NCBI RefSeq assembly: GCF_024055795.1 | Contig: NZ_JAMXMY010000024.1 | Coordinates: 62,001-126,000 of the forward strand | Source: Actinoallomurus purpureus | GTDB lineage: Bacteria; Actinomycetota; Actinomycetes; Streptosporangiales; Streptosporangiaceae | Length of the DNA stretch: 64,000 nt | Direction: 5' to 3' | Part shown: positions 1 to 64,000 of the stretch, piece after piece | How positions within the stretch are numbered: position 1 is the stretch's first letter | Layout: each line of letters begins with the position of its first letter | Notes under the pieces: model-generated | The model's input: only the letters and a program-made list of their open reading frames with translations | Databases searched by the model: none | Told to the model about the DNA's origin: nothing | Program-made: the position numbers and the translations under genes

Positions 1-1234
<1,234 letters not shown>

Positions 1235-1333
1235 CTGCCGAAGCCTAACCGCTGTGGGGCTCGTCTTCCGGAGGGTGACGACCGCGTGGTCCGAAAGGTC
1301 CGGTGATCACGCGATCGTCACCGAAAGGCCGCC

Positions 1334-1933
1334 TCAGCCGCCGACCGCGCTCGCCGGCGGAGCCTTGTCCTGGAAGCCGGCGCCCGCGCCGCCGGCGTCC
1401 TTGCGGAACCCCTCGATCCCGCCCGCGACCGAGCCGATCTCCGCCGGGTCGGCCTGCCCGCCCTTGAGCTTGCCGGCCAGGTCCTTCATCGACGCGCTGA
1501 GCTTGTCGATCGGGCCGATCAGCACCTTGCACAGAGTCGGGTCGGACTGCGCGTTGGTCTTCGCCCGCCGGAGCTGGTCGAAGGCGAACACCGCGGCGGC
1601 CGCCGCCTTGACGATCGCCCGCTTGCGTTTCGGCGCCCCGCCCTTGAAGGCGCCGTTCTTGTACGGCGTGTAGATGTAGCGCTTGAACGTGCCCGCCGCC
1701 AGGCCGGCGTTGGTGATGAACCGCGTCTTGGCGAACTTCCTCGTCGCCTTGGCCGGGCAGGCCGCCGGAGTGGCCGTCTGCCCGTAGGCCCCCGGCGCCC
1801 CCGACACGCCCGGGGCGCCCGTCGGCGCGCCATTGGCCGGGGCCTGTACCGCGGGCCGGCTCTTGGTCCCGCCGCCGCACCCCGACAGGGCGAGCAGCAT
1901 TATCGAAATGATGATAAAAGATTTCCGGAGCAT
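1334..1933 (-). CDS. Secreted lipoprotein, unknown function
   Basis: A 199-residue protein with a bacterial lipoprotein signal: short basic start (MLRKS), hydrophobic IIISIMLLAL and lipobox LSGC with the lipidated Cys near residue 19. A flexible Gly/Pro/Ala linker follows (to ~residue 55), then a Lys/Ala-rich, probably helical domain with two further Cys residues (TPAAC and TLCKV) that could form a disulphide. No family is recognised. It is expected on the outer face of the membrane. It is transcribed divergently from the lipoprotein at 2044 across a 110-bp AT-richer gap, so the two may share a control region. Confidence 0.72.
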   Translation of the reverse strand: MLRKSFIIISIMLLALSGCGGGTKSRPAVQAPANGAPTGAPGVSGAPGAYGQTATPAACPAKATRKFAKTRFITNAGLAAGTFKRYIYTPYKNGAFKGGAPKRKRAIVKAAAAAVFAFDQLRRAKTNAQSDPTLCKVLIGPIDKLSASMKDLAGKLKGGQADPAEIGSVAGGIEGFRKDAGGAGAGFQDKAPPASAVGG

Positions 1934-2043
1934 TCGTTTCCCCCGAATAGCTCACTGACTTGGACAATTCCGATGCGCCCTCGGCATCGCACTTCCTTTT
2001 TATCGTGCATGTGGTGGCGCGGTAAATCGAAGGCGTCGGATGG

Positions 2044-2775
2044 ATGCGGTTCGCGAGTGCGATATCGTCATTCGACGTGACATCCCGGAACTCCTGCGCC
2101 ATCGTTGTGCTGCTCCTGACGGTGGCCGGCTGCGCGAGCGGCGAGCGGCCGGCTCCCGTGGCCACGCCGCCGTCGGGACCGCCGGCGTCGGAGGCGTACA
2201 ACGCCGATCAGCTGACCCAGGCACTTCTCACCGACATTCCCGGATATGAGCGTTCAGGAGTGCCCCAATCGGGGCAGTACGGCTCGCTCACCGCGGTGCG
2301 GAATTCCCTCCAGATGCAACAGGCGGTGAAACTCGACAAACCCCAGTGCACCTCGTCGACCCGGGCCGTCTCCTCCGAGAATGCGGTGTGGTCCGCGCCC
2401 TCGGCGCTGGTCGCCTTCGGCAAGGGGCGCGACCAGACCGTCTCGGAGACCCTGATGGCGGTCGGCCCGGACGTCGCCGTCCAGCAGGTCGGACTGCGCG
2501 TGCCCGCGTCGTGCCGGAGTCTCCGCGTCGGCGTCGGCGGCCGCTGGGCGGCCGGCTCGATCGTCGAAGGAAGCGGCGCGCGCATCGGCGAGGGATCCCG
2601 GACCGTCGGCGTGGCGACGACGGTCGGGACGGCGACCGCCAAGACGTGGTACGTCGTGCTGCGCTCGCGCGGGTACCTCGCCACGATCACGTTGTACGGG
2701 CCGGGCGCGACGCAGGACGAGGCCGAGCGCCTCGCCCAGCAGGCCTACCAGCAGGCCGAACGCATCCTGCCGTAG
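2044..2775 (+). CDS. Lipoprotein with PknH-sensor/LpqN-like size, unknown function
   Basis: A 243-residue protein with lipobox VAGC after a hydrophobic run (AIVVLLLTVAGC). The ATG at 2044 has a GAAGG ten bases upstream. An in-frame GTG at 2077 would give a more typical short signal peptide (MTSRNSCAIVVLLLTVAGC), so the true start may be there. The mature part (~190 residues) has two Cys far apart (CTSSTR, ASCRSL) and a C-terminal stretch, WYVVLRSRGYLATITLYGP, followed by an amphipathic helix. That shape resembles extracellular sensor-like lipoproteins of actinobacteria such as the PknH sensor fold, but this is inference. Divergent from the lipoprotein at 1334-1933. Confidence 0.7.
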   Translation: MRFASAISSFDVTSRNSCAIVVLLLTVAGCASGERPAPVATPPSGPPASEAYNADQLTQALLTDIPGYERSGVPQSGQYGSLTAVRNSLQMQQAVKLDKPQCTSSTRAVSSENAVWSAPSALVAFGKGRDQTVSETLMAVGPDVAVQQVGLRVPASCRSLRVGVGGRWAAGSIVEGSGARIGEGSRTVGVATTVGTATAKTWYVVLRSRGYLATITLYGPGATQDEAERLAQQAYQQAERILP

Positions 2776-2847
2776 AACGCCCCATGCCGGGCACTAGAGG
2801 CCGGATCACCGCTGCGGGTAACGTTCCCGTGGGCGAAGGAGGACGCG

Positions 2848-3048
2848 GTGGTGGGGAGGCAGGGCCGGGTGACCGGCAGGATCGGTCCGGGCCTCGTCGG
2901 CGAGGTGATGATTCCGATTCGGGGCGGGGTCGAGGCGTTCTATGCCTATCCGGCGATTCAGGGGGAGGAGATCTCGGTCGGCTCCCTCGTGGTCGTGATG
3001 GATTACCACCCACCGAGAACCGTTTACGTCTCGTCTGCGTCTATTTGA
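2848..3048 (+). CDS. Small NfeD-like OB-fold protein
   Basis: A 66-residue protein with GTG start at 2848 behind a strong AAGGAGG (2836-2842). The sequence is a run of short beta strands, RQGRVTGRI-GPGLVGEVMIPIRGG-VEAFYAYPA and then VGSLVVVMDYHPPRTVYV. This is the pattern of the small OB-fold of NfeD-type proteins, which usually sit next to flotillins and help them act in membrane microdomains. The flotillin gene begins 33 bp downstream on the same strand, so the two form an operon. The family call rests on pattern plus neighbour. The membrane helices of full NfeD are absent. Confidence 0.68.
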   Translation: MVGRQGRVTGRIGPGLVGEVMIPIRGGVEAFYAYPAIQGEEISVGSLVVVMDYHPPRTVYVSSASI

Positions 3049-3081
3049 CGTAATAATCGCAGCGGCTCCCGAGGAGGAGCG

Positions 3082-4389
3082 ATGCCGATAGTCGCCGTGG
3101 TGATCGGCGTGGTCGTCGCCGTCATCATCCTGATCATCATCTTCAAGGCGATCTGGCGGGTCGCCGAGCCTAACGAGGCGCTCATCATCTCCGGTCTCGG
3201 AGCGCGGGCGCACAACCGGGACACCGCCGAGAGCCTCGGCTTCAAGATCACCACGGGTAGGGGCACGCTCGTCCTCCCCGGCTTCCAGACCTGCCGGCGG
3301 CTGTCGCTGGACACGCGGGTCTCCGGCCTGGAGGTCACCTGCGTGACCTCGCAGGGCATCAAGGTCCACGTCCGCGGCGTCGTGATCTACAAGGTCGGCG
3401 ACGACTTCACCTCCATCGCCAACGCGGCCCGGCGCTTCCTCGACCAGCAGAAGATGATGGACGACAAGACCCATCAGCTGTTCGCCGGGCACCTGCGATC
3501 CATCGTCGGCAACCTCACCGTCGAGGACCTCCTCCGCGACCGCGACCGGCTGACCAACCAGGTCCGCACCTCCTCCGCCGACGAGATGGGCAAGCTCGGC
3601 CTCGTCGTGGACTCCCTGCAGATCCAGGACATCGAGGACGAGGTCGGCTACATCGACAACCTCGGCAAGCCGAACTCCGCCGCCGCCGCCTCGGCCGCCC
3701 GCATCGCCGAGGCGCAGCGCAACCAGGAGGCGACCGAGGCGGAGCAGGTCGCCGAGCAGGCCAACGCCGCCCAGATCCGCGACACCGAGATCAAGAAGCG
3801 CCAGTACCAGGGCCAGGTCGACCAGGCCGCGGCCGAGGCCCGGCAGCAGGTCATCCTCAAGGAGACCAAGAACGCCGAGCTGGAGGCCGACCGCCGCGAG
3901 AAGGCGCTCGAGGCCGAGGTCCGCAAGCCGGCCGACGCGAAGGCGTACGAGCGCGTCACCCTCGCCGAGGCCGAGCGGCGGGCGGCGGTGGCCAAGGCCC
4001 AGGCCGAGGCGGAGGCCACCAAGATGGCCGGTCAGGCGGAGGCCGAGGCGACGCGGGTCAAGGGACTGGCCGAGGCGGAGGCGATCAAGGCCAGGGCCGA
4101 CGCGCTCGCGGAGAACCAGGAGGCGGTCATCGCCCAGCAGCTCGCCGAGAACTGGCCCGAGATCGTCGCGGCGGGCGCGAAGGTCTTCGGCAACGTCGAC
4201 AACATGGTCGTGCTCAACGGCGCGGAGGGCGTCGAGGACATGCTCGCCAAGGCGCTCACCCTCGGCGGCACCGGTCTCGGCGTCGCCCGGCAGCTGCTCG
4301 CCTCCATGAGCGACCGGCAGGACCTCGCCGCCCGCAACGGCAGGCCCACCGCACCGGAGAAGGCCGTCGACGCCGGCGGCGCCGCCTGA
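3082..4389 (+). CDS. Flotillin-family (SPFH) membrane scaffold protein
   Basis: A 435-residue protein with start at 3082 after GAGGAGG. Residues 3-22 are an N-terminal membrane anchor (IVAVVIGVVVAVIILIIIF). The SPFH/PHB domain follows (about 25-200; EPNEALIISGLGA, VRGVVIYKVGDD, VGNLTVEDLLRDR), then a long Ala/Glu/Gln-rich coiled coil (about 205-350; repeated EAEA and QAEAEATK blocks) and a short C-terminal oligomerisation region. Flotillins organise fluid, protein-rich membrane domains. The NfeD-like gene just upstream supports this assignment. A strong hairpin terminator follows at 4420-4447. Confidence 0.92.
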   Translation: MPIVAVVIGVVVAVIILIIIFKAIWRVAEPNEALIISGLGARAHNRDTAESLGFKITTGRGTLVLPGFQTCRRLSLDTRVSGLEVTCVTSQGIKVHVRGVVIYKVGDDFTSIANAARRFLDQQKMMDDKTHQLFAGHLRSIVGNLTVEDLLRDRDRLTNQVRTSSADEMGKLGLVVDSLQIQDIEDEVGYIDNLGKPNSAAAASAARIAEAQRNQEATEAEQVAEQANAAQIRDTEIKKRQYQGQVDQAAAEARQQVILKETKNAELEADRREKALEAEVRKPADAKAYERVTLAEAERRAAVAKAQAEAEATKMAGQAEAEATRVKGLAEAEAIKARADALAENQEAVIAQQLAENWPEIVAAGAKVFGNVDNMVVLNGAEGVEDMLAKALTLGGTGLGVARQLLASMSDRQDLAARNGRPTAPEKAVDAGGAA

Positions 4390-4419
4390 CGGCCGGCCTC
4401 GACAGCACCTGACAGAACG

Positions 4420-4447
4420 AGGGCCCGGAGCGTTCGCTCCGGGCCCT
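4420..4447 (+). terminator. Hairpin terminator after the flotillin gene
   Basis: A 12-bp perfect stem (AGGGCCCGGAGC, 4420-4431, with its complement 4436-4447) closes on a four-base loop (GTTC). It lies 30 bp after the flotillin stop. No T-run follows, which is usual for high-GC actinomycete terminators. Its right edge touches the IS481-derived repeat that starts at 4446. Confidence 0.75.
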
Positions 4448-4522
4448 AGGTGTACTGACCACGGAGGTTGGTGACGGCGACACGGGTGGATGATCTTGAA
4501 ATAGGTGAGGGCCTTCTGGCTC
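4446..4522 (-). repeat. 77-bp repeat copy A: tail of an IS481-type transposase
   Basis: Nearly identical to 22961-23037; the few differences seen are in the last 10 bases. Read on the minus strand it encodes RVAVTNLRGQYT and a stop (TAG within CTAG at 4446-4449). This matches the typical C-terminal end of IS481-family transposases (VTNLxGQYT-stop). It is a remnant with no complete transposase near it. Confidence 0.7.
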
Positions 4523-4524
4523 GG

Positions 4525-4663
4525 TGTGGATTGCGAGATCTGCACCGGCGACCAGAAAGGCCCTCATGCCGCACCGTAACGCACCCTTGACCGAGACCGG
4601 ACGCCTGCGCCTGGCCCGTTGTGTCGTCGAGGACGGCTGGCCGCTGCGGTGCCGTCGGTCGCC
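4525..4663 (+). mobile_element. IS481-family 5' end remnant
   Basis: Starts with TGTGGATTGCGAGATCTGCAC, the 5'-TGT terminal inverted repeat style of IS481 elements. A short stem region (ACCAGAAAGGCCCTC) follows, then an ATG at 4566 opening MPHRNAPLTETGRLRLARCV and VEDGWPLR. That is the conserved first helix of IS481 transposases. Homology stops near codon 28, after which the reading degenerates. It faces away from the transposase tail at 4446-4522, so the pair are scraps of two insertions or of a rearranged one, not a single deleted copy. Confidence 0.68.
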
Positions 4664-4770
4664 AGCCAACACCAGGCTGACTCCCTCCTCCGCCTTACGA
4701 GGCACCACCTGGACACCGCTCGCTACGGACGGGGACTTTGAGACAGGCCCTCGTAGGCCGTATGGCCCGA

Positions 4771-4783
4771 TAGCGTTCGAACA
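4771..4783 (+). promoter_or_regulatory. Leaderless promoter of the Nudix gene
   Basis: TAGCGT (4771-4776) fits the actinobacterial -10 consensus TANNNT. The ATG at 4783 follows after exactly six bases, so transcription would begin at the start codon. There is no Shine-Dalgarno. Confidence 0.55.
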
Positions 4784-5457
4784 TGACCGTTGCGCGGGTG
4801 GCCGTCACCGTCGATCTCGTCGCGCTCACGGTCCGCGAGCATCGGCTGTGCGCGCTGGTCTGGCGCCGCGACCGGCCGCCGTACGCGGGAGCCTGGTCCC
4901 TGCCCGGCGGCTTCGTCCAGCTCGACGAGGACCTGCCCGTCGCGGCCGAGCGGCTGATGGCCGAGCGTGCGGGCCTGGCCGGCGTGCGGGTGCACCTGGA
5001 GCAGCTGGCGACGTACGGCTATCCCGACCGTGACCCGCGCCAGCGGGTGGTCAGCGTCGCCTATCTCGGGCTCGCCCCCGATCTGCCCGCCTCCAGCCGG
5101 GCCCAGGTGCTGTGGCAGCCGGTCGACGACCTGACCCAGCGTGACCAGGCGGCGTTCGACCACCGCCGCATCCTCCTCGACGGTGTCGAGCGCGCCCGCG
5201 CGAAACTGGAGTACTCCCCGCTGGCGGCGGCGTTCTGCCCGCCGGAGTTCACCGTCGCGGAGCTGCGGCGGGTCTACGAGATCGTGTGGGGCACGCCGCT
5301 CGATCCCCGGAACTTCCACCGGAAGGTGACGAAGGCCGAGCGTTTCCTGGTGCCGACGGAGCGTACGACGACGCGGGACGGCGGGCGGCCCGCACGGCTG
5401 TACCGTCGCGGAAGCGTCGAGTCGCTGCATCCGCCGATGATGCGCCCTGGCTGCTGA
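4783..5457 (+). CDS. Nudix-domain transcriptional regulator, NrtR-like
   Basis: A 224-residue protein. Residues 1-~135 are a Nudix fold; the Nudix box region reads GGFVQLDEDLPVAAERLMAERAGL. Compared with the GX5EX7REUXEEXGU consensus it keeps the Gly, first Glu and an Arg, but lacks the RE and EE pairs. Residues ~150-215 form a winged-helix domain (FTVAELRRVYEIVWG, NFHRKVTK, GGRPARLYR). This two-domain form is that of NrtR, the repressor of NAD synthesis genes that binds ADP-ribose. Some NrtRs have lost hydrolase activity, and the degenerate box suggests the same here. No NAD gene is adjacent, so its target is unknown. Probably leaderless (see 4771). Confidence 0.82.
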   Translation: MTVARVAVTVDLVALTVREHRLCALVWRRDRPPYAGAWSLPGGFVQLDEDLPVAAERLMAERAGLAGVRVHLEQLATYGYPDRDPRQRVVSVAYLGLAPDLPASSRAQVLWQPVDDLTQRDQAAFDHRRILLDGVERARAKLEYSPLAAAFCPPEFTVAELRRVYEIVWGTPLDPRNFHRKVTKAERFLVPTERTTTRDGGRPARLYRRGSVESLHPPMMRPGC

Positions 5458-5492
5458 TGGGGCATTTGTCCGGTTTTGGTACCTTCCTTGCC

Positions 5493-5795
5493 ATGCCCGA
5501 GGACGCTTCACCAGAGCTCGTACGCCAGATGATCGACGAAGTCGGCGAGGACGGCGTCGCGGCGATAAGACGGATGCCGGGCCTCGCCGCGGCCGTCGAC
5601 CAGCACGCGGCCGCGATCCGCGACGTCATCGCGGCGTCGGGAGACGAGCTCACCCCCCGCGTCCTACGGGACTACCTCGAAGGCTTCACCGACGCCGCCA
5701 TCGAGCGCGGCTGGTGGCCGACCGACGACTTCGACTGGGAGACGGTCCGAGTGATCGCCGTGTGCTGGCTGATCCGGGAACTCCAGGTCCGGTAG
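5493..5795 (+). CDS. Small acidic conserved-type protein, unknown function
   Basis: A 100-residue protein with start ATG at 5493. TACCTT (5480-5485) lies 7 bases upstream, a leaderless -10 arrangement, and there is no Shine-Dalgarno. An upstream in-frame ATG at 5457 exists but lacks either signal. The protein is helical and charged (PELVRQMIDEVGEDGVAAIRR, then LRDYLEGFTDAAIERGWW and TVRVIAVCWLIRELQV). No family, signal peptide or membrane segment is recognised. It follows the Nudix regulator on the same strand 35 bp later, probably with its own promoter. Confidence 0.6.
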   Translation: MPEDASPELVRQMIDEVGEDGVAAIRRMPGLAAAVDQHAAAIRDVIAASGDELTPRVLRDYLEGFTDAAIERGWWPTDDFDWETVRVIAVCWLIRELQVR

Positions 5796-6024
5796 CCCGC
5801 CACGGCGGTCGGTCGCACGGCCGCCCGAAGCCGTACCGCGACGACGCGGGTCGCACGGCGCCGGAGCCGGGCCGCCCACGACACGGGTCGCAGGGCGAGC
5901 CGGCGGCCGTGCCCGAGGCGGGCCCCACGGCGAGCAGGAGCGCCGCCGCCCGACGCGGACCATGCGGCGAGCCGGGTTCGTGCCGCCGCGACGCCGACCG
6001 TGCGCCGCGTCCGGGGCGTCGCTC

Positions 6025-6906
6025 TCAGCGTGGCCGATCGTGCGGTCCCGGTGGTGTCTCGGCGGAGGGCCCGCGCGGCGGCATCGTGCCCGTGGGCGGC
6101 GTCTCCGCGGTTCCGTGCGATGTCTCGGCGGTTCCGCGGGGAGTCTCGGCCATCCCGTGCGGCGCTTCGGTGGGCGTTCCGGCACCTCGCGCGGCGTCCT
6201 CGCGCCCGCGTGCGTATGCGCCCGCGCGGGTCGACGCCGCCTCCGTCTCCGCCCGCGTCAGCATCCGCTCCCAGCGCTGCTGCATGGGCCGGACCATGCC
6301 GCCGCCCACGCCGATGGCGATGACGGCGCCGATCGTGGCCAGGACGGCGATGAGCACCGGCTGGGTGACGGTCGTGGCGATGCCCACCTGGTTGAGGGCG
6401 GCGATGACGCCCAGGGCGATGATGAAGATCGAGGTGAGGTTCGCCAGCAGCCGGCCGTACGACAGCCCGCCGAGCGCACCTCCGACGATGTCGCGCACCG
6501 CGTGTGCGATCGCCGAGGCGATGATCACGATGATGACGGCGACGGCCAGCCGGGGCAGCCAGGCCACGATCGAGCGCAGCACGTTGCTGACCGGGTTGGG
6601 TCCGAAGACGTTGAACGCCATCTGCAGGGTGATCAGCAGGATCGCGTAGTACACCAGTCTCGCCAGGAGGCCGGACGCATCGTATTGATTGCGCTGAAGC
6701 GCCTCGCCTACCACTCCTCGTTCGGCGACGCGGTCGAAGTGCAGTCGCCGGAGGACCAGCGCGACCGCCCGCTGGATCACCTTCGCGATGAGCCAGCCGA
6801 TGATCAGGATGATGACGAAGACGATCAGCTTCGGCACGACCCGGATGACGGCGTCCAGGACGTTCTGCAGGCTTCTACCGACATCGATCTGCGCAACGGT
6901 GCCCAT
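6025..6906 (-). CDS. Mechanosensitive-channel-like (CmpX/TM-helix repeat) membrane protein
   Basis: A 293-residue protein. Four or five transmembrane helices are visible: VIRVVPKLIVFVIILIIGWLI (~20-40), LVYYAILLITLQMAF, LAVAVIIVIIASAIAHAV, LTSIFIIALGVIAALNQVG and LIAVLATIGAVIAIGVGGG. Between them lie conserved-TM-helix motifs (RRLHFDRVAERG, RDIVGGALGGLSYG) seen in the MscS-related CmpX family. The cytoplasmic C-terminus is low-complexity and carries three near-repeats of a seven-residue unit (AETPRGT, AETSHGT, AETPPTG; DNA ~6110-6180). Likely role is response to membrane tension; transport was not inferred. Monocistronic, convergent with nothing close; 147 bp from the divergent hisC. Confidence 0.78.
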   Translation of the reverse strand: MGTVAQIDVGRSLQNVLDAVIRVVPKLIVFVIILIIGWLIAKVIQRAVALVLRRLHFDRVAERGVVGEALQRNQYDASGLLARLVYYAILLITLQMAFNVFGPNPVSNVLRSIVAWLPRLAVAVIIVIIASAIAHAVRDIVGGALGGLSYGRLLANLTSIFIIALGVIAALNQVGIATTVTQPVLIAVLATIGAVIAIGVGGGMVRPMQQRWERMLTRAETEAASTRAGAYARGREDAARGAGTPTEAPHGMAETPRGTAETSHGTAETPPTGTMPPRGPSAETPPGPHDRPR

Positions 6907-7053
6907 GACGATCTCCCCCCGATGGCGCGGACACCTTTGTCACCATTCGTACCCCGATGGTGGCGGGCGCACTCTGGCCGCGGGCCAATGGCGACAGCGC
7001 CGCGCCCGGCTTCGTAGAGTGATCCCGTACGTCTCCGTCCCGGGAGGACAACG

Positions 7054-8133
7054 GTGTCCGAGCAGCGCAGTCCACGTTTCCGTTCCGTACTCGACGATTA
7101 CGTCGGGTACAAGCCCGGCAAGGTCGCCCGGTCACCCGGGGGCCGCTCCTTCAAGCTCTCGTCGAATGAGTCGCCGTACGGGCCGCTGCCCTCGGTGCGC
7201 GAGGTGATCAGCGACGCGGGCGGGTTCGTCAACCGCTACCCGGACAACGGCTGCACGGCGCTGATCGACGCGATCTCCGGGCGATTCGGCGTCCCTCCGG
7301 AGCACGTCGCCGTCGGCTGCGGCTCCGTCGGGGTCGCCCAGATGCTGCTGGAGGCGGTCGGCGAGCCCGGCGTCGAGGTCGTGTACGCCTGGCGCTCCTT
7401 CGAGGCCTACCCCATCCTCGCCGACCTGGCCGGCGTCACCTCGGTGCGGGTGCCGCTGGCCGAGGAGACCCACGACCTGCGGGCGATGGCCGACGCCATC
7501 ACCGACCGGACCCGCCTGATCTTCGTGTGCAACCCGAACAACCCCACCGGCACGATCGTCCGTCGTCCGGAGCTGGAGGCGTTCCTCGACCGGGTGCCGG
7601 AGGACTGCCTCGTTGTGCTGGACGAGGCGTACCACGAGTACATCCGCGACCCCGAGGTCCCCGACGGCCTCACGCTGTACGGCGACCGGCCGAACCTCGC
7701 CGTCCTGCGCACCTTCTCCAAGGCGTACGGCCTGGCGGGCCTGCGGGTCGGCTTCATGGTCGCGCACGAGCGCGTCGCCGAGCAGGTGCGCAAGACGTAC
7801 CTGCCGTTCTCGGTCAACGCCGTCGCCCAGGCGGCCGCCGTCGCCTCCCTGCAGGCCGAAGACGAACTCCTCGAACGTGTCGAGGCGACCGTGAAGGAGC
7901 GCGAGCGGGTCCGTGACGCGCTGATCGGCCAGGGATGGACCGTCCCGCCGACCGAGGCCAACTTCGTCTGGCTCCGGCTCGGTGAGGACACCATGGCGTT
8001 CTCCGGCGCCTGCGACGCCGCCGGGATCAGCGTGCGGCCCTTCCCCGGGGAGGGCGCCCGCGTCACCATCGGCTCCCCGGAGGAGAACGACGCCTTCCTC
8101 GCCGCCGCGGAGGCCTACCGCGGCAGGTCCTGA
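7054..8133 (+). CDS. hisC: Histidinol-phosphate / aromatic aminotransferase
   Basis: A 359-residue fold-type I PLP aminotransferase; GTG start at 7054 behind GGGAGGA. Motifs: [10 protein letters not shown] near residue 30 (substrate end), CNPNNPTGT (~155), [10 protein letters not shown] (~185) and [14 protein letters not shown] with the PLP lysine (~222). This is the HisC/Pat subclass, which converts imidazole-acetol phosphate to histidinol phosphate or transaminates aromatic 2-oxo acids. No other his gene lies nearby, so it may be the aromatic aminotransferase (Pat) or a second HisC. Its last 19 bp overlap the convergent exporter gene. Confidence 0.88.
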
Positions 8134-9089
8134 ACCGCGGGCTCGGTGGTCCGCTCGTCCCCGGCGGCCGGCTCCGGGGACGGGCCCGTACGGGACCGGC
8201 GCTCGGTCGAAACGACGAGACCCACCCCGACAATGATGATCAGGCCGCCGGCGAGGATCGTCCACGTGGCGTGCTCGCCGGCGAACGCCACGCCCAGCAG
8301 CACCGCCACCCCCGGGTTGACGTAGGCGTACGTGCCGACGAGGGAGATCGGGGCGTTGCCCAGCAGCCAGACGTACGACGTGAAGGCCACCAGGGAGCCG
8401 AACACGATCAGATAGGCGAGGCCCAGCCAGGACGCCTGTGAGACCTCGCCGAGGTGCAGTCTCTCGCCGCGCCCGAACCCGGCGACGAGCAGCGCCAAAC
8501 CGCCCGCCGCCATCTCGTACATGCTGGCGGTGAAGGGGTTCTCCGGCATCGCCAGCCGAGACGACAGGAACGATCCGACCGCCCACGACAGCGAGCCGAA
8601 CAGGACCACGACGACGCCGGTCGCGTCGCCCGAACCGCCGCCGCGTGTGAGGGTCAGCAGCGCCAGCCCGCCGAAGCCGACGAGCACGCCCCCGACGGTC
8701 GCCGCCGCCGGCCGGTCGCCGGTGCACCACCGGAACACGACGAGCCACAGCGGCACGCTCGCGACGAGGAGGGCGGTCAGGCCCGAGGAGATGTGCTGCT
8801 CGGCGACGCCGACCATGCCGTTACCGCCGGTCAGCAGCAACAGGCCGACGAGGGCGGCGGTGCCGAGCCGTCGCCACGGGACGCGCAGCACGGACGGGCC
8901 GCGCACGATTGCCAGCACGGCGGCCAGCACGACGGCCGCCGTCAGGAACCGGATTCCGGCACTGATCATCGGCGGCATCGTGTCGACGACGAAGTGGATG
9001 CCGAGGTAGGTGGAGCCCCAGACGACGTAGACGATCGGCAGGGCCACCCAGACCAACGGCGAGCGGGAGTCATGAGTGTATGTGGTCAT
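8115..9089 (-). CDS. EamA/DMT-family membrane exporter
   Basis: A 324-residue protein with ten hydrophobic segments in two EamA halves, from [20 protein letters not shown] (first half; [18 protein letters not shown]) to [21 protein letters not shown] and [18 protein letters not shown] (second half). The [11 protein letters not shown] and [12 protein letters not shown] motifs are typical of the drug/metabolite transporter superfamily (YedA/RhaT type). Substrates of this family include amino acids and metabolites; none can be named here. The tail after the last helix is hydrophilic. It overlaps hisC tail to tail by 19 bp. Confidence 0.86.
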
Positions 9090-9462
9090 CGCTCATTACA
9101 CGGTAGTGGACGCGACCTCGGCCGCGCCACGCCGTTTCGGACGAGTACCCCTCTGACGCCGCCCCTCTCGCGTTGAATTCGGGCGTGTCGCCCTTCCCTG
9201 GCCGCCGCGAAGGGCGGTTCTCCCGAGATCAACGAGCGGCTTGCGTCCCCTGCGGGCCCGGTCGACGCCTCGAGCCGGCCCGGCTTCCCCGGCTGGGCGA
9301 TCTCCAGGGAGGTGGCCGCGTGCAGGGTCCCGCCGATGCCGGCCGGCGGGCCCGATATCCGCCCTGAGGCTCATCCGAGATTGGGCCTCGGGTCTCTATC
9401 GGGGACACGGGCAGAGGTGTGAAGATCCAGGGCGATCCATGTCGAACTTCACAGGAGGATCT
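9090..9462. other. Intergenic stretch with a decayed ectodomain fragment
   Basis: 373 bp without an intact gene. The middle (about 9255-9320, minus strand) reads GGTLHAATSLEIAQPGKP, similar to GPGTLHATATLEIVTPKAP of the membrane protein at 10550-11230, so it looks like a remnant of a former copy. The right end holds the promoter and the ribosome site (AGGAGG 9453-9458) of the secreted protein at 9463. Confidence 0.45.
9255..9320 (-). pseudogene. Relic of the kinase-partner ectodomain (copy 1)
   Basis: About 18 codons (GGTLHAATSLEI and on) align with residues near 200-217 of the protein at 10550-11230. Stop codons and frame loss lie on both sides, so it is not expressed as that domain. The match is short; the second relic at 9958 next to it makes duplication more likely than chance. 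Confidence 0.4.
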
Positions 9463-9942
9463 GTGCGTCTTCGCCGGCAAACCTCGCTGCTGGCCGCCGG
9501 GCTCGTGGCCGCTTCTGGGCTCGTACTGGCCGTCGCCCCCTCGGCCTCGGCGGCGACGGGGAACTGCAACACCAGGAGTGACGGCGGCTGGACGGTCCGT
9601 TCCTGCCTCAGCGTCAAAGGCGGCAAGGTGCGGCCCGAGTTCTATGTCGACCGAGTCGGGAAGAAATTCTCCGGAGCGAAGAAGTGCGTGATCGTCGCAT
9701 CGCTCGCGTATTCCACCAGGAGCAACTTCGCGACCGAGAAAATCGTCTGGGGCGCTGACCACGACAAGAACCCGAGGACATACCCCTGCAAAAAGGGGCA
9801 TGTTCCCTACACCCATCTCACCACTAAGAGCACGAAGGGTTACTACATCCTGGATGTTCTTATGGGGGCCCGGCGCTCGTCCTTCGACAAGAAGATATGG
9901 GTCGGCTATCTCGCGGACAGCCCCAGTAAGAGGATCAAGTAA
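9463..9942 (+). CDS. Small secreted protein, unknown function
   Basis: A 159-residue protein. The GTG at 9463 is chosen over the ATG at 9439 because AGGAGG (9453-9458) sits at the right distance and leaves a clean signal peptide (RLRRQTSLLAAGLVAASGLVL, cleavage after PSASAA). The mature ~125 residues are basic and contain four Cys (NCNTRS, RSCLSV, KKCVIV, YPCKKG), probably two disulphides. The C-terminus KIWVGYLADSPSKRIK is weakly like YVWYKGQKQPMYGNVIK of the secreted protein at 10087. Its stop is 18 bp from a decayed C-terminus of the kinase-partner gene, the same arrangement as at 10527/10550. Confidence 0.72.
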   Translation: MRLRRQTSLLAAGLVAASGLVLAVAPSASAATGNCNTRSDGGWTVRSCLSVKGGKVRPEFYVDRVGKKFSGAKKCVIVASLAYSTRSNFATEKIVWGADHDKNPRTYPCKKGHVPYTHLTTKSTKGYYILDVLMGARRSSFDKKIWVGYLADSPSKRIK

Positions 9943-9957
9943 TCCGGTCGGCGATTC

Positions 9958-10005
9958 TGTTCACTCGCAGTCGAAGGCGCCGGACGCCGTGGCGGCCGGT
10001 CGCGC
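9958..10005 (-). pseudogene. Relic of the kinase-partner C-terminus (copy 2)
   Basis: TGTTCACTCGCAG at 9958-9970 is identical to 10547-10559. The alignment continues as TCGAAGGCGCCGG with a 6-bp gap, over about 45 bp in all. On the minus strand it keeps GAFDCE and a stop, against GAFDYICE and a stop in the intact gene at 10550-11230. Only the last ~15 codons survive. Confidence 0.6.
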
Positions 10006-10086
10006 TTCGGGTGGCAGCGAGAACGGCTTCGTGGCCGGCCGCCGACAGCGGTCCCGAGTGGGTTCACTCAGGCCAGAATCTCGAGA

Positions 10087-10527
10087 ATGGATGAAAAATT
10101 GAAGTCGGTTATTCGAATGGCCGTCACGGCGGGTGCGCTCGTGTCAGCGGTCGGGCTGGTCGCCCCCGCGGCCTCTGCCGAAGCCTCCTCGTCCGGGGCC
10201 GTATCGGTGATCACTGGGATCAAGTTCAACTGCCGGTACGGAATTGTCTGCATCGGGCGGTCGGGCGGCTACTTGGCCAGCCAATGGAAAAACAATGTGG
10301 CGTACTCTAATAAGGGTACGCTGGGCGTTGCCTTCTCGAAGACTCCTGTATACCCTCTTCCGCGCGGCAGTCAGTTGAAGGCGCTGAAAACGGGCAAGAT
10401 CGAAGCTCGGAGCGCCTGGACATCGGTACTCTACAAATGCCCCAAGAAATACAAGTACGCCAGGGCCTATGTGTGGTACAAGGGCCAGAAGCAGCCGATG
10501 TACGGCAACGTGATCAAGTGCAGGTGA
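10087..10527 (+). CDS. Small secreted basic protein, unknown function
   Basis: A 146-residue protein with a signal peptide (MDEKLKSVIRMAVTAGALVS, cleavage near PAASAEA at ~31). The mature part is basic and has four Cys (FNCRYG, IVCIGR, YKCPKK, IKCR), with aromatic strands GGYLASQWKNNVAYSNKG and RAYVWYKGQKQP. No family is recognised; a small extracellular beta protein is likely. No clear Shine-Dalgarno precedes the ATG at 10087. It converges on the membrane protein at 10550 with only 22 bp between the stops, repeating the arrangement 0.6 kb upstream. Confidence 0.7.
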   Translation: MDEKLKSVIRMAVTAGALVSAVGLVAPAASAEASSSGAVSVITGIKFNCRYGIVCIGRSGGYLASQWKNNVAYSNKGTLGVAFSKTPVYPLPRGSQLKALKTGKIEARSAWTSVLYKCPKKYKYARAYVWYKGQKQPMYGNVIKCR

Positions 10528-10549
10528 CGAGGCTCGGGCCTCGCGCTGT

Positions 10550-11230
10550 TCACTCGCAGATGTAGTCGAAGGCGCCGGTCGCCATGGCGATCGGTGCCTT
10601 CGGTGTGACGATTTCCAGCGTCGCCGTGGCGTGCAGGGTGCCGGGGCCCTTCACCGTCCAGCGCAATGGGACCTGGACCGAACGCTGTCCCTTGCGCACG
10701 CTCTCGGACAGGACTCCGGAGACCTGGCCGTCGCTGCGCCGCCAGCGGTACGTGATCTCGCCGTGGCCGCCGTTGGTCCGGATGGTGCCGACGACGCGGA
10801 CGGTCGTGTCGCAGGGCTGAGGCGTGCTGGGCGCGCTGACGCTCGCCCCCGTCACGGTGACGCCGGGACCGCCGCGCAGCAGCCACCACACGACCAGGCC
10901 GACGAGCAGGGCGAGGCCCAGGGTGAGCAGGCCGCCGGCGATCCGGCGTGTCAAGGACCGGCGCAGCGCGGCCCCGCGCCACTTCCTCGCGACCTCGGCC
11001 GGAACACCGGGCCCGAACCGCAGCGTCGTGCCGTCCCCGGACTCCTCCGGTGCCGCGTACGGCACGGCCCCGTCCGGCCGCTCGCTGTTCAGCCGCCACG
11101 TCTCATCGATGTCACGTCGCGTCTCGTCCATGCCTCTCACCTCGTCCCGGCGCCAGGGCGTGCTCCGGCTTCTTGGGCCGGATGGCCGTGTCTCATCGAT
11201 GTCACGCCGTGTCTCGTCCATGCCTCTCAC
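10550..11230 (-). CDS. Single-pass membrane protein coupled to the Ser/Thr kinase
   Basis: A 226-residue protein. Cytoplasmic N-terminus ~1-95, one transmembrane helix (IAGGLLTLGLALLVGLVVWWLL, ~96-118) and an extracellular ~105-residue beta domain with two Cys (TPQPCDTT, DYICE). The ectodomain ends GPGTLHATATLEI...TGAFDYICE, matching CPGTVRVSASAG...GSFACGE at the end of the kinase upstream. Its GTG start (11230) overlaps the kinase stop by four bases (GTGA), so translation is coupled; ATG 11221 is an alternative. VRGMDETRRDIDET occurs twice (residues 1-14 and 31-44), from a 40-bp DNA repeat. Probably a substrate, co-receptor or decoy of the kinase (inference). Confidence 0.75.
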   Translation of the reverse strand: MRGMDETRRDIDETRPSGPRSRSTPWRRDEVRGMDETRRDIDETWRLNSERPDGAVPYAAPEESGDGTTLRFGPGVPAEVARKWRGAALRRSLTRRIAGGLLTLGLALLVGLVVWWLLRGGPGVTVTGASVSAPSTPQPCDTTVRVVGTIRTNGGHGEITYRWRRSDGQVSGVLSESVRKGQRSVQVPLRWTVKGPGTLHATATLEIVTPKAPIAMATGAFDYICE

Positions 11231-11231
11231 T
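11101..11231. repeat. Direct repeat of 40 bp at a 90-bp spacing
   Basis: TCTCATCGATGTCACGYCGY (start shown) through CCATGCCTCTCAC recurs at 11101-11141 and 11191-11231 with two or three differences. The period of 90 bp keeps the reading frame. Both copies carry GTGAGAGGCATGG on the minus strand, so the start region of the kinase-partner gene is doubled. Confidence 0.85.
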
Positions 11232-12798
11232 CACCGCACGCGAAGGAGCCGGAGCCGGTGTCGGACAGGCCGCCCGCCGAGGCGCTGACGCGCACCGTGC
11301 CGGGACACTGCTTGTAGGTCCACGTCGGCGTCAGGTCATGCGTGCCGGATCCGCTCACGGTCTGGGAGACGGGATGGCTCCCGTCTCCGGCGGAGAAGGT
11401 CACCGTGACGGCCACCGCACCGGGTCCGCTGACGGTGACACTGACGTAGGCCGTCGCCGTGTAGCCACTGGCGCGTGCGGTCGAAGCGGTGCCGACGTTC
11501 TTCACCGTGAGTCCGGTGACCGTTGTCGGAGGGGTCTTCTTCGGGGTGGGCTTCGGGGCGATGGCCACGGGGGTGGTCGGGGCGGTGGTCGGGGGAGCCG
11601 TCGTCGTGACGGGCGAGCCGGTGGTCGCCGGCGGCGCCGTCGGGGTGTCGGACGACGGGGTCGAGCCGGTCGGGGTGGTGCCGTGCGGCGGGGTCGGGCT
11701 CGTGGACGGTGAGTCCGTGTCGCCGGGAGAGGGGCCGGGCGCGGCGATCGCGGACGGTGTCGAGGTGGCGGTCGCGCCCACGCCGATCTCGTGATGGACG
11801 CCGGCCAGGACGAACGCCCCGCCGCCGCCCGCCAGCAGCGCTCCGGCCGCCGCCCCGGCGACGACCATGAGACGGCTCTTGCCCAGGCGGGTCAGCGCCA
11901 GCGCCGTACCGCCCGTGGCGATCGGCTGGGCGAGGGGGAAGAGGTAGGCCAGCAGGGCGGCGAGGGCGGCGAGGCGGACCCGGCCGCGCTCCTCCCAGCC
12001 CGGGCCGTAACCGGCGAGCGCCGCGTCCTCCAGCTCGGCGAGGAAGGCGTCGGCCGAGGGCGGCCGGTCGGCGAAGTCCTTGGCGAGACCTCGGGCGACC
12101 AGGTCGCGCAGCTCCGGAGGGACCCGGCCGGCCGGGATCGGGTCCAGGCGATGCGCGGCGGCCAGCGCCCACAGCCCCTCGACGGGGTACGGGCGTTCGC
12201 CGGTGAGGCATTCGTAGAACACGGCGGTGGCCGCATAGACGTCGGTGGCCGGCCCGACGGTGCCGGTGATCCACTGTTCGGGCGCCATGTAGGCGGGGGT
12301 GCCGCAGGCGGTCGCGCGTTCCTCCGCGCGGATCGCGATGCCGAAGTCCGCGAGCCTGCTCTCTCCGTCGTCGCGTACGAGGACGTTGGCGGGTTTGTAG
12401 TCGCGGTGGATGACGCCGGCGGCGTGCGCGGCCGCCAGGCCCCGCAGTGAGCCCTTGAGGACGACCAGCGCCGCCTCGGGACCGGTGGGCCCCTGGGTCG
12501 CGACGATGTCCTTGAGTGTGACGCCGTCGACCAGCTCCATGACGAGGGCCGCGGCCGCCGGTGTCTCGACGTACTCGTAGAGGCGTACGACGTGCGGATC
12601 GGCCAGCTCCGCCATCAGCCGTGCCTCCGCGCGGAACCGGTCGAGGAAGCCGGCGTCCGACCTGAGCCCGTCCGACAGGTACTTGATGGCGGCGGGGGTG
12701 CCGGTCGCCTCGTGCACGGCGAGGACGACCGTCCCCGAGGCGCCCTGGCCCAGGATTCGGACCTGCCGGTATCCGGGGACCGTCCAGTTTCCGTCCAT
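11227..12798 (-). CDS. Transmembrane Ser/Thr protein kinase with extracellular sensor domain
   Basis: A 523-residue Hanks-type kinase. Start ATG 12798 is chosen (AAGGA upstream; kinase domain begins at once). Seen: Gly loop GQGASG (17-22), ATP lysine AIKYL (K39), catalytic HRDYKPANV (131-139), DFG (151-153), APEQW, then two hydrophobic segments (~300-350, including MVVAGAAAGALLAGGGGAFVLAGV). A Ser/Thr/Pro linker of ~90 residues follows, then a ~95-residue extracellular beta domain ending CPGTVRVSASAG and GSFACGE. That domain resembles the ectodomain of the coupled gene at 10550. No PASTA repeats, so it is not a PknB-type peptidoglycan sensor. Ligand unknown. Confidence 0.9.
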   Translation of the reverse strand: MDGNWTVPGYRQVRILGQGASGTVVLAVHEATGTPAAIKYLSDGLRSDAGFLDRFRAEARLMAELADPHVVRLYEYVETPAAAALVMELVDGVTLKDIVATQGPTGPEAALVVLKGSLRGLAAAHAAGVIHRDYKPANVLVRDDGESRLADFGIAIRAEERATACGTPAYMAPEQWITGTVGPATDVYAATAVFYECLTGERPYPVEGLWALAAAHRLDPIPAGRVPPELRDLVARGLAKDFADRPPSADAFLAELEDAALAGYGPGWEERGRVRLAALAALLAYLFPLAQPIATGGTALALTRLGKSRLMVVAGAAAGALLAGGGGAFVLAGVHHEIGVGATATSTPSAIAAPGPSPGDTDSPSTSPTPPHGTTPTGSTPSSDTPTAPPATTGSPVTTTAPPTTAPTTPVAIAPKPTPKKTPPTTVTGLTVKNVGTASTARASGYTATAYVSVTVSGPGAVAVTVTFSAGDGSHPVSQTVSGSGTHDLTPTWTYKQCPGTVRVSASAGGLSDTGSGSFACGE

Positions 12799-13066
12799 GA
12801 CGTTCCTTGCTCGAAGCGACGGAGAGCGTCGGAGCCCCGACACTACGTATGCGACGTTCACCGCACATGCCGAGTTGAGGGAACGCGAGGAAGTGGCCGG
12901 TTTCGGCCATGACCAGTAGAGATAACTACGAGTCTGGAGAAAGGCGACACATTTCCCGGTCTTTGCCGGGCATGACGCGTCGACCCGTGTGGCACCACGT
13001 CGGCCGAGGCCCCGATATCCGGGTCGATCGGGGCCGCTCGAACGCCGAGCGGCCCCGATCGCCGGA

Positions 13067-14419
13067 TCAGCCGGCCTTCGTCGGCCCCAGCTTCTCGACG
13101 ATCAGCCGGTACAGCTGGCGGGGACGTCCCGGCTGCGGGGTCCGGTTCGGCGGCAGCGGCCAGGCGAGGCCCTCCTCCACCAGCGTCCGCAGCAGCCGCC
13201 GGGCGGTACGCGGAGTGACGCCGAGCATCTTCCCGGCGTTCTCCGCGTCCACGATCAGCGGTTGCCGGCCGTCCTGCCCGTCCTCGCTCGGCTGGTCGGC
13301 CAGCTTGTCGGCCAGGCGGGCGAGGATCTCCAGGCCCTTCGGCTTGGCCGGCGCCGGAGCGCGGGGCGGCGTCCGCGGCGCGGGCACGAGCGCCCGGCCG
13401 TCCCGGTCGAGCGCGAAGCCCTGCGCCCGCTGCGACGTCTGCGAGCGCGCGAGTGCCGCGCGCGCGTGCGTCTCGGCCTCCTGGGCGGTGCGGCCCATGC
13501 CGATGCCGACCTCGACGGTCAGGCCCAGTTCCTCCCGCACCCGCTCGACGAACGGCGGAGTTCGGAAGCCCTCGGTCGCCGCCGTGATCGAGCCGCGCGT
13601 GGCGGTGACCAGGTAACTGTGGTCGTCGAGCGGCCAGACCGCCGCGCTCATCCGGTGCGCCTCCTGGAGGAGAAGGCGCTGCAGCGACAGCTTCAGCTCC
13701 TCGCGCCAGTAACGCGGCGTGACGCGCCGGGGGGTCTCCCGCAGCGTCGGGACGTCGACGACGATCACGACGAGCTGGGACTCCTCCAGCCGGTGGTGAG
13801 CGCCGAGCAGCGCCGAGGTCTGCAGCGCGGAGCGGATGGCCGCGCCGGTCGGCCGGATGCGGAGCGTCGGCACGCCGGCCAGCTCCAGCCGCTCCGCCGT
13901 CGCGTGGACGCAAGTGAGCGCGACACTTGTGGCGCCGCGCCGCCACAAACGCTCATGAAAGGCCGCCAGCGTGCCCGGTCCGGCAGCCTCCTCGCGCAAG
14001 TGCACGTGCTCGGTGCTGAGACTGATCTCGCCGTAGGCCTCTTCGACCTCGGCCCGGCTCAGCACGTCGATGCTGACGCGCGACGGCTCGTGCTGCTCGT
14101 CGAGCGCGGCACGCAGGAGCGCACCCTGCAGTGCCGCCCCGTTGAGGGGGACGAAGGTGGCCGGCATCGTGAGGACTCCCGCCTTGCGGGCGAACTCGTA
14201 CGGGACTGGGCTGGCGAACAGACAGACGTCCACCCCCGACCCGAGACGTACTACCTTGTCCGCGGCCTCCTGCTCGTCGCGGTACGCCGCCGCGACGAGG
14301 CGGCTGGGTACCGGAGTGGGGCCGTGGCCCATGAGCATGACCCGCTCGACCAGATCGTGGGGTCCGACGACGCCGATGGTCAGATCGGGTGTCACCGATC
14401 CTCCCCGGGGACCGCTCAT
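13067..14419 (-). CDS. Large sensory transcriptional regulator with winged helix
   Basis: A 450-residue protein. ATG 14419 has an ideal GGAGG seven bases upstream; an in-frame GTG at 14395 with GGGGAGGA is a possible second start. Residues ~8-180 form an alpha/beta domain (DLTIGVVGPHDLVERVMLMG) like PrpR/Mcp-type small-molecule sensors. Residues ~215-335 (QLVVIVVDVP, LDDHSYLVTATRG, LGLTVEVGIGMGRTAQEAE) resemble a GGDEF/nucleotidyl-cyclase-like fold without a visible GGDEF. The C-terminal ~65 residues are a winged helix (NAGKMLGVTPRTARRLLRTLVEEG). A one-component regulator is inferred; ligand and targets are unknown. It is isolated by long gaps on both sides. Confidence 0.72.
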   Translation of the reverse strand: MSGPRGGSVTPDLTIGVVGPHDLVERVMLMGHGPTPVPSRLVAAAYRDEQEAADKVVRLGSGVDVCLFASPVPYEFARKAGVLTMPATFVPLNGAALQGALLRAALDEQHEPSRVSIDVLSRAEVEEAYGEISLSTEHVHLREEAAGPGTLAAFHERLWRRGATSVALTCVHATAERLELAGVPTLRIRPTGAAIRSALQTSALLGAHHRLEESQLVVIVVDVPTLRETPRRVTPRYWREELKLSLQRLLLQEAHRMSAAVWPLDDHSYLVTATRGSITAATEGFRTPPFVERVREELGLTVEVGIGMGRTAQEAETHARAALARSQTSQRAQGFALDRDGRALVPAPRTPPRAPAPAKPKGLEILARLADKLADQPSEDGQDGRQPLIVDAENAGKMLGVTPRTARRLLRTLVEEGLAWPLPPNRTPQPGRPRQLYRLIVEKLGPTKAG

Positions 14420-14884
14420 CTCCGCCCCTCCCGGCACCGTGGCGCCTCCAGGCGGCTTTCGGCCGGACCGGCCCGCCGCATTCCTCCACTCGCGGCCGCC
14501 GATCGGCGGCCTCCACCCAACGCATGACTCATCCCACTGACGCCCCTGTCTGGTCGTCCGCCCCAGCTCCCGTGAACTACACCTCATTGGGCAGATCGCC
14601 GGAGGCCCGTGAGATGTGACGCGTCTTAGCGAAATCGGTTAAGAGCGCGTCGAAAAACTACTAGTAGAACGCGTCCGGTGAGGAAATTATTACTAACTGG
14701 TTAGGTCACCGGTGGTCGGGAGGCTTGTGATCATTTTGGTCCGGACAGCCCGATGCCCCGCCACGATCGCCGGTCGATTGACGACGCTCCGTGGGCGCCG
14801 GGTCACTCGGAGGTGTCGTGACGGGGTGTCTTCGCGATCGATCCGATCGGGCGGGTCGGACCCGCCCGATCGCACCGGATGGGG
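14420..14884. other. Intergenic region between murA and the sensory regulator
   Basis: 465 bp with no convincing gene. The part nearest 14419 is the promoter region of the regulator (minus strand), much richer in A/T than its surroundings at 14640-14705. It holds a perfect 10-bp palindrome CTACTAGTAG (14658-14667) and an imperfect CTTAGCGAAATCGGTTAAG (about 14625-14643). The right end is the murA terminator (14844-14872). Confidence 0.5.
14844..14872 (-). terminator. murA hairpin terminator
   Basis: A perfect 14-bp arm CGATCGGGCGGGTC (14844-14857) and its complement (14859-14872), 12 bp after the murA stop. Followed on the minus strand by AT-containing sequence, without a T-run. Confidence 0.7.
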
Positions 14885-16174
14885 TCAGGCCAGGCGCTCG
14901 ATGTCCGCGCCCAGGGTGTTGAGCCGCTCGGCGATGTGCGAGTGGCCGCGGTCGAGGTAGTAGCCGTTGGTGATGGTGGTCTCGCCCTCGGCGACGAGGC
15001 CGGCCAGCACCAGCGCGCTGCCGGTGCGCAGATCGTGGGCCACGACCTCGGCGCCGCGCAGCGGCGTCGCTCCGTTGACCTTGGCCCGGTTGCCGTTCAC
15101 CTCGATGTCGGCGCCCATCCGCACCAGCTCGTCGGCCAGCTTGAACCGGCCGTCGAAGATGCGCTCGTAGATGTAGCTCGGACCGTCGGCCAGGCAGGAC
15201 ACCGCCATGATCGGCGACTGCAGGTCGGTGGCGAACCCGGGGTACTCGTCGGTGATCACGTTGATGGGCCGCAGCGGCCGGTCACGCCGGACCTGCAGCA
15301 CGGCGCCCTCGGTGGAGGACTCCACGCCCATCTGCTCCAGCTTGTCGGCGGCGACGCCGAGGTGCTCGAGCGACGCGCCGACCAGGCTGATCTCCCCGCC
15401 GGTGATGGCGGCCGCCATCACGAGGACGCCGGCGTCGATGCGGTCGGGCATCACCGTGTGCTGGACCGCGGTCAGACGATCCACGCCCTCGACGGTGATG
15501 AACCCGGTGCCGCCGCCGGTGATGCGGGCGCCCATGCTCTGCAGGAACTTGATGACGTCGAGGACCTCGGGCTCGAGCGCACAGTTCTTGATCAGCGTGG
15601 TGCCCTCGGCCAGCGAGGCGGCCATGAGGAGGTTCTCGGTGCCGGTGTGCGACGGCGTGTCGAGGTAGAGGGTGCCGCCCTGCAGCTGACCGACCTTGAC
15701 GTGGATGCTGCCACGGCCGTCGTCGCTCACCTGCTCGGTGACGGTCGCGCCCATCCGCTTGAAACCGTTGTAGTGGAAGTCGAGGTTGCGGCTTCCCAGG
15801 TTGCACCCGCCGACGCCCTCGATCACCGCCTCGCCGAGCCGGTGCAGCAACGCCGGGACGAACAGGAAGGAACCACGGAACCGCGAGGCGATCTCCTCGG
15901 GCAGGACCGGGCTGGTCAGCTCCGACGCATCGATCACCAGCGTGCGCTCGGCCTCGTGCAGCTCGGCCTTCGCGCCGATCGCCTGCGCCAGCTCGACGGC
16001 CCGTTTCACGTCCTCGATGATCGGCACGTTGCGCAGGACCGTATGTCCCTCGGCCGCCATCAGGGAGGCGCCGATCATGGGAAGGACGGCGTTCTTGGCG
16101 CCCTGGACGAACACGGTGCCGCGCAAATCGGCGCCGCCCCGCACGCGGTAACGGACCTCGTGGCCCAAGCTCAT
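14885..16174 (-). CDS. murA: UDP-N-acetylglucosamine 1-carboxyvinyltransferase (MurA type)
   Basis: A 429-residue protein adding enolpyruvate from PEP to UDP-GlcNAc, the first committed step of peptidoglycan synthesis, in the cytoplasm. Seen: N-terminal VQGAKNAVLPMIGASLMA (substrate-binding KN pair), the active-site loop GVGGCNLGSRNLDFHYNGF with the catalytic Cys that fosfomycin modifies, HTGTENLLMAASLAEG, TDEYPGFATDLQ and the closing HSHIAERLNTLGADIERL. Mycobacterial MurA has Asp at the loop Cys position, so this enzyme differs. The loop and other segments are divergent, so it may be a second MurA paralogue. Monocistronic, with its own terminator. Confidence 0.9.
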   Translation of the reverse strand: MSLGHEVRYRVRGGADLRGTVFVQGAKNAVLPMIGASLMAAEGHTVLRNVPIIEDVKRAVELAQAIGAKAELHEAERTLVIDASELTSPVLPEEIASRFRGSFLFVPALLHRLGEAVIEGVGGCNLGSRNLDFHYNGFKRMGATVTEQVSDDGRGSIHVKVGQLQGGTLYLDTPSHTGTENLLMAASLAEGTTLIKNCALEPEVLDVIKFLQSMGARITGGGTGFITVEGVDRLTAVQHTVMPDRIDAGVLVMAAAITGGEISLVGASLEHLGVAADKLEQMGVESSTEGAVLQVRRDRPLRPINVITDEYPGFATDLQSPIMAVSCLADGPSYIYERIFDGRFKLADELVRMGADIEVNGNRAKVNGATPLRGAEVVAHDLRTGSALVLAGLVAEGETTITNGYYLDRGHSHIAERLNTLGADIERLA

Positions 16175-16333
16175 ATCGCCGGTGCTCCTTTGGCTGCGGT
16201 GAAGTTAGACTGCCCGCTCGGTCGGGTCGGCGGGTCACGAGTGCCGCGCGTGTTACACGGGCGGCCCCAGTATTCCATCGGGTACTCCGTGGCATGACCG
16301 AAACGTCCGGTCTCGCGCGGTTACCTCGATCTT

Positions 16334-16624
16334 TTAGATTCGGCGGACCCGAGGTTTGTTCAGTGTGTTCTGGACCTCAGTGCCGTGGCTTGCCCATGCG
16401 GTCAGCGTTTCACTTGTAGGGACCTGCGCCCCGAGGATACCCACGAGGTCCAGTGGAACAGGCGGCCCGGAGGTCCGCACGCGTCCCGGCGGGCCGCTCT
16501 CGTCGGACGACGACCGGAGCACGGGCCGGGCCCGATCGACGAGGCGCCGGCCCGCGTCCACGGCGATGCCGAGCCGCTTCATTCGGCACCGTCCGCAAAT
16601 GGGCATGCCGGTCGGTGAGGTCAT
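16334..16624 (-). CDS. Small CxxC protein coupled to the MOSC gene
   Basis: A 96-residue protein whose ATG (16624) overlaps the MOSC stop in an ATGA. It starts MTSPTGMPICGRCRMKRLGI, with one CxxC pair (C10, C13). A basic segment and a Pro/Ser-rich middle follow, then a hydrophobic VPLDLVGILGAQVP near residue 60. No family is recognised. The 4-bp overlap implies coupled translation and a link to the MOSC protein. One CxxC could bind metal only as a dimer or with a partner. A convincing gene by context, less so by content. Confidence 0.6.
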   Translation of the reverse strand: MTSPTGMPICGRCRMKRLGIAVDAGRRLVDRARPVLRSSSDESGPPGRVRTSGPPVPLDLVGILGAQVPTSETLTAWASHGTEVQNTLNKPRVRRI

Positions 16625-17424
16625 CGACTGAGGACGGTGACGCCGTCGCCGACGGTGATCGTTCCCAGGGTGCGCGGGATGGCGTTCTGGCCGAAGACGA
16701 CGCCGCGTTCGCCGTCGGGCAGGGTCCGGGTGCGGTAGCTCGCGAGGGTGCGCAGCGGCTCCCGGCCCTTGACGGCCGTCTCCTGGTCGGTCGTCGTGAT
16801 GACGCAGCGGGTGCAGGGCTTGACCAGCTCCAACTCGACGTCGCCGATGCGCAGGAAACGTACGGAGTCCTCGCCCCACGCGCCGAGGCCCTCGATCACG
16901 ATGTTGGGCCGGAAGCGGTTCATCGGCAGCGGCTCGCCGAGGCGGGAGTTCAGCTCCTCCAGCGACTCGACCGAGGTGACGAGCAGGGGGTAACCGTCGG
17001 CGTAGGCGACCGTACCGCCGCCGATCCCGGTCGGACGCCGCCCGGTGAACCGCACGAGGCGGCACTCCCGCTCCAGAAGGGCGCCGAACCAGTCCGCCGC
17101 CTCGTCGCCCTGGTCGACGCCCTGACACGGTTTGCCGTGCACCGTGACGTCGACGACCGGACCGTCGGCCGGGGCGGCGTGGACGTACGGCGCGCCCGCC
17201 CCCGTCCCGGCGAACCCGACGGTCAGCTTGACGCCGTCGTACGACGGGCGCAGCAGCGCCATCCGCGGGAGCTCCCGCTGCGACAGGTGCCGTCCGTCCG
17301 GGCGGACCAGCATGAAGCCCCGGTCGTGCCGGAACCCCTCCGGCACGACCTCGGCGTTGCCGAGAGGCGTTCCGCCGCCGCTCTTCAGCGGGTAGACATT
17401 GAGTTCACGGACGACCGCCGTCAT
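16621..17424 (-). CDS. MOSC-domain molybdenum-cofactor-type protein (YcbX/MARC-like)
   Basis: A 267-residue protein; ATG 17424 follows AAGGGAG at good spacing. The N-terminal beta-barrel begins VRELNVYPLKSGGG and has FRHDRGFMLVRPDG. The MOSC core has MNRFRPNIVIEGLGAW and the conserved Cys stretch VKPCTRCVITTTDQET, where the Cys ligates molybdenum in MARC/YcbX enzymes that reduce N-hydroxylated compounds. It ends FGQNAIPRTLGTITVGDGV. It starts 49 bp after purB on the same strand and is coupled to the small CxxC gene, so the three may be one transcript. Electron partner not visible. Confidence 0.88.
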   Translation of the reverse strand: MTAVVRELNVYPLKSGGGTPLGNAEVVPEGFRHDRGFMLVRPDGRHLSQRELPRMALLRPSYDGVKLTVGFAGTGAGAPYVHAAPADGPVVDVTVHGKPCQGVDQGDEAADWFGALLERECRLVRFTGRRPTGIGGGTVAYADGYPLLVTSVESLEELNSRLGEPLPMNRFRPNIVIEGLGAWGEDSVRFLRIGDVELELVKPCTRCVITTTDQETAVKGREPLRTLASYRTRTLPDGERGVVFGQNAIPRTLGTITVGDGVTVLSR

Positions 17425-17472
17425 CGGGGGGCTCCCTTCGCTCCCCACCATGATCGCACCGGCGCCCGGCGG

Positions 17473-18783
17473 TCAGCTCAGGGCGGCGAGGCGCTCGAAG
17501 ACGCCGTCGAGCCGTTCGACGTAGCGCTCGGGGCGGCAGACGTCGTCGAGCCGTGCCTCGTCGAGCGTCAGCCCGGCCTCGGCGGCCTGCGCGCGCAGCG
17601 TCTCGCGGAACGGCGTCCCGGTCTCCCACGTCCGCATCGCGGCCTTCTGCACGAGCGGGTACGCCTCGTCGTCACGGGACATCCCTGCGTTGATCAGTTC
17701 CAGCAGGACGGCGCTCGTGTAGATCAGGCCGCCGGTCGACTCGAGGTTGACGCGCATCCGCTCCTCGTCGACGACGAGGCCGGTGACCAGCCGGTGCGTC
17801 AGGCTGAGCATGTAGTCCAGTGCGATCGAGGCGTCGGGCAGCGCGATGCGCTCGGTGGAGGAGTGGGAGATGTCCCGCTCGTGCCACAGGGGGATGCCCT
17901 CCATGACCGGGGTCACCTGCGCGCGCACGATCCGGGCGAGGCCGGCGAGGCGCTCGGAGATGATCGGGTTCTTCTTGTGCGGCATCGCGGAGGAGCCCTT
18001 CTGGCCCTTCCCGAACGGCTCCCAGAGCTCGCGCACCTCGGTGCGCTGGCCGTGCCGGACCTCCAGCGCGATCGCCTCGCACACCGTCGACATGATCGCC
18101 AGTGTGGAGACCCACTCGCTGATGCCGTCGCGGATGACGACCTGGGTGGACACGTCGGCCGGGGCGAGTCCCAGCTCGGCGGCGACGTACCGCTCGACCT
18201 CCGGGTCGATGTTGGAGTAGGTGCCGACGGCGCCGGAGATGGCGCAGACCGCGACGGCCGCGCGGGCGCGGCGCAGGCGGTCACGGGACCGCGCCATCGC
18301 GAACGCGAAGTCCGCGACCCGGTGACCCCACACGTCCGGCTCGCCGTGGATGCCGTGCGTACGGCCGACGCGCAGGGTGGCGCGGTGCGCCAAGCCGTGG
18401 TCGCGCAGCGCGGCGACGAGGGCGTCGGCCTTGGCCAGCAGGATGTCGGTGGCCTCGACGAGCTGGACGGCGAGGGCCGTGTCGAGCAGGTCCGAGGACG
18501 TCATGCCGAAGTGGACGTACGCGGCGGCCTCACGGGGCGTGGTGTTGTCGGCCCACGCGGACAGGAACGCGATGACGTCGTGCTGGGTCGTGGCCTCGAT
18601 CTCGGCGACGCGCTCAGGCGTCGGCGGTGGAGCGGCGCGCACCGGCTCGACGACGTCCGAAGGGACGGTGCCCGCCTTGGCGTGAGCCTCCAGCACCAGG
18701 GTCTCGACCCGGCACCACAGCTCGTACTTGTGCGCGTCGCTCCAGACGCGGCCCATCTCCGGAAGGGTATAGCGCTCGATCAC
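17473..18783 (-). CDS. purB: Adenylosuccinate lyase
   Basis: A 436-residue member of the fumarase/aspartase superfamily. It cleaves SAICAR to AICAR and adenylosuccinate to AMP in purine synthesis. Motifs: TTQHDVIAFL (~66), HFGMTSSDLLDTA (~90; substrate His/Thr-Ser), GRTHGIHGEP (~140; general acid His) and the superfamily signature GSSAMPHKKNP (~265; mobile catalytic loop). Length is normal. The start has an upstream AT-richer box (GGTATAGCG on the complement) but no strong Shine-Dalgarno. It lies between the GH5 gene and the MOSC gene, with purD 1.4 kb upstream on the same strand. Confidence 0.96.
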   Translation of the reverse strand: MIERYTLPEMGRVWSDAHKYELWCRVETLVLEAHAKAGTVPSDVVEPVRAAPPPTPERVAEIEATTQHDVIAFLSAWADNTTPREAAAYVHFGMTSSDLLDTALAVQLVEATDILLAKADALVAALRDHGLAHRATLRVGRTHGIHGEPDVWGHRVADFAFAMARSRDRLRRARAAVAVCAISGAVGTYSNIDPEVERYVAAELGLAPADVSTQVVIRDGISEWVSTLAIMSTVCEAIALEVRHGQRTEVRELWEPFGKGQKGSSAMPHKKNPIISERLAGLARIVRAQVTPVMEGIPLWHERDISHSSTERIALPDASIALDYMLSLTHRLVTGLVVDEERMRVNLESTGGLIYTSAVLLELINAGMSRDDEAYPLVQKAAMRTWETGTPFRETLRAQAAEAGLTLDEARLDDVCRPERYVERLDGVFERLAALS

Positions 18784-18802
18784 CCCTCCAGTGTCCCAGG
18801 CG

Positions 18803-19972
18803 TCAGAACAGCAGGCCGACCCAGGACCGCCAGTTCTCGCTGGCGTCGACCATGCTGAACGGCCCGTTCCCGTTGTCGGAGGAGTACTCCCACCAGGCGT
18901 AGTCGAGGCCCTTGGACTTGTAGAGGGCGACCTTGTCCTTGATGTACTGGTCGTGGCCGGTGGCGGCGGAGCCGATGCCGAACTCCCCGATCCACACGGG
19001 CAGGCTCTCCGTCGCGGCCATGTCGAGCTGGACCTGCAGGTGCGAGGCGAGCGCGGCCTTGTTCGCCGCGGTGTAGCCGGTGCTGCCGTCGGAGGGGTTC
19101 GGGTCCTGGCCCAGCCCGGTGGAGTTGTTGTACCCGTTCGTGAAGCCGCTCTTCGCGTCGCCGTTGTAGTAGTCGTGGACCGACCAGATGAGGTTGCTGC
19201 GGCTGGTCGGGGTGAACGACGAGAACGACGAGGTGGGCACCTTGGAGTCGCCGTACGACGGCTCCATCATGATGCTGGTGACGCTGTCCTCGGCGCGGAT
19301 CGCGTTGACGATCTGGGTGTAGTCGGACAGCAGCCGCGCGGACTTCGTGGCCGAGCGGAACGGCTCGTTGACCGGGTCGTACGCCGCGATCGCCGGTTCG
19401 TCCTTGTACCGGTTGGCGATGGTCTGCAGGAAGCCCAGGCCGTTCTCGACGACGGCGTCCAGGCCCTCGACCGAGCCATCGTCCGTGGGCGTCACCTGTG
19501 CCCAGGCCGGCACGTGCTCCTGGCCGTCGGGACTGCCCGACATGTGCACGCAGTCGAGGATGACGTACAGGCCGGCGGCCTTGGCCCGCGTGACCGCCGT
19601 CGCGAGGGTGGTGAACGCCGTCTCGTTCCAGTCCGCCTCGGTCGGCTGGAACATGTCCCAGAACAGGACCATGCGGACGGCGGTGAAGCCCTTGGCCTTG
19701 ATCGAGTCGTACGTCGACTGTCCCCAGGTGTCCGTGCTGCCGGCGTCCCAGATCGGCTGGACGTTCGGGCCGATCAGCAGGTGCGTGGTGCCGGCGGAGT
19801 CGACGAACGCGTGAGAGGTCGTGGCGTGCAGCCGGGTCAGCGCGGCGGCCTGCGCCGTCCGGGCGGCGGTCCGGGCGGCGGGTTCGCGGGCCGGGGTGCC
19901 GGCCTGGGCCGTCCCGGCGGCGCCACACGTCATGAGAAGTGTGGCGAGAGCGAGCCCGACTGATCGGCGCAT
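18803..19972 (-). CDS. Secreted glycoside hydrolase family 5 (cellulase/mannanase-like)
   Basis: A 389-residue protein; ATG 19972 behind GGGAAGGGAAG gives a signal peptide RRSVGLALATLLMTCGAAG cleaved near TAQAG. GH5 core features: GFTAVRMVLFWDMFQP (strand 2-3), LYVILDCVHMSGSP, DPVNEPF with the acid/base Glu (~215), WSVHDYYNG (His/Tyr) and WIGEFGIG with the nucleophile Glu (~330). It hydrolyses beta-1,4 glucan- or mannan-type or glycosphingolipid bonds outside the cell. The VNEP plus long insertion resembles endoglycoceramidase-type GH5, but specificity cannot be read. No carbohydrate-binding module. Unrelated to the flanking purine genes. Confidence 0.88.
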   Translation of the reverse strand: MRRSVGLALATLLMTCGAAGTAQAGTPAREPAARTAARTAQAAALTRLHATTSHAFVDSAGTTHLLIGPNVQPIWDAGSTDTWGQSTYDSIKAKGFTAVRMVLFWDMFQPTEADWNETAFTTLATAVTRAKAAGLYVILDCVHMSGSPDGQEHVPAWAQVTPTDDGSVEGLDAVVENGLGFLQTIANRYKDEPAIAAYDPVNEPFRSATKSARLLSDYTQIVNAIRAEDSVTSIMMEPSYGDSKVPTSSFSSFTPTSRSNLIWSVHDYYNGDAKSGFTNGYNNSTGLGQDPNPSDGSTGYTAANKAALASHLQVQLDMAATESLPVWIGEFGIGSAATGHDQYIKDKVALYKSKGLDYAWWEYSSDNGNGPFSMVDASENWRSWVGLLF

Positions 19973-20192
19973 GATCGTCTTCCCTTCCCCGGTGATCAAG
20001 ATCGTTTGGATCCTAGATCAACTTCTCGGGTGCGGGACGGGAATCCGTGATGTTCCGGTGCTGTTCGTGGGCGGGACGCCGTCGGCTCGCCGCTCAGCCT
20101 CCTGGTCGCGCTCCCCTCCTCACTCGCTCCGCGGCCGGCTCGTCCCTCACCGGCCACTCCGCTCGCTCGTCGGCTCGCCGCTCAGTGGCCGG

Positions 20193-21428
20193 TCAGACCT
20201 TCGCCGCGATGTCCGTACGGTAGTGCGCACCGCGCAGCCGGATCCGCTCGGCGGCGGCGTAGGCCGTGGCACGGGCGGCGGCGATGTCGGGACCGGTGCC
20301 GACGACGTTCAGCACCCGTCCGCCGGCCGAGACCGGCAGCCCCTCGTGCAGCTTGGTGCCGGCGTGCAGGACGTACGCGCCCTCCACCGTTTCGGCGTCC
20401 TCGACCCCGGCGATCGGGTCGCCGATCGTCGGCTTGCCGGGGTAGTTCTCCGCAGCGATCACCACCGTGACCGCCGCGCCCGGCCGCCACTCCAGCTCCG
20501 GCGCGGACCCGAGTCCCCCGACCGCGCACGCCTGCAGCAACGCGCCGAGCGGGGTCGCCAGCCGGTCGAGCACGACCTGGGTCTCCGGGTCGCCGAACCG
20601 GGCGTTGAACTCGATCACCCGGACGCCCGTCGACGTCAGCGCGAGCCCGGCGTAGAGGACGCCGGAGTAGGGCGTCTCGCGGCGGCGCAGCTCGTCCACG
20701 GTCGGCTGGACGACCGTCCGTACGACCTCGTCGACCAGACCCGCGGGCGCCCAGGGCAGCGGGGTGTAGGCCCCCATGCCGCCGGTGTTGGGTCCCTGGT
20801 CGTCGTCGTGGGCGCGCTTGAAATCCTGCGCCGGCAGCAGCGGGACGACCGTGGTGCCGTCGGTCAGCGCGAACAGCGAGACCTCCGGCCCGTCGAGGTA
20901 CTCCTCGACGACGACCCGATCGCACTCGGCGGCGTGCCGCTCGGCCGCCGCACGGTCCTCGGTGACGACGACGCCCTTGCCCGCGGCCAGCCCGTCGTCC
21001 TTGACCACGTACGGCGGGCCGAACGCGTCGAGCGCGGCCTCCACCTCGCCGGCGCTCTCACAGACCCGGGCGTCGGCGGTCGGGACGCCGGCCGCCTGCA
21101 TGATCTCCTTGGCGAACGCCTTGGACCCCTCGATCCGCGCCGCCGCCGCGTCCGGCCCGAAGCACAGGAGCCCGGCCCGGCGCAGGGCGTCGCCCACGCC
21201 CGCGACCAGGGGCGCCTCGGGGCCGATCACGACGAGCTGTGCCATGAGGCGCTGGGCGAGCTCGACCACGGCGACCGGATCGGTGGGATCCAGGACATGG
21301 TTGTCCGCGAGCGCGGCGGTGCCGGCGTTGCCGGGCGCACAGTGCAGCGCGGTGACGTCAGGGTCTTGGGCAAGGGAGCGGACCAGCGCGTGTTCGCGCC
21401 CGCCCGAGCCGAGAACGAGGACTCGCAC
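20193..21428 (-). CDS. purD: Phosphoribosylamine-glycine ligase (GAR synthetase)
   Basis: A 411-residue ATP-grasp enzyme joining glycine to phosphoribosylamine, step two of purine synthesis. Seen: N-terminal [28 protein letters not shown] (ATP-grasp start, ~105), [26 protein letters not shown] (~215), [18 protein letters not shown] (metal and ATP site, ~280) and ENYPGKP (~335). Full length. The GTG/ATG-type start at 21428 lies 276 bp from the divergent corA upstream ORF. Between its end and the GH5 start are ~220 bp with no gene. Confidence 0.96.
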
Positions 21429-21704
21429 GGTGCGAAGCCTATCGAGATCTCCGGTTTTCCGGACTGGCGAGGGAAGCGCCGACGGCCCGGCGGTGTTGGT
21501 CTGAGCAGAGCCGACGCCCGTACGCTCCGAGGCGCGCCGCCGCGGAGGGCCGTGCGGTGCCGGGGCCGACCGGGCGACGGCAGTGATTTTTCGAATAATC
21601 CGGGAAACGTGTGAACCGGTTGCCCTGCCGGGGCGTCCTTAATTACCCGGTGTAATCTTAGAGCCTCGTGCTCTGACGCCGACGACCCGAAGGAGGTGGT
21701 TGGA

Positions 21705-21803
21705 ATGAGTCCTGGCGATCCTTGCAGTAACGCCGAGCCTCCTCACGATCCGACCATCTCTACTCGGCGTCCGGCCGCCTCCGGCGCGCGCTCCCCGCTC
21801 TGA
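21705..21803 (+). CDS. Pro/acid-rich upstream ORF, candidate Mg2+-sensing leader of corA
   Basis: A 32-codon ORF with a near-perfect Shine-Dalgarno (GAAGGAGG, 21689-21696) ahead of ATG 21705. It begins MSPGDPCSNAEPPHDPT, with acidic and proline residues packed into the first 17, then turns basic (STRRPAASGARSP). It ends at 21803, 57 bp before corA. Leader peptides of Mg2+ transporters such as E. coli MgtL are likewise Pro/acid-rich. When Mg2+ is low the ribosome becomes unstable on them and this switches on the transporter. A stem ACGCGCG/CGCGCGT (21814-21831) lies between it and corA. Function here is inference. Confidence 0.6.
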   Translation: MSPGDPCSNAEPPHDPTISTRRPAASGARSPL

Positions 21804-21813
21804 TCCCGGGTTG

Positions 21814-21831
21814 ACGCGCGCTGCCGCGCGT
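21814..21831 (+). promoter_or_regulatory. Stem-loop between the leader ORF and corA
   Basis: A 7-bp perfect stem (ACGCGCG, 21814-21820; CGCGCGT, 21825-21831) with CTGC loop, 30 bp before the corA start codon. It could act in attenuation or ribosome-site masking linked to translation of the upstream ORF. Confidence 0.4.
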
Positions 21832-21860
21832 GGGGCCGGGCCAGGGTTAGGAGTTCCCCC

Positions 21861-22964
21861 ATGGCCATGACCAGGGTTCGCCCCGGGCGCGCCACCCGCG
21901 TCCTGTTCAAGCCGCTCGCCCGCCCCGGCCGCATCTCGGCGGGTGAGTCGATCAACGAGAGGTCCGCACTCATCGACTGGGCGGCGTACGTCGACGGCAA
22001 GCGCGTCGACACCGCCAGCCTCGCCGACGCCGTCGAGCTCGTCCGTGCCCCCGACGACCTCCCCGAAGACGCCGAGCAGGGCGACCGTTTCGTCTGGGTC
22101 GGGCTGCACGAGCCGGACGCCGCCGAGCTGGAGCGGCTGTCCGAGGTGTTCGGTCTGCACCCGCTCGCCGTCGAGGACGCCGTCCACGCCCACCAGCGGC
22201 CGAAGCTGGAGCGCTACGACGACGTGCAGTTCGTCGTCATGAAGACGATCGGGTACGTCGAGCGCGGCGGCACGGAGACCGTGCAGGCCGGCGAGATCAT
22301 GATCTTCTGTGGTCCCGACTTCATCGTCACCGTCCGTCACGGCGAGCACGGAGCGCTCGCCCCCGTCCGGCGGCGTCTCGAGGAGACCCCGGAGCGCCTC
22401 GCCCTCGGCCCCGCCGCCGTCCTGCACGCCATCATCGACCGGGTCGTGGACGACTACATCTCCGTCGGCAACGACGTCCAGCAGGACATCGACGAGGTCG
22501 AGGAGAACGTCTTCTCCGCCGACGCCACCAACCAGGCCGAGCGGATCTATCGGTTGAAGCGCGAGGTCATCCAGCTCAAGCGCGCCGTCGGCCCCTTGTC
22601 CGGACCGCTGCGCAATCTCGCGGCCCGCCGCTTCGTCCCGGCCGAGATCCGCGAATACTTCCGCGACGTCGACGACCACCTCACCCGTGTGCGCGAGCAG
22701 GTCGAGTCCTGCGACGAGCTGCTCACCCCCATCCTCCAGGCGCACCTCACCCAGGTGACCGTCACCGACAACCACGACATGCGCAAGATCTCCGCCTGGG
22801 CGGCGATCCTCGCGATGCCGACGGCGATCACCGGCGTGTACGGCATGAACTTCACGCACATGCCGGAGCTGCACTGGAAGTACGGCTACCTGGCCGCCCT
22901 GGGAGTCATCGCCGGCGCCTGTTTCGTCCTCTACCGCGGCTTCCGCCGCAACGGCTGGCTCTAG
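21861..22964 (+). CDS. corA: CorA-family Mg2+/Co2+ transporter
   Basis: A 367-residue protein; ATG 21861 follows AGGAG. The large N-terminal cytoplasmic domain includes FGLHPLAVEDAVHAHQRPK (~120-138). A long stalk helix (DVQQDIDEVEENVF to QLKRAVGPL) leads to two C-terminal membrane helices. The first ends in the signature YGMNF (GMN at ~328-330), the selectivity loop of the pentameric Mg2+ channel. The C-terminus is basic (RGFRRNGWL). The stop codon lies inside the IS481-derived repeat at 22961. An upstream ORF (21705) probably controls expression. Confidence 0.94.
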   Translation: MAMTRVRPGRATRVLFKPLARPGRISAGESINERSALIDWAAYVDGKRVDTASLADAVELVRAPDDLPEDAEQGDRFVWVGLHEPDAAELERLSEVFGLHPLAVEDAVHAHQRPKLERYDDVQFVVMKTIGYVERGGTETVQAGEIMIFCGPDFIVTVRHGEHGALAPVRRRLEETPERLALGPAAVLHAIIDRVVDDYISVGNDVQQDIDEVEENVFSADATNQAERIYRLKREVIQLKRAVGPLSGPLRNLAARRFVPAEIREYFRDVDDHLTRVREQVESCDELLTPILQAHLTQVTVTDNHDMRKISAWAAILAMPTAITGVYGMNFTHMPELHWKYGYLAALGVIAGACFVLYRGFRRNGWL

Positions 22965-23037
22965 GTGTACTGACCACGGAGGTTGGTGACGGCGACACGG
23001 GTGGATGATCTTGAAATAGGTGAGGGCCTTCGGGCTC
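22961..23037 (-). repeat. 77-bp repeat copy B: tail of an IS481-type transposase
   Basis: Second copy of the sequence at 4446-4522, in the same orientation. It fills exactly the space between the stop codons of corA (22962-22964) and glpQ (23036-23038), which converge on it. Both copies begin at CTAGGTGTACTGACC. No transposase body is present, so this is a solo remnant or a short non-autonomous unit. Confidence 0.7.
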
Positions 23038-23896
23038 AGCGCCCCAGCACCGTCCGGAGGCGGTCGGGGTAGTCGGTGACGATCGCGTCCACGCCGAACG
23101 CGACGTGCCGCGCCATCTCGGCCGGATCGTTGACCGTCCACGGGACGACGCGCAGGTCACGGGCGTGCGCCGCCGCGACCAGTTCCGGGATGACCATGAC
23201 CCTGTTCGGGGAGATCATGGTCGCCCCGGCATCGGCCGCGGCGGCGACCAGGCCGCCCGCCGGATCACGCCCGGCCATCCACGACGCGTCGAGGGTGTCC
23301 GGCTCGACCAGCGCCACCCGATCCCCGCCGGGCAGCAGCTCACGCGCCACCCCCAGCACCCGCCAGTCGAACGCCAGCAGCCGCGACCGCTCCGTCAGGC
23401 CGTACGACTCCAGGACCTTCACCGCGGCGACCGTGATCGTTTCGATGTCCGGCCAGGACGGGTCGGTCTTGATCTCCACCGCGAGCCGTACGTCGTGCGG
23501 GGCGACCAGCTCGCACAGCTCCGCCAGCGTCGGCACCTCGGCGCCGGGGATCGGCGTCTGCGTTTGCGCGAATCGCCTGTTGATAATCCCGGCGTCGAGC
23601 GTCTTGATCTGCGCGAGCGTCAGCTCCCCGATCGGGCGGCCGACGTAGGGGAACAGGGGATCGCGCGGCCGGCACGGCCCCCGGTCCCGTACCGTCCCGG
23701 CGTTCAGCGCCTGGTCGTGATGGAGCACCGGGACGCCGTCCGCGGTCAGCGCGACGTCCAGCTCCAGTACGTCGACGCCCAGCTCGAGCGTTCTGGCGAA
23801 CCCCGGAAGGGTGTTCTCCGGCCACAGTCCCCGCGCCCCGCGGTGCCCCTGGATCTCCACCTGCCCCAGGGTACGGGCGAGCAGGCCGAGGGTCAC
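23036..23896 (-). CDS. glpQ: Glycerophosphodiester phosphodiesterase
   Basis: A 286-residue TIM-barrel enzyme hydrolysing glycerophosphodiesters to glycerol-3-phosphate and an alcohol. GTG 23896 overlaps the P450 stop by four bases (GTGA). Seen: QGHRGARGLWPENTLPGF (HRG...PEN catalytic start), DVLELDVALTADGVPVLHHD (metal Glu-Asp and second catalytic His), LAVEIKTDPSW (metal Glu) and the late VPWTVNDPAEM. No signal peptide, so it is cytoplasmic. Coupling to the conservon P450 suggests co-expression with that signalling unit, which is unusual. Its stop abuts repeat copy B. Confidence 0.93.
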   Translation of the reverse strand: MTLGLLARTLGQVEIQGHRGARGLWPENTLPGFARTLELGVDVLELDVALTADGVPVLHHDQALNAGTVRDRGPCRPRDPLFPYVGRPIGELTLAQIKTLDAGIINRRFAQTQTPIPGAEVPTLAELCELVAPHDVRLAVEIKTDPSWPDIETITVAAVKVLESYGLTERSRLLAFDWRVLGVARELLPGGDRVALVEPDTLDASWMAGRDPAGGLVAAAADAGATMISPNRVMVIPELVAAAHARDLRVVPWTVNDPAEMARHVAFGVDAIVTDYPDRLRTVLGR

Positions 23897-25239
23897 TCGC
23901 CGTGCCACCAGCGGGCCAGGAAGCCGGGATGTGCGGCCTCGCGCGGCGCCGGGACACCGGCCGGCGGGCGCATGGTCGCACCCCCGGCCGACCGGGCCGG
24001 ACGCGGGGGGACCTGGACGGGCGGGAAACGGACGGGCAGCGAGGACAGGGCGCGCTGGGCGAACCCGGGCCGCCACTCCAGGCGGTCGGCGGGAACGGCC
24101 AGCTCCATGTCCGGCAGCGCGTCGAGCAGCTTCTCCATGGCGACCGAGGCGATCAGGCGTGCCTGCCCCTGGACCGGGCAGGTGTGCGGACCCGCGCCCC
24201 AGGCCAGGTGGGCGCGGTTGCCCGTCCGGTTCGCGGACACGGTCGCCGGGTCGGTGTTGGCGGCGGCGAAGCCGATGACGACGGGCTGGTCCGCCGGCAG
24301 CCGTACGCCTCGGAACTCGACGTCCTTCACGGGATAGCTGATCGCCCAGTTCGCGATCGGTGGATCCGTCCACAGGGCCTCGTCGAGGGCGTCCTCGACC
24401 GGCAGACTGCCCCCGGACAGGTCACCGGCGAACCGGTCGTCGGACAGCAGCAGCCGCAGACCGTTCGCGATGAGGTTCTGCTCCGGCTCGGTGGCGAGCC
24501 CGATGAGCGGGATGAGCTGTTCGGTCAACTCCTCGTCGGTGAGCCGCGCCGGGTGGCTCAGCAGCCAGCTGGTCAGGTCCTCGGCGGGTCGCGCGCGCTT
24601 GAGCGCGACCAGCTCGCCGGTGGCCTCGAGCAGGATCTGGTTGTTCTTCGCCGTGTCGACGTTGTCGACGAGCCCCTGCATGGCGACGGCGATGCGGTCG
24701 CCGATCTCCGGGGGGCAGCCCAGGATTTCATTGAACACCAGCAGGGGCAGGACCAGCGCGTACTCGGTTCGCAGGTCGGCCGCGCCCTTGGCGGCGAATC
24801 GCCTGATGAGCGCCTCGGAGTGGCGTTCGACGGACTCGCGCAGCGTGTTCAGGTCGATGCGGGACAGGCCGTCGGAGACCGCCGCGCGCAACCGTGCGTG
24901 CTCGGCGCCGTCGGTCTTGTCGCAGGCCGGCCGGTACTTCAAGAACGGCACCACCGGGGAGTCCGGCGAGACGGTCCGCTCCCATCGGCGTGCGTCTTTG
25001 GGGAAGGTGTCGGGATCGCGCAGCACCTGGAGGGCGGCGTCGTAGGAGATGACCAGAGACGCCGGGACGCCCGGGGCCAGCTCGACGGGGGCGACCGGGC
25101 CGTACCCGCGCAGGGAGGCGTACACCCGGGCCGGGCGGGCCGCGAACTCCGGTCCGTACAGCGGCGTGCGTCCGCCGTGCGCGGGGCAGCCCGGGCCGGG
25201 CGGCGAGGTGATGACGGGCGCCGAGCTGTCAGAGGTCAC
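23893..25239 (-). CDS. CYP157-like cytochrome P450 of the conservon
   Basis: A 448-residue P450. Heme loop LAWGAGPHTCPVQGQARLI carries the axial Cys (354), but the Gly two after Cys is absent. The K-helix reads DEALWTDPP (287-290 EALW), so the normally invariant Arg of ExxR is Trp. The I-helix reads GLATEPEQN rather than AGxxT. Loss of ExxR with Trp is the known hallmark of the Streptomyces CYP157 family, whose genes sit in conservons; this locus fits. It overlaps the GTPase gene by 11 bp and glpQ by 4 bp. Substrate and redox partner are unknown, and it may be a poor monooxygenase. Confidence 0.88.
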   Translation of the reverse strand: MTSDSSAPVITSPPGPGCPAHGGRTPLYGPEFAARPARVYASLRGYGPVAPVELAPGVPASLVISYDAALQVLRDPDTFPKDARRWERTVSPDSPVVPFLKYRPACDKTDGAEHARLRAAVSDGLSRIDLNTLRESVERHSEALIRRFAAKGAADLRTEYALVLPLLVFNEILGCPPEIGDRIAVAMQGLVDNVDTAKNNQILLEATGELVALKRARPAEDLTSWLLSHPARLTDEELTEQLIPLIGLATEPEQNLIANGLRLLLSDDRFAGDLSGGSLPVEDALDEALWTDPPIANWAISYPVKDVEFRGVRLPADQPVVIGFAAANTDPATVSANRTGNRAHLAWGAGPHTCPVQGQARLIASVAMEKLLDALPDMELAVPADRLEWRPGFAQRALSSLPVRFPPVQVPPRPARSAGGATMRPPAGVPAPREAAHPGFLARWWHGE

Positions 25240-25834
25240 GGATCCTCTTCTGCTCGATCTGGACGAGGTACTCGACGAGGGCGATCAACGCGCGGGTCGA
25301 GGACGCCCGGTCACGCGCGTCGCAGGTGACGAGCGGCGTGGAGGGCAGCAGATCGAGGGCCTCGCGGAGTTCTTCCTCCGGGAAGGACGGGCCGTCGTCG
25401 AACTGGTTGATCGCGACGGCGTACCGGAGCTTCTGCTCCTCGAGGAAGTTCATGATGTCGAAGGACTGCTCGAGCCGCCGGGTGTCCGCCAGCACGAGCG
25501 CGCCGAGGGCTCCGCGCGACAGGTCGTGCCACAGCTGCGTGAACCGGTGCTGGCCGGGGGTCCCGAACAGGTAGAGCACCAGACTCTCGCTCAGCGTCAG
25601 CCGGCCGAAGTCCATGGCGACGGTGGTCGTCTGCTTGTCCGGCACCCCGGCGAGGTCGTCGACCAGGGCGCCGGCCTGCGTCATGCGTTCCTCGGTGCGC
25701 AGCGGCCGGATCTCCGACAAGGTGCCGACCAGCGTCGTCTTGCCGACGGCGAAGTGACCGACGATCAGCACCTTGACCGAGGTCCGTACGGTATCGCGCA
25801 CATACGTGCCGTCAGAGACGAGCGCGGAGTCCAT
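25229..25834 (-). CDS. cvnD: Conservon GTP-binding protein CvnD
   Basis: A 201-residue Ras-like small GTPase. Seen: Walker A GHFAVGKTTLVGTLSE (~27-42), the switch region TTTVAMDFGRLTL, Walker B/G3 LYLFGTPGQHRFTQLW (~88-103) and NQFDD in place of the NKxD motif (~142). This is the normal variant in the bacterial conservon/MglA-like group. It ends KRIRDL. Conservon GTPases respond to the sensor kinase and roadblock partner on the inner membrane face. It overlaps cvnC by 23 bp and the P450 gene by 11 bp. Confidence 0.92.
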   Translation of the reverse strand: MDSALVSDGTYVRDTVRTSVKVLIVGHFAVGKTTLVGTLSEIRPLRTEERMTQAGALVDDLAGVPDKQTTTVAMDFGRLTLSESLVLYLFGTPGQHRFTQLWHDLSRGALGALVLADTRRLEQSFDIMNFLEEQKLRYAVAINQFDDGPSFPEEELREALDLLPSTPLVTCDARDRASSTRALIALVEYLVQIEQKRIRDL

Positions 25835-26168
25835 CGAGCACCTCCTGGAGAAGCAGGGTCGAGGCGGGGCCGGTGTCCACCGGCCCGGCGACGCGGGTCA
25901 CGATGTGGCCGCTGTCCACGAGATCCGACAGCAGGACCTTGGTGACGCTGACGGGCAGGCCGAGATGCCCGGCGACCTCCACCACCGAGAGGGCCCCGCC
26001 CCGGCACAGCTCCATCACCCGCCGTTTCTCCGGGTTGAGGCCGGTGACCTCGGAGCGTGCGGCCATGACGAGCGTGACCAGGTCGAAGATATTGCGGGTC
26101 GGGCGGGCGCGCCCGCCGGTCACCACGTGCGGCCGGACCAGCGCGCGTTCGCGCCGGTTCGGGCTCAT
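25812..26168 (-). CDS. cvnC: Conservon DUF742 protein CvnC
   Basis: A 118-residue protein of the DUF742 family. It has the standard start RPHVVTGGRARPTRNIFDLV and TLVMAA, then NPEKRRVMELCRGGALSVVEV and LGLPVSVTKVLLSDLVDSGH, a winged-helix-like core. It is the third element of the conservon and probably bridges the sensor and the GTPase. Its start overlaps cvnB by 4 bp (ATGA), so the operon is translationally coupled throughout. Confidence 0.93.
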   Translation of the reverse strand: MSPNRRERALVRPHVVTGGRARPTRNIFDLVTLVMAARSEVTGLNPEKRRVMELCRGGALSVVEVAGHLGLPVSVTKVLLSDLVDSGHIVTRVAGPVDTGPASTLLLQEVLDGLRARL

Positions 26169-26578
26169 GCCGTGACGCCCGGGGTATGCCTCGGTGGGGC
26201 GGACAGCTCCTTGCCCAGACGCTGAACGAGTTCCTGAAGGCGGAAGGAGATCGCCTCCATGTCGACGCGCTCCGTGGTGGAGACCGCGAGGTACGCGCCG
26301 GGGCCCGCGGCGACGAGGAAGACGTACCCGCCATCGAATTCGCTGACGGTCTGGCGCCAGGTGGTGTGCGGGTCGCCGCAGAACTCCGCCGAGGCGCGGG
26401 CCAGCGACTGCAGTCCGGACATCCCGGCCGCGTGGCGTTCGGCGTCGTCGCGGCCGATGCGCTCGGAGTGGGCCACCAGCAGCCCGTCGGCGGAAAGAAG
26501 GATGGCGTGCCGCGTCTGCGGCATCTTCAGGGCATCGTCGAGCATCCAGCCGAGCTTGTTGTTCGCGCTATCGATCAT
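26165..26578 (-). CDS. cvnB: Conservon roadblock/LC7 protein CvnB
   Basis: A 137-residue roadblock/LC7 protein, the family that acts as partner or activator of MglA/Ras-like GTPases. Seen: LGWMLDDALKMPQTRHAILL, SADGLLVAHSERIGRDDAER, GMSGLQSLARAS and GYVFLVAAGPGAYLAVST. In conservons it links CvnA to CvnD. It overlaps both neighbours by 4 bp. Confidence 0.93.
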   Translation of the reverse strand: MIDSANNKLGWMLDDALKMPQTRHAILLSADGLLVAHSERIGRDDAERHAAGMSGLQSLARASAEFCGDPHTTWRQTVSEFDGGYVFLVAAGPGAYLAVSTTERVDMEAISFRLQELVQRLGKELSAPPRHTPGVTA

Positions 26579-27951
26579 TCGGCGACATTCCCTTCGGACT
26601 CGGGAGAAACGGGGACGCGGCCGGCTCGGGAACCACGCTGCCAGGCGCCCATCCCGGAGGCGATCTCATCCGCCGGGCGGGTGGAGGGTGGTGCCCCGGC
26701 CGAGGGGACGGGCTGCTCGCCCGTCGGGGTGACACGTCGGCGCTTCGGCAGGCCGTTGGCGGTCAACGGACGCTCCTCCCGCTCGGTCACCGGACGCTCC
26801 TCCCACTCGGTCACCGGTCGCTCCTCCCATTCGGATGACAGGGCCGGGGTCGGCGGGATCGGCGGGGTCGGCGCGGCGTGCACCGGTCGTGGCTCGGCAC
26901 GCATCGGGCGCGACTGGGTGTGCACCGGGAGTGACTGGGCGTGCACCGGTGCCGGTTCGGTGTCGACGCGGGTGAGCAGCTCGCTCGGGAGGAAGACCAC
27001 GGCGCGCACCCCGCCGTACGGGGAGCGGCTGTCGACGGAGACTCGGAATCCGTACCGCGCGGCGAGCACGCCGACCACGGCGAACCCGACCTGGGGCGGG
27101 TCGCCGAGCCGGTTGATGTCCGTGGACTCCCGTCCGGACAGGAGCCGCTCCGCCCGCTGCAGTTCCTCCGCGTCCATGGCGACTCCGGCGTCGTCGATCA
27201 CGATGGCGACGCCGTTGTGGGTCTGCCGGAAGTTCACCTCGACCATGGTGTTCGGCTGGGAGTGACGTGCGGCGTTGTCGAGGAGCTCGGCGACCGTCAG
27301 GACGACCGGCTCGACCACGCGGCTGACGACGGCGAGGTTCGCCTGCGTCTGGACCTGGACGCGCAGGTAGTCGCGGATGCGGGAGGTGGCTCCGCGGACG
27401 ACGTCGACCAGCGCGGCGGCGGAGCGCTGCTGGCCCGGCCAGGACCCGCAGAGTACGGAGGTGGCCTGCGCCCGGCGGCCGAGCTGGGCGTTCATATGGT
27501 CGATCTTCATCAGGCCCCCGAGCACGTCGGGGTCGTCGTGGCGCTCCTGCATGGTGGAGATGGTCAGCTGCTGCTCGTTGGTCAGGCTCTGCACGGCGCG
27601 CATCATGGCCTTGAGCGTCACCTTCGCCGCCTGGTCGGCGCGATCCTTCGCGGTCTCGGCGTACTCGGCGAACATCCCCAGGATCGCCCTGATGCCCTGC
27701 TCGGTACTGGTTCCGGCGAAAGCCGGATTGAGAGGACCGGGCACCTCGACCGGCTTGCCCTGGAAGAAGTCCGCCAGGGCCGGGACGCGGACACGGACGA
27801 GATAGCCCAGCTCCTCGTCACGGACGCGGGTCATCTCCTCCAGCGCGGCGTTCCGCCGGCGGAGCCGGGAGGTGATCTGCTGCTGGCGGACCAACAGGAC
27901 CACGGCGGCCAGGAGCCCGGCCGTCAGGCATACGAATGCCACCGCCGACAT
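26575..27951 (-). CDS. cvnA: Conservon sensor histidine-kinase-like protein CvnA
   Basis: 458 residues from ATG 27951, chosen for its GGGAG at six bases and because it starts directly at the membrane helix MSAVAFVCLTAGLLAAVVLLV. Longer starts at 28005 and 28107 are possible. Next come a helical region (TRVRDEELGYLVRVRVP and KAMMRAVQSLTNEQQLTIST) and a HATPase domain with N-box VAELLDNAARHSQPN, IDDAGVAMDAEEL and QVGFAVVGVLAARYG. The C-terminal ~150 residues are Pro/Arg-rich and carry three EWEERPVT-like repeats. No phospho-accepting H-box is evident, as usual for CvnA. It heads the five-gene unit and probably receives an envelope signal. Confidence 0.88.
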   Translation of the reverse strand: MSAVAFVCLTAGLLAAVVLLVRQQQITSRLRRRNAALEEMTRVRDEELGYLVRVRVPALADFFQGKPVEVPGPLNPAFAGTSTEQGIRAILGMFAEYAETAKDRADQAAKVTLKAMMRAVQSLTNEQQLTISTMQERHDDPDVLGGLMKIDHMNAQLGRRAQATSVLCGSWPGQQRSAAALVDVVRGATSRIRDYLRVQVQTQANLAVVSRVVEPVVLTVAELLDNAARHSQPNTMVEVNFRQTHNGVAIVIDDAGVAMDAEELQRAERLLSGRESTDINRLGDPPQVGFAVVGVLAARYGFRVSVDSRSPYGGVRAVVFLPSELLTRVDTEPAPVHAQSLPVHTQSRPMRAEPRPVHAAPTPPIPPTPALSSEWEERPVTEWEERPVTEREERPLTANGLPKRRRVTPTGEQPVPSAGAPPSTRPADEIASGMGAWQRGSRAGRVPVSPESEGNVAE

Positions 27952-28197
27952 ATATCGCTCCCTCAGATCCTTGAGGCGGGAAGAAAGGGTGAGTGATCGC
28001 TCCATGCCGCGGAGCGGCGATGTCCGAAACCCGGTCACCCCGGCAGGGGGAAATTCGGCGAGGACGGACATCCAGCCTCCGACGTCACGTTGCGGGGCAG
28101 AACTCACGTAAGTCGCAAAGACTACAGCCGGTGATCTTGGCCTGCCAGGGAGATACGGAAAAAGATCCTCCGAATAAAGGTCCGGTCACATACGACC

Positions 28198-28225
28198 CGG
28201 CGGCCCCGAGAGGTCGGGGCCGCCG
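28198..28225 (-). terminator. purA hairpin terminator
   Basis: CGGCGGCCCCG (28198-28208) pairs perfectly with CGGGGCCGCCG (28215-28225) around an AGAGGT loop. It sits 11 bp after the purA stop and separates purA from the conservon. Confidence 0.7.
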
Positions 28226-28235
28226 AGTCGGTGCG

Positions 28236-29519
28236 TCAGACCAGGGAGCGCAGCTGAAGCGTCTGGTCCCGGCCGGGGCCGACGCCGATGGCGCTGATCT
28301 GGGCGCCCGACATGTCCTCCAGCGCCCGGACGTAGTCCTGCGCCTTCTTCGGCAGGTCCTCGAACGTCTTGCACTCGGAGATGTCCTCCTGCCAGCCGTC
28401 GAGCTCCTCGTAGATCGGCTTGGCGTGGTGGAACCCGGTCTGCGTCATCGGCAGTTCGTCGCAACGCTCGCCGTCGATGTCGTACGCCACGCAGACCGGC
28501 ACCTTCTCCAGGCCGGACAGCACGTCGAGCTTGGTGAGGAAGTAGTCGGTGACACCGTTCACCCGCGTCGCGTAGCGGGCGATCACCGCGTCGAACCAGC
28601 CGCAGCGGCGGTTGCGGCCGGTGGTGACGCCGTACTCGCCGCCGGTGACGCGCAGCCATTCGCCGGTCTCGTCGAGCAGCTCGGTCGGGAACGGCCCGGA
28701 GCCGACGCGGGTGGTGTAGGCCTTCAGGATGCCGATCACCTTGGTGATGCGCGTCGGGCCGACGCCGGAGCCCGCGCACGCCCCGCCCGAGGTCGGGCTG
28801 GAGGAGGTGACGAAGGGGTACGTGCCGTGGTCGACGTCGAGGAGGGTGCCCTGGGCGCCCTCCAGCAGGATCAGCCGGCCCTCGTCGAGCGCCTTGTTGA
28901 CCACGAGCGCGGTGTCGGCGATGTGCGGGCGCAGCCGCTCGCCGTACGCGATGTACTCCTCGATGATCGGGTCGATCTCGATGGCACGCCGGTTGTACAC
29001 CTTGGCGAGGATCTGGTTCTTGTCGCGCAGCGCGAGTTCGAGCTTCTGCCGGAGGATGCCGGGGTCGAGCAGGTCCTGCACCCGGATGCCCATGCGCGCG
29101 ATCTTGTCGCCGTACGCCGGGCCGATGCCGCGGCCGGTGGTACCGATCCGGGCCCTGCCGAGGTACCGCTCGCTCACTTTGTCCAGGGCCTTGTGGTGGG
29201 GCATGATCAAGTGCGCGTTGGCCGAGATCAGCAGCCGGTCGCAGCTCACCCCCCGCACCTGCAGCCCGTCGATCTCCTTCAGCAGCACGCCGGGGTCGAT
29301 GACCACGCCGTTGCCGATCACGGGTATGACGTCCGGGGAGAGCACCCCCGATGGAAGCAGGTGCAGGGCGTAGGACTGGTCGCCGATGACGACGGTGTGC
29401 CCCGCGTTGTTGCCGCCCTGGTACCGGACGACATAGTCGACGTCGCCGCCGAGAATATCGGTGGCCTTGCCTTTGCCTTCGTCACCCCACTGGGCGCCGA
29501 CGAGCACGATGGCCGGCAT
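28236..29519 (-). CDS. purA: Adenylosuccinate synthetase
   Basis: A 427-residue enzyme condensing IMP with aspartate using GTP, the first step to AMP. ATG 29519 with GGGGAGAG upstream. Seen: N-terminal [18 protein letters not shown] (GTP loop and catalytic Asp), [12 protein letters not shown] with the catalytic His (~38), [38 protein letters not shown] and [10 protein letters not shown]. Normal length. Monocistronic between the DUF3151 gene and the conservon, with its own terminator. Confidence 0.97.
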
Positions 29520-29546
29520 AGGAGTTCTCTCCCCTGGCATCGACGA

Positions 29547-29578
29547 AGCCCCTGGCGCAAGCAGCAGCGACAGGGGCT
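29547..29578 (-). terminator. Hairpin between DUF3151 gene and purA
   Basis: AGCCCCTG (29547-29554) with CAGGGGCT (29571-29578), 16-base loop. It lies 55 bp after the DUF3151 stop and just upstream of the purA start on the minus strand. It is either a weak terminator or a leader structure of purA. Confidence 0.45.
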
Positions 29579-29632
29579 CTTGCGATCAGAGAGTACCCGC
29601 CGGATGACCGCGAGGAAAACGGCAGGAGCCGG

Positions 29633-30046
29633 TCAAGTGGCCAGGACCTCGGCGGCCGTGGGGCTGGAGTCCCGCAGGAACGTCCGGCAGCGTTCGGCCT
29701 CGTCGTCCTCGCCGATCGCCGCGGCGGCCCGGGCCAGGGCGTGCAGGGCGCGCAGGAATCCGCGGTTCGGCGCGTGCTCCCAGGGGATCGGGCCGTGACC
29801 CTTCCATCCCGCGCGGCGCAGTTGGTCGAGGCCGCGGTGGTAGCCGGTGCGGGCGTAGGCGTACGACTCGATCACGTCACCCTTCCCGAAGGCGCGGTCG
29901 GCGAGCTCGGCCCAGGCGGCCGGGTACGTCGGGAACCGGGCGGTGACCTCGAAGGGGTCGACGCCGGCCTCCAGGGACTGTCGGGCCTCGTCGATGTCCG
30001 GCAGCTCGGTCGGGGCCGGCCCGCCGAGAAGGTTCTGTGGCTCCAT
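29633..30046 (-). CDS. DUF3151 family protein
   Basis: A 137-residue soluble actinobacterial protein. Characteristic segments: [58 protein letters not shown] and [20 protein letters not shown]. It resembles a TPR-like helical fold, of unknown role. It sits beside purA, as in other actinomycetes. It diverges from the aldo/keto reductase gene at 30133. Confidence 0.88.
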
Positions 30047-30120
30047 GGGGTCATCCTGCCCAATTCAGCGACGATCTCCTATTCCGGAGGAGGGGAAACT
30101 TCGCGCTTTTCGACGCTCGG

Positions 30121-30133
30121 TACGGTTGTGGCA
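30121..30133 (+). promoter_or_regulatory. Leaderless promoter of the aldo/keto reductase gene
   Basis: TACGGT (30121-30126) is six bases ahead of ATG 30133, the leaderless -10 arrangement; no Shine-Dalgarno is present. Confidence 0.5.
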
Positions 30134-30963
30134 TGACCGAAATCACGTTCGCCATCGGTGGTGACCTGACCGTCAACCGCCTCGGCTACGGCGCCATGCG
30201 GATCACCGGACCCGGCATCTGGGGTCCTCCCGCCGATCGTGAGGAGGCTCTCCGCGTGCTGCGGCGCGCCGTCGAGCTCGGCGTGGACTTCATCGACACG
30301 GCCGACTCGTACGGCCCGTACGTGTCCGAGGAGCTGATCCACGAGGCGCTGCACCCGTACGACGGGGTGACGATCGCAACCAAGGCCGGGCTGGTCCGGA
30401 CGGGCCCGGACGAGTGGCAGCCGCTCGGGCACCCGAAGTACCTCCGCCAGGAGGCGCTCATGAGCCTGCGCCGGCTGGGCCTGGAGCGGATCGACCTGTT
30501 CCAGCTGCACCGCATCGACCCGGAGGTACCGCTCGCCGACCAGCTCGGGGAGCTGCGCGACCTGCGCGACGAGGGCAGGATCCGGCACATCGGCCTGTCC
30601 GAGGTCAGCGTCGAGGAGATCGAGAAGGCGCGGGAGATCGTTCCGATCGTCACCGTCCAGAACCTCTACAACCTCGCGAACCGCCAGTCCGAGGACGTCC
30701 TCGACTACTGCGAGCGGGAGAACATCGGGTTCATCCCGTGGTTCCCGCTGGCCGTGGGCGACCTCACCAAGCCGGGCGGCCACCTCGACAACATCGCCAA
30801 GGAGCTGGACGCGACCCCTTCGCAGGTCGCGCTGGCGTGGCTGCTCCGGCGCTCGCCGGTGATGCTGCCGATCCCCGGTACCGGCTCCGTGGCGCACCTG
30901 GAGGAGAACATGGGCGCCGCGAACATCACCCTGACCGACGAGCAGTTCGCCGCGCTGTCTTAA
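30133..30963 (+). CDS. Aldo/keto reductase
   Basis: A 276-residue NADPH-dependent (alpha/beta)8 oxidoreductase. Seen: [40 protein letters not shown] with catalytic Asp and Tyr (~56-61), [11 protein letters not shown] with catalytic Lys, [17 protein letters not shown] (His), [26 protein letters not shown] and the cofactor segment [14 protein letters not shown]. This is the AKR subgroup of general aldehyde/ketone reductases; substrate unknown. Its stop overlaps that of the convergent GNAT gene. Confidence 0.92.
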
Positions 30964-31478
30964 ATGGGCAGTCGGTAGATCACGGTGCCCTCGTCGCCGC
31001 GGGCGGCGAGGGCACGCGGCCACAGGCCGTGGATCGCGGCGCGCGCGGCGCGGTTGCCCGCCAGCACGTCGGCGCGCAGCTCGGTGATCCCGTGCCGCCG
31101 GGCCGATACGGTCAGGTTCCCGATCAGCCGCGTGGCGACGCCCTGCCGGTGCCAGGGGTCCGCGACCACGACCCCGATGTCCGCGACCCACGGCAGGGCC
31201 GTGTCCCGCGTGTACTCGGCGATCCCCACGACCTCGGGCCCCGCCACCGCGATCACCGCGTCGCGATCCTGGTGGTCGACGCGGTCGAGGGTGCCGGCGT
31301 AGAAGGCCGGGATGTGCGGCGTGCCGGCGAAGAACCGGTGGTAGAGGCTCCGCAGCGACAGCCGCATCCGCAGGACGCCCTCCCGGTCACCGCCGTCGTA
31401 GGGCCGCACGTCGACCGTCGGTACGCCGAGTGCCGTCCGAGCCATCAGTTTCGTCACGAAACCCATTGGAGCATCCAC
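30960..31478 (-). CDS. GNAT-family N-acetyltransferase
   Basis: A 172-residue acetyl-CoA-dependent transferase. The acetyl-CoA loop reads [19 protein letters not shown] (Q-G-V-A-T), followed by [23 protein letters not shown], the usual closing helix. The N-terminal half ([27 protein letters not shown]) resembles the acetyltransferase domain fused to acyl-CoA synthetase-like proteins. Start uncertain: 31478, 31466 or 31445. Acceptor unknown. Confidence 0.85.
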
Positions 31479-31512
31479 AAGTTGCGTGAAGCAACTCCCG
31501 GCATGAACGAAA

Positions 31513-31545
31513 GAGGGCCGGAGGGGAACATCCCCTCCGGCCCTC
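31513..31545 (-). terminator. Intrinsic terminator of the DUF4232 gene
   Basis: A perfect 15-bp stem GAGGGCCGGAGGGGA (31513-31527) and its complement (31531-31545) with a three-base loop. On the minus strand it is followed by TTTCGTT. It lies 10 bp after the DUF4232 stop. Confidence 0.85.
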
Positions 31546-31555
31546 GACCGTCCGG

Positions 31556-32089
31556 TCAGCGGTGGAGCGACAGAGCTCCGATGCCGAGGCGGAGGTCACC
31601 GTCGACCAGCTGCTTCCACGTCACGGTGGCGCGGCCGCCGGCAGCCGGGAGGTTGAACTTGAGGGCCTTCGGGGCGATCTGCTTGTCCGCCACGGCGCTC
31701 CAGTGGACGACGAGGTGGCCGACAGTGCCGCCCTTGCCGTGCTTGCTGGGCTTGAGGACGACCGCCTGCTTGGCGGAGTAGCCGGTATCCCGGTAGGTGT
31801 GGACGGAAACGTTGCGCGTCTTCCCTTTCTTGCCGGGGACCGCGTAGGTGAAGCCCTTCAGGTTGTTGCGCAGGACGCAGGTCTTCTTGGTCGTGAAGTC
31901 GAGTGTCGCGTACCGCTGGCCGGCGCCGGCGTCGATGTGGGTGAGGCGGACCGTGAGGTTCGCGGCCTTGCAGGCAGGTGTGGCGGTCGTGGTGCCGGCC
32001 ATGGCGGGCGCGGCGGCGGCGATCGAGCCGGCGGCAACGGCACCGGTGACGACGGCGATCCGCATACGGCGAAGGTTCTTGTCTCGCAT
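31556..32089 (-). CDS. Secreted DUF4232 protein
   Basis: A 177-residue secreted protein. Of two adjacent ATGs, 32089 is better spaced from GGGGAG. The signal peptide is RIAVVTGAVAAGSIAAAAP, cleaved after AMAG. The mature domain starts with ACKAANLTVRLTHIDAGAGQ, then YATLDFTTKKTCVLRNNLKG, the two-Cys immunoglobulin-like beta domain of DUF4232. LVVHWSAVADKQIAPKAL comes near the end. Function of the family is unknown. The promoter region contains three TGATCA palindromes (32194-32220). Confidence 0.85.
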   Translation of the reverse strand: MRDKNLRRMRIAVVTGAVAAGSIAAAAPAMAGTTTATPACKAANLTVRLTHIDAGAGQRYATLDFTTKKTCVLRNNLKGFTYAVPGKKGKTRNVSVHTYRDTGYSAKQAVVLKPSKHGKGGTVGHLVVHWSAVADKQIAPKALKFNLPAAGGRATVTWKQLVDGDLRLGIGALSLHR

Positions 32090-32193
32090 CATGAACTCCC
32101 CAGGAGGGTCGGCGGGCGCGGAGCGCCCGGCGGTCGGTGTTCACGGATTGAGACGCCGACGCTACCGAGATCGTTCTGGGGTTCTGGCAAAAA

Positions 32194-32220
32194 TGATCAA
32201 GAAAGCATGATCAATGATCA
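32194..32220. promoter_or_regulatory. Cluster of three TGATCA palindromes
   Basis: TGATCA at 32194-32199, 32208-32213 and 32215-32220 in an AT-rich patch. It lies ~105-130 bp upstream of the DUF4232 start and overlaps the hxlR stop. The spacing (14 and 7 bp) suggests an operator for a dimeric regulator or the tail-end of hxlR mRNA; which one is not clear. Confidence 0.4.
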
Positions 32221-32709
32221 AGGTGTGCTCTGGCGGGCCTGCTGGACGACCCGGTCGGTCGGCAGGGCGCCAGGGCCGGGCCGCGGGTCGATGTCGGTCG
32301 GGCCCAGAGAGGCGCCGCACTCCGAACAGGTCAGGGCCGGCGTCAGCCGACCGGTGCAGCCGCGATGGACGACGACGAGGGGCGAGCCGTTCTCGGCGTA
32401 GTGCTGATCGCCCCACAGCAGCAGGGACATCATCGCGGGCCACAGGCCCACGCCCTTGCGGGTCAGGCGGTATTCGTAACGCTCGGGCCGCTCCTGGTAG
32501 AGGTGCCGCCGGAGGATGCCCTCGTCGCACAGGCGGTTCAGCCGGTCCGTGAGGACGTTGCGCGCCACGCCCAGGCTCGCCTGGAAGTCGTCGAACCGGC
32601 GGACGCCCTCGAACGCGTCACGGATCACCAGCAGGGTCCAGCGGTCGCCCACGATTTCGAGCGCCCGGGCGATCGAGCAGTTCTGGTCGTCGTACGTGCG
32701 GTTGAGCAC
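32218..32709 (-). CDS. HxlR-family transcriptional regulator
   Basis: A 163-residue winged-helix regulator. It begins LNRTYDDQNCSIARALEIVG, with the conserved redox-capable Cys near residue 11, then DRWTLLVIRDAFEGVRRFDDF, NVLTDRLNRLCDEGIL and the wing YQERPERYEYRLTRKG. The C-terminus adds a CxxC-like pair (TCSECGASL) and VVHRGCTG, found in a subset with an extra zinc-ribbon-like tail. TACGCT six bases before GTG 32709 indicates a leaderless mRNA. Target unknown; the neighbouring DUF4232 or fba promoters are candidates. Confidence 0.9.
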   Translation of the reverse strand: MLNRTYDDQNCSIARALEIVGDRWTLLVIRDAFEGVRRFDDFQASLGVARNVLTDRLNRLCDEGILRRHLYQERPERYEYRLTRKGVGLWPAMMSLLLWGDQHYAENGSPLVVVHRGCTGRLTPALTCSECGASLGPTDIDPRPGPGALPTDRVVQQARQSTP

Positions 32710-32745
32710 GTTTCCAGCGTAGGCCGCAGGGTTTCGTCAAGCAAC

Positions 32746-32778
32746 GCGGGGACGGCCGCGCCGTCCGGTCGTCCCCGC
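32746..32778 (-). terminator. Hairpin terminator after fba
   Basis: GCGGGGAC (32746-32753) with GTCCCCGC (32771-32778), 17 bp after the fba stop. The loop contains a second small GC-rich stem. No T-run. Confidence 0.6.
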
Positions 32779-32794
32779 TCGTCGATCGCGGTGC

Positions 32795-33817
32795 TTACTT
32801 GATCTTGGTGCCCTGCGACAGGAGGTGCTCGCACGCCTCCACGATGCGCGCGGCCATGCCCGCCTCGGCGGCCTTGCCGTACGCGCGCGGGTCGTAGGCC
32901 TTCTTGTTGCCGACCTCGCCGTCGATCTTCAGGACGCCGTCGTAGTTCTTGAACATGTGGTCCGCGACCGGCCGGGTGAAGGCGTACTGCGTGTCGGTGT
33001 CGATGTTCATCTTCACGACGCCGTACGACACCGCCTCCCGGATCTCCTCCAGCGTGGAGCCGGAACCCCCGTGGAAGACCAGGTCGAAGGGCCTCTCCTT
33101 GCCGTAACGCTCGCCGACGACGTCCTGGATCTCCTTCAGGACCTCCGGCCGCAGCTTCACGTGCCCCGGCTTGTAGACGCCGTGCACGTTGCCGAACGTC
33201 GCGGCGAGAAGGTAACGGCCCTTCTCGCCGAGGCCCACGGCCTCGATCGTGGCCAGGGCGTCCCCGGGCGTGGTGTACAGCTTCTCGTTGATCTCCCCGA
33301 CGACGCCGTCCTCTTCGCCGCCGACGACGCCGATCTCCATCTCCATGATGACGCGCGCCTTGGCGCACTCCTCGATGAGCTCCGCCGCGATCTGCAGGTT
33401 CTCCTCGAGGGGAACGGCCGAGCCGTCCCACATGTGCGACTGGAACAGCGGCTCCTCGCCGCGCGCCACCCGCTCCTGGGAGATCTTGATCAGCGGCTTC
33501 ATGAAGCCGTCGAGCTTGTCCTTCGGGCAGTGGTCGGTGTGCAGAGCGATCTGCACCGGGTACTTCTCGGCGACCACGCGCGCGTACTCCGCGAGCGCCG
33601 TCGCGCCCGTGACCATGTCCTTCACCGTGGTGCCGGAGAGGAAGTCCGCACCTCCGGTCGAGACCTGGACGATCCCGTCGCTTTCGGCCTCGGCGAACCC
33701 GCGCAGGGCGGCGTTCAGCGTCTGGCTCGAGGTGACGTTGATCGCGGGGTAGGCGAAGCCCTGGCGCTTTGCCCGATCGAGCATCTCCGCGTATATCTCT
33801 GGGGTCGCGATGGGCAT
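32795..33817 (-). CDS. fba: Fructose-bisphosphate aldolase, class II
   Basis: A 340-residue zinc aldolase of glycolysis and gluconeogenesis. ATG 33817 with AAGGAAGGA upstream. Seen: AYPAINVTSSQTLNAALRGF, VQIALHTDHCPKDKLDGF with zinc His and catalytic Asp (~95-105), SHMWDGSAVPLEENL, VIMEMEIGVVGGEEDGV (zinc Glu), TFGNVHGVYKPG (zinc His), FHGGSGSTLEEI and VKMNIDTDTQYAFTRP. Usual actinobacterial length. The divergent DedA gene starts ~100 bp away. Confidence 0.97.
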   Translation of the reverse strand: MPIATPEIYAEMLDRAKRQGFAYPAINVTSSQTLNAALRGFAEAESDGIVQVSTGGADFLSGTTVKDMVTGATALAEYARVVAEKYPVQIALHTDHCPKDKLDGFMKPLIKISQERVARGEEPLFQSHMWDGSAVPLEENLQIAAELIEECAKARVIMEMEIGVVGGEEDGVVGEINEKLYTTPGDALATIEAVGLGEKGRYLLAATFGNVHGVYKPGHVKLRPEVLKEIQDVVGERYGKERPFDLVFHGGSGSTLEEIREAVSYGVVKMNIDTDTQYAFTRPVADHMFKNYDGVLKIDGEVGNKKAYDPRAYGKAAEAGMAARIVEACEHLLSQGTKIK

Positions 33818-33920
33818 GGCTGTTCCTTCCTTGGGCGTGGCTCCCGGCACTGCTCCACTCCAGTATCTCGAAATCCCTGCCCGGCCCGGACCATGGCACG
33901 CCTACCGGTACTCTCGGCCC

Positions 33921-34610
33921 GTGGCCCTCGCCGTGAACATCATGGATCCTCAGTCCCTCATCGCGACGTTCGGACTCGTGGGAATCCTCGCCGTCATCTT
34001 CGCCGAGACCGGTCTGCTCGTCGGGTTCTTCCTGCCCGGTGACACGCTGCTGGTCACCGCGGGCGTCTTCACCACGACGACCGCCGCCAGCGCCGCTCAC
34101 ATCACGCCGCTGCCGCTCCCGGCCCTGCTGATCGGCGCGCCCGTGTGCGCGATCGCGGGCGCCCAGGTGGGGCACTTCCTCGGCGCGAAGTACGGGCGGA
34201 AACTCTTCGACCGGCCGAACTCCCGGCTCTTCCGGCAGGACCACGTCGAGAAGGCCGAGAACCTCTTCAACAAGTTCGGCCCCGCCAAGGCCGTCGTGCT
34301 GGCCCGCTTCGTCCCGGTCGTGCGCACCTTCCTCAACCCGCTCGCCGGCATGCTCGAGATGTCCGCGGGCCGGTTCTTCGTCTTCAACATGATCGGCGGC
34401 GTGCTCTGGACCGAGTCGATCGTCCTGCTCGGACGTTTCCTCGGTGACCGGGTGAAGGGGATCGACAAATTCATCCTTCCGGTCGTCGCCGTGGCCGTCC
34501 TCCTCTCGGTGATTCCGGTGATTCGCGAGGTGCTGAGGGGTCCGAAGAAGGCCGGTGAGACCGATGACCGCAAGAAGACGGCGATGCCATCTGGCCGTCA
34601 CCGTCGCTGA
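33921..34610 (+). CDS. DedA-family membrane protein
   Basis: A 229-residue protein. GTG 33921 is chosen because TACTCT (33909-33914) sits six bases upstream (leaderless); ATG 33942 is possible. Seen: FGLVGILAVIFAETGLLVGFFLPGDTLL (family motif FxxExxxxxxPGDxxL), QVGHFLGAKYGRKLF, then ARFVPVVRTFLNPLAGMLEM, the conserved R-x-P-x-x-R-T region, and NMIGGVLWTESIVLLGRFLG. DedA proteins are membrane transporters or flippases, some for polyprenyl phosphates and phospholipids. The C-terminus is basic and hydrophilic. Confidence 0.93.
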   Translation: MALAVNIMDPQSLIATFGLVGILAVIFAETGLLVGFFLPGDTLLVTAGVFTTTTAASAAHITPLPLPALLIGAPVCAIAGAQVGHFLGAKYGRKLFDRPNSRLFRQDHVEKAENLFNKFGPAKAVVLARFVPVVRTFLNPLAGMLEMSAGRFFVFNMIGGVLWTESIVLLGRFLGDRVKGIDKFILPVVAVAVLLSVIPVIREVLRGPKKAGETDDRKKTAMPSGRHRR

Positions 34611-34626
34611 CGGTCCCGGTTATCGC

Positions 34627-34639
34627 TAACCTCCCCCTG
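34627..34639 (+). promoter_or_regulatory. Leaderless promoter of the gene at 34639
   Basis: TAACCT (34627-34632), then six bases, then GTG 34639. No Shine-Dalgarno. Confidence 0.5.
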
Positions 34640-35109
34640 TGGGACGTCACCGATCAGACCCCATGGGTCTCGCACGCATAGCCATCGCGGTCCTCGCCGT
34701 CAGCCTGGCGTTGGGCCTCGTGATCCTTGGTGGCGTGTCGCTGTGGGGGGCGCTCGCCAAGGACGCGTCCAAGACCGCGTCATCCACGCCCGACCCTTCG
34801 GCCAGCGGCGCGGTCACACCGAAGAAATCCGGCAAGTCCGGCACTGCGCCACCGAGTGTCCAGTCGGGCAACGAGATCGACGTCCAGTGCCTTGTGGCCC
34901 AGTGTCAGATCTACGTGGCCGGGCCCGGCGCCAACGACGTCATCGACAACCGCCCGCTCACCCATGGCGAGCGCCGGAAGTACAACGGCACCCGGCTGAT
35001 CCTGCATGTCGACGACGCGAGCACGGTCAGCGTCGTCGTCAACGGTCAGCAGCAGCCGAAGGCACGGCACGGACAGCAGCACACCTACAAGGCCCCGGCC
35101 CAGCAGTAA
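34639..35109 (+). CDS. Membrane-anchored small extracellular protein (RodZ-tail/DUF4115-like)
   Basis: A 156-residue protein: short cytoplasmic start, one helix (LARIAIAVLAVSLALGLVILGG, ~11-33), a Ser/Thr/Pro linker (~40-75) and an extracellular domain. That domain has two close Cys (DVQCLVAQCQIYVAG) and strands GTRLILHVDDASTVSVVVNG, similar in outline to the C-terminal DUF4115 domain of RodZ. No catalytic motif. Possibly an envelope-associated binding module; function unknown. The strand and 28-bp gap after DedA suggest a separate leaderless transcript. Confidence 0.7.
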   Translation: MGRHRSDPMGLARIAIAVLAVSLALGLVILGGVSLWGALAKDASKTASSTPDPSASGAVTPKKSGKSGTAPPSVQSGNEIDVQCLVAQCQIYVAGPGANDVIDNRPLTHGERRKYNGTRLILHVDDASTVSVVVNGQQQPKARHGQQHTYKAPAQQ

Positions 35110-35344
35110 GCGGACGCGCCCGCCGCGCCGTGGCACGGTCCAGCGGGACGGCGACGGCCGAACGGCAGGCCTGCGGCCCAGCGGCGACGGTCCGCCGGGT
35201 CTGCGACCGAGCGGCCGTCTGAGAGGTCCGCGGGCCGGCGACGGCCGGCCGGCGACTCCGCGGCCGAGCGCCGGCGTTCGAGGAGGTCTGCGGACGAGCG
35301 GCGGCGGTCCGGTAGATCTGCGGCCCGCACGCCTCTCGGGGCGG

Positions 35345-35881
35345 TCAGCCGAGGCCGAGGTCGTCCAGGGTGAACACCGAGCGGTACTCCAGCCCCGCCT
35401 CGGCGATGCGGGGCCCGGCTCCCCGCTCCACGATGGTGGCCACGCCGACGACGTCGGCACCGGCCTCACGGAGCGCCTCGACCGCGGTCAGCACCGAGCC
35501 CCCGGTCGTGGAGGTGTCCTCCACGGCGAGCACCCGGCGCCCGGCGACGTCGGGCCCTTCGACACGCCGCTGCAGCCCGTGGGCCTTGCCCGTCTTGCGC
35601 ACGACGAACGCGTCGAGGTGACTGCCGCGCGCGGCGGCGGCGTGCAGCATCGCGGTGGCGACCGGATCGGCGCCGAGCGTCAGCCCGCCGACGGCCTCGT
35701 AGCCGAGGTCCTCGGTGAGGTCGAGCATCGCCCGCCCGACGATCGGCGCGGCACGCCCGTCGAGGGTCACGCGGCGCAGATCGACGTAGAAGTCGGCCTC
35801 CTGCCCGGACGACAGGACCACCTTGCCGTGGACCACGGCCTTGCTCTTGATCTCGGCCAGGAGATCGTCGCGATCCGTCAT
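35345..35881 (-). CDS. pyrE: Orotate phosphoribosyltransferase
   Basis: A 178-residue enzyme making OMP from orotate and PRPP in pyrimidine synthesis. The ATG at 35881 is preceded by TAGAGT seven bases upstream (leaderless). Seen: VLSSGQEADFYVDLRRVTLD (orotate loop), GGLTLGADPVATAM, VVRKTGKAHGLQRRVEGPD (flexible catalytic loop with Lys), VLAVEDTSTTGGSVLTAVEAL (PRPP-binding motif) and AGLEYRSVFTLDDLG. The divergent hydrolase-like gene starts 18 bp away, so the promoters overlap. Confidence 0.95.
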   Translation of the reverse strand: MTDRDDLLAEIKSKAVVHGKVVLSSGQEADFYVDLRRVTLDGRAAPIVGRAMLDLTEDLGYEAVGGLTLGADPVATAMLHAAAARGSHLDAFVVRKTGKAHGLQRRVEGPDVAGRRVLAVEDTSTTGGSVLTAVEALREAGADVVGVATIVERGAGPRIAEAGLEYRSVFTLDDLGLG

Positions 35882-35899
35882 GGGGGAAACTCTATCGAC

Positions 35900-36547
35900 A
35901 TGACACCCGGCACCCTCGTCCTGCTGCACAGTCCGCTGACCACCGCGTCCGCCTGGGGAACCCTGCCGGAGGCCCTCGGCCCGTACGACGTCGTGGTGCC
36001 GGAGATCACCGACGACGACCGGCCGCCGTACGCCGGCCGTTACGTCGCCCGCGCGGCGCTGGAGATCACCAGGGCGGGCGTGCGGCCGCCCGTCGTCCTG
36101 GTCGGCCACGGGGGAGCCGGCCCGCTGCTCCCGCCGATCGGCGCGGCCCAGCGCGCGGCGCATCGCCTCGTCGGCGGGTACGTCTTCGTCGACGCGGAGC
36201 TGCCGCCGCCGGCGGGGGCGAGCCGCCTGGACCAGGCGGGCGCGTTCGGCGCGGAGTTCGCCGCGTCGCTGAAGGCAGGTGGGCGGTTCCCCGACGAGGA
36301 GCCGCCCGCCGGCGTGACCGCGCGCCCGCGCGACGAGGGCTTCTTCACCGAGCCGCTGCCGATGCCGCAGGACTGGCCCGACGCGCCCTGCGGATACCTT
36401 CGCACGTCGGCGGCGTACGAGAGACAGGCCGCGCAGGCCCGGCTGCGTGGCTGGACCGTCGCCGCGAACGACGGCGGGCACTTCGCCGCCGTCGCCGATC
36501 CGGCCGCGACGGTGCACGCGCTCACCGCGCTGATCGCCGCCCTCTGA
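35900..36547 (+). CDS. Alpha/beta-hydrolase-fold protein lacking the catalytic Ser
   Basis: A 215-residue protein: LVLLHSPLTTASAWGTLPEAL (oxyanion strand), PPVVLVGHGGAGPLLPPIG (nucleophile elbow), VFVDAELP and a terminal NDGGHFAAVADPAATVHAL with the catalytic-type His. The elbow reads G-H-G-G-A-G where active hydrolases have GxSxG, so the nucleophile is Gly. It may be a binding protein or a pseudo-hydrolase. Its start is 18 bp from that of divergent pyrE. Confidence 0.83.
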   Translation: MTPGTLVLLHSPLTTASAWGTLPEALGPYDVVVPEITDDDRPPYAGRYVARAALEITRAGVRPPVVLVGHGGAGPLLPPIGAAQRAAHRLVGGYVFVDAELPPPAGASRLDQAGAFGAEFAASLKAGGRFPDEEPPAGVTARPRDEGFFTEPLPMPQDWPDAPCGYLRTSAAYERQAAQARLRGWTVAANDGGHFAAVADPAATVHALTALIAAL

Positions 36548-36951
36548 GCCCGCGACACACCAGAGGCACAGTGCCGGTCGGCTGTCCCGGAGGCATGATC
36601 ATTATGTCCGCTGGGGGAGGCCGGCGGGATATTCCCCACGCATGAAGCGGGTGGTACCGTCGCCCATCGGGCACCTGACCTTGACGGTCTTCCCAAGTCA
36701 GCGGTGACGCGGCGCTCCCCGTCATACAGTGGCGAGCGACGGAGTCAACGGTGACACGCGGGAGGAGTGACGTCACCCGGGTGCGGAAAGCGGCATTTGC
36801 CTCATAATCTCGAGGAGCAGCCAATCACTGGATCGGCCCACGCCGACGGCGGACTTCACTACGCTGTGGTTCCCGAGGTCGCTCGCCGGCTCGAAAGCTC
36901 ACCCGTGGGTCACTGATAAGGGTCTCGTGCCGAGAAAGGGGGCGGTGTCGC
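36548..36951. other. Intergenic region before the NYN gene
   Basis: 404 bp without a convincing gene. Short ORFs on both strands have no Shine-Dalgarno and no recognisable sequence. The right end holds the promoter and the GAAAGGGGGC ribosome site of the gene at 36952. Nothing else is seen. Confidence 0.5.
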
Positions 36952-38118
36952 GTGGATCGCTGTGCGCTGTTCGTAGATGCCGGCTATCTGCTGGCGGACG
37001 GCGCGATGGCGGTGCACGGAACCCGCCGTCGCGAAGCGGTGTCGTGGGATTTCGGGGGCATCCTTCAGCTCCTCGGCAACCTCGCTCGCGAGCGCACCGG
37101 TCTGCCGCTGCTGCGCTGCTACTGGTACGAGGCGACCGTCGAGGGTCGCCGTACACCGGAGCACGACGGGCTGGCCGATCTGCCGGGCATCAAGCTGCGG
37201 CTCTCCCGGATCCGCCCGGGCCGCCGCGAGGGCGTCGACACCGAGATCCACCGTGACCTGATGACGCTCGCCCGCAACGGCGGGGTCGCCGACGCCGTCA
37301 TCGTCAGTGGCGACGAGGACCTCGCCCAGGTGATCGCCGACGCGCAGGACCTCGGCGTGCGCGTCACCGTCGTGCACGTGGCCGTCGACGGCAACTGGAC
37401 GATCTCTCGTGTGCTCCGGCAGGAGTGCGACGACCTCATCGAGATCGGCTCCGGTCACCTCCGGCCGTACGTCAACCTGCTGACCGGCGCGGGCACCTCG
37501 GCTTCACCGCTGTCCAACGGCCAGTCCAACGGTTCGAGCACCGCGCTCGCCCCGCTGCGGCCGTCGACGCAGCACGGCGCCGCGCCGCCCAGCACGCCCA
37601 TCACCCCGTCTCCGTCGCCGTCGCCGCAGCTCGGCCCCTCCACGAACACCACCTCGTCCGGCCTCGGCCGCCACTCCGGCGCCGGTCAGTCGGTCACACC
37701 GACTCCGCCGCTGCGCTCGGTTCCCACGCACTCGGCCCCGACGCCGTCGGTGTCGCCGCCGAGCCCGTCGCCGCCCGCGAACGCGACCGGTCCGCAGTAC
37801 CCTCAGCAGCCCGTCGGCCCGTACACCGGCCCGCAGCAGATCACGCCGACCCCGGTCCATCAGTCGACGCCGACGCTGGCCGACGCCGTGAAGGCGGCGC
37901 ACAAGGAGGGGCAGGACTTCGGCGAGTCGGTCGCCCGTGACGCCCCCGCCCTGTGGCTGGAGGCCGTGCTGGCGCGCAAGCCGCGGATGCCCTCGGACCT
38001 GGAGGCACGGCTGCTGCAGGGTTCGTCGCTGCCGATCGACTTCCTGCTGCACGACGAGGTGCGTCACGCGCTGCGACGCGGCTTCTGGGACGCGCTGGAA
38101 CGCTCGCGGCGCAGCTGA
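36952..38118 (+). CDS. NYN-domain (PIN-like nuclease) protein with low-complexity linker
   Basis: A 388-residue protein. The N-terminal NYN/LabA domain (1-~165) shows CALFVDAGYLLADG (Asp), YEATVEGRRTPEHDGLADLPG, GVDTEIHRDLMTLARNG, AVIVSGDEDLAQVIADAQ (Asp cluster) and VTVVHVAVDGNWTISRVLRQ, consistent with metal-dependent RNase activity. A Pro/Ser/Thr linker of ~130 residues follows. The C-terminal ~90 residues are helical (ADAVKAAHKEGQDFGESVAR, DLEARLLQGSSLPIDFLLHD), like the helical C-terminal domain of related LabA proteins. A TPR gene follows 107 bp downstream. GTG start. RNA target unknown. Confidence 0.85.
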   Translation: MDRCALFVDAGYLLADGAMAVHGTRRREAVSWDFGGILQLLGNLARERTGLPLLRCYWYEATVEGRRTPEHDGLADLPGIKLRLSRIRPGRREGVDTEIHRDLMTLARNGGVADAVIVSGDEDLAQVIADAQDLGVRVTVVHVAVDGNWTISRVLRQECDDLIEIGSGHLRPYVNLLTGAGTSASPLSNGQSNGSSTALAPLRPSTQHGAAPPSTPITPSPSPSPQLGPSTNTTSSGLGRHSGAGQSVTPTPPLRSVPTHSAPTPSVSPPSPSPPANATGPQYPQQPVGPYTGPQQITPTPVHQSTPTLADAVKAAHKEGQDFGESVARDAPALWLEAVLARKPRMPSDLEARLLQGSSLPIDFLLHDEVRHALRRGFWDALERSRRS

Positions 38119-38224
38119 TCGCGGTAACGTCTCTACCGGGCCGGGCCGCTCCGGTCGGCTTCTGGTCGGGCGATCATCCCAAATGACCAGATTCGCAGCA
38201 GGTACGCCGGGTAGCGTCTAGAAG

Positions 38225-38800
38225 GTGACGCATGTGACCGAAGACGATCTCGATGACCTCGAGTTCGAGACTCTCCGCACCGGTGACCATGCCGCTGCGG
38301 CGACACGGTTCGTCCAGTTGGCCGATACGGTCTCAGGCGGTGTTTCCCGCGCCAGCCTGTTGCTGCGTGCCGGTGAACAGTGGCAGCACGCGGGGGACCA
38401 CGAGAGAGCGGCGGAGGCGTACAGCGGCGCGCTGGACGACGGCGGGGAGGCCTACGGCGATCCGCGCATCTATCTCGCGGGTGCCCTGTTCGAGCTGGAT
38501 CGCGCCGACGAGGCGCGGGCACTGATCGACCAGGTGCGGGCCGACGCGTCGAAGGACCCCGAGATCTTCCGCGCGGTCGCCGAGTTGCTGCACGAGCAGG
38601 GCGACCTGGTCGGCGCGCACGACTGGTCCACCGAGGGCGCCGATATCGCCCGGTCGTCCGACCCGGACGCCCTCGAGGGCCTGCTGCGGATCCGGTATCG
38701 CTGCCGCCTCGACCTCGGCCGCCCCGAGGACGACTACGACGCGCTCCTCGACGACCTGCTGAAGAAGACCGACGAGGCCCCGGACCAGCAGTTCTACTGA
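38225..38800 (+). CDS. Tetratricopeptide-repeat protein
   Basis: A 191-residue soluble helical protein. TPR-like units are visible: LLLRAGEQWQHAGDHERAAEAYSGAL, IYLAGALFELDRADEARALI and IFRAVAELLHEQGDLVGAHDW. An acidic N-terminus (TEDDLDDLEFETL) precedes them. TAGCGT (38212-38217) lies seven bases upstream of GTG 38225 (leaderless), with an AGAAGG as well. Likely a protein-protein scaffold. It follows the NYN gene but probably has its own promoter. Confidence 0.8.
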   Translation: MTHVTEDDLDDLEFETLRTGDHAAAATRFVQLADTVSGGVSRASLLLRAGEQWQHAGDHERAAEAYSGALDDGGEAYGDPRIYLAGALFELDRADEARALIDQVRADASKDPEIFRAVAELLHEQGDLVGAHDWSTEGADIARSSDPDALEGLLRIRYRCRLDLGRPEDDYDALLDDLLKKTDEAPDQQFY

Positions 38801-38895
38801 CACCGCTGGGTCAGGAGACCACGGCGCGGCCGTCGTGGATCGAGGCAGCCGGGGCGTGACCGTCGGAGGCAGGAGCGCGGGGCGGCCGTCGGAGG

Positions 38896-40467
38896 TCAGG
38901 ACAGCGGGGCGCGGCCGAGCTCGCGGAACCGGTCCTCGGCGTCAGCGGCCTCCCACCGTACCGAGGCCGTCCGCCCATCGACGTGCACGGTCGCGAGCGC
39001 GTTGTCGAACCAGGGCCCGTCGGTGACCCGCCATCTCAGCGGCGGCCTGCGTACCCCTGCCAGCCGGGCCACCGCCCGGGCGGGCAGGCCGCCGACGTCA
39101 CGGCAGGCCACCTGGTTGGCCCGCTTGAACGGGCCCGTCAGGGGATTGCGCAGCGGCGAGCAGACGACCTGGGAGATCGGCGTACGGGTTCCGCGCACTC
39201 GCGCCAGGTAGGAGTAGTGGACGTCGCCGGAGAGCAGCGTGATGCTCGCCGGCGGGCGCGGGCCGTTCGCGACCTCGAGCAGGATGTCCGCCACCGCCCG
39301 GAACGACGCGTCGAACGCCGCCCAGTGCTCCAGATCGAGGGTCTGCCGGAGCCGCTCCCCGAACCCGGCCGCCCGCCGTCCCCACGCGCCGCCCGCGACG
39401 GCCTCGTTCCACGCCTCCATGTGGTGGATCGCCCCGGGCAGCAGGAACGGCAGGGACGTCGCGACGATGAGATGGTCGACGTCGGCGCGGCACTGCTCGC
39501 CGAACCACGCGAGCTCCGCGTCGTCGAGCATCGCCCGCCGGCCCTCCTCCAGCACGCGCCCGCACCGGCTGTCCAGGACGACGATCCGCGTCCGCCCGTG
39601 TCCATGTACGTAGCTCCAGCGGAACCCGCCGGGTTCCCGGTCCGCCCGCTCGGCGAACTCGTCGACGACCTTCCCCGCGTCCCCGACCGCCGCGAGCACC
39701 GCCTGGTAGACCGGGTCGGCGGCGCGCTCCACCGGTGACAGGTTCCCGAGGTGCTGGTAGATCCAGTACGCGCCGAGCCCGGCGGTGATCCGCCGCTCCC
39801 ACCAGGGATGGGCCCGCATCTCCCGCCGCCACGCCTCGGAGGTGTTCCAGTCGTCGCGGATGTCGTGGTCGTCGAAGACCATCGAGCTGGGCACCGTGGC
39901 CAGCAGCCACCGCACCGCCGGATCCGTCCCCCAGGCCAGCCGGTAGAGGTGGGCGTACTCCTCGAAGTCGGCGATCTCGGCGTACGGCGGCGCGTCGATG
40001 TCACGCCGCGCCGTGATGAACTCCCGTACCTCCGGCGTCGTCTCGTCGGCGTACACCTGGTCGCCGATCAGCAGCAGCTCATCGGGCGGATCGTCGCCTG
40101 CCAGGAGCCGCCGCGCGCACACCGCCAGCGCGTCGACGCCGTGCGTGGCCTCCGAGGCCGGCGCGACCCGGCAGGACCCGACGGCGAACCGCCGCGCCCC
40201 GCCGGGCGTACGGGTGCGGATGGGGCCGGGCGGCGCCCCGGGCTCCGGCCAGACCCGCTCGCCGTCGAGTAGCACGTCGTACGGGGTGTCGGAGCCGGGC
40301 TCCAGGCCGTCGACGTCCACGAGCGCATAGTGGTGCCCGTGGACCGTGAACGTCCGGCTTACGGCGTCCAGGACGCGGACCTCGCACGGCTGATCGGTCT
40401 CCACCCAGACCGTCGCCGTACGGGCACCGACGTGGCGCAGCAACGGCCCGAGGATGAGTCGTGTCAT
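38896..40467 (-). CDS. PhoD-type alkaline phosphatase / phosphodiesterase
   Basis: A 523-residue protein. An N-terminal beta-sandwich (VGARTATVWVETDQPCEVRVL) precedes the PhoD catalytic core: RRFAVGSCRVAP, LLLIGDQVYADETTPEV (metal Asp), SSMVFDDHDIRDDWNTSEAW (metal Asp and His), VVLDSRCGR, ATSLPFLLPGAIHHMEAW and ITLLSGDVHYSYLARV. There is no signal peptide or Tat motif, so unlike classical PhoD it should stay in the cytoplasm. It releases phosphate from phosphodi- or monoesters. The start ATG 40467 has no Shine-Dalgarno. Confidence 0.9.
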   Translation of the reverse strand: MTRLILGPLLRHVGARTATVWVETDQPCEVRVLDAVSRTFTVHGHHYALVDVDGLEPGSDTPYDVLLDGERVWPEPGAPPGPIRTRTPGGARRFAVGSCRVAPASEATHGVDALAVCARRLLAGDDPPDELLLIGDQVYADETTPEVREFITARRDIDAPPYAEIADFEEYAHLYRLAWGTDPAVRWLLATVPSSMVFDDHDIRDDWNTSEAWRREMRAHPWWERRITAGLGAYWIYQHLGNLSPVERAADPVYQAVLAAVGDAGKVVDEFAERADREPGGFRWSYVHGHGRTRIVVLDSRCGRVLEEGRRAMLDDAELAWFGEQCRADVDHLIVATSLPFLLPGAIHHMEAWNEAVAGGAWGRRAAGFGERLRQTLDLEHWAAFDASFRAVADILLEVANGPRPPASITLLSGDVHYSYLARVRGTRTPISQVVCSPLRNPLTGPFKRANQVACRDVGGLPARAVARLAGVRRPPLRWRVTDGPWFDNALATVHVDGRTASVRWEAADAEDRFRELGRAPLS

Positions 40468-41004
40468 GATCTAACGGACTACCGCGCCGAGGCAGACCCT
40501 GTCCACCGAAGTCGCAATCCATGGTGATGTGCGCGGGGTCCGACCGAGTCGGCTACCCACGGTCAGCGACACCGGGGGTTGGAGGCTCCGGTCGGGAAAG
40601 CCATTCTGTCCAGCGTTCCAGCGCCGCGCTGAGCCGGCCGTGGACCGCGACCGTCAGGTCATGCCGAAGTCGACATCGCCGAGTTCATACTGTGATCGGC
40701 CCCTCACGCGAGCTTGGCCACCGGGGACATGGTCACCCTGGTCGGCCGGTTCGGGATCCATGCGGCGCGCACCGCTGGTCAAGCAGGTCGGCCCGGTACG
40801 GCCGTACAAATAGCCGGGACTGCATGAGTGCATTTCAGGTGCACCGATGGCCGCTGCCGGCGTCTGCGGACCTCCCGAAAGCATCGGTTATGCCTCTCTT
40901 AAGGATCACCTAAGGATCTTGCTTAGTTCGGGTCGCTATAACTGTTAAGCCACACAAAAGGGTGTGCCAGGAATTGCCTCGGACCCGAAATTAGGACATG
41001 CACG
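40468..41004. other. Intergenic region and chitinase control region
   Basis: 537 bp. ORFs of 80-130 codons are present but lack starts, motifs and Shine-Dalgarno, so no gene is called. The right third is AT-richer: direct repeats TAAGGATC at 40900-40907 and 40911-40918, a TATAAC -10-like box at 40937-40942 and a small inverted repeat CACAC/GTGTG (40951-40965). All lie ahead of the chitinase gene. Confidence 0.5.
40900..40918 (+). promoter_or_regulatory. Direct repeats TAAGGATC upstream of the chitinase
   Basis: Two copies of TAAGGATC with an 11-bp period (40900-40907, 40911-40918), ending 18 bp before TATAAC (40937-40942). The near-helical-turn spacing over the -35 position suggests an activator or repressor site for chitin-responsive control; inference only. 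Confidence 0.4.
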
Positions 41005-42432
41005 ATGCCCCGTCCCCGCCTGAAGGCCCTCGCCGCGGCCGCGATACCGGTCGCAGGCCTGCTGCTCAACGCGAGTCCGGCCGCCGCCGCGGCCACCTCT
41101 GGGCCCGGTTTCCCCGCCCATTTCGCCGCTCCCTACGTTGAGACGTGGGGTTCGACGTCGGCGATGGCGAACGCCAAGGCCGCCACCGGACTGAAGTACT
41201 ACTCGCTCGCCTTCGTCATCAGCAAGAACGGCTGCAGCGCCTCCTGGAATGGCGACACCTCCATCAGTGACAGTGGGTGGCTGAACGCGATCAACAGCCT
41301 GCGGAGCTCCGGCGGCGACGTCCTCGCCTCGTTCGGAGGCGCCGCGGGCGTCGAGCTGGGTCAGGCCTGTGGCTCGGTCTCCGGCTTGCAGGCGCAGTAC
41401 AAGAAGGTCATCGACACGCTCAACCTGACCCGCATCGACCTGGACATCGAAGGTTCGACGCTCGACGACACGGGTGCGAACGATCGCCGCAACCAGGCCC
41501 TGGCCGCGCTGCAGAAGGAATACGCGGCCGCCGGTAAACACTTGGCCGTCGACTACACGTTGCCGGTCGACCCCACCGGCCTGCCGTCCGACGGGCTCAG
41601 CCTCCTCAAGAACGCGAAGCAGCGAGGGCTGGACGTCGACGTCGTGAACATCATGACGATGGACTACGGCCCGTCGATGGACATGGGGCAGGCCGCCATC
41701 AAGGCTGCCACCGCTCTGCATGATCAGCTCGGGAAGATCTGGACGACGAAGAGCTCCGATCAGCTGTGGGCGATGGAGGGTAACACCCCGATGATCGGGG
41801 TGAACGACGCCAAGAACGAGGTCTTCAGCACGGCCAACGCCACGGCCCTGGAAAGCTTCGCCGCGAGCAAGGGCATCAAGGAACTCGCCTTCTGGTCACT
41901 GGGCCGGGACAAGGCCTGCGCCAGCAACGGCACCCTGTCCGACACCTGCAGTGGTACGTCCCAGAGCTCTTACCAGTTCGCCCGGACGTTCAACGGCATC
42001 ACCGGCGGAAGCGGAAGCAACCCCGGCGGCGGCGACGGAACGCCCTCCCCTGTCAACACGATCAAGGGCTATGGCGGCAAGTGCGTCGACGTGGCCGGAG
42101 CGAGCAGCGCGGACGGTGCGGCGGTGCAGCTGTACGACTGCAATGGCTCGTCCGCACAGAAGTGGACGATCGGCGCCGACGGCACCGTCAAGGCGCTCGG
42201 CAAGTGCCTCGATGTCGCGTACGCCGCCAAGAGCAATGGTTCAAAGGCGCAGCTGTACAAATGCACCGGTCTGGCCGCGGAGAAGTGGACGCCCGGCGCG
42301 AACGGTTCCCTGGTGAACGCCGGATCGGGACGGTGCCTCGACGCCACGGGCCCGAGTTCGGCCAACGGCACACGCCTGCAGATCTGGGACTGCGCTGGCA
42401 GCGCCAACCAGAAGTGGACGCTGCCGAGCTGA
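41005..42432 (+). CDS. Secreted GH18 chitinase with ricin-type lectin domain
   Basis: A 475-residue protein. Signal peptide ~1-30 (LKALAAAAIPVAGLLLNASP, cleaved after AAAAA). GH18 barrel ~35-330: YYSLAFVISKNGCSASWNG, GGDVLASFGGAAG (SxGG motif), RIDLDIEGS with the DxDxE catalytic end (E149), VNIMTMDYGP (MxMDY) and ELAFWSLGRDKAC. A Gly-rich linker (~333-348) leads to a C-terminal ricin B-type beta-trefoil (~351-475) with three CLD/QxW repeats (KCVDVAGA..QKWTI, KCLDVAYA..EKWTP, RCLDATGP..QKWTL). It degrades chitin outside the cell, the lectin binding sugar. Followed by a perfect terminator. Confidence 0.94.
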   Translation: MPRPRLKALAAAAIPVAGLLLNASPAAAAATSGPGFPAHFAAPYVETWGSTSAMANAKAATGLKYYSLAFVISKNGCSASWNGDTSISDSGWLNAINSLRSSGGDVLASFGGAAGVELGQACGSVSGLQAQYKKVIDTLNLTRIDLDIEGSTLDDTGANDRRNQALAALQKEYAAAGKHLAVDYTLPVDPTGLPSDGLSLLKNAKQRGLDVDVVNIMTMDYGPSMDMGQAAIKAATALHDQLGKIWTTKSSDQLWAMEGNTPMIGVNDAKNEVFSTANATALESFAASKGIKELAFWSLGRDKACASNGTLSDTCSGTSQSSYQFARTFNGITGGSGSNPGGGDGTPSPVNTIKGYGGKCVDVAGASSADGAAVQLYDCNGSSAQKWTIGADGTVKALGKCLDVAYAAKSNGSKAQLYKCTGLAAEKWTPGANGSLVNAGSGRCLDATGPSSANGTRLQIWDCAGSANQKWTLPS

Positions 42433-42473
42433 GCGACGCCCCGTCAAGGAATGCTTCTTCTCCCGCACCCTGA

Positions 42474-42520
42474 GACCGCGCTGGTTCGGGCCCATGGGCC
42501 CGAACCAGCGCGGTCGTTTT
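42474..42520 (+). terminator. Chitinase intrinsic terminator
   Basis: A perfect 20-bp stem GACCGCGCTGGTTCGGGCCC (42474-42493) and its complement (42496-42515) around AT, followed by GTTTT. 41 bp after the chitinase stop. Confidence 0.9.
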
Positions 42521-42549
42521 AGCGCCACGGTATACAGGCAGACGTCTCC

Positions 42550-42611
42550 GTTGACTTTGGGATTATCGCCGTCCGCAAGGGCCGAAGAAGGGCGATAGTC
42601 CCAAGGTCAAC
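42550..42611. repeat. Imperfect 21-bp inverted repeat at the IS fragment end
   Basis: GTTGACTTTGGGATTATCGCC (first 20 shown closely; 42550-42570) and its complement at 42591-42611 match in 19 of 21 positions across a 20-base spacer. It overlaps the 3' end of the transposase fragment, so it may be that gene's terminator or a folded-back element end. Confidence 0.6.
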
Positions 42612-43036
42612 GAGGTGAGGGTCGCCACTTCACGGACGCCTTTGGCGTTCGGGACCAGGCTGCGGCGGATCAGCAGGTGGCGGCGTGGGTCGGCGGTGCC
42701 GATCCACGCCCAGGCATACCGGCGTTCGCCTTTGGATCCGGTCCCGCACGATTCGATGACCCAGTCGGCGGCGATCAGCATCTTCAGCGCCGTATCGGCC
42801 CTGGCCGTGGTGGCTTTGGTGAAGGCGATCGGGGTCGATTTGGCCACGGCCAGGACGTAACCGGCACCCACCGACTCCAGCCAGGCGCGCAGGTTCGGGT
42901 CGGCTCCGTAGACCTCGTCGCCGCTCACCCAGGGCGGGAGCCGGCTTTCGGTATGCAGGTCTGCCAGGATTTGGCGGCCCAGCTGCGGTTTGGTGGCGAA
43001 CGCCAGTTCCTCGGGCACCAGGGCTTTGGCGCGGGC
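42563..43036 (-). pseudogene. IS701-type transposase fragment
   Basis: About 155 codons of a DDE transposase without N- or C-terminal parts. [20 protein letters not shown], then [20 protein letters not shown] with the second catalytic Asp of the DEVYG motif, VLAVAKSTP and [19 protein letters not shown] are the middle of IS701-family enzymes. The reading then leaves the family (LTLGLSPFFGPCGRR-stop) at the inverted repeat. The upstream part of the transposase is replaced by the start of an epoxide hydrolase, in frame-less contact near 43036. Confidence 0.75.
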
Positions 43037-43151
43037 TCCAGCCCTCGCCCGGCAGCTGCGCGGTCCAGCGGGTACGGGCCAGGCGGTCGCGCAGGTCGTC
43101 CAGCTCGGCCTGCGGAACGTCGATGTGGAACGGCCGGATCTCTTCGCTCAT
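43037..43151 (-). pseudogene. 5' stub of an epoxide hydrolase gene
   Basis: ATG 43151 opens [29 protein letters not shown] and TAQLPGEGW, the standard beginning of the EHN (epoxide hydrolase N-terminal) domain. After ~38 codons it is cut by the IS701-type fragment. The rest of the hydrolase is missing from the window. Probably disrupted by the insertion and a later deletion. Confidence 0.75.
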
Positions 43152-43369
43152 CGTGTCCCCTACGTCTCGGATGCCGTACGACGTCGTACGGCGTGACCGT
43201 CGCCGCGACCGATTCGAATCGGCGACGTGGTCGACGCTATGCCCCATGTAGGTCGGATCCTGGCCTAGACTCCGGGCCTGCAGCCTCTCGACCCTGGGCG
43301 ACCACTCACCGCGACTGAACGGCACAATGTTCTTTCCGCGAGAAAACGGCCAAAGCGTAAGGATCATGC

Positions 43370-44473
43370 ATGAAGTGCCCGGCATGCGAGATCGATGTAC
43401 CCCCAGGCTGGTCCGCCTGCACCCAGTGCGGTGCACTGCTCCCGTCGGCGGGTGAGCACTCCGGCTCACCGCCACCCTTCGCCGGCGACTCGTCGACGAA
43501 CCCGCGAACCGAGCCACTGCCGATTCCGGTCTGGGACGTGGGCGCGGAGACTCCTGGGAATGTACGGTCCGAGCATCCTGCAGCCGACGGCGCAGGGACG
43601 CCTGATCCCGGTCATGCGACGCAACGCCTGGACACCTCGTCGGCCGGTCCGATGCCACCCGAATACCGCCCGGTCGGTTGGAATCCCGGTGCGATGCCGC
43701 CCGGACACGATGCCGCCGCACCGAACGGCGGCCCTCCGGGGATGGGCCCGATGCCGCCCGGATACGACGCCGCCGCACCGAACGGCGGCCCTCCGGGGAT
43801 GGGCCCGGTGTCATCGCCCGGATATCCGGGCGGCTGGGACCAGGCCGTTCCGCCGGTCGCGGGGGGAACGGCGCCGTCCTCGCCGGGTGGCGGCATGGGA
43901 CGGAACCGGATGCTGCTGGTGGCAGGAGGGACCGCAGTCGCGGTCGTGCTCGCCGGAGGCCTGGTCTTTGCCCTGACTCGGGGATCAGCGGACAAGGCGC
44001 ACACTCCGCAGCAGAAGCCGGAGGCCGGGGGCGCCGCGCGGCAGGCCGCCGCCGTCGACGAGGTCCTCAAGTCGGGGCAGACGGCCCGTGGGCATCTGCC
44101 GTCCCGCCTGCGGACGTGCGATGACGTGGCCGCGGGCGTCGCCGGTTTCCAGCAGGTCGTCCGGGATCGGCAGCAGGAGCTCTCTCAGGCGAAAGGCCTC
44201 AAAGTCGACCGGCTGCCGGACGGATCACGGCTCCGCCAGTCGATGATCGGCGCGTACCAGAGCTCCCTTAAGGCCGATCGGGCGTACCTGGCGTGGGCGC
44301 AGGGGGTGCGGGCACGACGTTGTGGCGGCAGGGTCGCCCCGCTGACGGCGGCGTACAAGAACGCCATCGCCGCCAACGACAAGGCCGGTCCCGCCAAGCG
44401 CCAGGTGATCGCCTTGTGGAAACCGATCGCAAGCAGCCACGCCCTGCCCACCTACGCATGGAACCGCCTCTGA
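43370..44473 (+). CDS. Zinc-ribbon, single-pass membrane protein of unknown function
   Basis: A 367-residue protein. The N-terminal zinc ribbon has [10 protein letters not shown] and [10 protein letters not shown] (two CxxC). A Pro/Gly-rich stretch (~28-180) includes two 19-residue repeats ([19 protein letters not shown] and [19 protein letters not shown]). One membrane helix ([22 protein letters not shown], ~183-204) leads to a helical extracellular domain of ~150 residues with two Cys (RTCDDV, RRCGGR). ATG 43370 lacks a clear Shine-Dalgarno. Zinc ribbon inside plus helical domain outside is a common actinobacterial architecture of unknown role. Confidence 0.78.
43694..43807 (+). repeat. Two tandem 57-bp units
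   Basis: Units at 43694-43750 and 43751-43807 differ at only a few bases and encode 19-residue Pro/Gly repeats inside the zinc-ribbon protein. Recent tandem duplication. Confidence 0.9.
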
Positions 44474-44482
44474 TCTCCTGGC

Positions 44483-44502
44483 CTAGGGGGGACACCCCCT
44501 AG
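44483..44502. promoter_or_regulatory. Palindrome over the -10 box of the WYL regulator gene
   Basis: CTAGGGGG (44483-44490), GACA spacer, CCCCCTAG (44495-44502): a perfect 8-bp inverted repeat. Its right end overlaps TAGACT (44500-44505), the probable -10 of the leaderless gene at 44514. Binding here would block RNA polymerase, so self-repression by the WYL protein is the simplest reading. Confidence 0.6.
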
Positions 44503-44513
44503 ACTCCGGGCCC

Positions 44514-45461
44514 GTGACCTCGGCTCGTCTGCTGACGCTGCTGTCCCTGCTGCAGACTCCACGCGAGTGGCCGGGCAGCGAGCTCGCCGAGCGCCTGGGC
44601 GTCAGCCCCCGTACGGTCCGCCGCGACGTCGAGCGGCTGCGTGACCTGGGCTACCCGGTCGAGGCCACGATGGGCCCGGCGGGCGGCTACCGCCTGGTCG
44701 CGGGTACGGCCATGCCGCCGCTGCTCGTCGACGACGAAGAGGCGGTGGCCATCGCGGTCGCCCTGCGTACCGCGGCCGGGTATCCGGTCGGCGGTATCGA
44801 GGAGGCGTCCCTGCGTGCCCTGGCGAAGCTGGAGCAGGTGCTTCCGTCGCGGCTGCGACAGAGGGTGGGCGCGCTGAACGCCGCAACGGTCGCGCTGCTG
44901 GGTGAGGCCGGCCCGAGCATCGACCCGGACGACCTCACGACCGTCGCCGTCGCCGCCGCGGGGCGTCGGGGACTGCGCTTCGCCTACCGGCGCGGCGGCG
45001 CGGACGGCGAGGATGACCGCCTGGTCGAGCCGTACCGTCTGGTCGCCGCCGGACGCCGCTGGTATCTCGTCGCCTACGACCTCGGCCGGGACGACTGGCG
45101 GATCTTCCGGATGGACCGCGTCCGGCGACCGCGCCCGACCGGCGTGCCGAACACACCCCGCCGGCCGCCCGACGAGGACGCGGCCGCCTACGTCACGCGC
45201 AAGCTCTACTCGCTGGTCCCGACGTACCGGGCGCTGGTCACCCTGTGCGCGCCGGCCGGCGAGGTCCCGGCGGCTCGGCTCGGCGAGGTCGAGCCCATCG
45301 ACGAGGACAGCTGCCACCTGCGCACCCACGCGGACACCGTCGAATGGCTCGCCCAGCGGCTCACGATGCTCGGCTGCGAGTTCACCGTGCACGAGCCGCC
45401 CGAACTCATCGCGTACCTGCGGTCGCTCGGCGCCCGCGCCCTCCGCGCCACCGGCGGTTAG
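44514..45461 (+). CDS. WYL-domain transcriptional regulator
   Basis: A 315-residue regulator. N-terminal winged helix (LLTLLSLLQTPREWPGSELA, ERLGVSPRTVRRDVERLRDLG), PVEATMGPAGGYRLVAG wing, then the WYL domain (LRFAYRRG, VEPYRLVAAGRRWYLVAYDL, WRIFRMDRV) and a C-terminal WCX region (VEWLAQRLTMLGCEFTVHEP). WYL domains bind nucleic acids or nucleotide-type ligands and often control stress or DNA-damage genes. GTG start, leaderless, with a palindrome on the promoter. Convergent with clpB. Confidence 0.93.
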   Translation: MTSARLLTLLSLLQTPREWPGSELAERLGVSPRTVRRDVERLRDLGYPVEATMGPAGGYRLVAGTAMPPLLVDDEEAVAIAVALRTAAGYPVGGIEEASLRALAKLEQVLPSRLRQRVGALNAATVALLGEAGPSIDPDDLTTVAVAAAGRRGLRFAYRRGGADGEDDRLVEPYRLVAAGRRWYLVAYDLGRDDWRIFRMDRVRRPRPTGVPNTPRRPPDEDAAAYVTRKLYSLVPTYRALVTLCAPAGEVPAARLGEVEPIDEDSCHLRTHADTVEWLAQRLTMLGCEFTVHEPPELIAYLRSLGARALRATGG

Positions 45462-45496
45462 CAAGCGGTCGCGCGGGCCCCTCTCATGCCAACCGG

Positions 45497-48085
45497 TCAG
45501 CTGACGGTGACGGCGGGTTTGACGGTCAGCGTGTCGGAGGCGAGGTCGAGGTCGACGATGACCTCGTCGCCATCGCTGATCTCGCCGCCCAGCAGCTCCT
45601 TGGCGAGCTGGTCGCCGATCGCGCTCTGCACGAGGCGGCGCAGCGGACGGGCGCCGTACGCCGGGTCGTAGCCGGTGAGGGCGAGCCACTCCCGGGCGGC
45701 CTCGGTGACGGTGAGCGTCAGGCGCCGGTCGGCGAGGCGGCGGGCCAGCCGGTCGATCTGCAGGTCGACGATCTTCGTGAGCTCCTCGGTCGACAGGGCG
45801 TCGAAGATGATGACGTCGTCGAGCCGGTTGAGGAACTCGGGCTTGAAGCTCGCCCGCACGGTGTTCAAGACGGCGTCCCGCTTGGAACCGTTGTCCAGGG
45901 CCGGGTCGACCAGGAACTGCGAGCCGAGGTTCGACGTCATGATCAGGATCGTGTTGCGGAAGTCGACCGTACGGCCCTGGCCGTCGGTCAGCCGGCCGTC
46001 GTCGAGCACCTGCAGGAGGACGTCGAAGACCTCCGGGTGGGCCTTCTCGACCTCGTCCAGCAGGACCACGCAGTATGGCCGGCGGCGGACCGCCTCGGTG
46101 AGCTGGCCGCCCTCCTCGTACCCGACGTAGCCGGGAGGCGCGCCGACGAGCCGTGCGACCGAGTGCTTCTCGGAGTATTCGCTCATGTCGATGCGGACCA
46201 TCGCCCGCTCGTCGTCGAACAGGAAATCGGCGAGCGCCTTGGCCAGCTCCGTCTTGCCGACACCCGTCGGGCCGAGGAACAGGAACGACCCGGTCGGCCG
46301 GTCGGGGTCGGAGACGCCCGCCCGCGCCCGGCGTACGGCGTCGGAGACGGCGCGCACGGCGTCGGCCTGACCGATGAGACGGCGGCCGAGCTCGTCCTCC
46401 ATGCGCAGCAGCTTGGAGGTCTCACCCTCCATGAGCCTGCCGACGGGGACGCCGGTCCACGACGACACGACCTCGGCCACGTCGTCGGCGCCGACCTCCT
46501 CCTTGACCATGGTCTCGCGGGCCTCGGCGGCCTCCGACGCCTCGGCGAGCTGCTTCTCGAGCACGGGGATCTCGCCGTACATGAGACGGGCGGAGGTCTC
46601 CAGGTCGCCGTCGCGCTGGGCACGCTCGGCCTGGCCGCGCAGGTCGTCGATGCGCTTCTTCAGCTCGCCGACCTTGTTCAGCCCGGCCTTCTCCCGCTCC
46701 CAGCGGCCGACGAGGGCGTTCAGCTGCTCCTGCCTGTCGGCGAGCTCGGCGCGCAGCCGCTCGAGGCGGCGCTTGGACGCCTCGTCGGACTCCTTCTCCA
46801 GCGCCAGCTCCTCCATCTTGAGCCGGTCGACGGAGCGCTGCAGCTCGTCGATCTCGACGGGCCGCGAGTCGATCTCCATGCGGAGCCGGGAGGCGGCCTC
46901 GTCGACCAGGTCGATGGCCTTGTCGGGCAGGAACCGCGCCGTGATGTACCGGTCGGACAGCGCGGCGGCGGCGACGAGGGCGGCGTCGGAGATCTGCACC
47001 TGGTGGTGCGCTTCGTACCGGCCCTTGAGGCCGCGCAGGATCGCGATGGTGTCCTCGACCGTCGGCTCGCCGACGAGGACCTGCTGGAAGCGCCGCTCCA
47101 GCGCCGGGTCCTTCTCGATCCGCTCGCGGTACTCGTCGAGCGTGGTCGCGCCGATCATCCGCAGCTCGCCGCGGGCCAGCATGGGCTTGAGCATGTTGCC
47201 CGCGTCCATGGAGCCCTCGGCAGCGCCCGCCCCGACGACGGTGTGCAGCTCGTCGATGAACGTGACGACCTGGCCGTCGCTCTGCTTGATCTCGCTCAGG
47301 ACCGCCTTGAGCCGCTCCTCGAACTCACCGCGGAACTTCGCGCCCGCGACCATCGCGCTCAGGTCGAGGGAGATCAGGCGCTTGTTCTTCAGCGTCTCCG
47401 GCACGTCGCCGGCGACGATCCGCTGGGCCAGGCCCTCGACGACGGCCGTCTTGCCGACGCCGGGTTCGCCGATGAGCACCGGGTTGTTCTTCGTACGGCG
47501 CGACAGCACCTGCACGACGCGGCGGATCTCGGTGTCGCGGCCGATGACCGGGTCGAGCTTTCCGTCACGCGCCTGCTCGGTCAGGTCGACGCCGTACTTC
47601 TCCAGCGCCTGATAGGTCTCTTCGGGGTTCTCGCTGGTCACGCGGGCGTGGCCGCGGACCTTCTCGAACGCCTCCAGCAGGGCGTCGGGGGTCGCGCCGT
47701 TCTCCTTCAGGAGGGTGGCGACGGGACCGCCGTCGGTGGCGAGGCCGACGAGCAGGTGTTCGGTGGAGACGTACTCGTCCTCCAGCTGCTTGGCCCGGTT
47801 GGCGGCGGTGTTCAGCACCTTCAGCAGCAGCCGGGAGGTGTCCGGCGCGTTGACGGTCGACCCGGCGGCCTTCGGCAGCGCGGCGATCTGCTCCTCGCCG
47901 CGGCGCCGGATGGACTGCGGGTCGGCACCGACGGCCTCCAGCAGGGGCGCGGCGATGCCGTCGGCCTGGCCGAGCAGCGCGACCAGCAGGTGCACCGGCT
48001 CGACCTGGGGGTGACCCTCCGTCGCGGCCCTCCGGACCGCGACCGAGACGGCCTCCTGGCTCTTCTGGGTCAGCTTGTAATCCAC
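45497..48085 (-). CDS. clpB: Disaggregase ClpB
   Basis: An 862-residue Hsp100. N-domain (1-~145), NBD1 with [15 protein letters not shown] (~205) and [10 protein letters not shown], the middle coiled coil (~400-520; [20 protein letters not shown]) characteristic of ClpB, NBD2 with [19 protein letters not shown] (~605) and [14 protein letters not shown], and a C-terminal sensor 2 [11 protein letters not shown]. It extracts proteins from aggregates together with DnaK. It starts one base after the hspR stop, last gene of the dnaK operon. In Streptomyces clpB is likewise HspR-controlled. Confidence 0.97.
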
Positions 48086-48535
48086 TTATTCCTCCCCCCG
48101 CGATCGCCACAGCACCACGCTGGTCTGCCGGATCGGCACGAGGTCCGCTCCAGTGTCAGAACCGTGGCCACTCTTCAGTTTGGCGAGCCGGGCGGCCACG
48201 GCGCGCGTGGACTCCAGCTCGGTGCTCAGCTCCTCGACCACCACGCGGAGGCGTGCCACCTCGCCGTGCAGTGCGTCGGACTCGCGTTGAAGGTCGAGGA
48301 TGTGCTTGATGCCGGCGAGGTTGACGCCCTCTTCCTGGGACAACCGCTGGATCTCCCGCAGCATCACGATGTCCCGCATGGAGTAGCGGCGCCCTCGCCC
48401 GGCCGTACGACCGGGGGACACGAGGCCCAGCCGGTCGTACGTGCGCAGCGTCTGCGGGTGCAGCCCGGACAGCTGGGCCGCGACCGAGATGACGTAGACC
48501 GGACTGTCGTCGCCGAACGGTTCCATGACGATCAC
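48086..48535 (-). CDS. hspR: Heat-shock repressor HspR (MerR family)
   Basis: A 149-residue repressor. The MerR HTH reads [20 protein letters not shown] and [11 protein letters not shown], then [20 protein letters not shown] and a coiled coil ([17 protein letters not shown]). HspR binds HAIR operators with DnaK as co-repressor. Such an operator lies upstream of dnaK at 52383. It overlaps dnaJ by 4 bp and abuts clpB. Confidence 0.96.
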
Positions 48536-49686
48536 TCCTCTCTCGCCATCCGCAGGAGCTCGCTGCGCAGGTCGTCACCGTTGTTGCTCGCGCGGATCTT
48601 CTCCAGGGCCTCGCGGGTGGTCTCGTCCACCTTCTTCGGCACCTGGACCTCGACGGTCACCAGCAGGTCGCCCTTGGTGCCGTCACGGCGGGCCGCGCCC
48701 TTGCCGCGGACACGGAACGTCTGCCCGTTCGGCGTGCCGGCCGGGATGCGCAGGGTGACCGGCTGGCCGCCGAGGACCGGCGCCTTGATCTCGGCGCCGA
48801 GCGTCGCCTCGGGGTAGGTCACCGGGACCGTGACGGTCAGGTTGTCGCCGGAACGACCGAACACCTTGTGCCCCGTGACGTGCACGGCGACGTAGAGGTC
48901 GCCGCTGGGGCCGCCGTTCTCACCGGGCGCACCCTTGGCCTTGAGCCGGATCCGCTGGCCGTCGCCCACCCCGGCGGGGATGCGCGCCTGGATGGTGCGG
49001 GTGCTCTGCGCCCGCCCGCTGCCGTGGCAGGTGAGGCACGGGTCGTCGACCACCAGGCCACGGCCGTGGCACTCGCGGCAGGGGTCGGAGAAGGCGAACC
49101 CGCCGGCGTTGCGGCTCTCCTGCCCCGTGCCCTCGCAGCGGGGGCACACCCGGGGCACCGTGCCGGTCTTGGCGCCGGTGCCCCGGCAGGTGGGGCAGGC
49201 CGCTTCGCTGGTCAGCCGGATCGGCACCGTCTTGCCGTCCAAGGCCTCATTGAAGGTCAGCGTGACCTCGGTCTCGACATCGGTGCCCCGGCGGGGCCGC
49301 CGGGGGGGCTGCCGGCGGCCGCCGAACAGTCCGCCGAAGAGGTCGCCGATGCGCTCGCCGGTGCCGCCGGCACCACCGGTCGTGGTGCCGCCGAACAGGT
49401 CACCCAGGTCGAACCCGAAACCGCCCTGCGCGCCGCCGGGCCGGGCGGCGCCGAACAGGCTGCGGGCCTCGTCGTACTCCTTGCGGCGCTTCTCGTCGGA
49501 CAGCACGTCGTAGGCCTCGGAGATCTCCTTGAATCTCTCCTCGGACTCGGCGTCGCCGCGGTTGGCGTCCGGGTGGTACTTCCGCGCCAGCTTGCGGTAG
49601 GACTTCTTGATCTCGTCCTGAGTAGCGGTCTTCGGAACACCGAGGACCTTGTAGTAGTCCTTCTCGAGAAAGTCCTTGGTGCTCAC
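48532..49686 (-). CDS. dnaJ: Co-chaperone DnaJ
   Basis: A 384-residue type I Hsp40. J-domain ([30 protein letters not shown] with HPD), a Gly/Phe-rich region with LGDLFGG repeats, the zinc domain with four CxxCxGxG motifs ([32 protein letters not shown]) and the C-terminal substrate domain. It stimulates DnaK ATPase. Third gene of the operon, 36 bp after grpE. Confidence 0.97.
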
Positions 49687-49722
49687 CGGCGTCCCTTACC
49701 TCTTTCGCTGTCGGTCTTCGTC

Positions 49723-50388
49723 TCAGTCCTCGCCGGCGCCGTCGCCGTCGGGGTCCGCCTCAGACGTCGCCTCGTCGGCCGCGCTCTCCGTCTCCGGAGC
49801 GAGGTCCGTGGTCGGCTCGGCCACGGCCACCCGGGCGGGGCGGAGGGTCCGCTCGCCGATGCGGTACCCAGACTGCAGGATCTGAATGGCCGTCGGCTCC
49901 TCGACCTCGTCGGAGTAGGAGTGCATCAGGGCCTCGTGGACGTTCGGGTCGAACGGCTCGCCGGCCGTGCCGAACGACTCCAGCCCGAGCTTGCCGACGA
50001 TGCCTTCCAGGGACTCGGCGATCTGCTTGAAACCCCCGGTCAGCTCGTCGTGCTCCCGGGCGCGGCCGATGTCGTCGAGCACCGGCAGCAGCTCGCCGAG
50101 CACGTACGCGAGCGCCTGCTCACGCACGGCCGCACGGTCACGGTCGACCCGCTTGCGGTAGTTGGAGTACTCCGCCTGAAGCCGCTGCAGGTCGGTCGTG
50201 CGCTCGGCCAGCTCCTTCTTGAGCTTGGCGGCCTCTCCTTCGTCCGCGCCGGAGGGCGCTTTCGCGGTGGGGGACGCGGGAGCCGGCTCGGCCGGCTCCC
50301 GCACCTCACCGGTCTTGGGATCGATGCGCCGCTTGTCGCGGATCACCGGGCCCTGGCGCTCCTCGGCGTCGTCACGACGCTCCGTCAC
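49723..50388 (-). CDS. grpE: Nucleotide-exchange factor GrpE
   Basis: A 221-residue protein: variable charged N-terminus (~1-50), dimeric coiled coil (AAKLKKELAERTTDLQRLQA, EYSNYRKRVDRDR), then the beta domain (LESFGTAGEPFDPNVHEALM, EPTAIQILQSGYRIGERTLR, PARVAV). The acidic C-terminal tail is common in actinobacteria. Lies 49 bp after dnaK. Confidence 0.96.
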   Translation of the reverse strand: MTERRDDAEERQGPVIRDKRRIDPKTGEVREPAEPAPASPTAKAPSGADEGEAAKLKKELAERTTDLQRLQAEYSNYRKRVDRDRAAVREQALAYVLGELLPVLDDIGRAREHDELTGGFKQIAESLEGIVGKLGLESFGTAGEPFDPNVHEALMHSYSDEVEEPTAIQILQSGYRIGERTLRPARVAVAEPTTDLAPETESAADEATSEADPDGDGAGED

Positions 50389-50437
50389 GCTTCCTCCTCG
50401 AGTGCCGGCTCGTCACGGTGTGCGGGGACGGCCCCGG

Positions 50438-52291
50438 TCACGCCGCACCGCCCTTGGCGTCCTTGTCGTCGTCCACGATCTCGGCGTCGACGACCTCGTC
50501 GTCCTTCGCCTGCTCGCCCTGGGCCTGAGCACCGGCGGCCTCGCCCTCGGCGCCCTGGGTCTGGGCGTACATCGCGGCGCCCATCTTCTGGCTGACCTGG
50601 GCCAGCTTCTCGGAGCTGGTGCGGATCGCGTCGACGTCCGTACCCTCGAGGGCCTTCTTGACCTCGTCCAGCGCCGCCTGCACCTCGGTCTTCACCTCGG
50701 TGGGGATCTTCTCGTCGTTCTCCCGGAGGAACTTCTCCGTGGAGTAGGCGAGGGTGTCGGCGTTGTTGCGGGTCTCGGTCTCCTCGCGGCGCTGGCGGTC
50801 CTCCTCAGCGTACTGGTCGGCCTCGCGCATCATGCGGTCGATGTCGTCCTTGGGCAGGGCCGACCCGCCCGTGATGGTCATCGACTGTTCCTTGCCGGTG
50901 CCGAGGTCCTTGGCGCCGACGTTCACGATGCCGTTGGCGTCGATGTCGAACGTGACCTCGATCTGCGGGACACCGCGCGGCGCCGGCGGCAGGCCGGTCA
51001 GCTGGAAGGTGCCGAGCTTCTTGTTGTACGACGCGATCTCCCGCTCGCCCTGGTAGACCTGGATCTCCACGGACGGCTGGTTGTCGTCGGCGGTGGTGAA
51101 CACCTCCGACCGCTTGGTCGGGATCGTGGTGTTGCGCTCGATAATCTTGGTGAAGATGCCGCCCTTGGTCTCGATGCCCAGGCTCAGCGGCGTGACGTCC
51201 AGCAGCAGGACGTCCTTGACCTCGCCCTTGAGCACGCCGGCCTGCAGGGACGCGCCGACCGCGACGACCTCGTCCGGGTTGACGCCCTTGTTGGCCTCCT
51301 TGCCGCCGGTCAGCTCCTTGACGAGCTCGGCGACGGCGGGCATGCGGGTCGAGCCGCCGACGAGAACGACGTGGTGGATGTCGTTCACGCTGATGCCGGC
51401 GTCCTTGATGACCTGCTGGAACGGGTTCTTGCAGCGGTCGAGCAGGTCGGACGTCATCTTCTGGAACTCGGCGCGGGTGAGCTTCTCGTCCAGGTGGAGC
51501 GGGCCCTCGGCCGAGGCCGTGATGTAGGGCAGGTTGATGCTCGTCTCCGAGGAGCTGGACAGCTCGATCTTCGCCTTCTCGGCGGCCTCACGGAGCCGCT
51601 GCAGCGCCATCTTGTCCTTGGACAGGTCGACGCCGTGGGCGTTCTTGAACCGGGTGACCAGCCAGTCGACGACCTTCTGGTCCCAGTCGTCGCCACCGAG
51701 GTGGTTGTCGCCGTTGGTCGCCTTGACCTCGACGACGCCGTCGCCCACCTCGAGCAGGGAGACGTCGAAGGTGCCGCCACCGAGGTCGAAGACGAGGATC
51801 GTCGCCTCGCCCTCCTTCTCCAGGTGGTAGGCCAGCGCCGCGGCGGTCGGCTCGTTGATGATGCGCAGGACGTTGAGGCCCGCGATCTGCCCGGCCTCCT
51901 TGGTGGCCTGCCGCTGGTGGTCCGAGAAGTAGGCCGGGACGGTGATCACCGCATCGGTGATCTTCTCGCCGAGGTAGGCCTCCGCGTCGCGCTTGAGCTT
52001 CTGCAGCACGAACGCGCTGATCTGCTGCGGCGTGAAGTCCTTGCCGTCGATCGTGGTCTTCCAGTCGGTGCCCATTTCGCGCTTGACCGACCGGATGGTG
52101 CGATCGACGTTGGTCACCGCCTGACGCTTGGCGACCTCGCCGACCAGGACCTCGCCGTTCTTGGCGAAGGCGACGACGGACGGCGTGGTCCTCGACCCCT
52201 CCGCGTTGGCGATGACGGTGGGCTCGCCACCCTCCAGGATGGCGACGACCGAGTTGGTCGTTCCAAGGTCGATACCGACCGCACGTGCCAT
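50438..52291 (-). CDS. dnaK: Chaperone DnaK (Hsp70)
   Basis: A 617-residue Hsp70. ATPase domain with [33 protein letters not shown] and [16 protein letters not shown]. The linker region [18 protein letters not shown] leads into the substrate domain (~385 onward), then a helical lid and a Gln/Ala/Glu-rich end closing [14 protein letters not shown]. First gene of dnaK-grpE-dnaJ-hspR-clpB, under the HAIR operator at 52383-52403. Confidence 0.98.
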
Positions 52292-52382
52292 GAGTTGGTT
52301 CCTCCGACTGTGAGCTTGTTAGCCACTGAAGCTGAGTCCAGCGGTCGCAAGGTTGCCAAACCGCTCCGGCTCTGTCAAATGA

Positions 52383-52403
52383 CTTGAGTCGGCCTCGCTC
52401 AAC
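52383..52403. promoter_or_regulatory. HAIR operator (HspR site) of the dnaK operon
   Basis: CTTGAGT, seven bases, GCTCAAC. The consensus is CTTGAGT-N7-ACTCAAG: left arm 7/7, right arm 5/7. It is 92 bp upstream of the dnaK start on the minus strand, the usual place, and accounts for HspR-DnaK feedback control. Confidence 0.8.
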
Positions 52404-52538
52404 TTTGCTGATTGGTACAACGAGGGAGGGGTCCCCCAGTGTTCCCGTCCCGGGAGAAAATCGTGCGATCTCCGTAAGAACCGGCCCGCCTTCGTCACTC
52501 CCCAGGTGACCGCGCACCTCACGCGAAGGAGGCGACGC

Positions 52539-52634
52539 ATGACCGACCCCGACAGGGAGCGCCGGTTCACCGCGTTGTACGACACGTATCAATCTCGGGT
52601 GTACGCCTACGTCGTCAGCCGGGCCGGGCGCGAG
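52539..52634 (+). pseudogene. 5' stub of an ECF sigma factor gene
   Basis: ATG 52539 follows a perfect GAAGGAGG (52525-52532). It opens MTDPDRERRFTALYDTYQSR and VYAYVVSRAGRE, the start of region 2 of ECF sigma factors. After ~32 codons the sequence becomes the antisense of the next gene and no sigma region 2.3-4 follows. The CU044_5270-type gene that usually accompanies this sigma survives at 53591. Confidence 0.72.
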
Positions 52635-52671
52635 ACGCGCCTCGTCGATCGACGAGGCGACCCGGCCACGG

Positions 52672-53076
52672 TCATCGCGGACTGCCGCCGGGCGAAACGC
52701 GGGGGCTCGGCGTGGGGGTGGTCGTCGCCTCCCACTCCCAGCTCCGCTGGTAGATGAACTGAATGCCGCCGATCTGAAGGGCCTTGGCGAGCGCCGCCAC
52801 CGGCAGCGTGCGCAGGCCGCCTGGCTCCGGCCACGGGTCGAAGACGGTGACGGTGCCCATCGGCCGGTCGTACCCGACGGCGACCACCATGTGGTCCACC
52901 CTCTGGCCGCGCGGAGCGGCCGGCGTGGCGGGAGACCGCGACGCGCTCGGTGGTGAGGCCGTGCCGTGGGTCCCATCCCGTCCCCGGCTCTCCACCACGA
53001 TGATCGTGCCCGCCGCGGAGATCGCGGCGACCGCCGCGACGCCGACGGCCCATCGACGAGGTGAGGCGCCTGCCAC
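52672..53076 (-). pseudogene. Truncated C39-like peptidase-fold membrane protein
   Basis: 134 residues from GTG 53076 (GGGAG six bases upstream). A membrane or signal helix (WAVGVAAVAAISAAGTIIVV) is followed by a Ser/Pro linker and then only the second half of a C39/papain-like domain: RVDHMVVAVGYDRPMGTVTV with the catalytic-type His, FDPWPEPGG (Asp) and GGIQFIYQRSWEW. The Cys half normally preceding it is absent, so an internal deletion is likely. It could still be expressed as a short secreted protein. Confidence 0.6.
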
Positions 53077-53159
53077 CTGCCACTCCCAAGGTCGACGGCT
53101 TCGATGGTGACACGGGACCGCGCGCGACGGGCGAGTTTCGTCTCTGCCTGAAAACCACC

Positions 53160-53360
53160 GACCCGTGAGAGGAAACTCATACGTACAGAGCACAAGGGGA
53201 TGCCGGACCAGAGGAGCTGATCTCGGATGAGCGCACGGGTGAGCGGCCGGCCCTCCTCGCGGCGGGCGGCGAGGACCACGCCCGCCAGTTCCGCCTCATG
53301 GCCGGCCACCGGCGGGTGCGGACCTCCGGACGGACCTGGGAGAAGCCGTCCTCGCCGCAC
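53160..53360 (-). pseudogene. Fragment of a helix-turn-helix-type protein
   Basis: The minus strand reads HEAELAGVVLAARREEGRPL, TRALIRDQLLWSG without a start signal and ends in unrelated sequence. The RREEGRPLTRALIRDQL run resembles the wing-helix of plasmid/phage-type regulators (DUF2637/SpdB-associated). It lies in the debris between the sigma stub and the gene at 53591; weak call. Confidence 0.35.
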
Positions 53361-53590
53361 GCGGTCCCGTTCGGGTGAAGATTCTTACGGGCGGCCGCAG
53401 CGGTGTTTTTCAGATGATGCGAAACCCCCCGCCGGGGGACCGGGAACATGATCGCGGACATCGGGAGACTAAGAGATGACGGATTCCCCGCTGCGGGCCT
53501 GGGGCCGCCGGCCATGGCCAGTGCCGGGGGGTGACTTCCCCGACATGGTGCCGGGGCGCGCCGCGCATCCGGCGGAAGGGAGCCTGACGC

Positions 53591-54643
53591 GTGATGGACT
53601 CGATGCCCACCATCGGTGACCTCGAGGACGACCCTTCCGCCCCTTCCCGGGGTGACCTCGCGTCCTCCTGGAAGGGAGTGTTCCGGCGCCGCGGGTCGCG
53701 CCTGGGCGTGGGAATCCCCCTCGGCCTGGCGGTGACCGGCGCGACGGTCGCGGTCGCGCTGTCCGTCGGGTCGGCGCACACCGGCCGGTCCCACGCGCCG
53801 TCCGGCCGGGACGTCCTCCTCGCGGCCGCCACCGCCGTGGACAACTTGGGGGAAGCGGCGACCGGCAACTACTGGAGAGTCGTCGAGATCGGCCGGTACA
53901 CGCTCGATTCCAGGAGCGGCGGAGAAGGTCCGATCGAGGTACGGGTCCGGGACGGGATCTGGCTCGCCGCGACCGGTGGGCAGAGCGTCGCGTATCGCCA
54001 GTGTCTCGGTGCACGCCCCCTGACCGCGGCCGAGCGGGCACAGCGGGCCGGCCGGCCTGCCCGGGGTTGGCCGGCGGACTCCGCCGCCGCGCGGATCTGC
54101 GCGCGAGGGCCCGGACCGGCGGAGCGGAGCGCCGACCTCACGACCGCCACCGACTACCGTCTCGCGGACGTCCCCGTCTCGTCGATCTGGCTGGACAACC
54201 TCTCGCCCGAGGCCGCCGTCCTGCGTCGCCAGGTCGAGGCGAAGCTCGCGACGGCGCACCGGGGCGGCCTGGGCGTGTTCGGTCACGTCGTTCTCCCGCA
54301 GCTGACGGCCGATCTGCCGCTCCGTCATGAGATCCGCGCGGCGGTGCTGCGGATGATGGCCGACCTGCCGGGCGTACGTGCCGTGGGCAAGGTGGAGGAC
54401 GCGCTCGGCCGTACGGGGCAGGGCGTGGCGATCAGCGGCCTGGGCCTCGACGGGACCGAACTGCGCTGGATCATGGATCCCGAGACGGGCGGCGTCCTGG
54501 GTGTCCAGGAGGTCGTGACCGGTCCGGGGCGCCGCCCGGCGGGAGCGATCGTCGCCGAGAAGGCGTACGCGTCGGCGGCCTGGACCGACGACACACCCGA
54601 CGCCGATGCTGCGGCCGCCCTCGTGGCGCGGGGCGGTGACTAA
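53591..54643 (+). CDS. CU044_5270-family protein (sigma-factor-linked membrane protein)
   Basis: A 350-residue protein. Start GTG 53591 (or ATG 53594) with GGAAGGGAG. The cytoplasmic N-terminus is followed by one membrane helix (LGVGIPLGLAVTGATVAVAL, ~40-60). A large extracellular part carries family segments: GRDVLLAAATAVDNLGEAAT, YWRVVEIGRY, AVLRMMADLPGVRAVGKVED, LGRTGQGVAISGL and ELRWIMDPETGGVLGVQEVV. Such genes normally follow an ECF sigma gene; here only its stub remains (52539). The role is presumed signal input or anti-sigma-like. Its original partner is lost, so its present function is unclear. Confidence 0.8.
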   Translation: MMDSMPTIGDLEDDPSAPSRGDLASSWKGVFRRRGSRLGVGIPLGLAVTGATVAVALSVGSAHTGRSHAPSGRDVLLAAATAVDNLGEAATGNYWRVVEIGRYTLDSRSGGEGPIEVRVRDGIWLAATGGQSVAYRQCLGARPLTAAERAQRAGRPARGWPADSAAARICARGPGPAERSADLTTATDYRLADVPVSSIWLDNLSPEAAVLRRQVEAKLATAHRGGLGVFGHVVLPQLTADLPLRHEIRAAVLRMMADLPGVRAVGKVEDALGRTGQGVAISGLGLDGTELRWIMDPETGGVLGVQEVVTGPGRRPAGAIVAEKAYASAAWTDDTPDADAAAALVARGGD

Positions 54644-54879
54644 GTGCCCGAGGAGGGGTGCGCGCCGCAGGACGCCGACGTCGTACGCCACCTCCCGTGA
54701 GCGGCGATCGCCCCGGTCACGGCGTGGCCGGGGCGGTTCGGGGGTGAAGAGTTTCGATCCGCTCCCTGGCGGTGTCCCATGAAGCTACTGCTCGGTAGAA
54801 TTCGCGGGTCCCAAGTCGATGGCTGTCAGTCGCGAGCCGTACGCTGATTGCCAAGGCCGTACCTCAGGAGGGCGGAACA

Positions 54880-57012
54880 TTGGTTCTCAGGTTGATCATC
54901 GGGCTTGCCGCAACGGTGGTCGCGCTGGTGTTCGCCGTTCGGCGGGTCCTGTTCCTCTACAGGCTCGCGACGAACGGCCAGCCCGCCCCCGACCGCATCG
55001 CGCTCGCCAAGGCGAACGTCGGTGAGGACGTCAAGCTGCAGGCCGTGGAGGTCCTCGGGCAGAGGAAGCTGCTCAAGTGGACCGTGCCCGGCCTCGCCCA
55101 CTTCTTCGTCATGTGGGCGTTCTTCATCCTCGCCAGCGTCTACCTGGAGGCGTACGGCGCGCTGTTCTTCGGGCTGGACTTCCACATCCCGCTGGTCGGC
55201 AAGTGGGGCGTGCTGGGCTTCCTGCAGGACTTCATCGCGGTGGCCGCGCTGCTCGGTCTGATCGCCTTCTCGGTCATCCGGATCAAGAACTCCCCGAAGA
55301 AGCTCGACCGCAAGTCACGCTTCAAGGGCTCGCACCTCGGCGGCGCCTGGCTCGTCCTGTTCATGATCTTCAACGTGATCTGGACGATGTTCCTGTTCCG
55401 GGGCGCGGGCGTGGCGACGGGCAACTTCCCGTACGGGAACGCGGCGTTCATGTCGCACCTGGTCGGCAACGGCCTCAAGGGGCTGGGTCACGACACCGCC
55501 GAGGCGCTGGAGTCGGTCGGCCTGCTGCTGCACATCGGCGTCATGCTGGTGTTCCTGATCATCGTGCTGAACTCCAAGCACCTGCACATCTTCGTCGCGC
55601 CGCTCAACGTGCTGTTCAAGCGCCGCCCGGACGGTCTCGGCGCGGTACAGCCGATGATGAGCGACGGCAAGCCGATCGACTTCGAGGAGGCCGACCCGGA
55701 CGAGGACACCTTCGGGCGCGGCAAGATCGAGGACTTCACCTGGAAGGGCTACCTCGACTTCGCCTCCTGCACCGAGTGCGGCCGCTGCCAGTCGCAGTGC
55801 CCCGCGTGGAACACCGGCAAGCCGCTGTCGCCGAAGACCCTCATCATGGACCTGCGCGACCACGCGATGGCGAAGGCGCCGTACATCTTCGCCTCCGAGG
55901 AGGAGCGGGAGAACCTCCCCGAGGACGTCCTGAAGGAGGCGGGCCGCCCGCTGGTCGGCGGTGCCGACGTCATGGGCGTCATCGACCCCGACGTGCTGTG
56001 GTCCTGCACCAACTGCGGCGCCTGCGTCGAGCAGTGCCCGGTGGACATCGAGCACATCGACCACATCGTCGACATGCGTCGCTACCAGGTCATGATCGAG
56101 TCGAGCTTCCCGTCCGAGGCGGGCGTGATGCTCAAGAACCTCGAGAACAAGGGCAACCCCTGGGGCATGTCCGAGATGAAGCGCCTCGACTGGATCGAGG
56201 ATCTTGACTTTGAGGTGCCGGTCGTCGAGGAGAAGATGCCGGAGGACACCGAGTACCTCTTCTGGGTCGGGTGCGCCGGTGCCCTGGAGGACCGCGCCAA
56301 GAAGACCACCAAGGCCATCGCGGAGCTGCTGCACATCGCGGGCGTGAAGTTCGCGGTGCTCGGCCCGATGGAGGCCTGCTCCGGTGACCCGGCCCGCCGC
56401 CTGGGCATGGAGTTCGTCTTCCAGATGCTCGCCCAGCAGAACGTCGAGACGCTCAACGAGGCGGGCGTCAAGAAGATCGTGGCGTCCTGCCCGCACTGCT
56501 TCAACACGCTCGCCAACGAGTACCCGCAGCTCGGCGGCACGTACGAGGTCGTGCACCACACCCAGCTGCTGTCGCACCTGGTCGAGACCGGCAAGCTCAC
56601 GCCGGTCACGCCGATCGACGAGAAGATCACCTACCACGACCCGTGCTTCCTCGGCCGGCACAACAAGGTGTACGCCCAGCCGCGCGACATCATGGCCCAG
56701 GTCCCCGGCGTCAAGACCCAGGAGATGCACCGCTGCAAGGAGCGGGGCTTCTGCTGCGGTGCCGGTGGCGCGCGGATGTGGATGGAGGAGCGCATCGGCA
56801 AGCGCATCAACACCGAGCGCGTCGAGGAGGCGCTGGAGACCGACCCGGACACCGTCTCCACGGCCTGCCCGTTCTGCCTCGTCATGCTCGGCGACGCCAT
56901 CAACGAGAAGAAGAACAGCGGCGGCGCCAAGGAGTCCCTCGAGGTCGTCGACGTCGCCCAGCTGCTGATCAAGTCGGTCAAGGGCGAGCCCGCCCCCGCA
57001 GCCGCCGAGTAG
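54880..57012 (+). CDS. Membrane-bound (Fe-S) oxidoreductase, EtfD-like
   Basis: A 710-residue protein. TTG 54880 is chosen for the AGGAGGG at 54866-54872. The N-terminal ~250 residues contain five or six membrane helices of cytochrome-b/NarI style (PGLAHFFVMWAFFILASVYL, VGLLLHIGVMLVFLIIVLN). Then come two [4Fe-4S] motifs (SCTECGRCQSQCP ~298; SCTNCGACVEQCP ~376) and two CCG heterodisulfide-reductase-type domains ending ASCPHCFNTLANEYP and RCKERGFCCGAGGARMWME. This is the layout of mycobacterial EtfD (Rv0338c type), which passes electrons from ETF (acyl-CoA dehydrogenation) to menaquinone. Monocistronic with terminator. Confidence 0.92.
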   Translation: MVLRLIIGLAATVVALVFAVRRVLFLYRLATNGQPAPDRIALAKANVGEDVKLQAVEVLGQRKLLKWTVPGLAHFFVMWAFFILASVYLEAYGALFFGLDFHIPLVGKWGVLGFLQDFIAVAALLGLIAFSVIRIKNSPKKLDRKSRFKGSHLGGAWLVLFMIFNVIWTMFLFRGAGVATGNFPYGNAAFMSHLVGNGLKGLGHDTAEALESVGLLLHIGVMLVFLIIVLNSKHLHIFVAPLNVLFKRRPDGLGAVQPMMSDGKPIDFEEADPDEDTFGRGKIEDFTWKGYLDFASCTECGRCQSQCPAWNTGKPLSPKTLIMDLRDHAMAKAPYIFASEEERENLPEDVLKEAGRPLVGGADVMGVIDPDVLWSCTNCGACVEQCPVDIEHIDHIVDMRRYQVMIESSFPSEAGVMLKNLENKGNPWGMSEMKRLDWIEDLDFEVPVVEEKMPEDTEYLFWVGCAGALEDRAKKTTKAIAELLHIAGVKFAVLGPMEACSGDPARRLGMEFVFQMLAQQNVETLNEAGVKKIVASCPHCFNTLANEYPQLGGTYEVVHHTQLLSHLVETGKLTPVTPIDEKITYHDPCFLGRHNKVYAQPRDIMAQVPGVKTQEMHRCKERGFCCGAGGARMWMEERIGKRINTERVEEALETDPDTVSTACPFCLVMLGDAINEKKNSGGAKESLEVVDVAQLLIKSVKGEPAPAAAE

Positions 57013-57034
57013 GCATACCGGCCGGACCTCCGAA

Positions 57035-57071
57035 AAGGGCCCGTCACCGCAGTGAGCGGTGACGGGCCCTT
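57035..57071 (+). terminator. Terminator of the Fe-S oxidoreductase gene
   Basis: A perfect 16-bp stem AAGGGCCCGTCACCGC (57035-57050) with its complement (57056-57071), AGTGA loop, 22 bp after the stop. Ends TTCGGG rather than a T-run. Confidence 0.85.
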
Positions 57072-57082
57072 CGGGCATGAAA

Positions 57083-57130
57083 AAGGCGGTGCCATCCCGG
57101 GGGAGCGGGGAGTTGGGATGGCACCGCCTT
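57083..57130 (-). terminator. Candidate terminator of the proVWX operon
   Basis: A perfect 16-bp stem AAGGCGGTGCCATCCC (57083-57098) with its complement (57115-57130). Read on the minus strand it is followed by TTTTT, a true intrinsic terminator. It lies 180 bp beyond the proWX stop and 12 bp from the oppositely facing terminator at 57035-57071. Confidence 0.8.
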
Positions 57131-57310
57131 GACGTACCCACCAGATGTGACGAAGACCACAAGAGTAGACGTCAACCAGATTGGTCGGTAACGCGTCGTC
57201 CGAAACTATCGACTTTGCTCCGGGTTGGCCACCCGTTGTGGAAAGAATCACGGGTGCCGTCGCTGACCGGGCGAGCGCCGGGCCCGGGTTGGCCGGGCCC
57301 GGCGGCCGGA

Positions 57311-59068
57311 TCAGCCCGTCAGCTTCTTGACGATGTCGGGATGCTGCTTCTCCCACTCGGCGACGCCCTGGGCGGGCTTGTCCTTGTACTTGTTCATCAC
57401 CAGGTCCTCGAGCGGGAACAGGTCCGTATCGGTCATCCGGAAGTTCTTCAGCCAGGAGTTCACCTGCGGGAAGTCCTTGGCGAAGCCCTGACGACCGAGC
57501 GTGTGGACCTTCTCCGCCGAGCCGAAGGCGTTCTGCGGGTCGGCCAGCGGCTTGATCGGGAACTTGGTGTACGCCCAGTGCGGCTTCCACAGCGTCACCA
57601 CGATCGGCTGCTTGCTCTGGACGGAGCGGTTCAGCTCCGCGAGCATCGCCGCCGTGCTGCTCTCCAGGACCTTGTAGTCGCCGAGGCCGTACCCGGGCAG
57701 CACCTTGTTCTTGACGATCTTCATCTCGCCGGCGCCCGGCTCGATCCCGACCACGCGACCCTTGTACCGGGCGCTCTGTCCCTTGAGGTCGGCGACGGAG
57801 CTCGCCGGGTCGTCCTTCAGGACCGCCAGCTGCATGCTGGCGTTCTGGTACCAGGTCCCGATGTCGGTGATCTTGTTCTTGTACCGGTTGTAGTAGTCGG
57901 CGTGCGTCGCGGGCAGCCACGCGTCGAAGAACAGGTCGATGTCGCCCTGGCCGAGCCCGGCGAACAGCGGACCGGCGTCGACCTGCTTGAGCGTGACCTG
58001 GTAGCCCTTCTTCTCCAGCTGCGCCTTCCACAGCTGCGTGACGGCGATGTCCTCGTCCCACGGGATGTAGCCGATGGTGATCGGCTTGCCCTTACTGCCA
58101 CCGCCGGAGCCCACGACGCCGAGCGTCGCGGCCAGCAGGGCGAACACCACCACGCCGGACAGGGCCAGCGCCGGACGCGGGCGGTACCGCAGGACGGAGG
58201 ACACGCCTCCGTGCACGGCCCGCTCGGCGTGCCGTCGGGCGGCCGGCGCGAGACGCTGCCCGAGGGCGCTGGTCATCCGGTCCAGGACGATCGCCAGCAG
58301 CACGACCGCCAGGCCGGACTCGGCGCCCGCCCCGAGGTTGTACTGCGTGATCGCACCGAAGACGTTCGCGCCGAGTCCCTCGGCGCCGACCATGCCCGCG
58401 ATGACGACCATGGACAGCGACAGCATGATGACCTGGTTGACCCCGGTCATGATGGTCGGCAGCGCCAGCGGCAGCTGTACACGCGTGAGGATCCGCGATG
58501 ACGGCGCGCCGAACGCCTCGGCCGCCTCGACCATCTCCCGGTCGACCTGCTTGATGCCGAGCTCGGTCAGGCGTACGCCCGGCGGGATGGAGAAGATCAT
58601 CGTGGCGATCACGCCCGGCACCTCGCCGAGCCCGAAGAACGAGATCGCCGGGATCAGGTAGACGAAGGCCGGCATGGTCTGCATGAAGTCCAGCACCGGC
58701 CGCGCCACCGCGCCGAACTTCGGCACGCGTGCGCTGAGGATGCCCAACGGGATGCCGACGATGAGCGCGGCGCCGCTGGCGACCAGCACCAGCGCCAGCG
58801 TCTCCATCGCCGCGTTCCACTGGCCGAGCGCGTCGATCAGCATCAGGCCGACGAACGCCAGGACGCCCGCGAGCAGGCCGCGCAGCCACCAGCACAGCAT
58901 CGCGACCAGGGCCGCGAACGCCAGCGACGGCGGGGCGGTCAGCACGTGACCCAGCCCGTGAACGACGCCGCCGACCACGTCACTGATCGCGCTGAACACC
59001 GGCCTGCCGTGCTTGGTCAGAAAGTTGACCGCGTCGGTGACCCAGCCACCGAGGGGGATCCTAGGCAT
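57311..59068 (-). CDS. proW: Glycine betaine ABC permease fused to its binding protein (ProW-ProX)
   Basis: 585 residues. The N-terminal half is the permease: several helices (FAALVAMLCWWLRGLLAGVL, AMETLALVLVASGAALIVGIP) with the EAA-type loop VEAAEAFGAPSSRILTRVQL and PLALPTIMTGVNQVIMLSLS. A further helix (LALSGVVVFALLAATLGVVG, ~300) tethers the C-terminal OpuAC-type substrate domain (~320-585; KGKPITIGYIPWDEDIAVTQ, DLFFDAWLPATHADYYNRYK, NSWLKNFRMTDTDLFPLEDL). Such fusions occur in OpuA-type osmoprotectant importers. It overlaps proV by 8 bp. Aromatic cage residues are plausible but not proven. Confidence 0.93.
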   Translation of the reverse strand: MPRIPLGGWVTDAVNFLTKHGRPVFSAISDVVGGVVHGLGHVLTAPPSLAFAALVAMLCWWLRGLLAGVLAFVGLMLIDALGQWNAAMETLALVLVASGAALIVGIPLGILSARVPKFGAVARPVLDFMQTMPAFVYLIPAISFFGLGEVPGVIATMIFSIPPGVRLTELGIKQVDREMVEAAEAFGAPSSRILTRVQLPLALPTIMTGVNQVIMLSLSMVVIAGMVGAEGLGANVFGAITQYNLGAGAESGLAVVLLAIVLDRMTSALGQRLAPAARRHAERAVHGGVSSVLRYRPRPALALSGVVVFALLAATLGVVGSGGGSKGKPITIGYIPWDEDIAVTQLWKAQLEKKGYQVTLKQVDAGPLFAGLGQGDIDLFFDAWLPATHADYYNRYKNKITDIGTWYQNASMQLAVLKDDPASSVADLKGQSARYKGRVVGIEPGAGEMKIVKNKVLPGYGLGDYKVLESSTAAMLAELNRSVQSKQPIVVTLWKPHWAYTKFPIKPLADPQNAFGSAEKVHTLGRQGFAKDFPQVNSWLKNFRMTDTDLFPLEDLVMNKYKDKPAQGVAEWEKQHPDIVKKLTG

Positions 59069-60311
59069 CGGCGGTCACCTCCGTGTGAGCCGTCGCCGCC
59101 GAGGCGGGCGCGGCCTCCCCGGTGTGGCCGTTGCCGTTCAGGTTGCCCAGCGCGGCGAGCAGCGTCACCCTCGGGATCACGCCGAGCAGCTTGTCGGTCC
59201 GGTCGGTGACGGGCACGGGCAGCGGGCTCTCCGCGCACAGGGTGAACAGGTCGGCGACGGCGGTGTCGGGGTCGACCGGCTGCAGACCGTCCTCGATGAT
59301 GCCGTCGAGGGTGTTGTGGCCCTCCCGTACGGCCTTGGCCGCGGGCTCGGCGAACACCACGCCCACCAGCCGCCGGTCACGGCTCACCACGAACGCGAAG
59401 GACGTCTGCTGCTCCCGCATGACGCGTACGGCCGCGCGGGGGCCGCCGTTCGCGTCCACGACGGAGATCGGCTTGTCCATGACCGAGCGCGCGGTGAGGA
59501 TCCGCGTACGGTCGACGTCGGCGACGAACTGCGCGACGTAGTCGTTGGCCGGGTCGGTGAGGATCTCCTCGGCGGTGCCGATCTGCATCACGCGTCCGTT
59601 GCGGAGCATGGCGACTCGGTCGCCGAGCCGCATCGCCTCGTTCAGGTCGTGCGTGATGAAGACGATCGTCTTGCCGAGCTCGCCCTGAAGTTCGAGCAGC
59701 AGGTCCTGCATCTCCCGACGGATCAGCGGGTCGAGGGCGCTGAACGCCTCGTCCATCAGCAGGATGTCCGTCTCGGCCGCGAGCGCCCGGGCGATGCCCA
59801 CCCGCTGCTGCATGCCGCCGGACAGCTGGTCGGGATAGCGGTCCTCCCAACCGTCGAGACCGACGTAGGCCAGGAACTCCTTGGCCTTGGTCAGCCGTTC
59901 CTGTTTTGGAACGTTCCGAACCTCAAGCCCGTACGCCGCGTTCTCCAGGACGGTGCGGTGGGGGAAGAGAGCGAAGTGCTGGAAGACCATGCTGACCTTC
60001 TCCTGACGGAGCCGGCGCAGGTCCTTCCCGCCGATGGCGGTGATGTCGACACCGTCGATCTCGATGCTGCCGGCCGTCGGCTCGAGCAGGCCGTTCAGCA
60101 TGCGGATCAGCGTTGACTTGCCGGAGCCCGACAGCCCCATGACGACGAAGATCTCGCCCTCGTTCACTTCGAACGAGACGTCGGCGACGGCCGCGGTCAC
60201 ACCCATGCGGCGAAGCTCGTCGGGTTCGGCTCCTTGACGGATCTTTCGGAGGGCTTCGGCCGACCTACGGCCGAAGATCTTTGACACATGTTGCGCGCGG
60301 ATTCTGGGCAC
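59061..60311 (-). CDS. proV: Glycine betaine/proline ABC transporter ATPase
   Basis: 416 residues from GTG 60311 (GGAAGG five bases upstream). ABC ATPase with Walker [10 protein letters not shown] (~67), signature [15 protein letters not shown], Walker [15 protein letters not shown] and the H-loop [10 protein letters not shown]. The early segment [20 protein letters not shown] is typical of ProV/OpuAA. The C-terminal ~120 residues are two CBS domains ([60 protein letters not shown]), sensors of ionic strength in OpuA. First gene of the operon, with a CRP-like site upstream (60440). Confidence 0.95.
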
Positions 60312-60625
60312 ATCGTCCTTCCGATCCGGCCGCGCCGCCGCCCAGAGGTCATCGTCCCCGTCGGACCGCGCGGCTGTCTGTGCGAGCCGCGGTGCCCGCT
60401 CCACCACCGGCTCGCCTGTACGACCCAGGGGAAACAAGATGTGACGCACGTCACTCTTGCGGTCGCCAACCGACCGAATGGGTCATGCGTCAGGGAACCT
60501 TAGCGGCAGGCGAAAAGTAATGCACATCCGTGTGCGAACGATCACAATGCGCTAATGATCGGTTTAAGCGCCACGAATCAGGGAAGCAGGCGCGAGAAGC
60601 ACGGCCATATCGGCCCTGTGCCGCG
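60312..60625. other. Intergenic control region of proV
   Basis: 314 bp. Contains the CRP-like palindrome at 60440-60455 and AT-richer sequence at 60500-60560 that should hold the proV promoter. No gene is seen. A c-di-AMP riboswitch, common before osmolyte transporters, was looked for and not found. Confidence 0.5.
60440..60455. promoter_or_regulatory. CRP/FNR-like palindrome upstream of proV
   Basis: TGTGACGCACGTCACT matches TGTGA-N6-TCACA at 9 of the 10 fixed bases and is about 130-145 bp upstream of the proV start. A CRP-type regulator (as in Streptomyces) is the likely binder. Confidence 0.55.
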
Positions 60626-61339
60626 TCAGCGATAGAGGCCCGGGTCGCCCGGTCCGTAGATCCGGAAACGGTCCAGATCGGTCGTGACGCCATCCACCCC
60701 GTGCGCCAGCTCCAGCGCGGCCGACGCCGCCAGTCGTACGAAACGGGGATCACGTTGCCCCGCGATGCCGAACCGGTAGCCGTGCAGCCCCGGCTCCCGC
60801 CGCATCGGCCCGAGCGCCAGCGGCAGCAACCAGCGCAGGCTCGGCACCTCCGGCCCGTCACAGCGGATGTTGATCGGCGCGTGCGGCGTGGTGAGGAAGA
60901 AAGAGCCGTCCTCCTCGGGCCCGTCCGGAACCAGACCGGGGATGAAGGCGCTGAGCCGCGCCGCGAGCTCCCCCGGCGACACCTTCCGCGGCGTGTGGAC
61001 GACGACGACCTCCGTCGGGTCGTCGGCCACCAGCTGCTGCGGCAGATGCGCGTACCCGCCGAACCGGCGCGCCAGCCCACGCGCCAGCCAGTTTTGGAAC
61101 GGTCCCGAGTCGCTGGCCACGAAGGCGTGACCCTGCGGCAGATTGCCCTTGGCGGCGAGGTCGGGTGTCACCGGCTGCGGCCCCGCCAGCCGTACGCCGG
61201 CCCCGAACGCGACCCCGCCGTCGACCGGCGCGGCCCCCGGATCGAAGATCCGGATCGCGGCGAGCCACCGCTGCGGCTCCGGCGGCCGTGGCAGCACCAC
61301 CGCCGGCACCTTGCGCAGCCGCCTGGCCGACACGCCCAT
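60626..61339 (-). CDS. Unknown protein translationally coupled to dcd
   Basis: A 237-residue soluble protein. ATG 61339 shares its first base with the dcd stop (TGATG), so translation is coupled. Segments: [80 protein letters not shown] and LHGYRFGIAGQRDPRFVRLA. The sequence looks globular and conserved, with no signal peptide or membrane helix. No family is recognised. Position suggests a nucleotide-related role, which is inference. Confidence 0.65.
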   Translation of the reverse strand: MGVSARRLRKVPAVVLPRPPEPQRWLAAIRIFDPGAAPVDGGVAFGAGVRLAGPQPVTPDLAAKGNLPQGHAFVASDSGPFQNWLARGLARRFGGYAHLPQQLVADDPTEVVVVHTPRKVSPGELAARLSAFIPGLVPDGPEEDGSFFLTTPHAPINIRCDGPEVPSLRWLLPLALGPMRREPGLHGYRFGIAGQRDPRFVRLAASAALELAHGVDGVTTDLDRFRIYGPGDPGLYR

Positions 61340-61914
61340 CAGATGCGCGTGCGGTGAAAGTTGAGGTACGACCGCGACGGCGTCGGACCACGCTGATCCT
61401 GATAACGCGACCCGTGATGCTCGGAACCGTACGGATGCTCCACCGGAGAACTCGTCCGGAACAGGCACATCTGCCCGATCTTCATACCGGGCCACAGCTT
61501 GATCGGCAGCGTCGCGACGTTCGACAGCTCCAGCGTCACGTGCCCGCAGAACCCCGGGTCAATCCAGCCCGCCGTCGAGTGCGTCAACAACCCCAGGCGC
61601 CCGAGGCTGCTCTTCCCCTCCAGTCGCGCGGCCAGGTCGTCCGGCAGACCGAACACCTCGTACGTCGAGGCCAGCACGAACTCCCCCGGATGCAGGATGA
61701 ACGCCTGATCCGACTCCACGTCGACCTGCCGGGTGAGGTCGGGCTGCTCCACCGCCGGATCGATGTGCGGATACCTGTGGTTCTCGAACACCCGGAAGTA
61801 ACGGTCCAGGCGCACGTCCACACTGGACGGCTGAACCATCCCGGGCTCGAACGGATCGATCTTCATCCGTCCGGACTCGATCTCGGCCTTGAGATCACGA
61901 TCGGAGAGCAGCAC
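61339..61914 (-). CDS. dcd: dCTP deaminase
   Basis: A 191-residue enzyme of the dUTPase fold, converting dCTP to dUTP (or dUMP in bifunctional forms) for thymidylate synthesis. Seen: [37 protein letters not shown] (conserved SSVDVRL), [39 protein letters not shown] (catalytic Ser-Arg region), [15 protein letters not shown] and [13 protein letters not shown], plus a C-terminal lid. Normal length. Confidence 0.95.
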
Positions 61915-62285
61915 GACAAGAAACTACCGGGTAATCACCCCGACACGTAAACGCCGGATCGGATCATCCGGAACCAGCGGCTGCTCGGACGCTGGCCGGG
62001 GACCACGGCGAACGGGGCCCGGGCACGACGGGTGTGGGTCCCTGAGGTCGGCGACACGCCCCGACATATGCCGCTATGGTCGCCTCCGCCGTGTGACACA
62101 CCCCGCGGCGGCGGCCGCGGGTCCTGATCATTGGCACCTACTGCGTCCCTATGCGCACCGGACGCCAACCGATCGGCACGGGCCGATTCGGCCGCCGAGT
62201 GATCCGGGCGGGAGCCGGAACCCCTGGGCATGAAGGGCGCGGGTTCCGGTAGCATGTGCGGGCGGTCCCTGAGAAGGCGACCGAT
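61915..62285. other. Intergenic region with tRNA-Gly promoter
   Basis: 371 bp between dcd and the tRNA, with no gene seen. TAGCAT (62250-62255) about 31 bp before the tRNA is a plausible -10 box for it; the left end holds the dcd promoter. Confidence 0.45.
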
Positions 62286-62359
62286 GCGGGTGTAGTTCAA
62301 TGGCAGAACTCCAGCTTCCCAAGCTGGTAGCGCGGGTTCGATTCCCGTCACCCGCTCCA
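62286..62359 (+). tRNA. tRNA-Gly (anticodon CCC)
   Basis: Full cloverleaf: acceptor GCGGGTG/CACCCGC, D-arm GTTC/GAAC, anticodon arm CCAGC-TTCCCAA-GCTGG (anticodon CCC, reads GGG), T-arm GCGGG-TTCGATT-CCCGT and encoded CCA. The stretch from the anticodon loop on is repeated at the end of the window (63986-64000), marking it as an integration target. Confidence 0.97.
62316..62359 (+). other. Attachment core at the tRNA end (attL candidate)
   Basis: TTCCCAAGCTGGTAG (62316-62330) is identical to the last 15 bases of the window (63986-64000). Integrases of actinomycete elements often use the segment from the anticodon loop to the tRNA 3' end, which would run to 62359. The identical bases start exactly at TTCCC; beyond 64000 cannot be seen. 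Confidence 0.6.
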
Positions 62360-62449
62360 ACAGCTAAGGCCCAGGTCAGGGCATGAATCCCGACCCGGGC
62401 CTTGATCGTTTTCGGGGCCTTAACGATCTCCCGTGCAATTAGCGTGCAA

Positions 62450-62990
62450 TTAGGCCACAGGCACCAGCACGCCCACCGCACCGCCGTCGCCGTCATCCTC
62501 GCGGTTGTCGCGCTGAGCCTTCAGGAGGGCATCGAGGCCCGGGGCGATCGCCTGGTCCGCCTTGTTGGTCGCGTGCTGGTAGATGATCGCGGCCCGAACG
62601 CTGGCGTGCCCCATCCGTGCCTTGAGGTCGGCCAGGCTCGTACCTGGAGCCGCCCACATGTTGCCTGTGTGGCGAAGATCGTGGAAGCGCAGGCCGGGAG
62701 CACCGAGCTTCTCCACGGCCGAGGTCCAGCCTGCCGCGACGCGGAAGTTGCTCCTCCGTGGGAGCTTGCCCTTTGGCCCCGCGAACAGGAAGGCGTCGCC
62801 CTCCTTGCCGACATAGGCGTCGAGGTGCTGCCGAAGCGCCGGAACGATGGCCCTGGGGATCGATACAGTCCGCCGACTGGCGAGCTCGACGGCAAGAAGC
62901 GCGTCCCCGAACCGTCGTGGTCCAGCCAGCGTAGGCACGACCACGACGGTTCGAGTTCGGAAACAAGCAATTACGATACCCAGCGCATGT
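62450..62990 (-). pseudogene. 5'-truncated tyrosine-recombinase integrase
   Basis: Only the catalytic domain remains, ~165-180 residues (ATG 62944 is internal; the open frame continues to ~62990). Seen: SRRTVSIPRAIVPALRQHLD, FLFAGPKGKLPRRSNF, the HDLRHT box (LRFHDLRHTGNMWA), ADLKARMGHASVRAAIIYQH with MGHAS and the catalytic Tyr region. The N-terminal SAM-like domain and the first catalytic Arg are missing. It lies beside tRNA-Gly and is transcribed toward it, as expected for the integrase of an element inserted there. Confidence 0.78.
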
Positions 62991-63255
62991 ATCCGTAATT
63001 CAGTCCACCGTCAGCATAACAGTATGCATAAGCCGTCCCAGAGTAGTTTGTGTCACCCCAGACATACCCTCCGTCGTTACACACTCCCACTGCCTGGTAC
63101 CAGCGCCCGCTGCCTGTGCAATTTACCCCGTAAGTGTTTTTGTCGTGCCATGTGGTACATGTAGCGGCAGACGCTGGCGAAGCACCGATGAAGCTCACCG
63201 GCAGAATCATCGAGGCTCCCACGGCCATGCTGGCCAGGGTGGTTCGGATTCGCAC
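62971..63255 (-). CDS. Small secreted protein carried on the island
   Basis: A 94-residue protein; GTG 63255 with AAAGGAG. Signal peptide RTTLASMAVGASMILPVSFI, cleaved after SPASA. The mature ~60 residues hold four Cys (ATCTTWHD, VNCTGS, GVCNDG, YCYADG) and many Tyr/Trp/Gly (GGYVWGDTNYSGTAYAY), a compact disulphide-bonded domain. No family recognised. Lower GC than the chromosome around it, consistent with imported cargo. Its stop abuts the broken integrase. Confidence 0.72.
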   Translation of the reverse strand: MRIRTTLASMAVGASMILPVSFIGASPASAATCTTWHDKNTYGVNCTGSGRWYQAVGVCNDGGYVWGDTNYSGTAYAYCYADGGLNYGYMRWVS

Positions 63256-63985
63256 GTGAATCTCCTTTGAAACGGGCGCCCCCTATGCCGCCAACTGGCA
63301 CGGGCGCGGCGCGGCGGTTAGTCAATGGCGATACTGGCGAACCATCAGATCGGCAGCAAGGTATTCGAATCTGTTCGAATCTGTTCGTGTAGGCCATCGG
63401 GTTGCCGACGGGGACCTGCCAGAGCACACGTTGGTCGACCACTGGTTTTGTAGTCGATAACCGGCACCGGATGTCAATGAGCGCCGACATCACCCCTGCC
63501 CTTCCGGGAAATGCTGTCAGAAGGGCCCCGCGGGCGAAGGCCGTTCTTCCAGTGGGGCGCTCCACCTTCACCACCGGGGGCATGGCCCGCTACCCCGGAG
63601 GGTGGGACGATTTCTCAATAGAGTTGTCAAGGGCGGCAGAGGATTACGCGGCCTTGGTGGCTGGGCATTCGGGCTGGTAGTAGCGGCGGTCACGGATGAG
63701 GGCCCATAGGACGTTGACGCGTCGTCGGGCGAAGGCCAGGACGGCCGCGCGCCGGAGCACACACCCGCGCGAAACCGTCTGTCACACCGTCTCGCCGTTC
63801 GCGCGGGCGAGCGCTCCGGACCGATGCGTCCCCTGGACGCCGCCGGAGGTCTCCGCAGGCCAGCACCATCCGCTCGGCCGGAGCGCGGGCAATTAGCGTA
63901 ACCAGGGCGAGCAGGGGTCAATAGGAGTAACTCGCGGAGTGTCGCAGCCGCAGGTCAGCGGAGCTGAAGGCCGATCCTCATTTAA
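63256..63985. other. Gene-poor remainder of the island
   Basis: 730 bp. Holds the promoter of the secreted gene, two tandem copies of GAATCTGTTC (about 63366-63385), the IS110 tail at 63644-63745 and otherwise no convincing gene. Short frames are random. Confidence 0.5.
63644..63745 (-). pseudogene. C-terminal scrap of an IS110-type transposase
   Basis: The minus strand reads AVLAFARRRVNVLWALIRDR, RYYQPECPATKAA and a stop. The ARRRVNVLWALxRD...P ending is typical of IS110-family (DEDD/RuvC-like) transposases. The bases after the stop (TTGACAACTCTATTGAG) resemble the IS110-type end. The rest of the element is missing. Confidence 0.65.
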
Positions 63986-64000
63986 TTCCCAAGCTGGTAG
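63986..64000 (+). other. Repeat of the tRNA-Gly anticodon arm (attR candidate), cut by window end
   Basis: TTCCCAAGCTGGTAG matches 62316-62330 exactly and is preceded by unrelated sequence. It closes a ~1.67-kb segment with an integrase remnant. The window ends here, so the full length of the repeat is unknown. Confidence 0.6.

Follow-up and report, generated by a model that had tools for sequence, protein, structure and literature searches.

A conserved leader open reading frame upstream of corA in Streptosporangiaceae, with likely kinship to magnesium-linked leader ORFs

Introduction

According to PMC11552253, Mg2+ regulation of both corA and mgtA in Escherichia coli proceeds through the translation of an upstream open reading frame (uORF) and Rho; corA answers Mg2+ through its 5′ region, Rho and the short ORF corL, whose translation lowers corA. 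Such a short ORF lies in the corA 5′ region of both Salmonella and E. coli, and in E. coli it starts with UUG (PMC11552253). The uORF mgtL, which precedes the Mg2+ importer gene mgtA, contains an early acidic residue and proline in its EPDP sequence (PMC11282234). In Salmonella, the uORF mgtQ of the Mg2+ transporter gene mgtB has acidic codons 2 and 5 and overlaps alternative stems (PMC8092293). In Mycobacterium tuberculosis, the pe20 M-box is reported to control uORF2/Rv1805A via an anti-Shine-Dalgarno (anti-SD) sequence and Rho-dependent termination; the same report calls the Rv1805A peptide mycobacteria-specific, gives this type a proline at position 7, and proposes a regulatory role for the peptide (PMC12810186). 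The M-box (ykoK) riboswitch (RF00380) itself controls Mg2+ transport genes.

Here we describe a uORF upstream of corA in the window, that is, the whole stretch of 64,000 nucleotides from Actinoallomurus purpureus (family Streptosporangiaceae) that was analysed. Like corL, it is a short ORF preceding the gene of a Mg2+ importer, and like mgtL and mgtQ it combines an early acidic residue, in our case followed by Pro, with a Mg2+ transporter downstream. It differs from mgtL in having one conserved acidic residue, within G-D-P, and CorA as the transporter (compare PMC11282234). As in mgtQ, the uORF may overlap alternative stems, whereas the masking of the ribosome binding site (RBS) described for mgtQ (PMC8092293) was unsupported by folding of the corA leaders. 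Rho dependence and Mg2+ response have been reported for corL (PMC11552253), whereas the actinomycete leader is known from its sequence. With uORF2/Rv1805A as described in PMC12810186 it shares a strong SD with ATG, an anti-SD predicted to mask the SD, and the link to a Mg2+ uptake gene; it differs in having no M-box, in carrying its anti-SD inside the uORF instead of upstream, in the gene being corA, and in having no proline at position 7. The M-box was not found in the window's leader nor in the window's genome, whereas similar uORFs lie behind M-boxes of the family.

A preliminary description of this DNA regarded such leaders as known for mgt genes and was aware of none for actinomycete corA. 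The class as such is not new to corA, as corL precedes the enterobacterial gene (PMC11552253). A leader ORF of an actinomycete corA, or a Rv1805A-like uORF outside mycobacteria, was not found in the open-licence literature. Our best reading is that the corA uORF is an M-box-free relative of the M-box/Rv1805A and corL/mgtL leader ORFs.

Organization of the corA leader

The leader of the window contains the following features.

21705..21803, + strand: uORF of 32 codons plus TGA (MSPGDPCSNAEPPHDPTISTRRPAASGARSPL); ATG at 21705, stop codon TGA at 21801-21803
21690..21699, + strand: Shine-Dalgarno (SD) sequence of the uORF, AAGGAGGTGG, seen in the sequence; an SD is also present in the relatives' leaders
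21861..22964, + strand: corA, CorA-type Mg2+/Co2+ channel; ATG at 21861; assigned by Pfam and TIGR00383
21711..21728, + strand: conserved core of the uORF, codons 3-8 (CCT GGC GAT CCT TGC AGT), motif NCT GGY GAT CCN NNN AGT
21692..21704, + strand: 5′ strand of predicted stem P1, in the SD region, 13 pairs; from the window's own fold and relatives
21749..21761, + strand: 3′ strand of predicted stem P1, the anti-SD within the uORF, codons 15-19; from the fold and relatives
21771..21790, + strand: 5′ arm of possible hairpin T, at the uORF 3′ end; CCGGCC at 21771-21776, CGGCGCGCG at 21782-21790
21815..21839, + strand: 3′ arm of possible hairpin T, in the linker; CGCGCGCTG at 21815-21823, GGCCGG at 21834-21839
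21814..21831, + strand: local 7-bp hairpin ACGCGCG-CTGC-CGCGCGT, competing with T; present in the predicted fold of the window's leader
21653..21658, + strand: putative -10-like hexamer TAATCT, proposed from the sequence and an alignment of 48 leaders of another subgroup

The corA product is a genuine CorA (Pfam PF01544, E 2.2e-60; TIGR00383 above its cut-off). The coordinates and a conservation beyond chance bear out the preliminary description of a 32-codon uORF with a strong SD 57 nt before corA, counted from the uORF stop to the corA ATG, and the 7-bp stem that it placed between the two is likewise present (21814-21820 with 21825-21831).

Many of the aligned relatives have a TGnTAnnnT-like sequence at the matching place. 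The transcript start would fall a few nucleotides downstream of the -10-like hexamer. The uORF presumably lies on the corA transcript. A generic promoter scan returned no site on the + strand, and a scan for intrinsic terminators found none. The window's leader had no Rfam match at E<=5 nor at E<=10, and Rfam searches of seven related loci gave just two unrelated sub-threshold matches. L016 scores 28.8 bits, below the threshold, against the L31-Actinobacteria ribosomal protein leader (RF03158) at 3665-3725 on its minus strand.

Distribution among relatives

CorA homologues were taken from 60 relatives, and the uORF was first recognised upstream of many of them. A sequence-only model (R1), extending from the SD to about codon 12 of the uORF, was searched against 200 genomes of the window's family. 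Together with a check of the loci, it placed the uORF leader in 120 genomes, in each with corA downstream (raw count 121 of 200; G186 was excluded as a weak match without corA). There was one match per genome in all but three of the 121 matching genomes, and the corA check covered loci from all 120 genomes, one to several each. Leader and corA were found on the same strand at 136 of 151 loci, some of which are one place fetched twice. Left out of the 136 were L069-L071 and L149-L151 (weak leader match, no corA) and nine loci without a model match (L017, L021 and L024-L030). The 136 loci yielded 111 distinct leaders: the window's family contributes 110, and L012, which belongs to another family of the order, contributes the last. 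Both L012 and L017 are more distantly related and were recognised by eye.

A hand comparison showed that the leader goes with one corA orthologue group as defined by sequence: among 37 genomes of the family, it was present in 20 of 20 with a corA of the window's type (E <= 1e-100) and in none of the 17 others. Upstream of the two other CorA-like genes of the window's genome, no SD-led short ORF was found in the stretch examined. A pattern scan of named genomes gave at least 117 loci, with corA downstream in at least 92. Among the matches listed, those with corA included loci of Actinomadura, Nonomuraea, Streptosporangium, Microbispora, Herbidospora, Planotetraspora and Thermomonospora, 11 others ended at the edge of the locus, and 14 were without corA, none of these 14 being named as a member of the family.

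Outside the family the leader is rare: among 121 genomes sampled from the order there was a single strong match in another family. R1 searched over 296 genomes of the class matched 12 genomes of the family, plus one weak match without corA, and in a search of 246 genomes of the phylum with the corA-leader model R2 the window alone matched strongly. Twelve weaker R2 matches from the sample of the order were inspected, and four of them proved to be a uORF of the genus Microbispora. Regarding a generic-RBS origin of the weaker matches, four (L357, L358, L360 and L362) open other frames, and at a further four (L355, L356, L359 and L361) there is no SD-led frame at the R2 match; corA is absent downstream of L357.

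Constraint on the reading frame and codons

The uORF frame contains no stop in codons 10-26 in any of the 111 leaders or of the 46 non-redundant ones, whereas the +1 and +2 frames are interrupted in 18 and 38 of the 111 and in 9 and 14 of the 46, respectively. The distance from the start codon to GGYGAT is 9 nt in 110 leaders and 6 nt in one, a shift by a whole codon, whereas the spacing between SD and start codon is variable, with 13, 14, 15 and 16 nt all represented. The conserved start of the uORF can be written SD-ATG-[S/N]-[P/S]-G-D-P with rare codons. Residues G4, D5, P6 and S8 are kept in 108, 108, 102 and 104 of the 111 leaders, and position 7 is S, C, V, A or N. An acidic residue in codons 2-6 together with a proline in codons 3-8 occurs in all 111 corA uORFs, compared with 31 of 45 uORFs behind M-boxes and 8 of 36 SD-led long ORFs.

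The preliminary description had looked to codon conservation among related corA leaders, and in the uORF kept in 120 of the 200 family genomes the rare codons 3, 5 and 8 are indeed retained: NCT at codon 3 in 103, GAT at codon 5 in 105 and AGT at codon 8 in 103 of the 111 leaders. In five genes of the window, GAT accounts for 7 of 132 Asp codons, AGT for 2 of 103 Ser codons and NCT for 6 of 340 four-box Ser, Pro and Thr codons. This conservation of rare codons suggests that the constraint may act on RNA instead of the peptide. Frame, residues and codons together indicate that the constraint on the leader is both coding and at the RNA level.

The Pro- and acid-rich character given to the first 17 codons in that description is typical of the window's lineage; elsewhere it is chiefly G4-D5-P6 and S8 that are kept, other leaders reading for example MNPGDPSSTCSRTY. 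The uORF ranges from 26 to 45 codons, and both length and C-terminus differ between lineages. This variation speaks against the uORF encoding a small protein that acts in trans, for example on CorA, and the conserved downstream stretches coincide in many leaders with the predicted anti-SD. The strict conservation of the N-terminus would fit a trans-acting peptide, as would the regulatory peptide role proposed for Rv1805A in PMC12810186; we nevertheless consider this explanation very improbable.

At 21714-21721 of the window, codons 4-6 contain the sequence GGYGATCC. It resembles the complement of the 3′ tail of 16S rRNA, perhaps by chance. Pairing of GGTGATCC with this tail was dropped as a candidate, because GGC variants disrupt the complementarity.

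RNA structures of the leader

The leader contains an internal anti-SD that, by comparison of folds and relatives, is able to pair with the SD of the uORF itself (stem P1). Across 10 leaders from one subgroup, P1 had 118 of its 119 cells paired, compared with 41-64% when slid. The changes in P1 are all one-sided (GC/GU), because the SD hardly varies. When the downstream sequence was shuffled for comparison, just 17 of 46 leaders passed the level of 5 of 100, and the support for P1 is therefore its position and the pairing of the 118 cells.

The second structure, T, would form between the uORF 3′ end and the linker ahead of the corA SD. In 26 leaders of one subgroup, which is not that of the window, 80.6% of the cells were paired compared with 19-56% when slid, and 22 cells were changed on both sides. 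The covariation score in this subgroup exceeded all 500 shuffles, while two of the five measures (two-sided-change pairs and pair types) were reached by 117 and 97 of the 500 shuffles, and relatedness alone can raise such scores. At a level of 5 of 100, 23 of 43 leaders had a T region more stable than its shuffles, and a swapped-arm test favoured the own arms in 59 of 75 and in 23 of 32 leaders. In the window itself T was not significant (z -0.3), and folding 19 leaders from the subgroup of the window into a consensus gave other hairpins instead.

One explanation built on T is a translational switch on corA like that of mgtQ-mgtB in Salmonella: a ribosome finishing the uORF would break T, and the linker could then cover the corA start. 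The covariation of the T arms in one subgroup agrees with such a switch. In one subgroup a small GC hairpin contains the corA SD in 18 leaders, and visual inspection of this subgroup suggests pairing between the linker arm GCGCGTG and CATGCGC at the corA start. Against it, 49 of 111 leaders had a corA RBS predicted to be cheaper to open once the ribosome aborts early, and 62 did not. A comparison of a ribosome at the stop codon with an aborted one likewise gave no consistent direction in the 46 non-redundant leaders, and narrower windows of sequence gave mixed results. A simple masking of the corA RBS was rejected on the inconsistent sign of these foldings, and we regard a translational switch as improbable.

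In one group (L013-L023 and relatives), an SD-like sequence, GAGGTGAC or GGGGTGAC, lies between the uORF and corA and sometimes contains the uORF stop codon.

Leader ORFs behind M-box riboswitches

M-box riboswitches were found in 50 of the 200 family genomes. An SD-led ORF of 19-49 codons lies within 170 nt behind the M-box at 45 of 48 loci (31 of 32 in the family and 14 of 16 elsewhere), compared with 173 of 1920 random windows of the M-box loci (9%). The corA-leader model R2 matches 11 of the 48 M-box loci (E 1.3e-6 to 2.7e-3), and all 11 R2 matches with E<=1 in 146 kb sit on the start of a uORF behind an M-box. Four of the 11 matched loci are of the MSPGDSP/MSPSDSP type, which is taken for mycobacterial. 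The other 37 M-box loci, including those of the MDSDSPG type, were without an R2 match. Because the MDSDSPG type is unmatched, the case for its kinship to the corA uORF consists of its architecture and its similarity to the MSSSDSPGRSP type. Examples of uORF peptides behind M-boxes of the family are MDSDSPGRSRP.., MDSSRPGHHRP.. and MSSGSSPQP.., and those in the loci of another family begin MSPGDSPYP.. or MSSSDSPGRSP... The latter loci are taken for mycobacterial because the published description fits them, and their M-S-P-G-D-S-P is close to the M-S-P-G-D-P of the corA uORF. Similar uORFs are found here in Streptosporangiaceae and one further family, whereas PMC12810186 describes the peptide as mycobacteria-specific.

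In L340, an M-box is followed by the uORF MSPGHSPRLSWAGSATPAA and, at +349, by a gene for a Pfam CorA. Three genomes of the genus Microbispora (L351-L353) keep the promoter region and the uORF of the M-box leader, and the M-box between them is missing; compared with L310, L313, L320 and L331, these loci represent a natural deletion of the M-box. A fourth genome keeps the uORF in a divergent leader.

The M-box uORFs lend the predicted Mg2+ link of the corA uORF independent support, and we regard this link as well supported. The proposal that the corA leader is a Mg2+-sensing one accordingly stands as to a Mg2+-linked leader ORF, with family-wide conservation and M-box uORF kin in its favour, and does not generalise as to its rationale, the composition of 17 Pro- and acid-rich codons being lineage-specific. 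A different signal, namely general translation stress or the state of proline or EF-P, would be in line with the proline at codon 6 in 102 of 111 leaders. Leader peptides often report on translation in general. Relatives of the uORF, however, lie behind M-box Mg2+ riboswitches, before Nramp-type transporters in the two cases tested among the genes behind family M-box uORFs, and before corA in L340, and we hold a signal other than magnesium to be quite improbable. An Nramp-type transporter is reported to carry Mg2+ in Clostridium (PMC4072509).

Pairing of SD and anti-SD within the uORF is also predicted for many M-box uORFs. In the subfamily with the SD GGAGGCG, the SD prefers its own downstream region (-25.4 kcal/mol) over the corresponding regions of corA leaders (-19.8 kcal/mol). 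The other swaps made little difference, the corA SD giving -22.8 with its own region, -22.9 with other corA members and -22.3 with the GGAGGCG targets.

Among the M-box loci (L300-L350), many uORFs of the GGAGGCG type have a C-terminal stretch, ..SSGTR stop, that coincides with the predicted anti-SD for their own SD. An ORF of 59-64 aa starting MTIT(I) follows the M-box uORF in L320 (1895-2074), L310, L312, L313, L331, L326 and L334; it occurs in the genus Microbispora and others, and the one tested had no Pfam match.

Possible mode of control

We propose, with about even confidence, that the leader is a Mg2+-linked attenuator of corA that acts in cis and is gated by translation of the uORF. 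Ribosomes would load on the uORF, and low Mg2+, or failed elongation at its acidic/Pro start, would lead to a pause or drop-off around codons 4-8. After drop-off P1 would close and the uORF would be shut, whereas completed translation would hold P1 open. The resulting difference in uORF translation would decide whether the transcript continues into corA, most likely via Rho, by analogy with corL/mgtL and the tuberculosis M-box leader. In this scheme we infer the translation of the uORF, its Mg2+ response, the part of Rho and the sign of control. By analogy with corL, efficient uORF translation would lower corA and its failure at low Mg2+ would raise it. Of all steps, this direction of control is the least secure, as the tuberculosis M-box leader suggests the opposite, with uORF translation accompanying expression. 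A point against this attenuator is that one conserved acidic residue with Pro is weaker than the EPDP of MgtL. The leader probably helps to tune cellular magnesium uptake.

A close rival of this translation-gated attenuator is RNA gating through P1, in which P1 itself senses Mg2+ or another signal and the peptide is irrelevant. At high Mg2+ a stable P1 would hide the uORF SD, Rho would terminate and corA would be off; at low Mg2+ P1 would open, and the translated uORF would shield the transcript. The near-complete pairing of P1 fits this explanation, as do the nucleotide-level constraint at codons 3, 5 and 8, the SD:anti-SD pairing predicted in M-box uORFs, and the preference of the GGAGGCG SD for its own region. 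The tuberculosis M-box leader, in which an anti-SD is reported to mask the uORF2 SD and Rho is used (PMC12810186), provides a precedent. On the other side, the leader is without an Rfam match, and the remaining swaps of SD and anti-SD are uninformative or against gating by RNA. Moreover, the early acidic residue and Pro are kept in 111 of 111 leaders and the frame is kept, neither of which would be needed if RNA alone mattered. We judge RNA gating to be somewhat unlikely.

More tentatively, and with rather low confidence, we suggest that a uORF with a built-in anti-SD may constitute a stand-alone, self-latching Mg2+ control module across Actinobacteria, to which the M-box would be an optional addition and which corA of Streptosporangiaceae would use alone. 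A finishing ribosome would keep its own SD open, and an abort at the acidic/Pro start would let the anti-SD close it.

With the corA leader, the range of Mg2+-linked leader ORFs would come to include actinomycete corA lacking a riboswitch, and the M-box loci suggest a wider occurrence for a uORF type that has been called mycobacteria-specific. A natural series runs from an M-box with uORF, through a uORF whose M-box is missing, to a corA preceded by the uORF alone. It makes directly testable whether the RNA or the translating ribosome reads Mg2+, which for mgtA is described as not fully understood (PMC11552253).

As a separate observation, the leader and the M-box tend not to co-occur within the family: in hand-compiled counts over the 200 genomes, with phylogeny not controlled, an M-box is present in 19 of 120 genomes with the leader and in 31 of 80 without it (Fisher p 4e-4).
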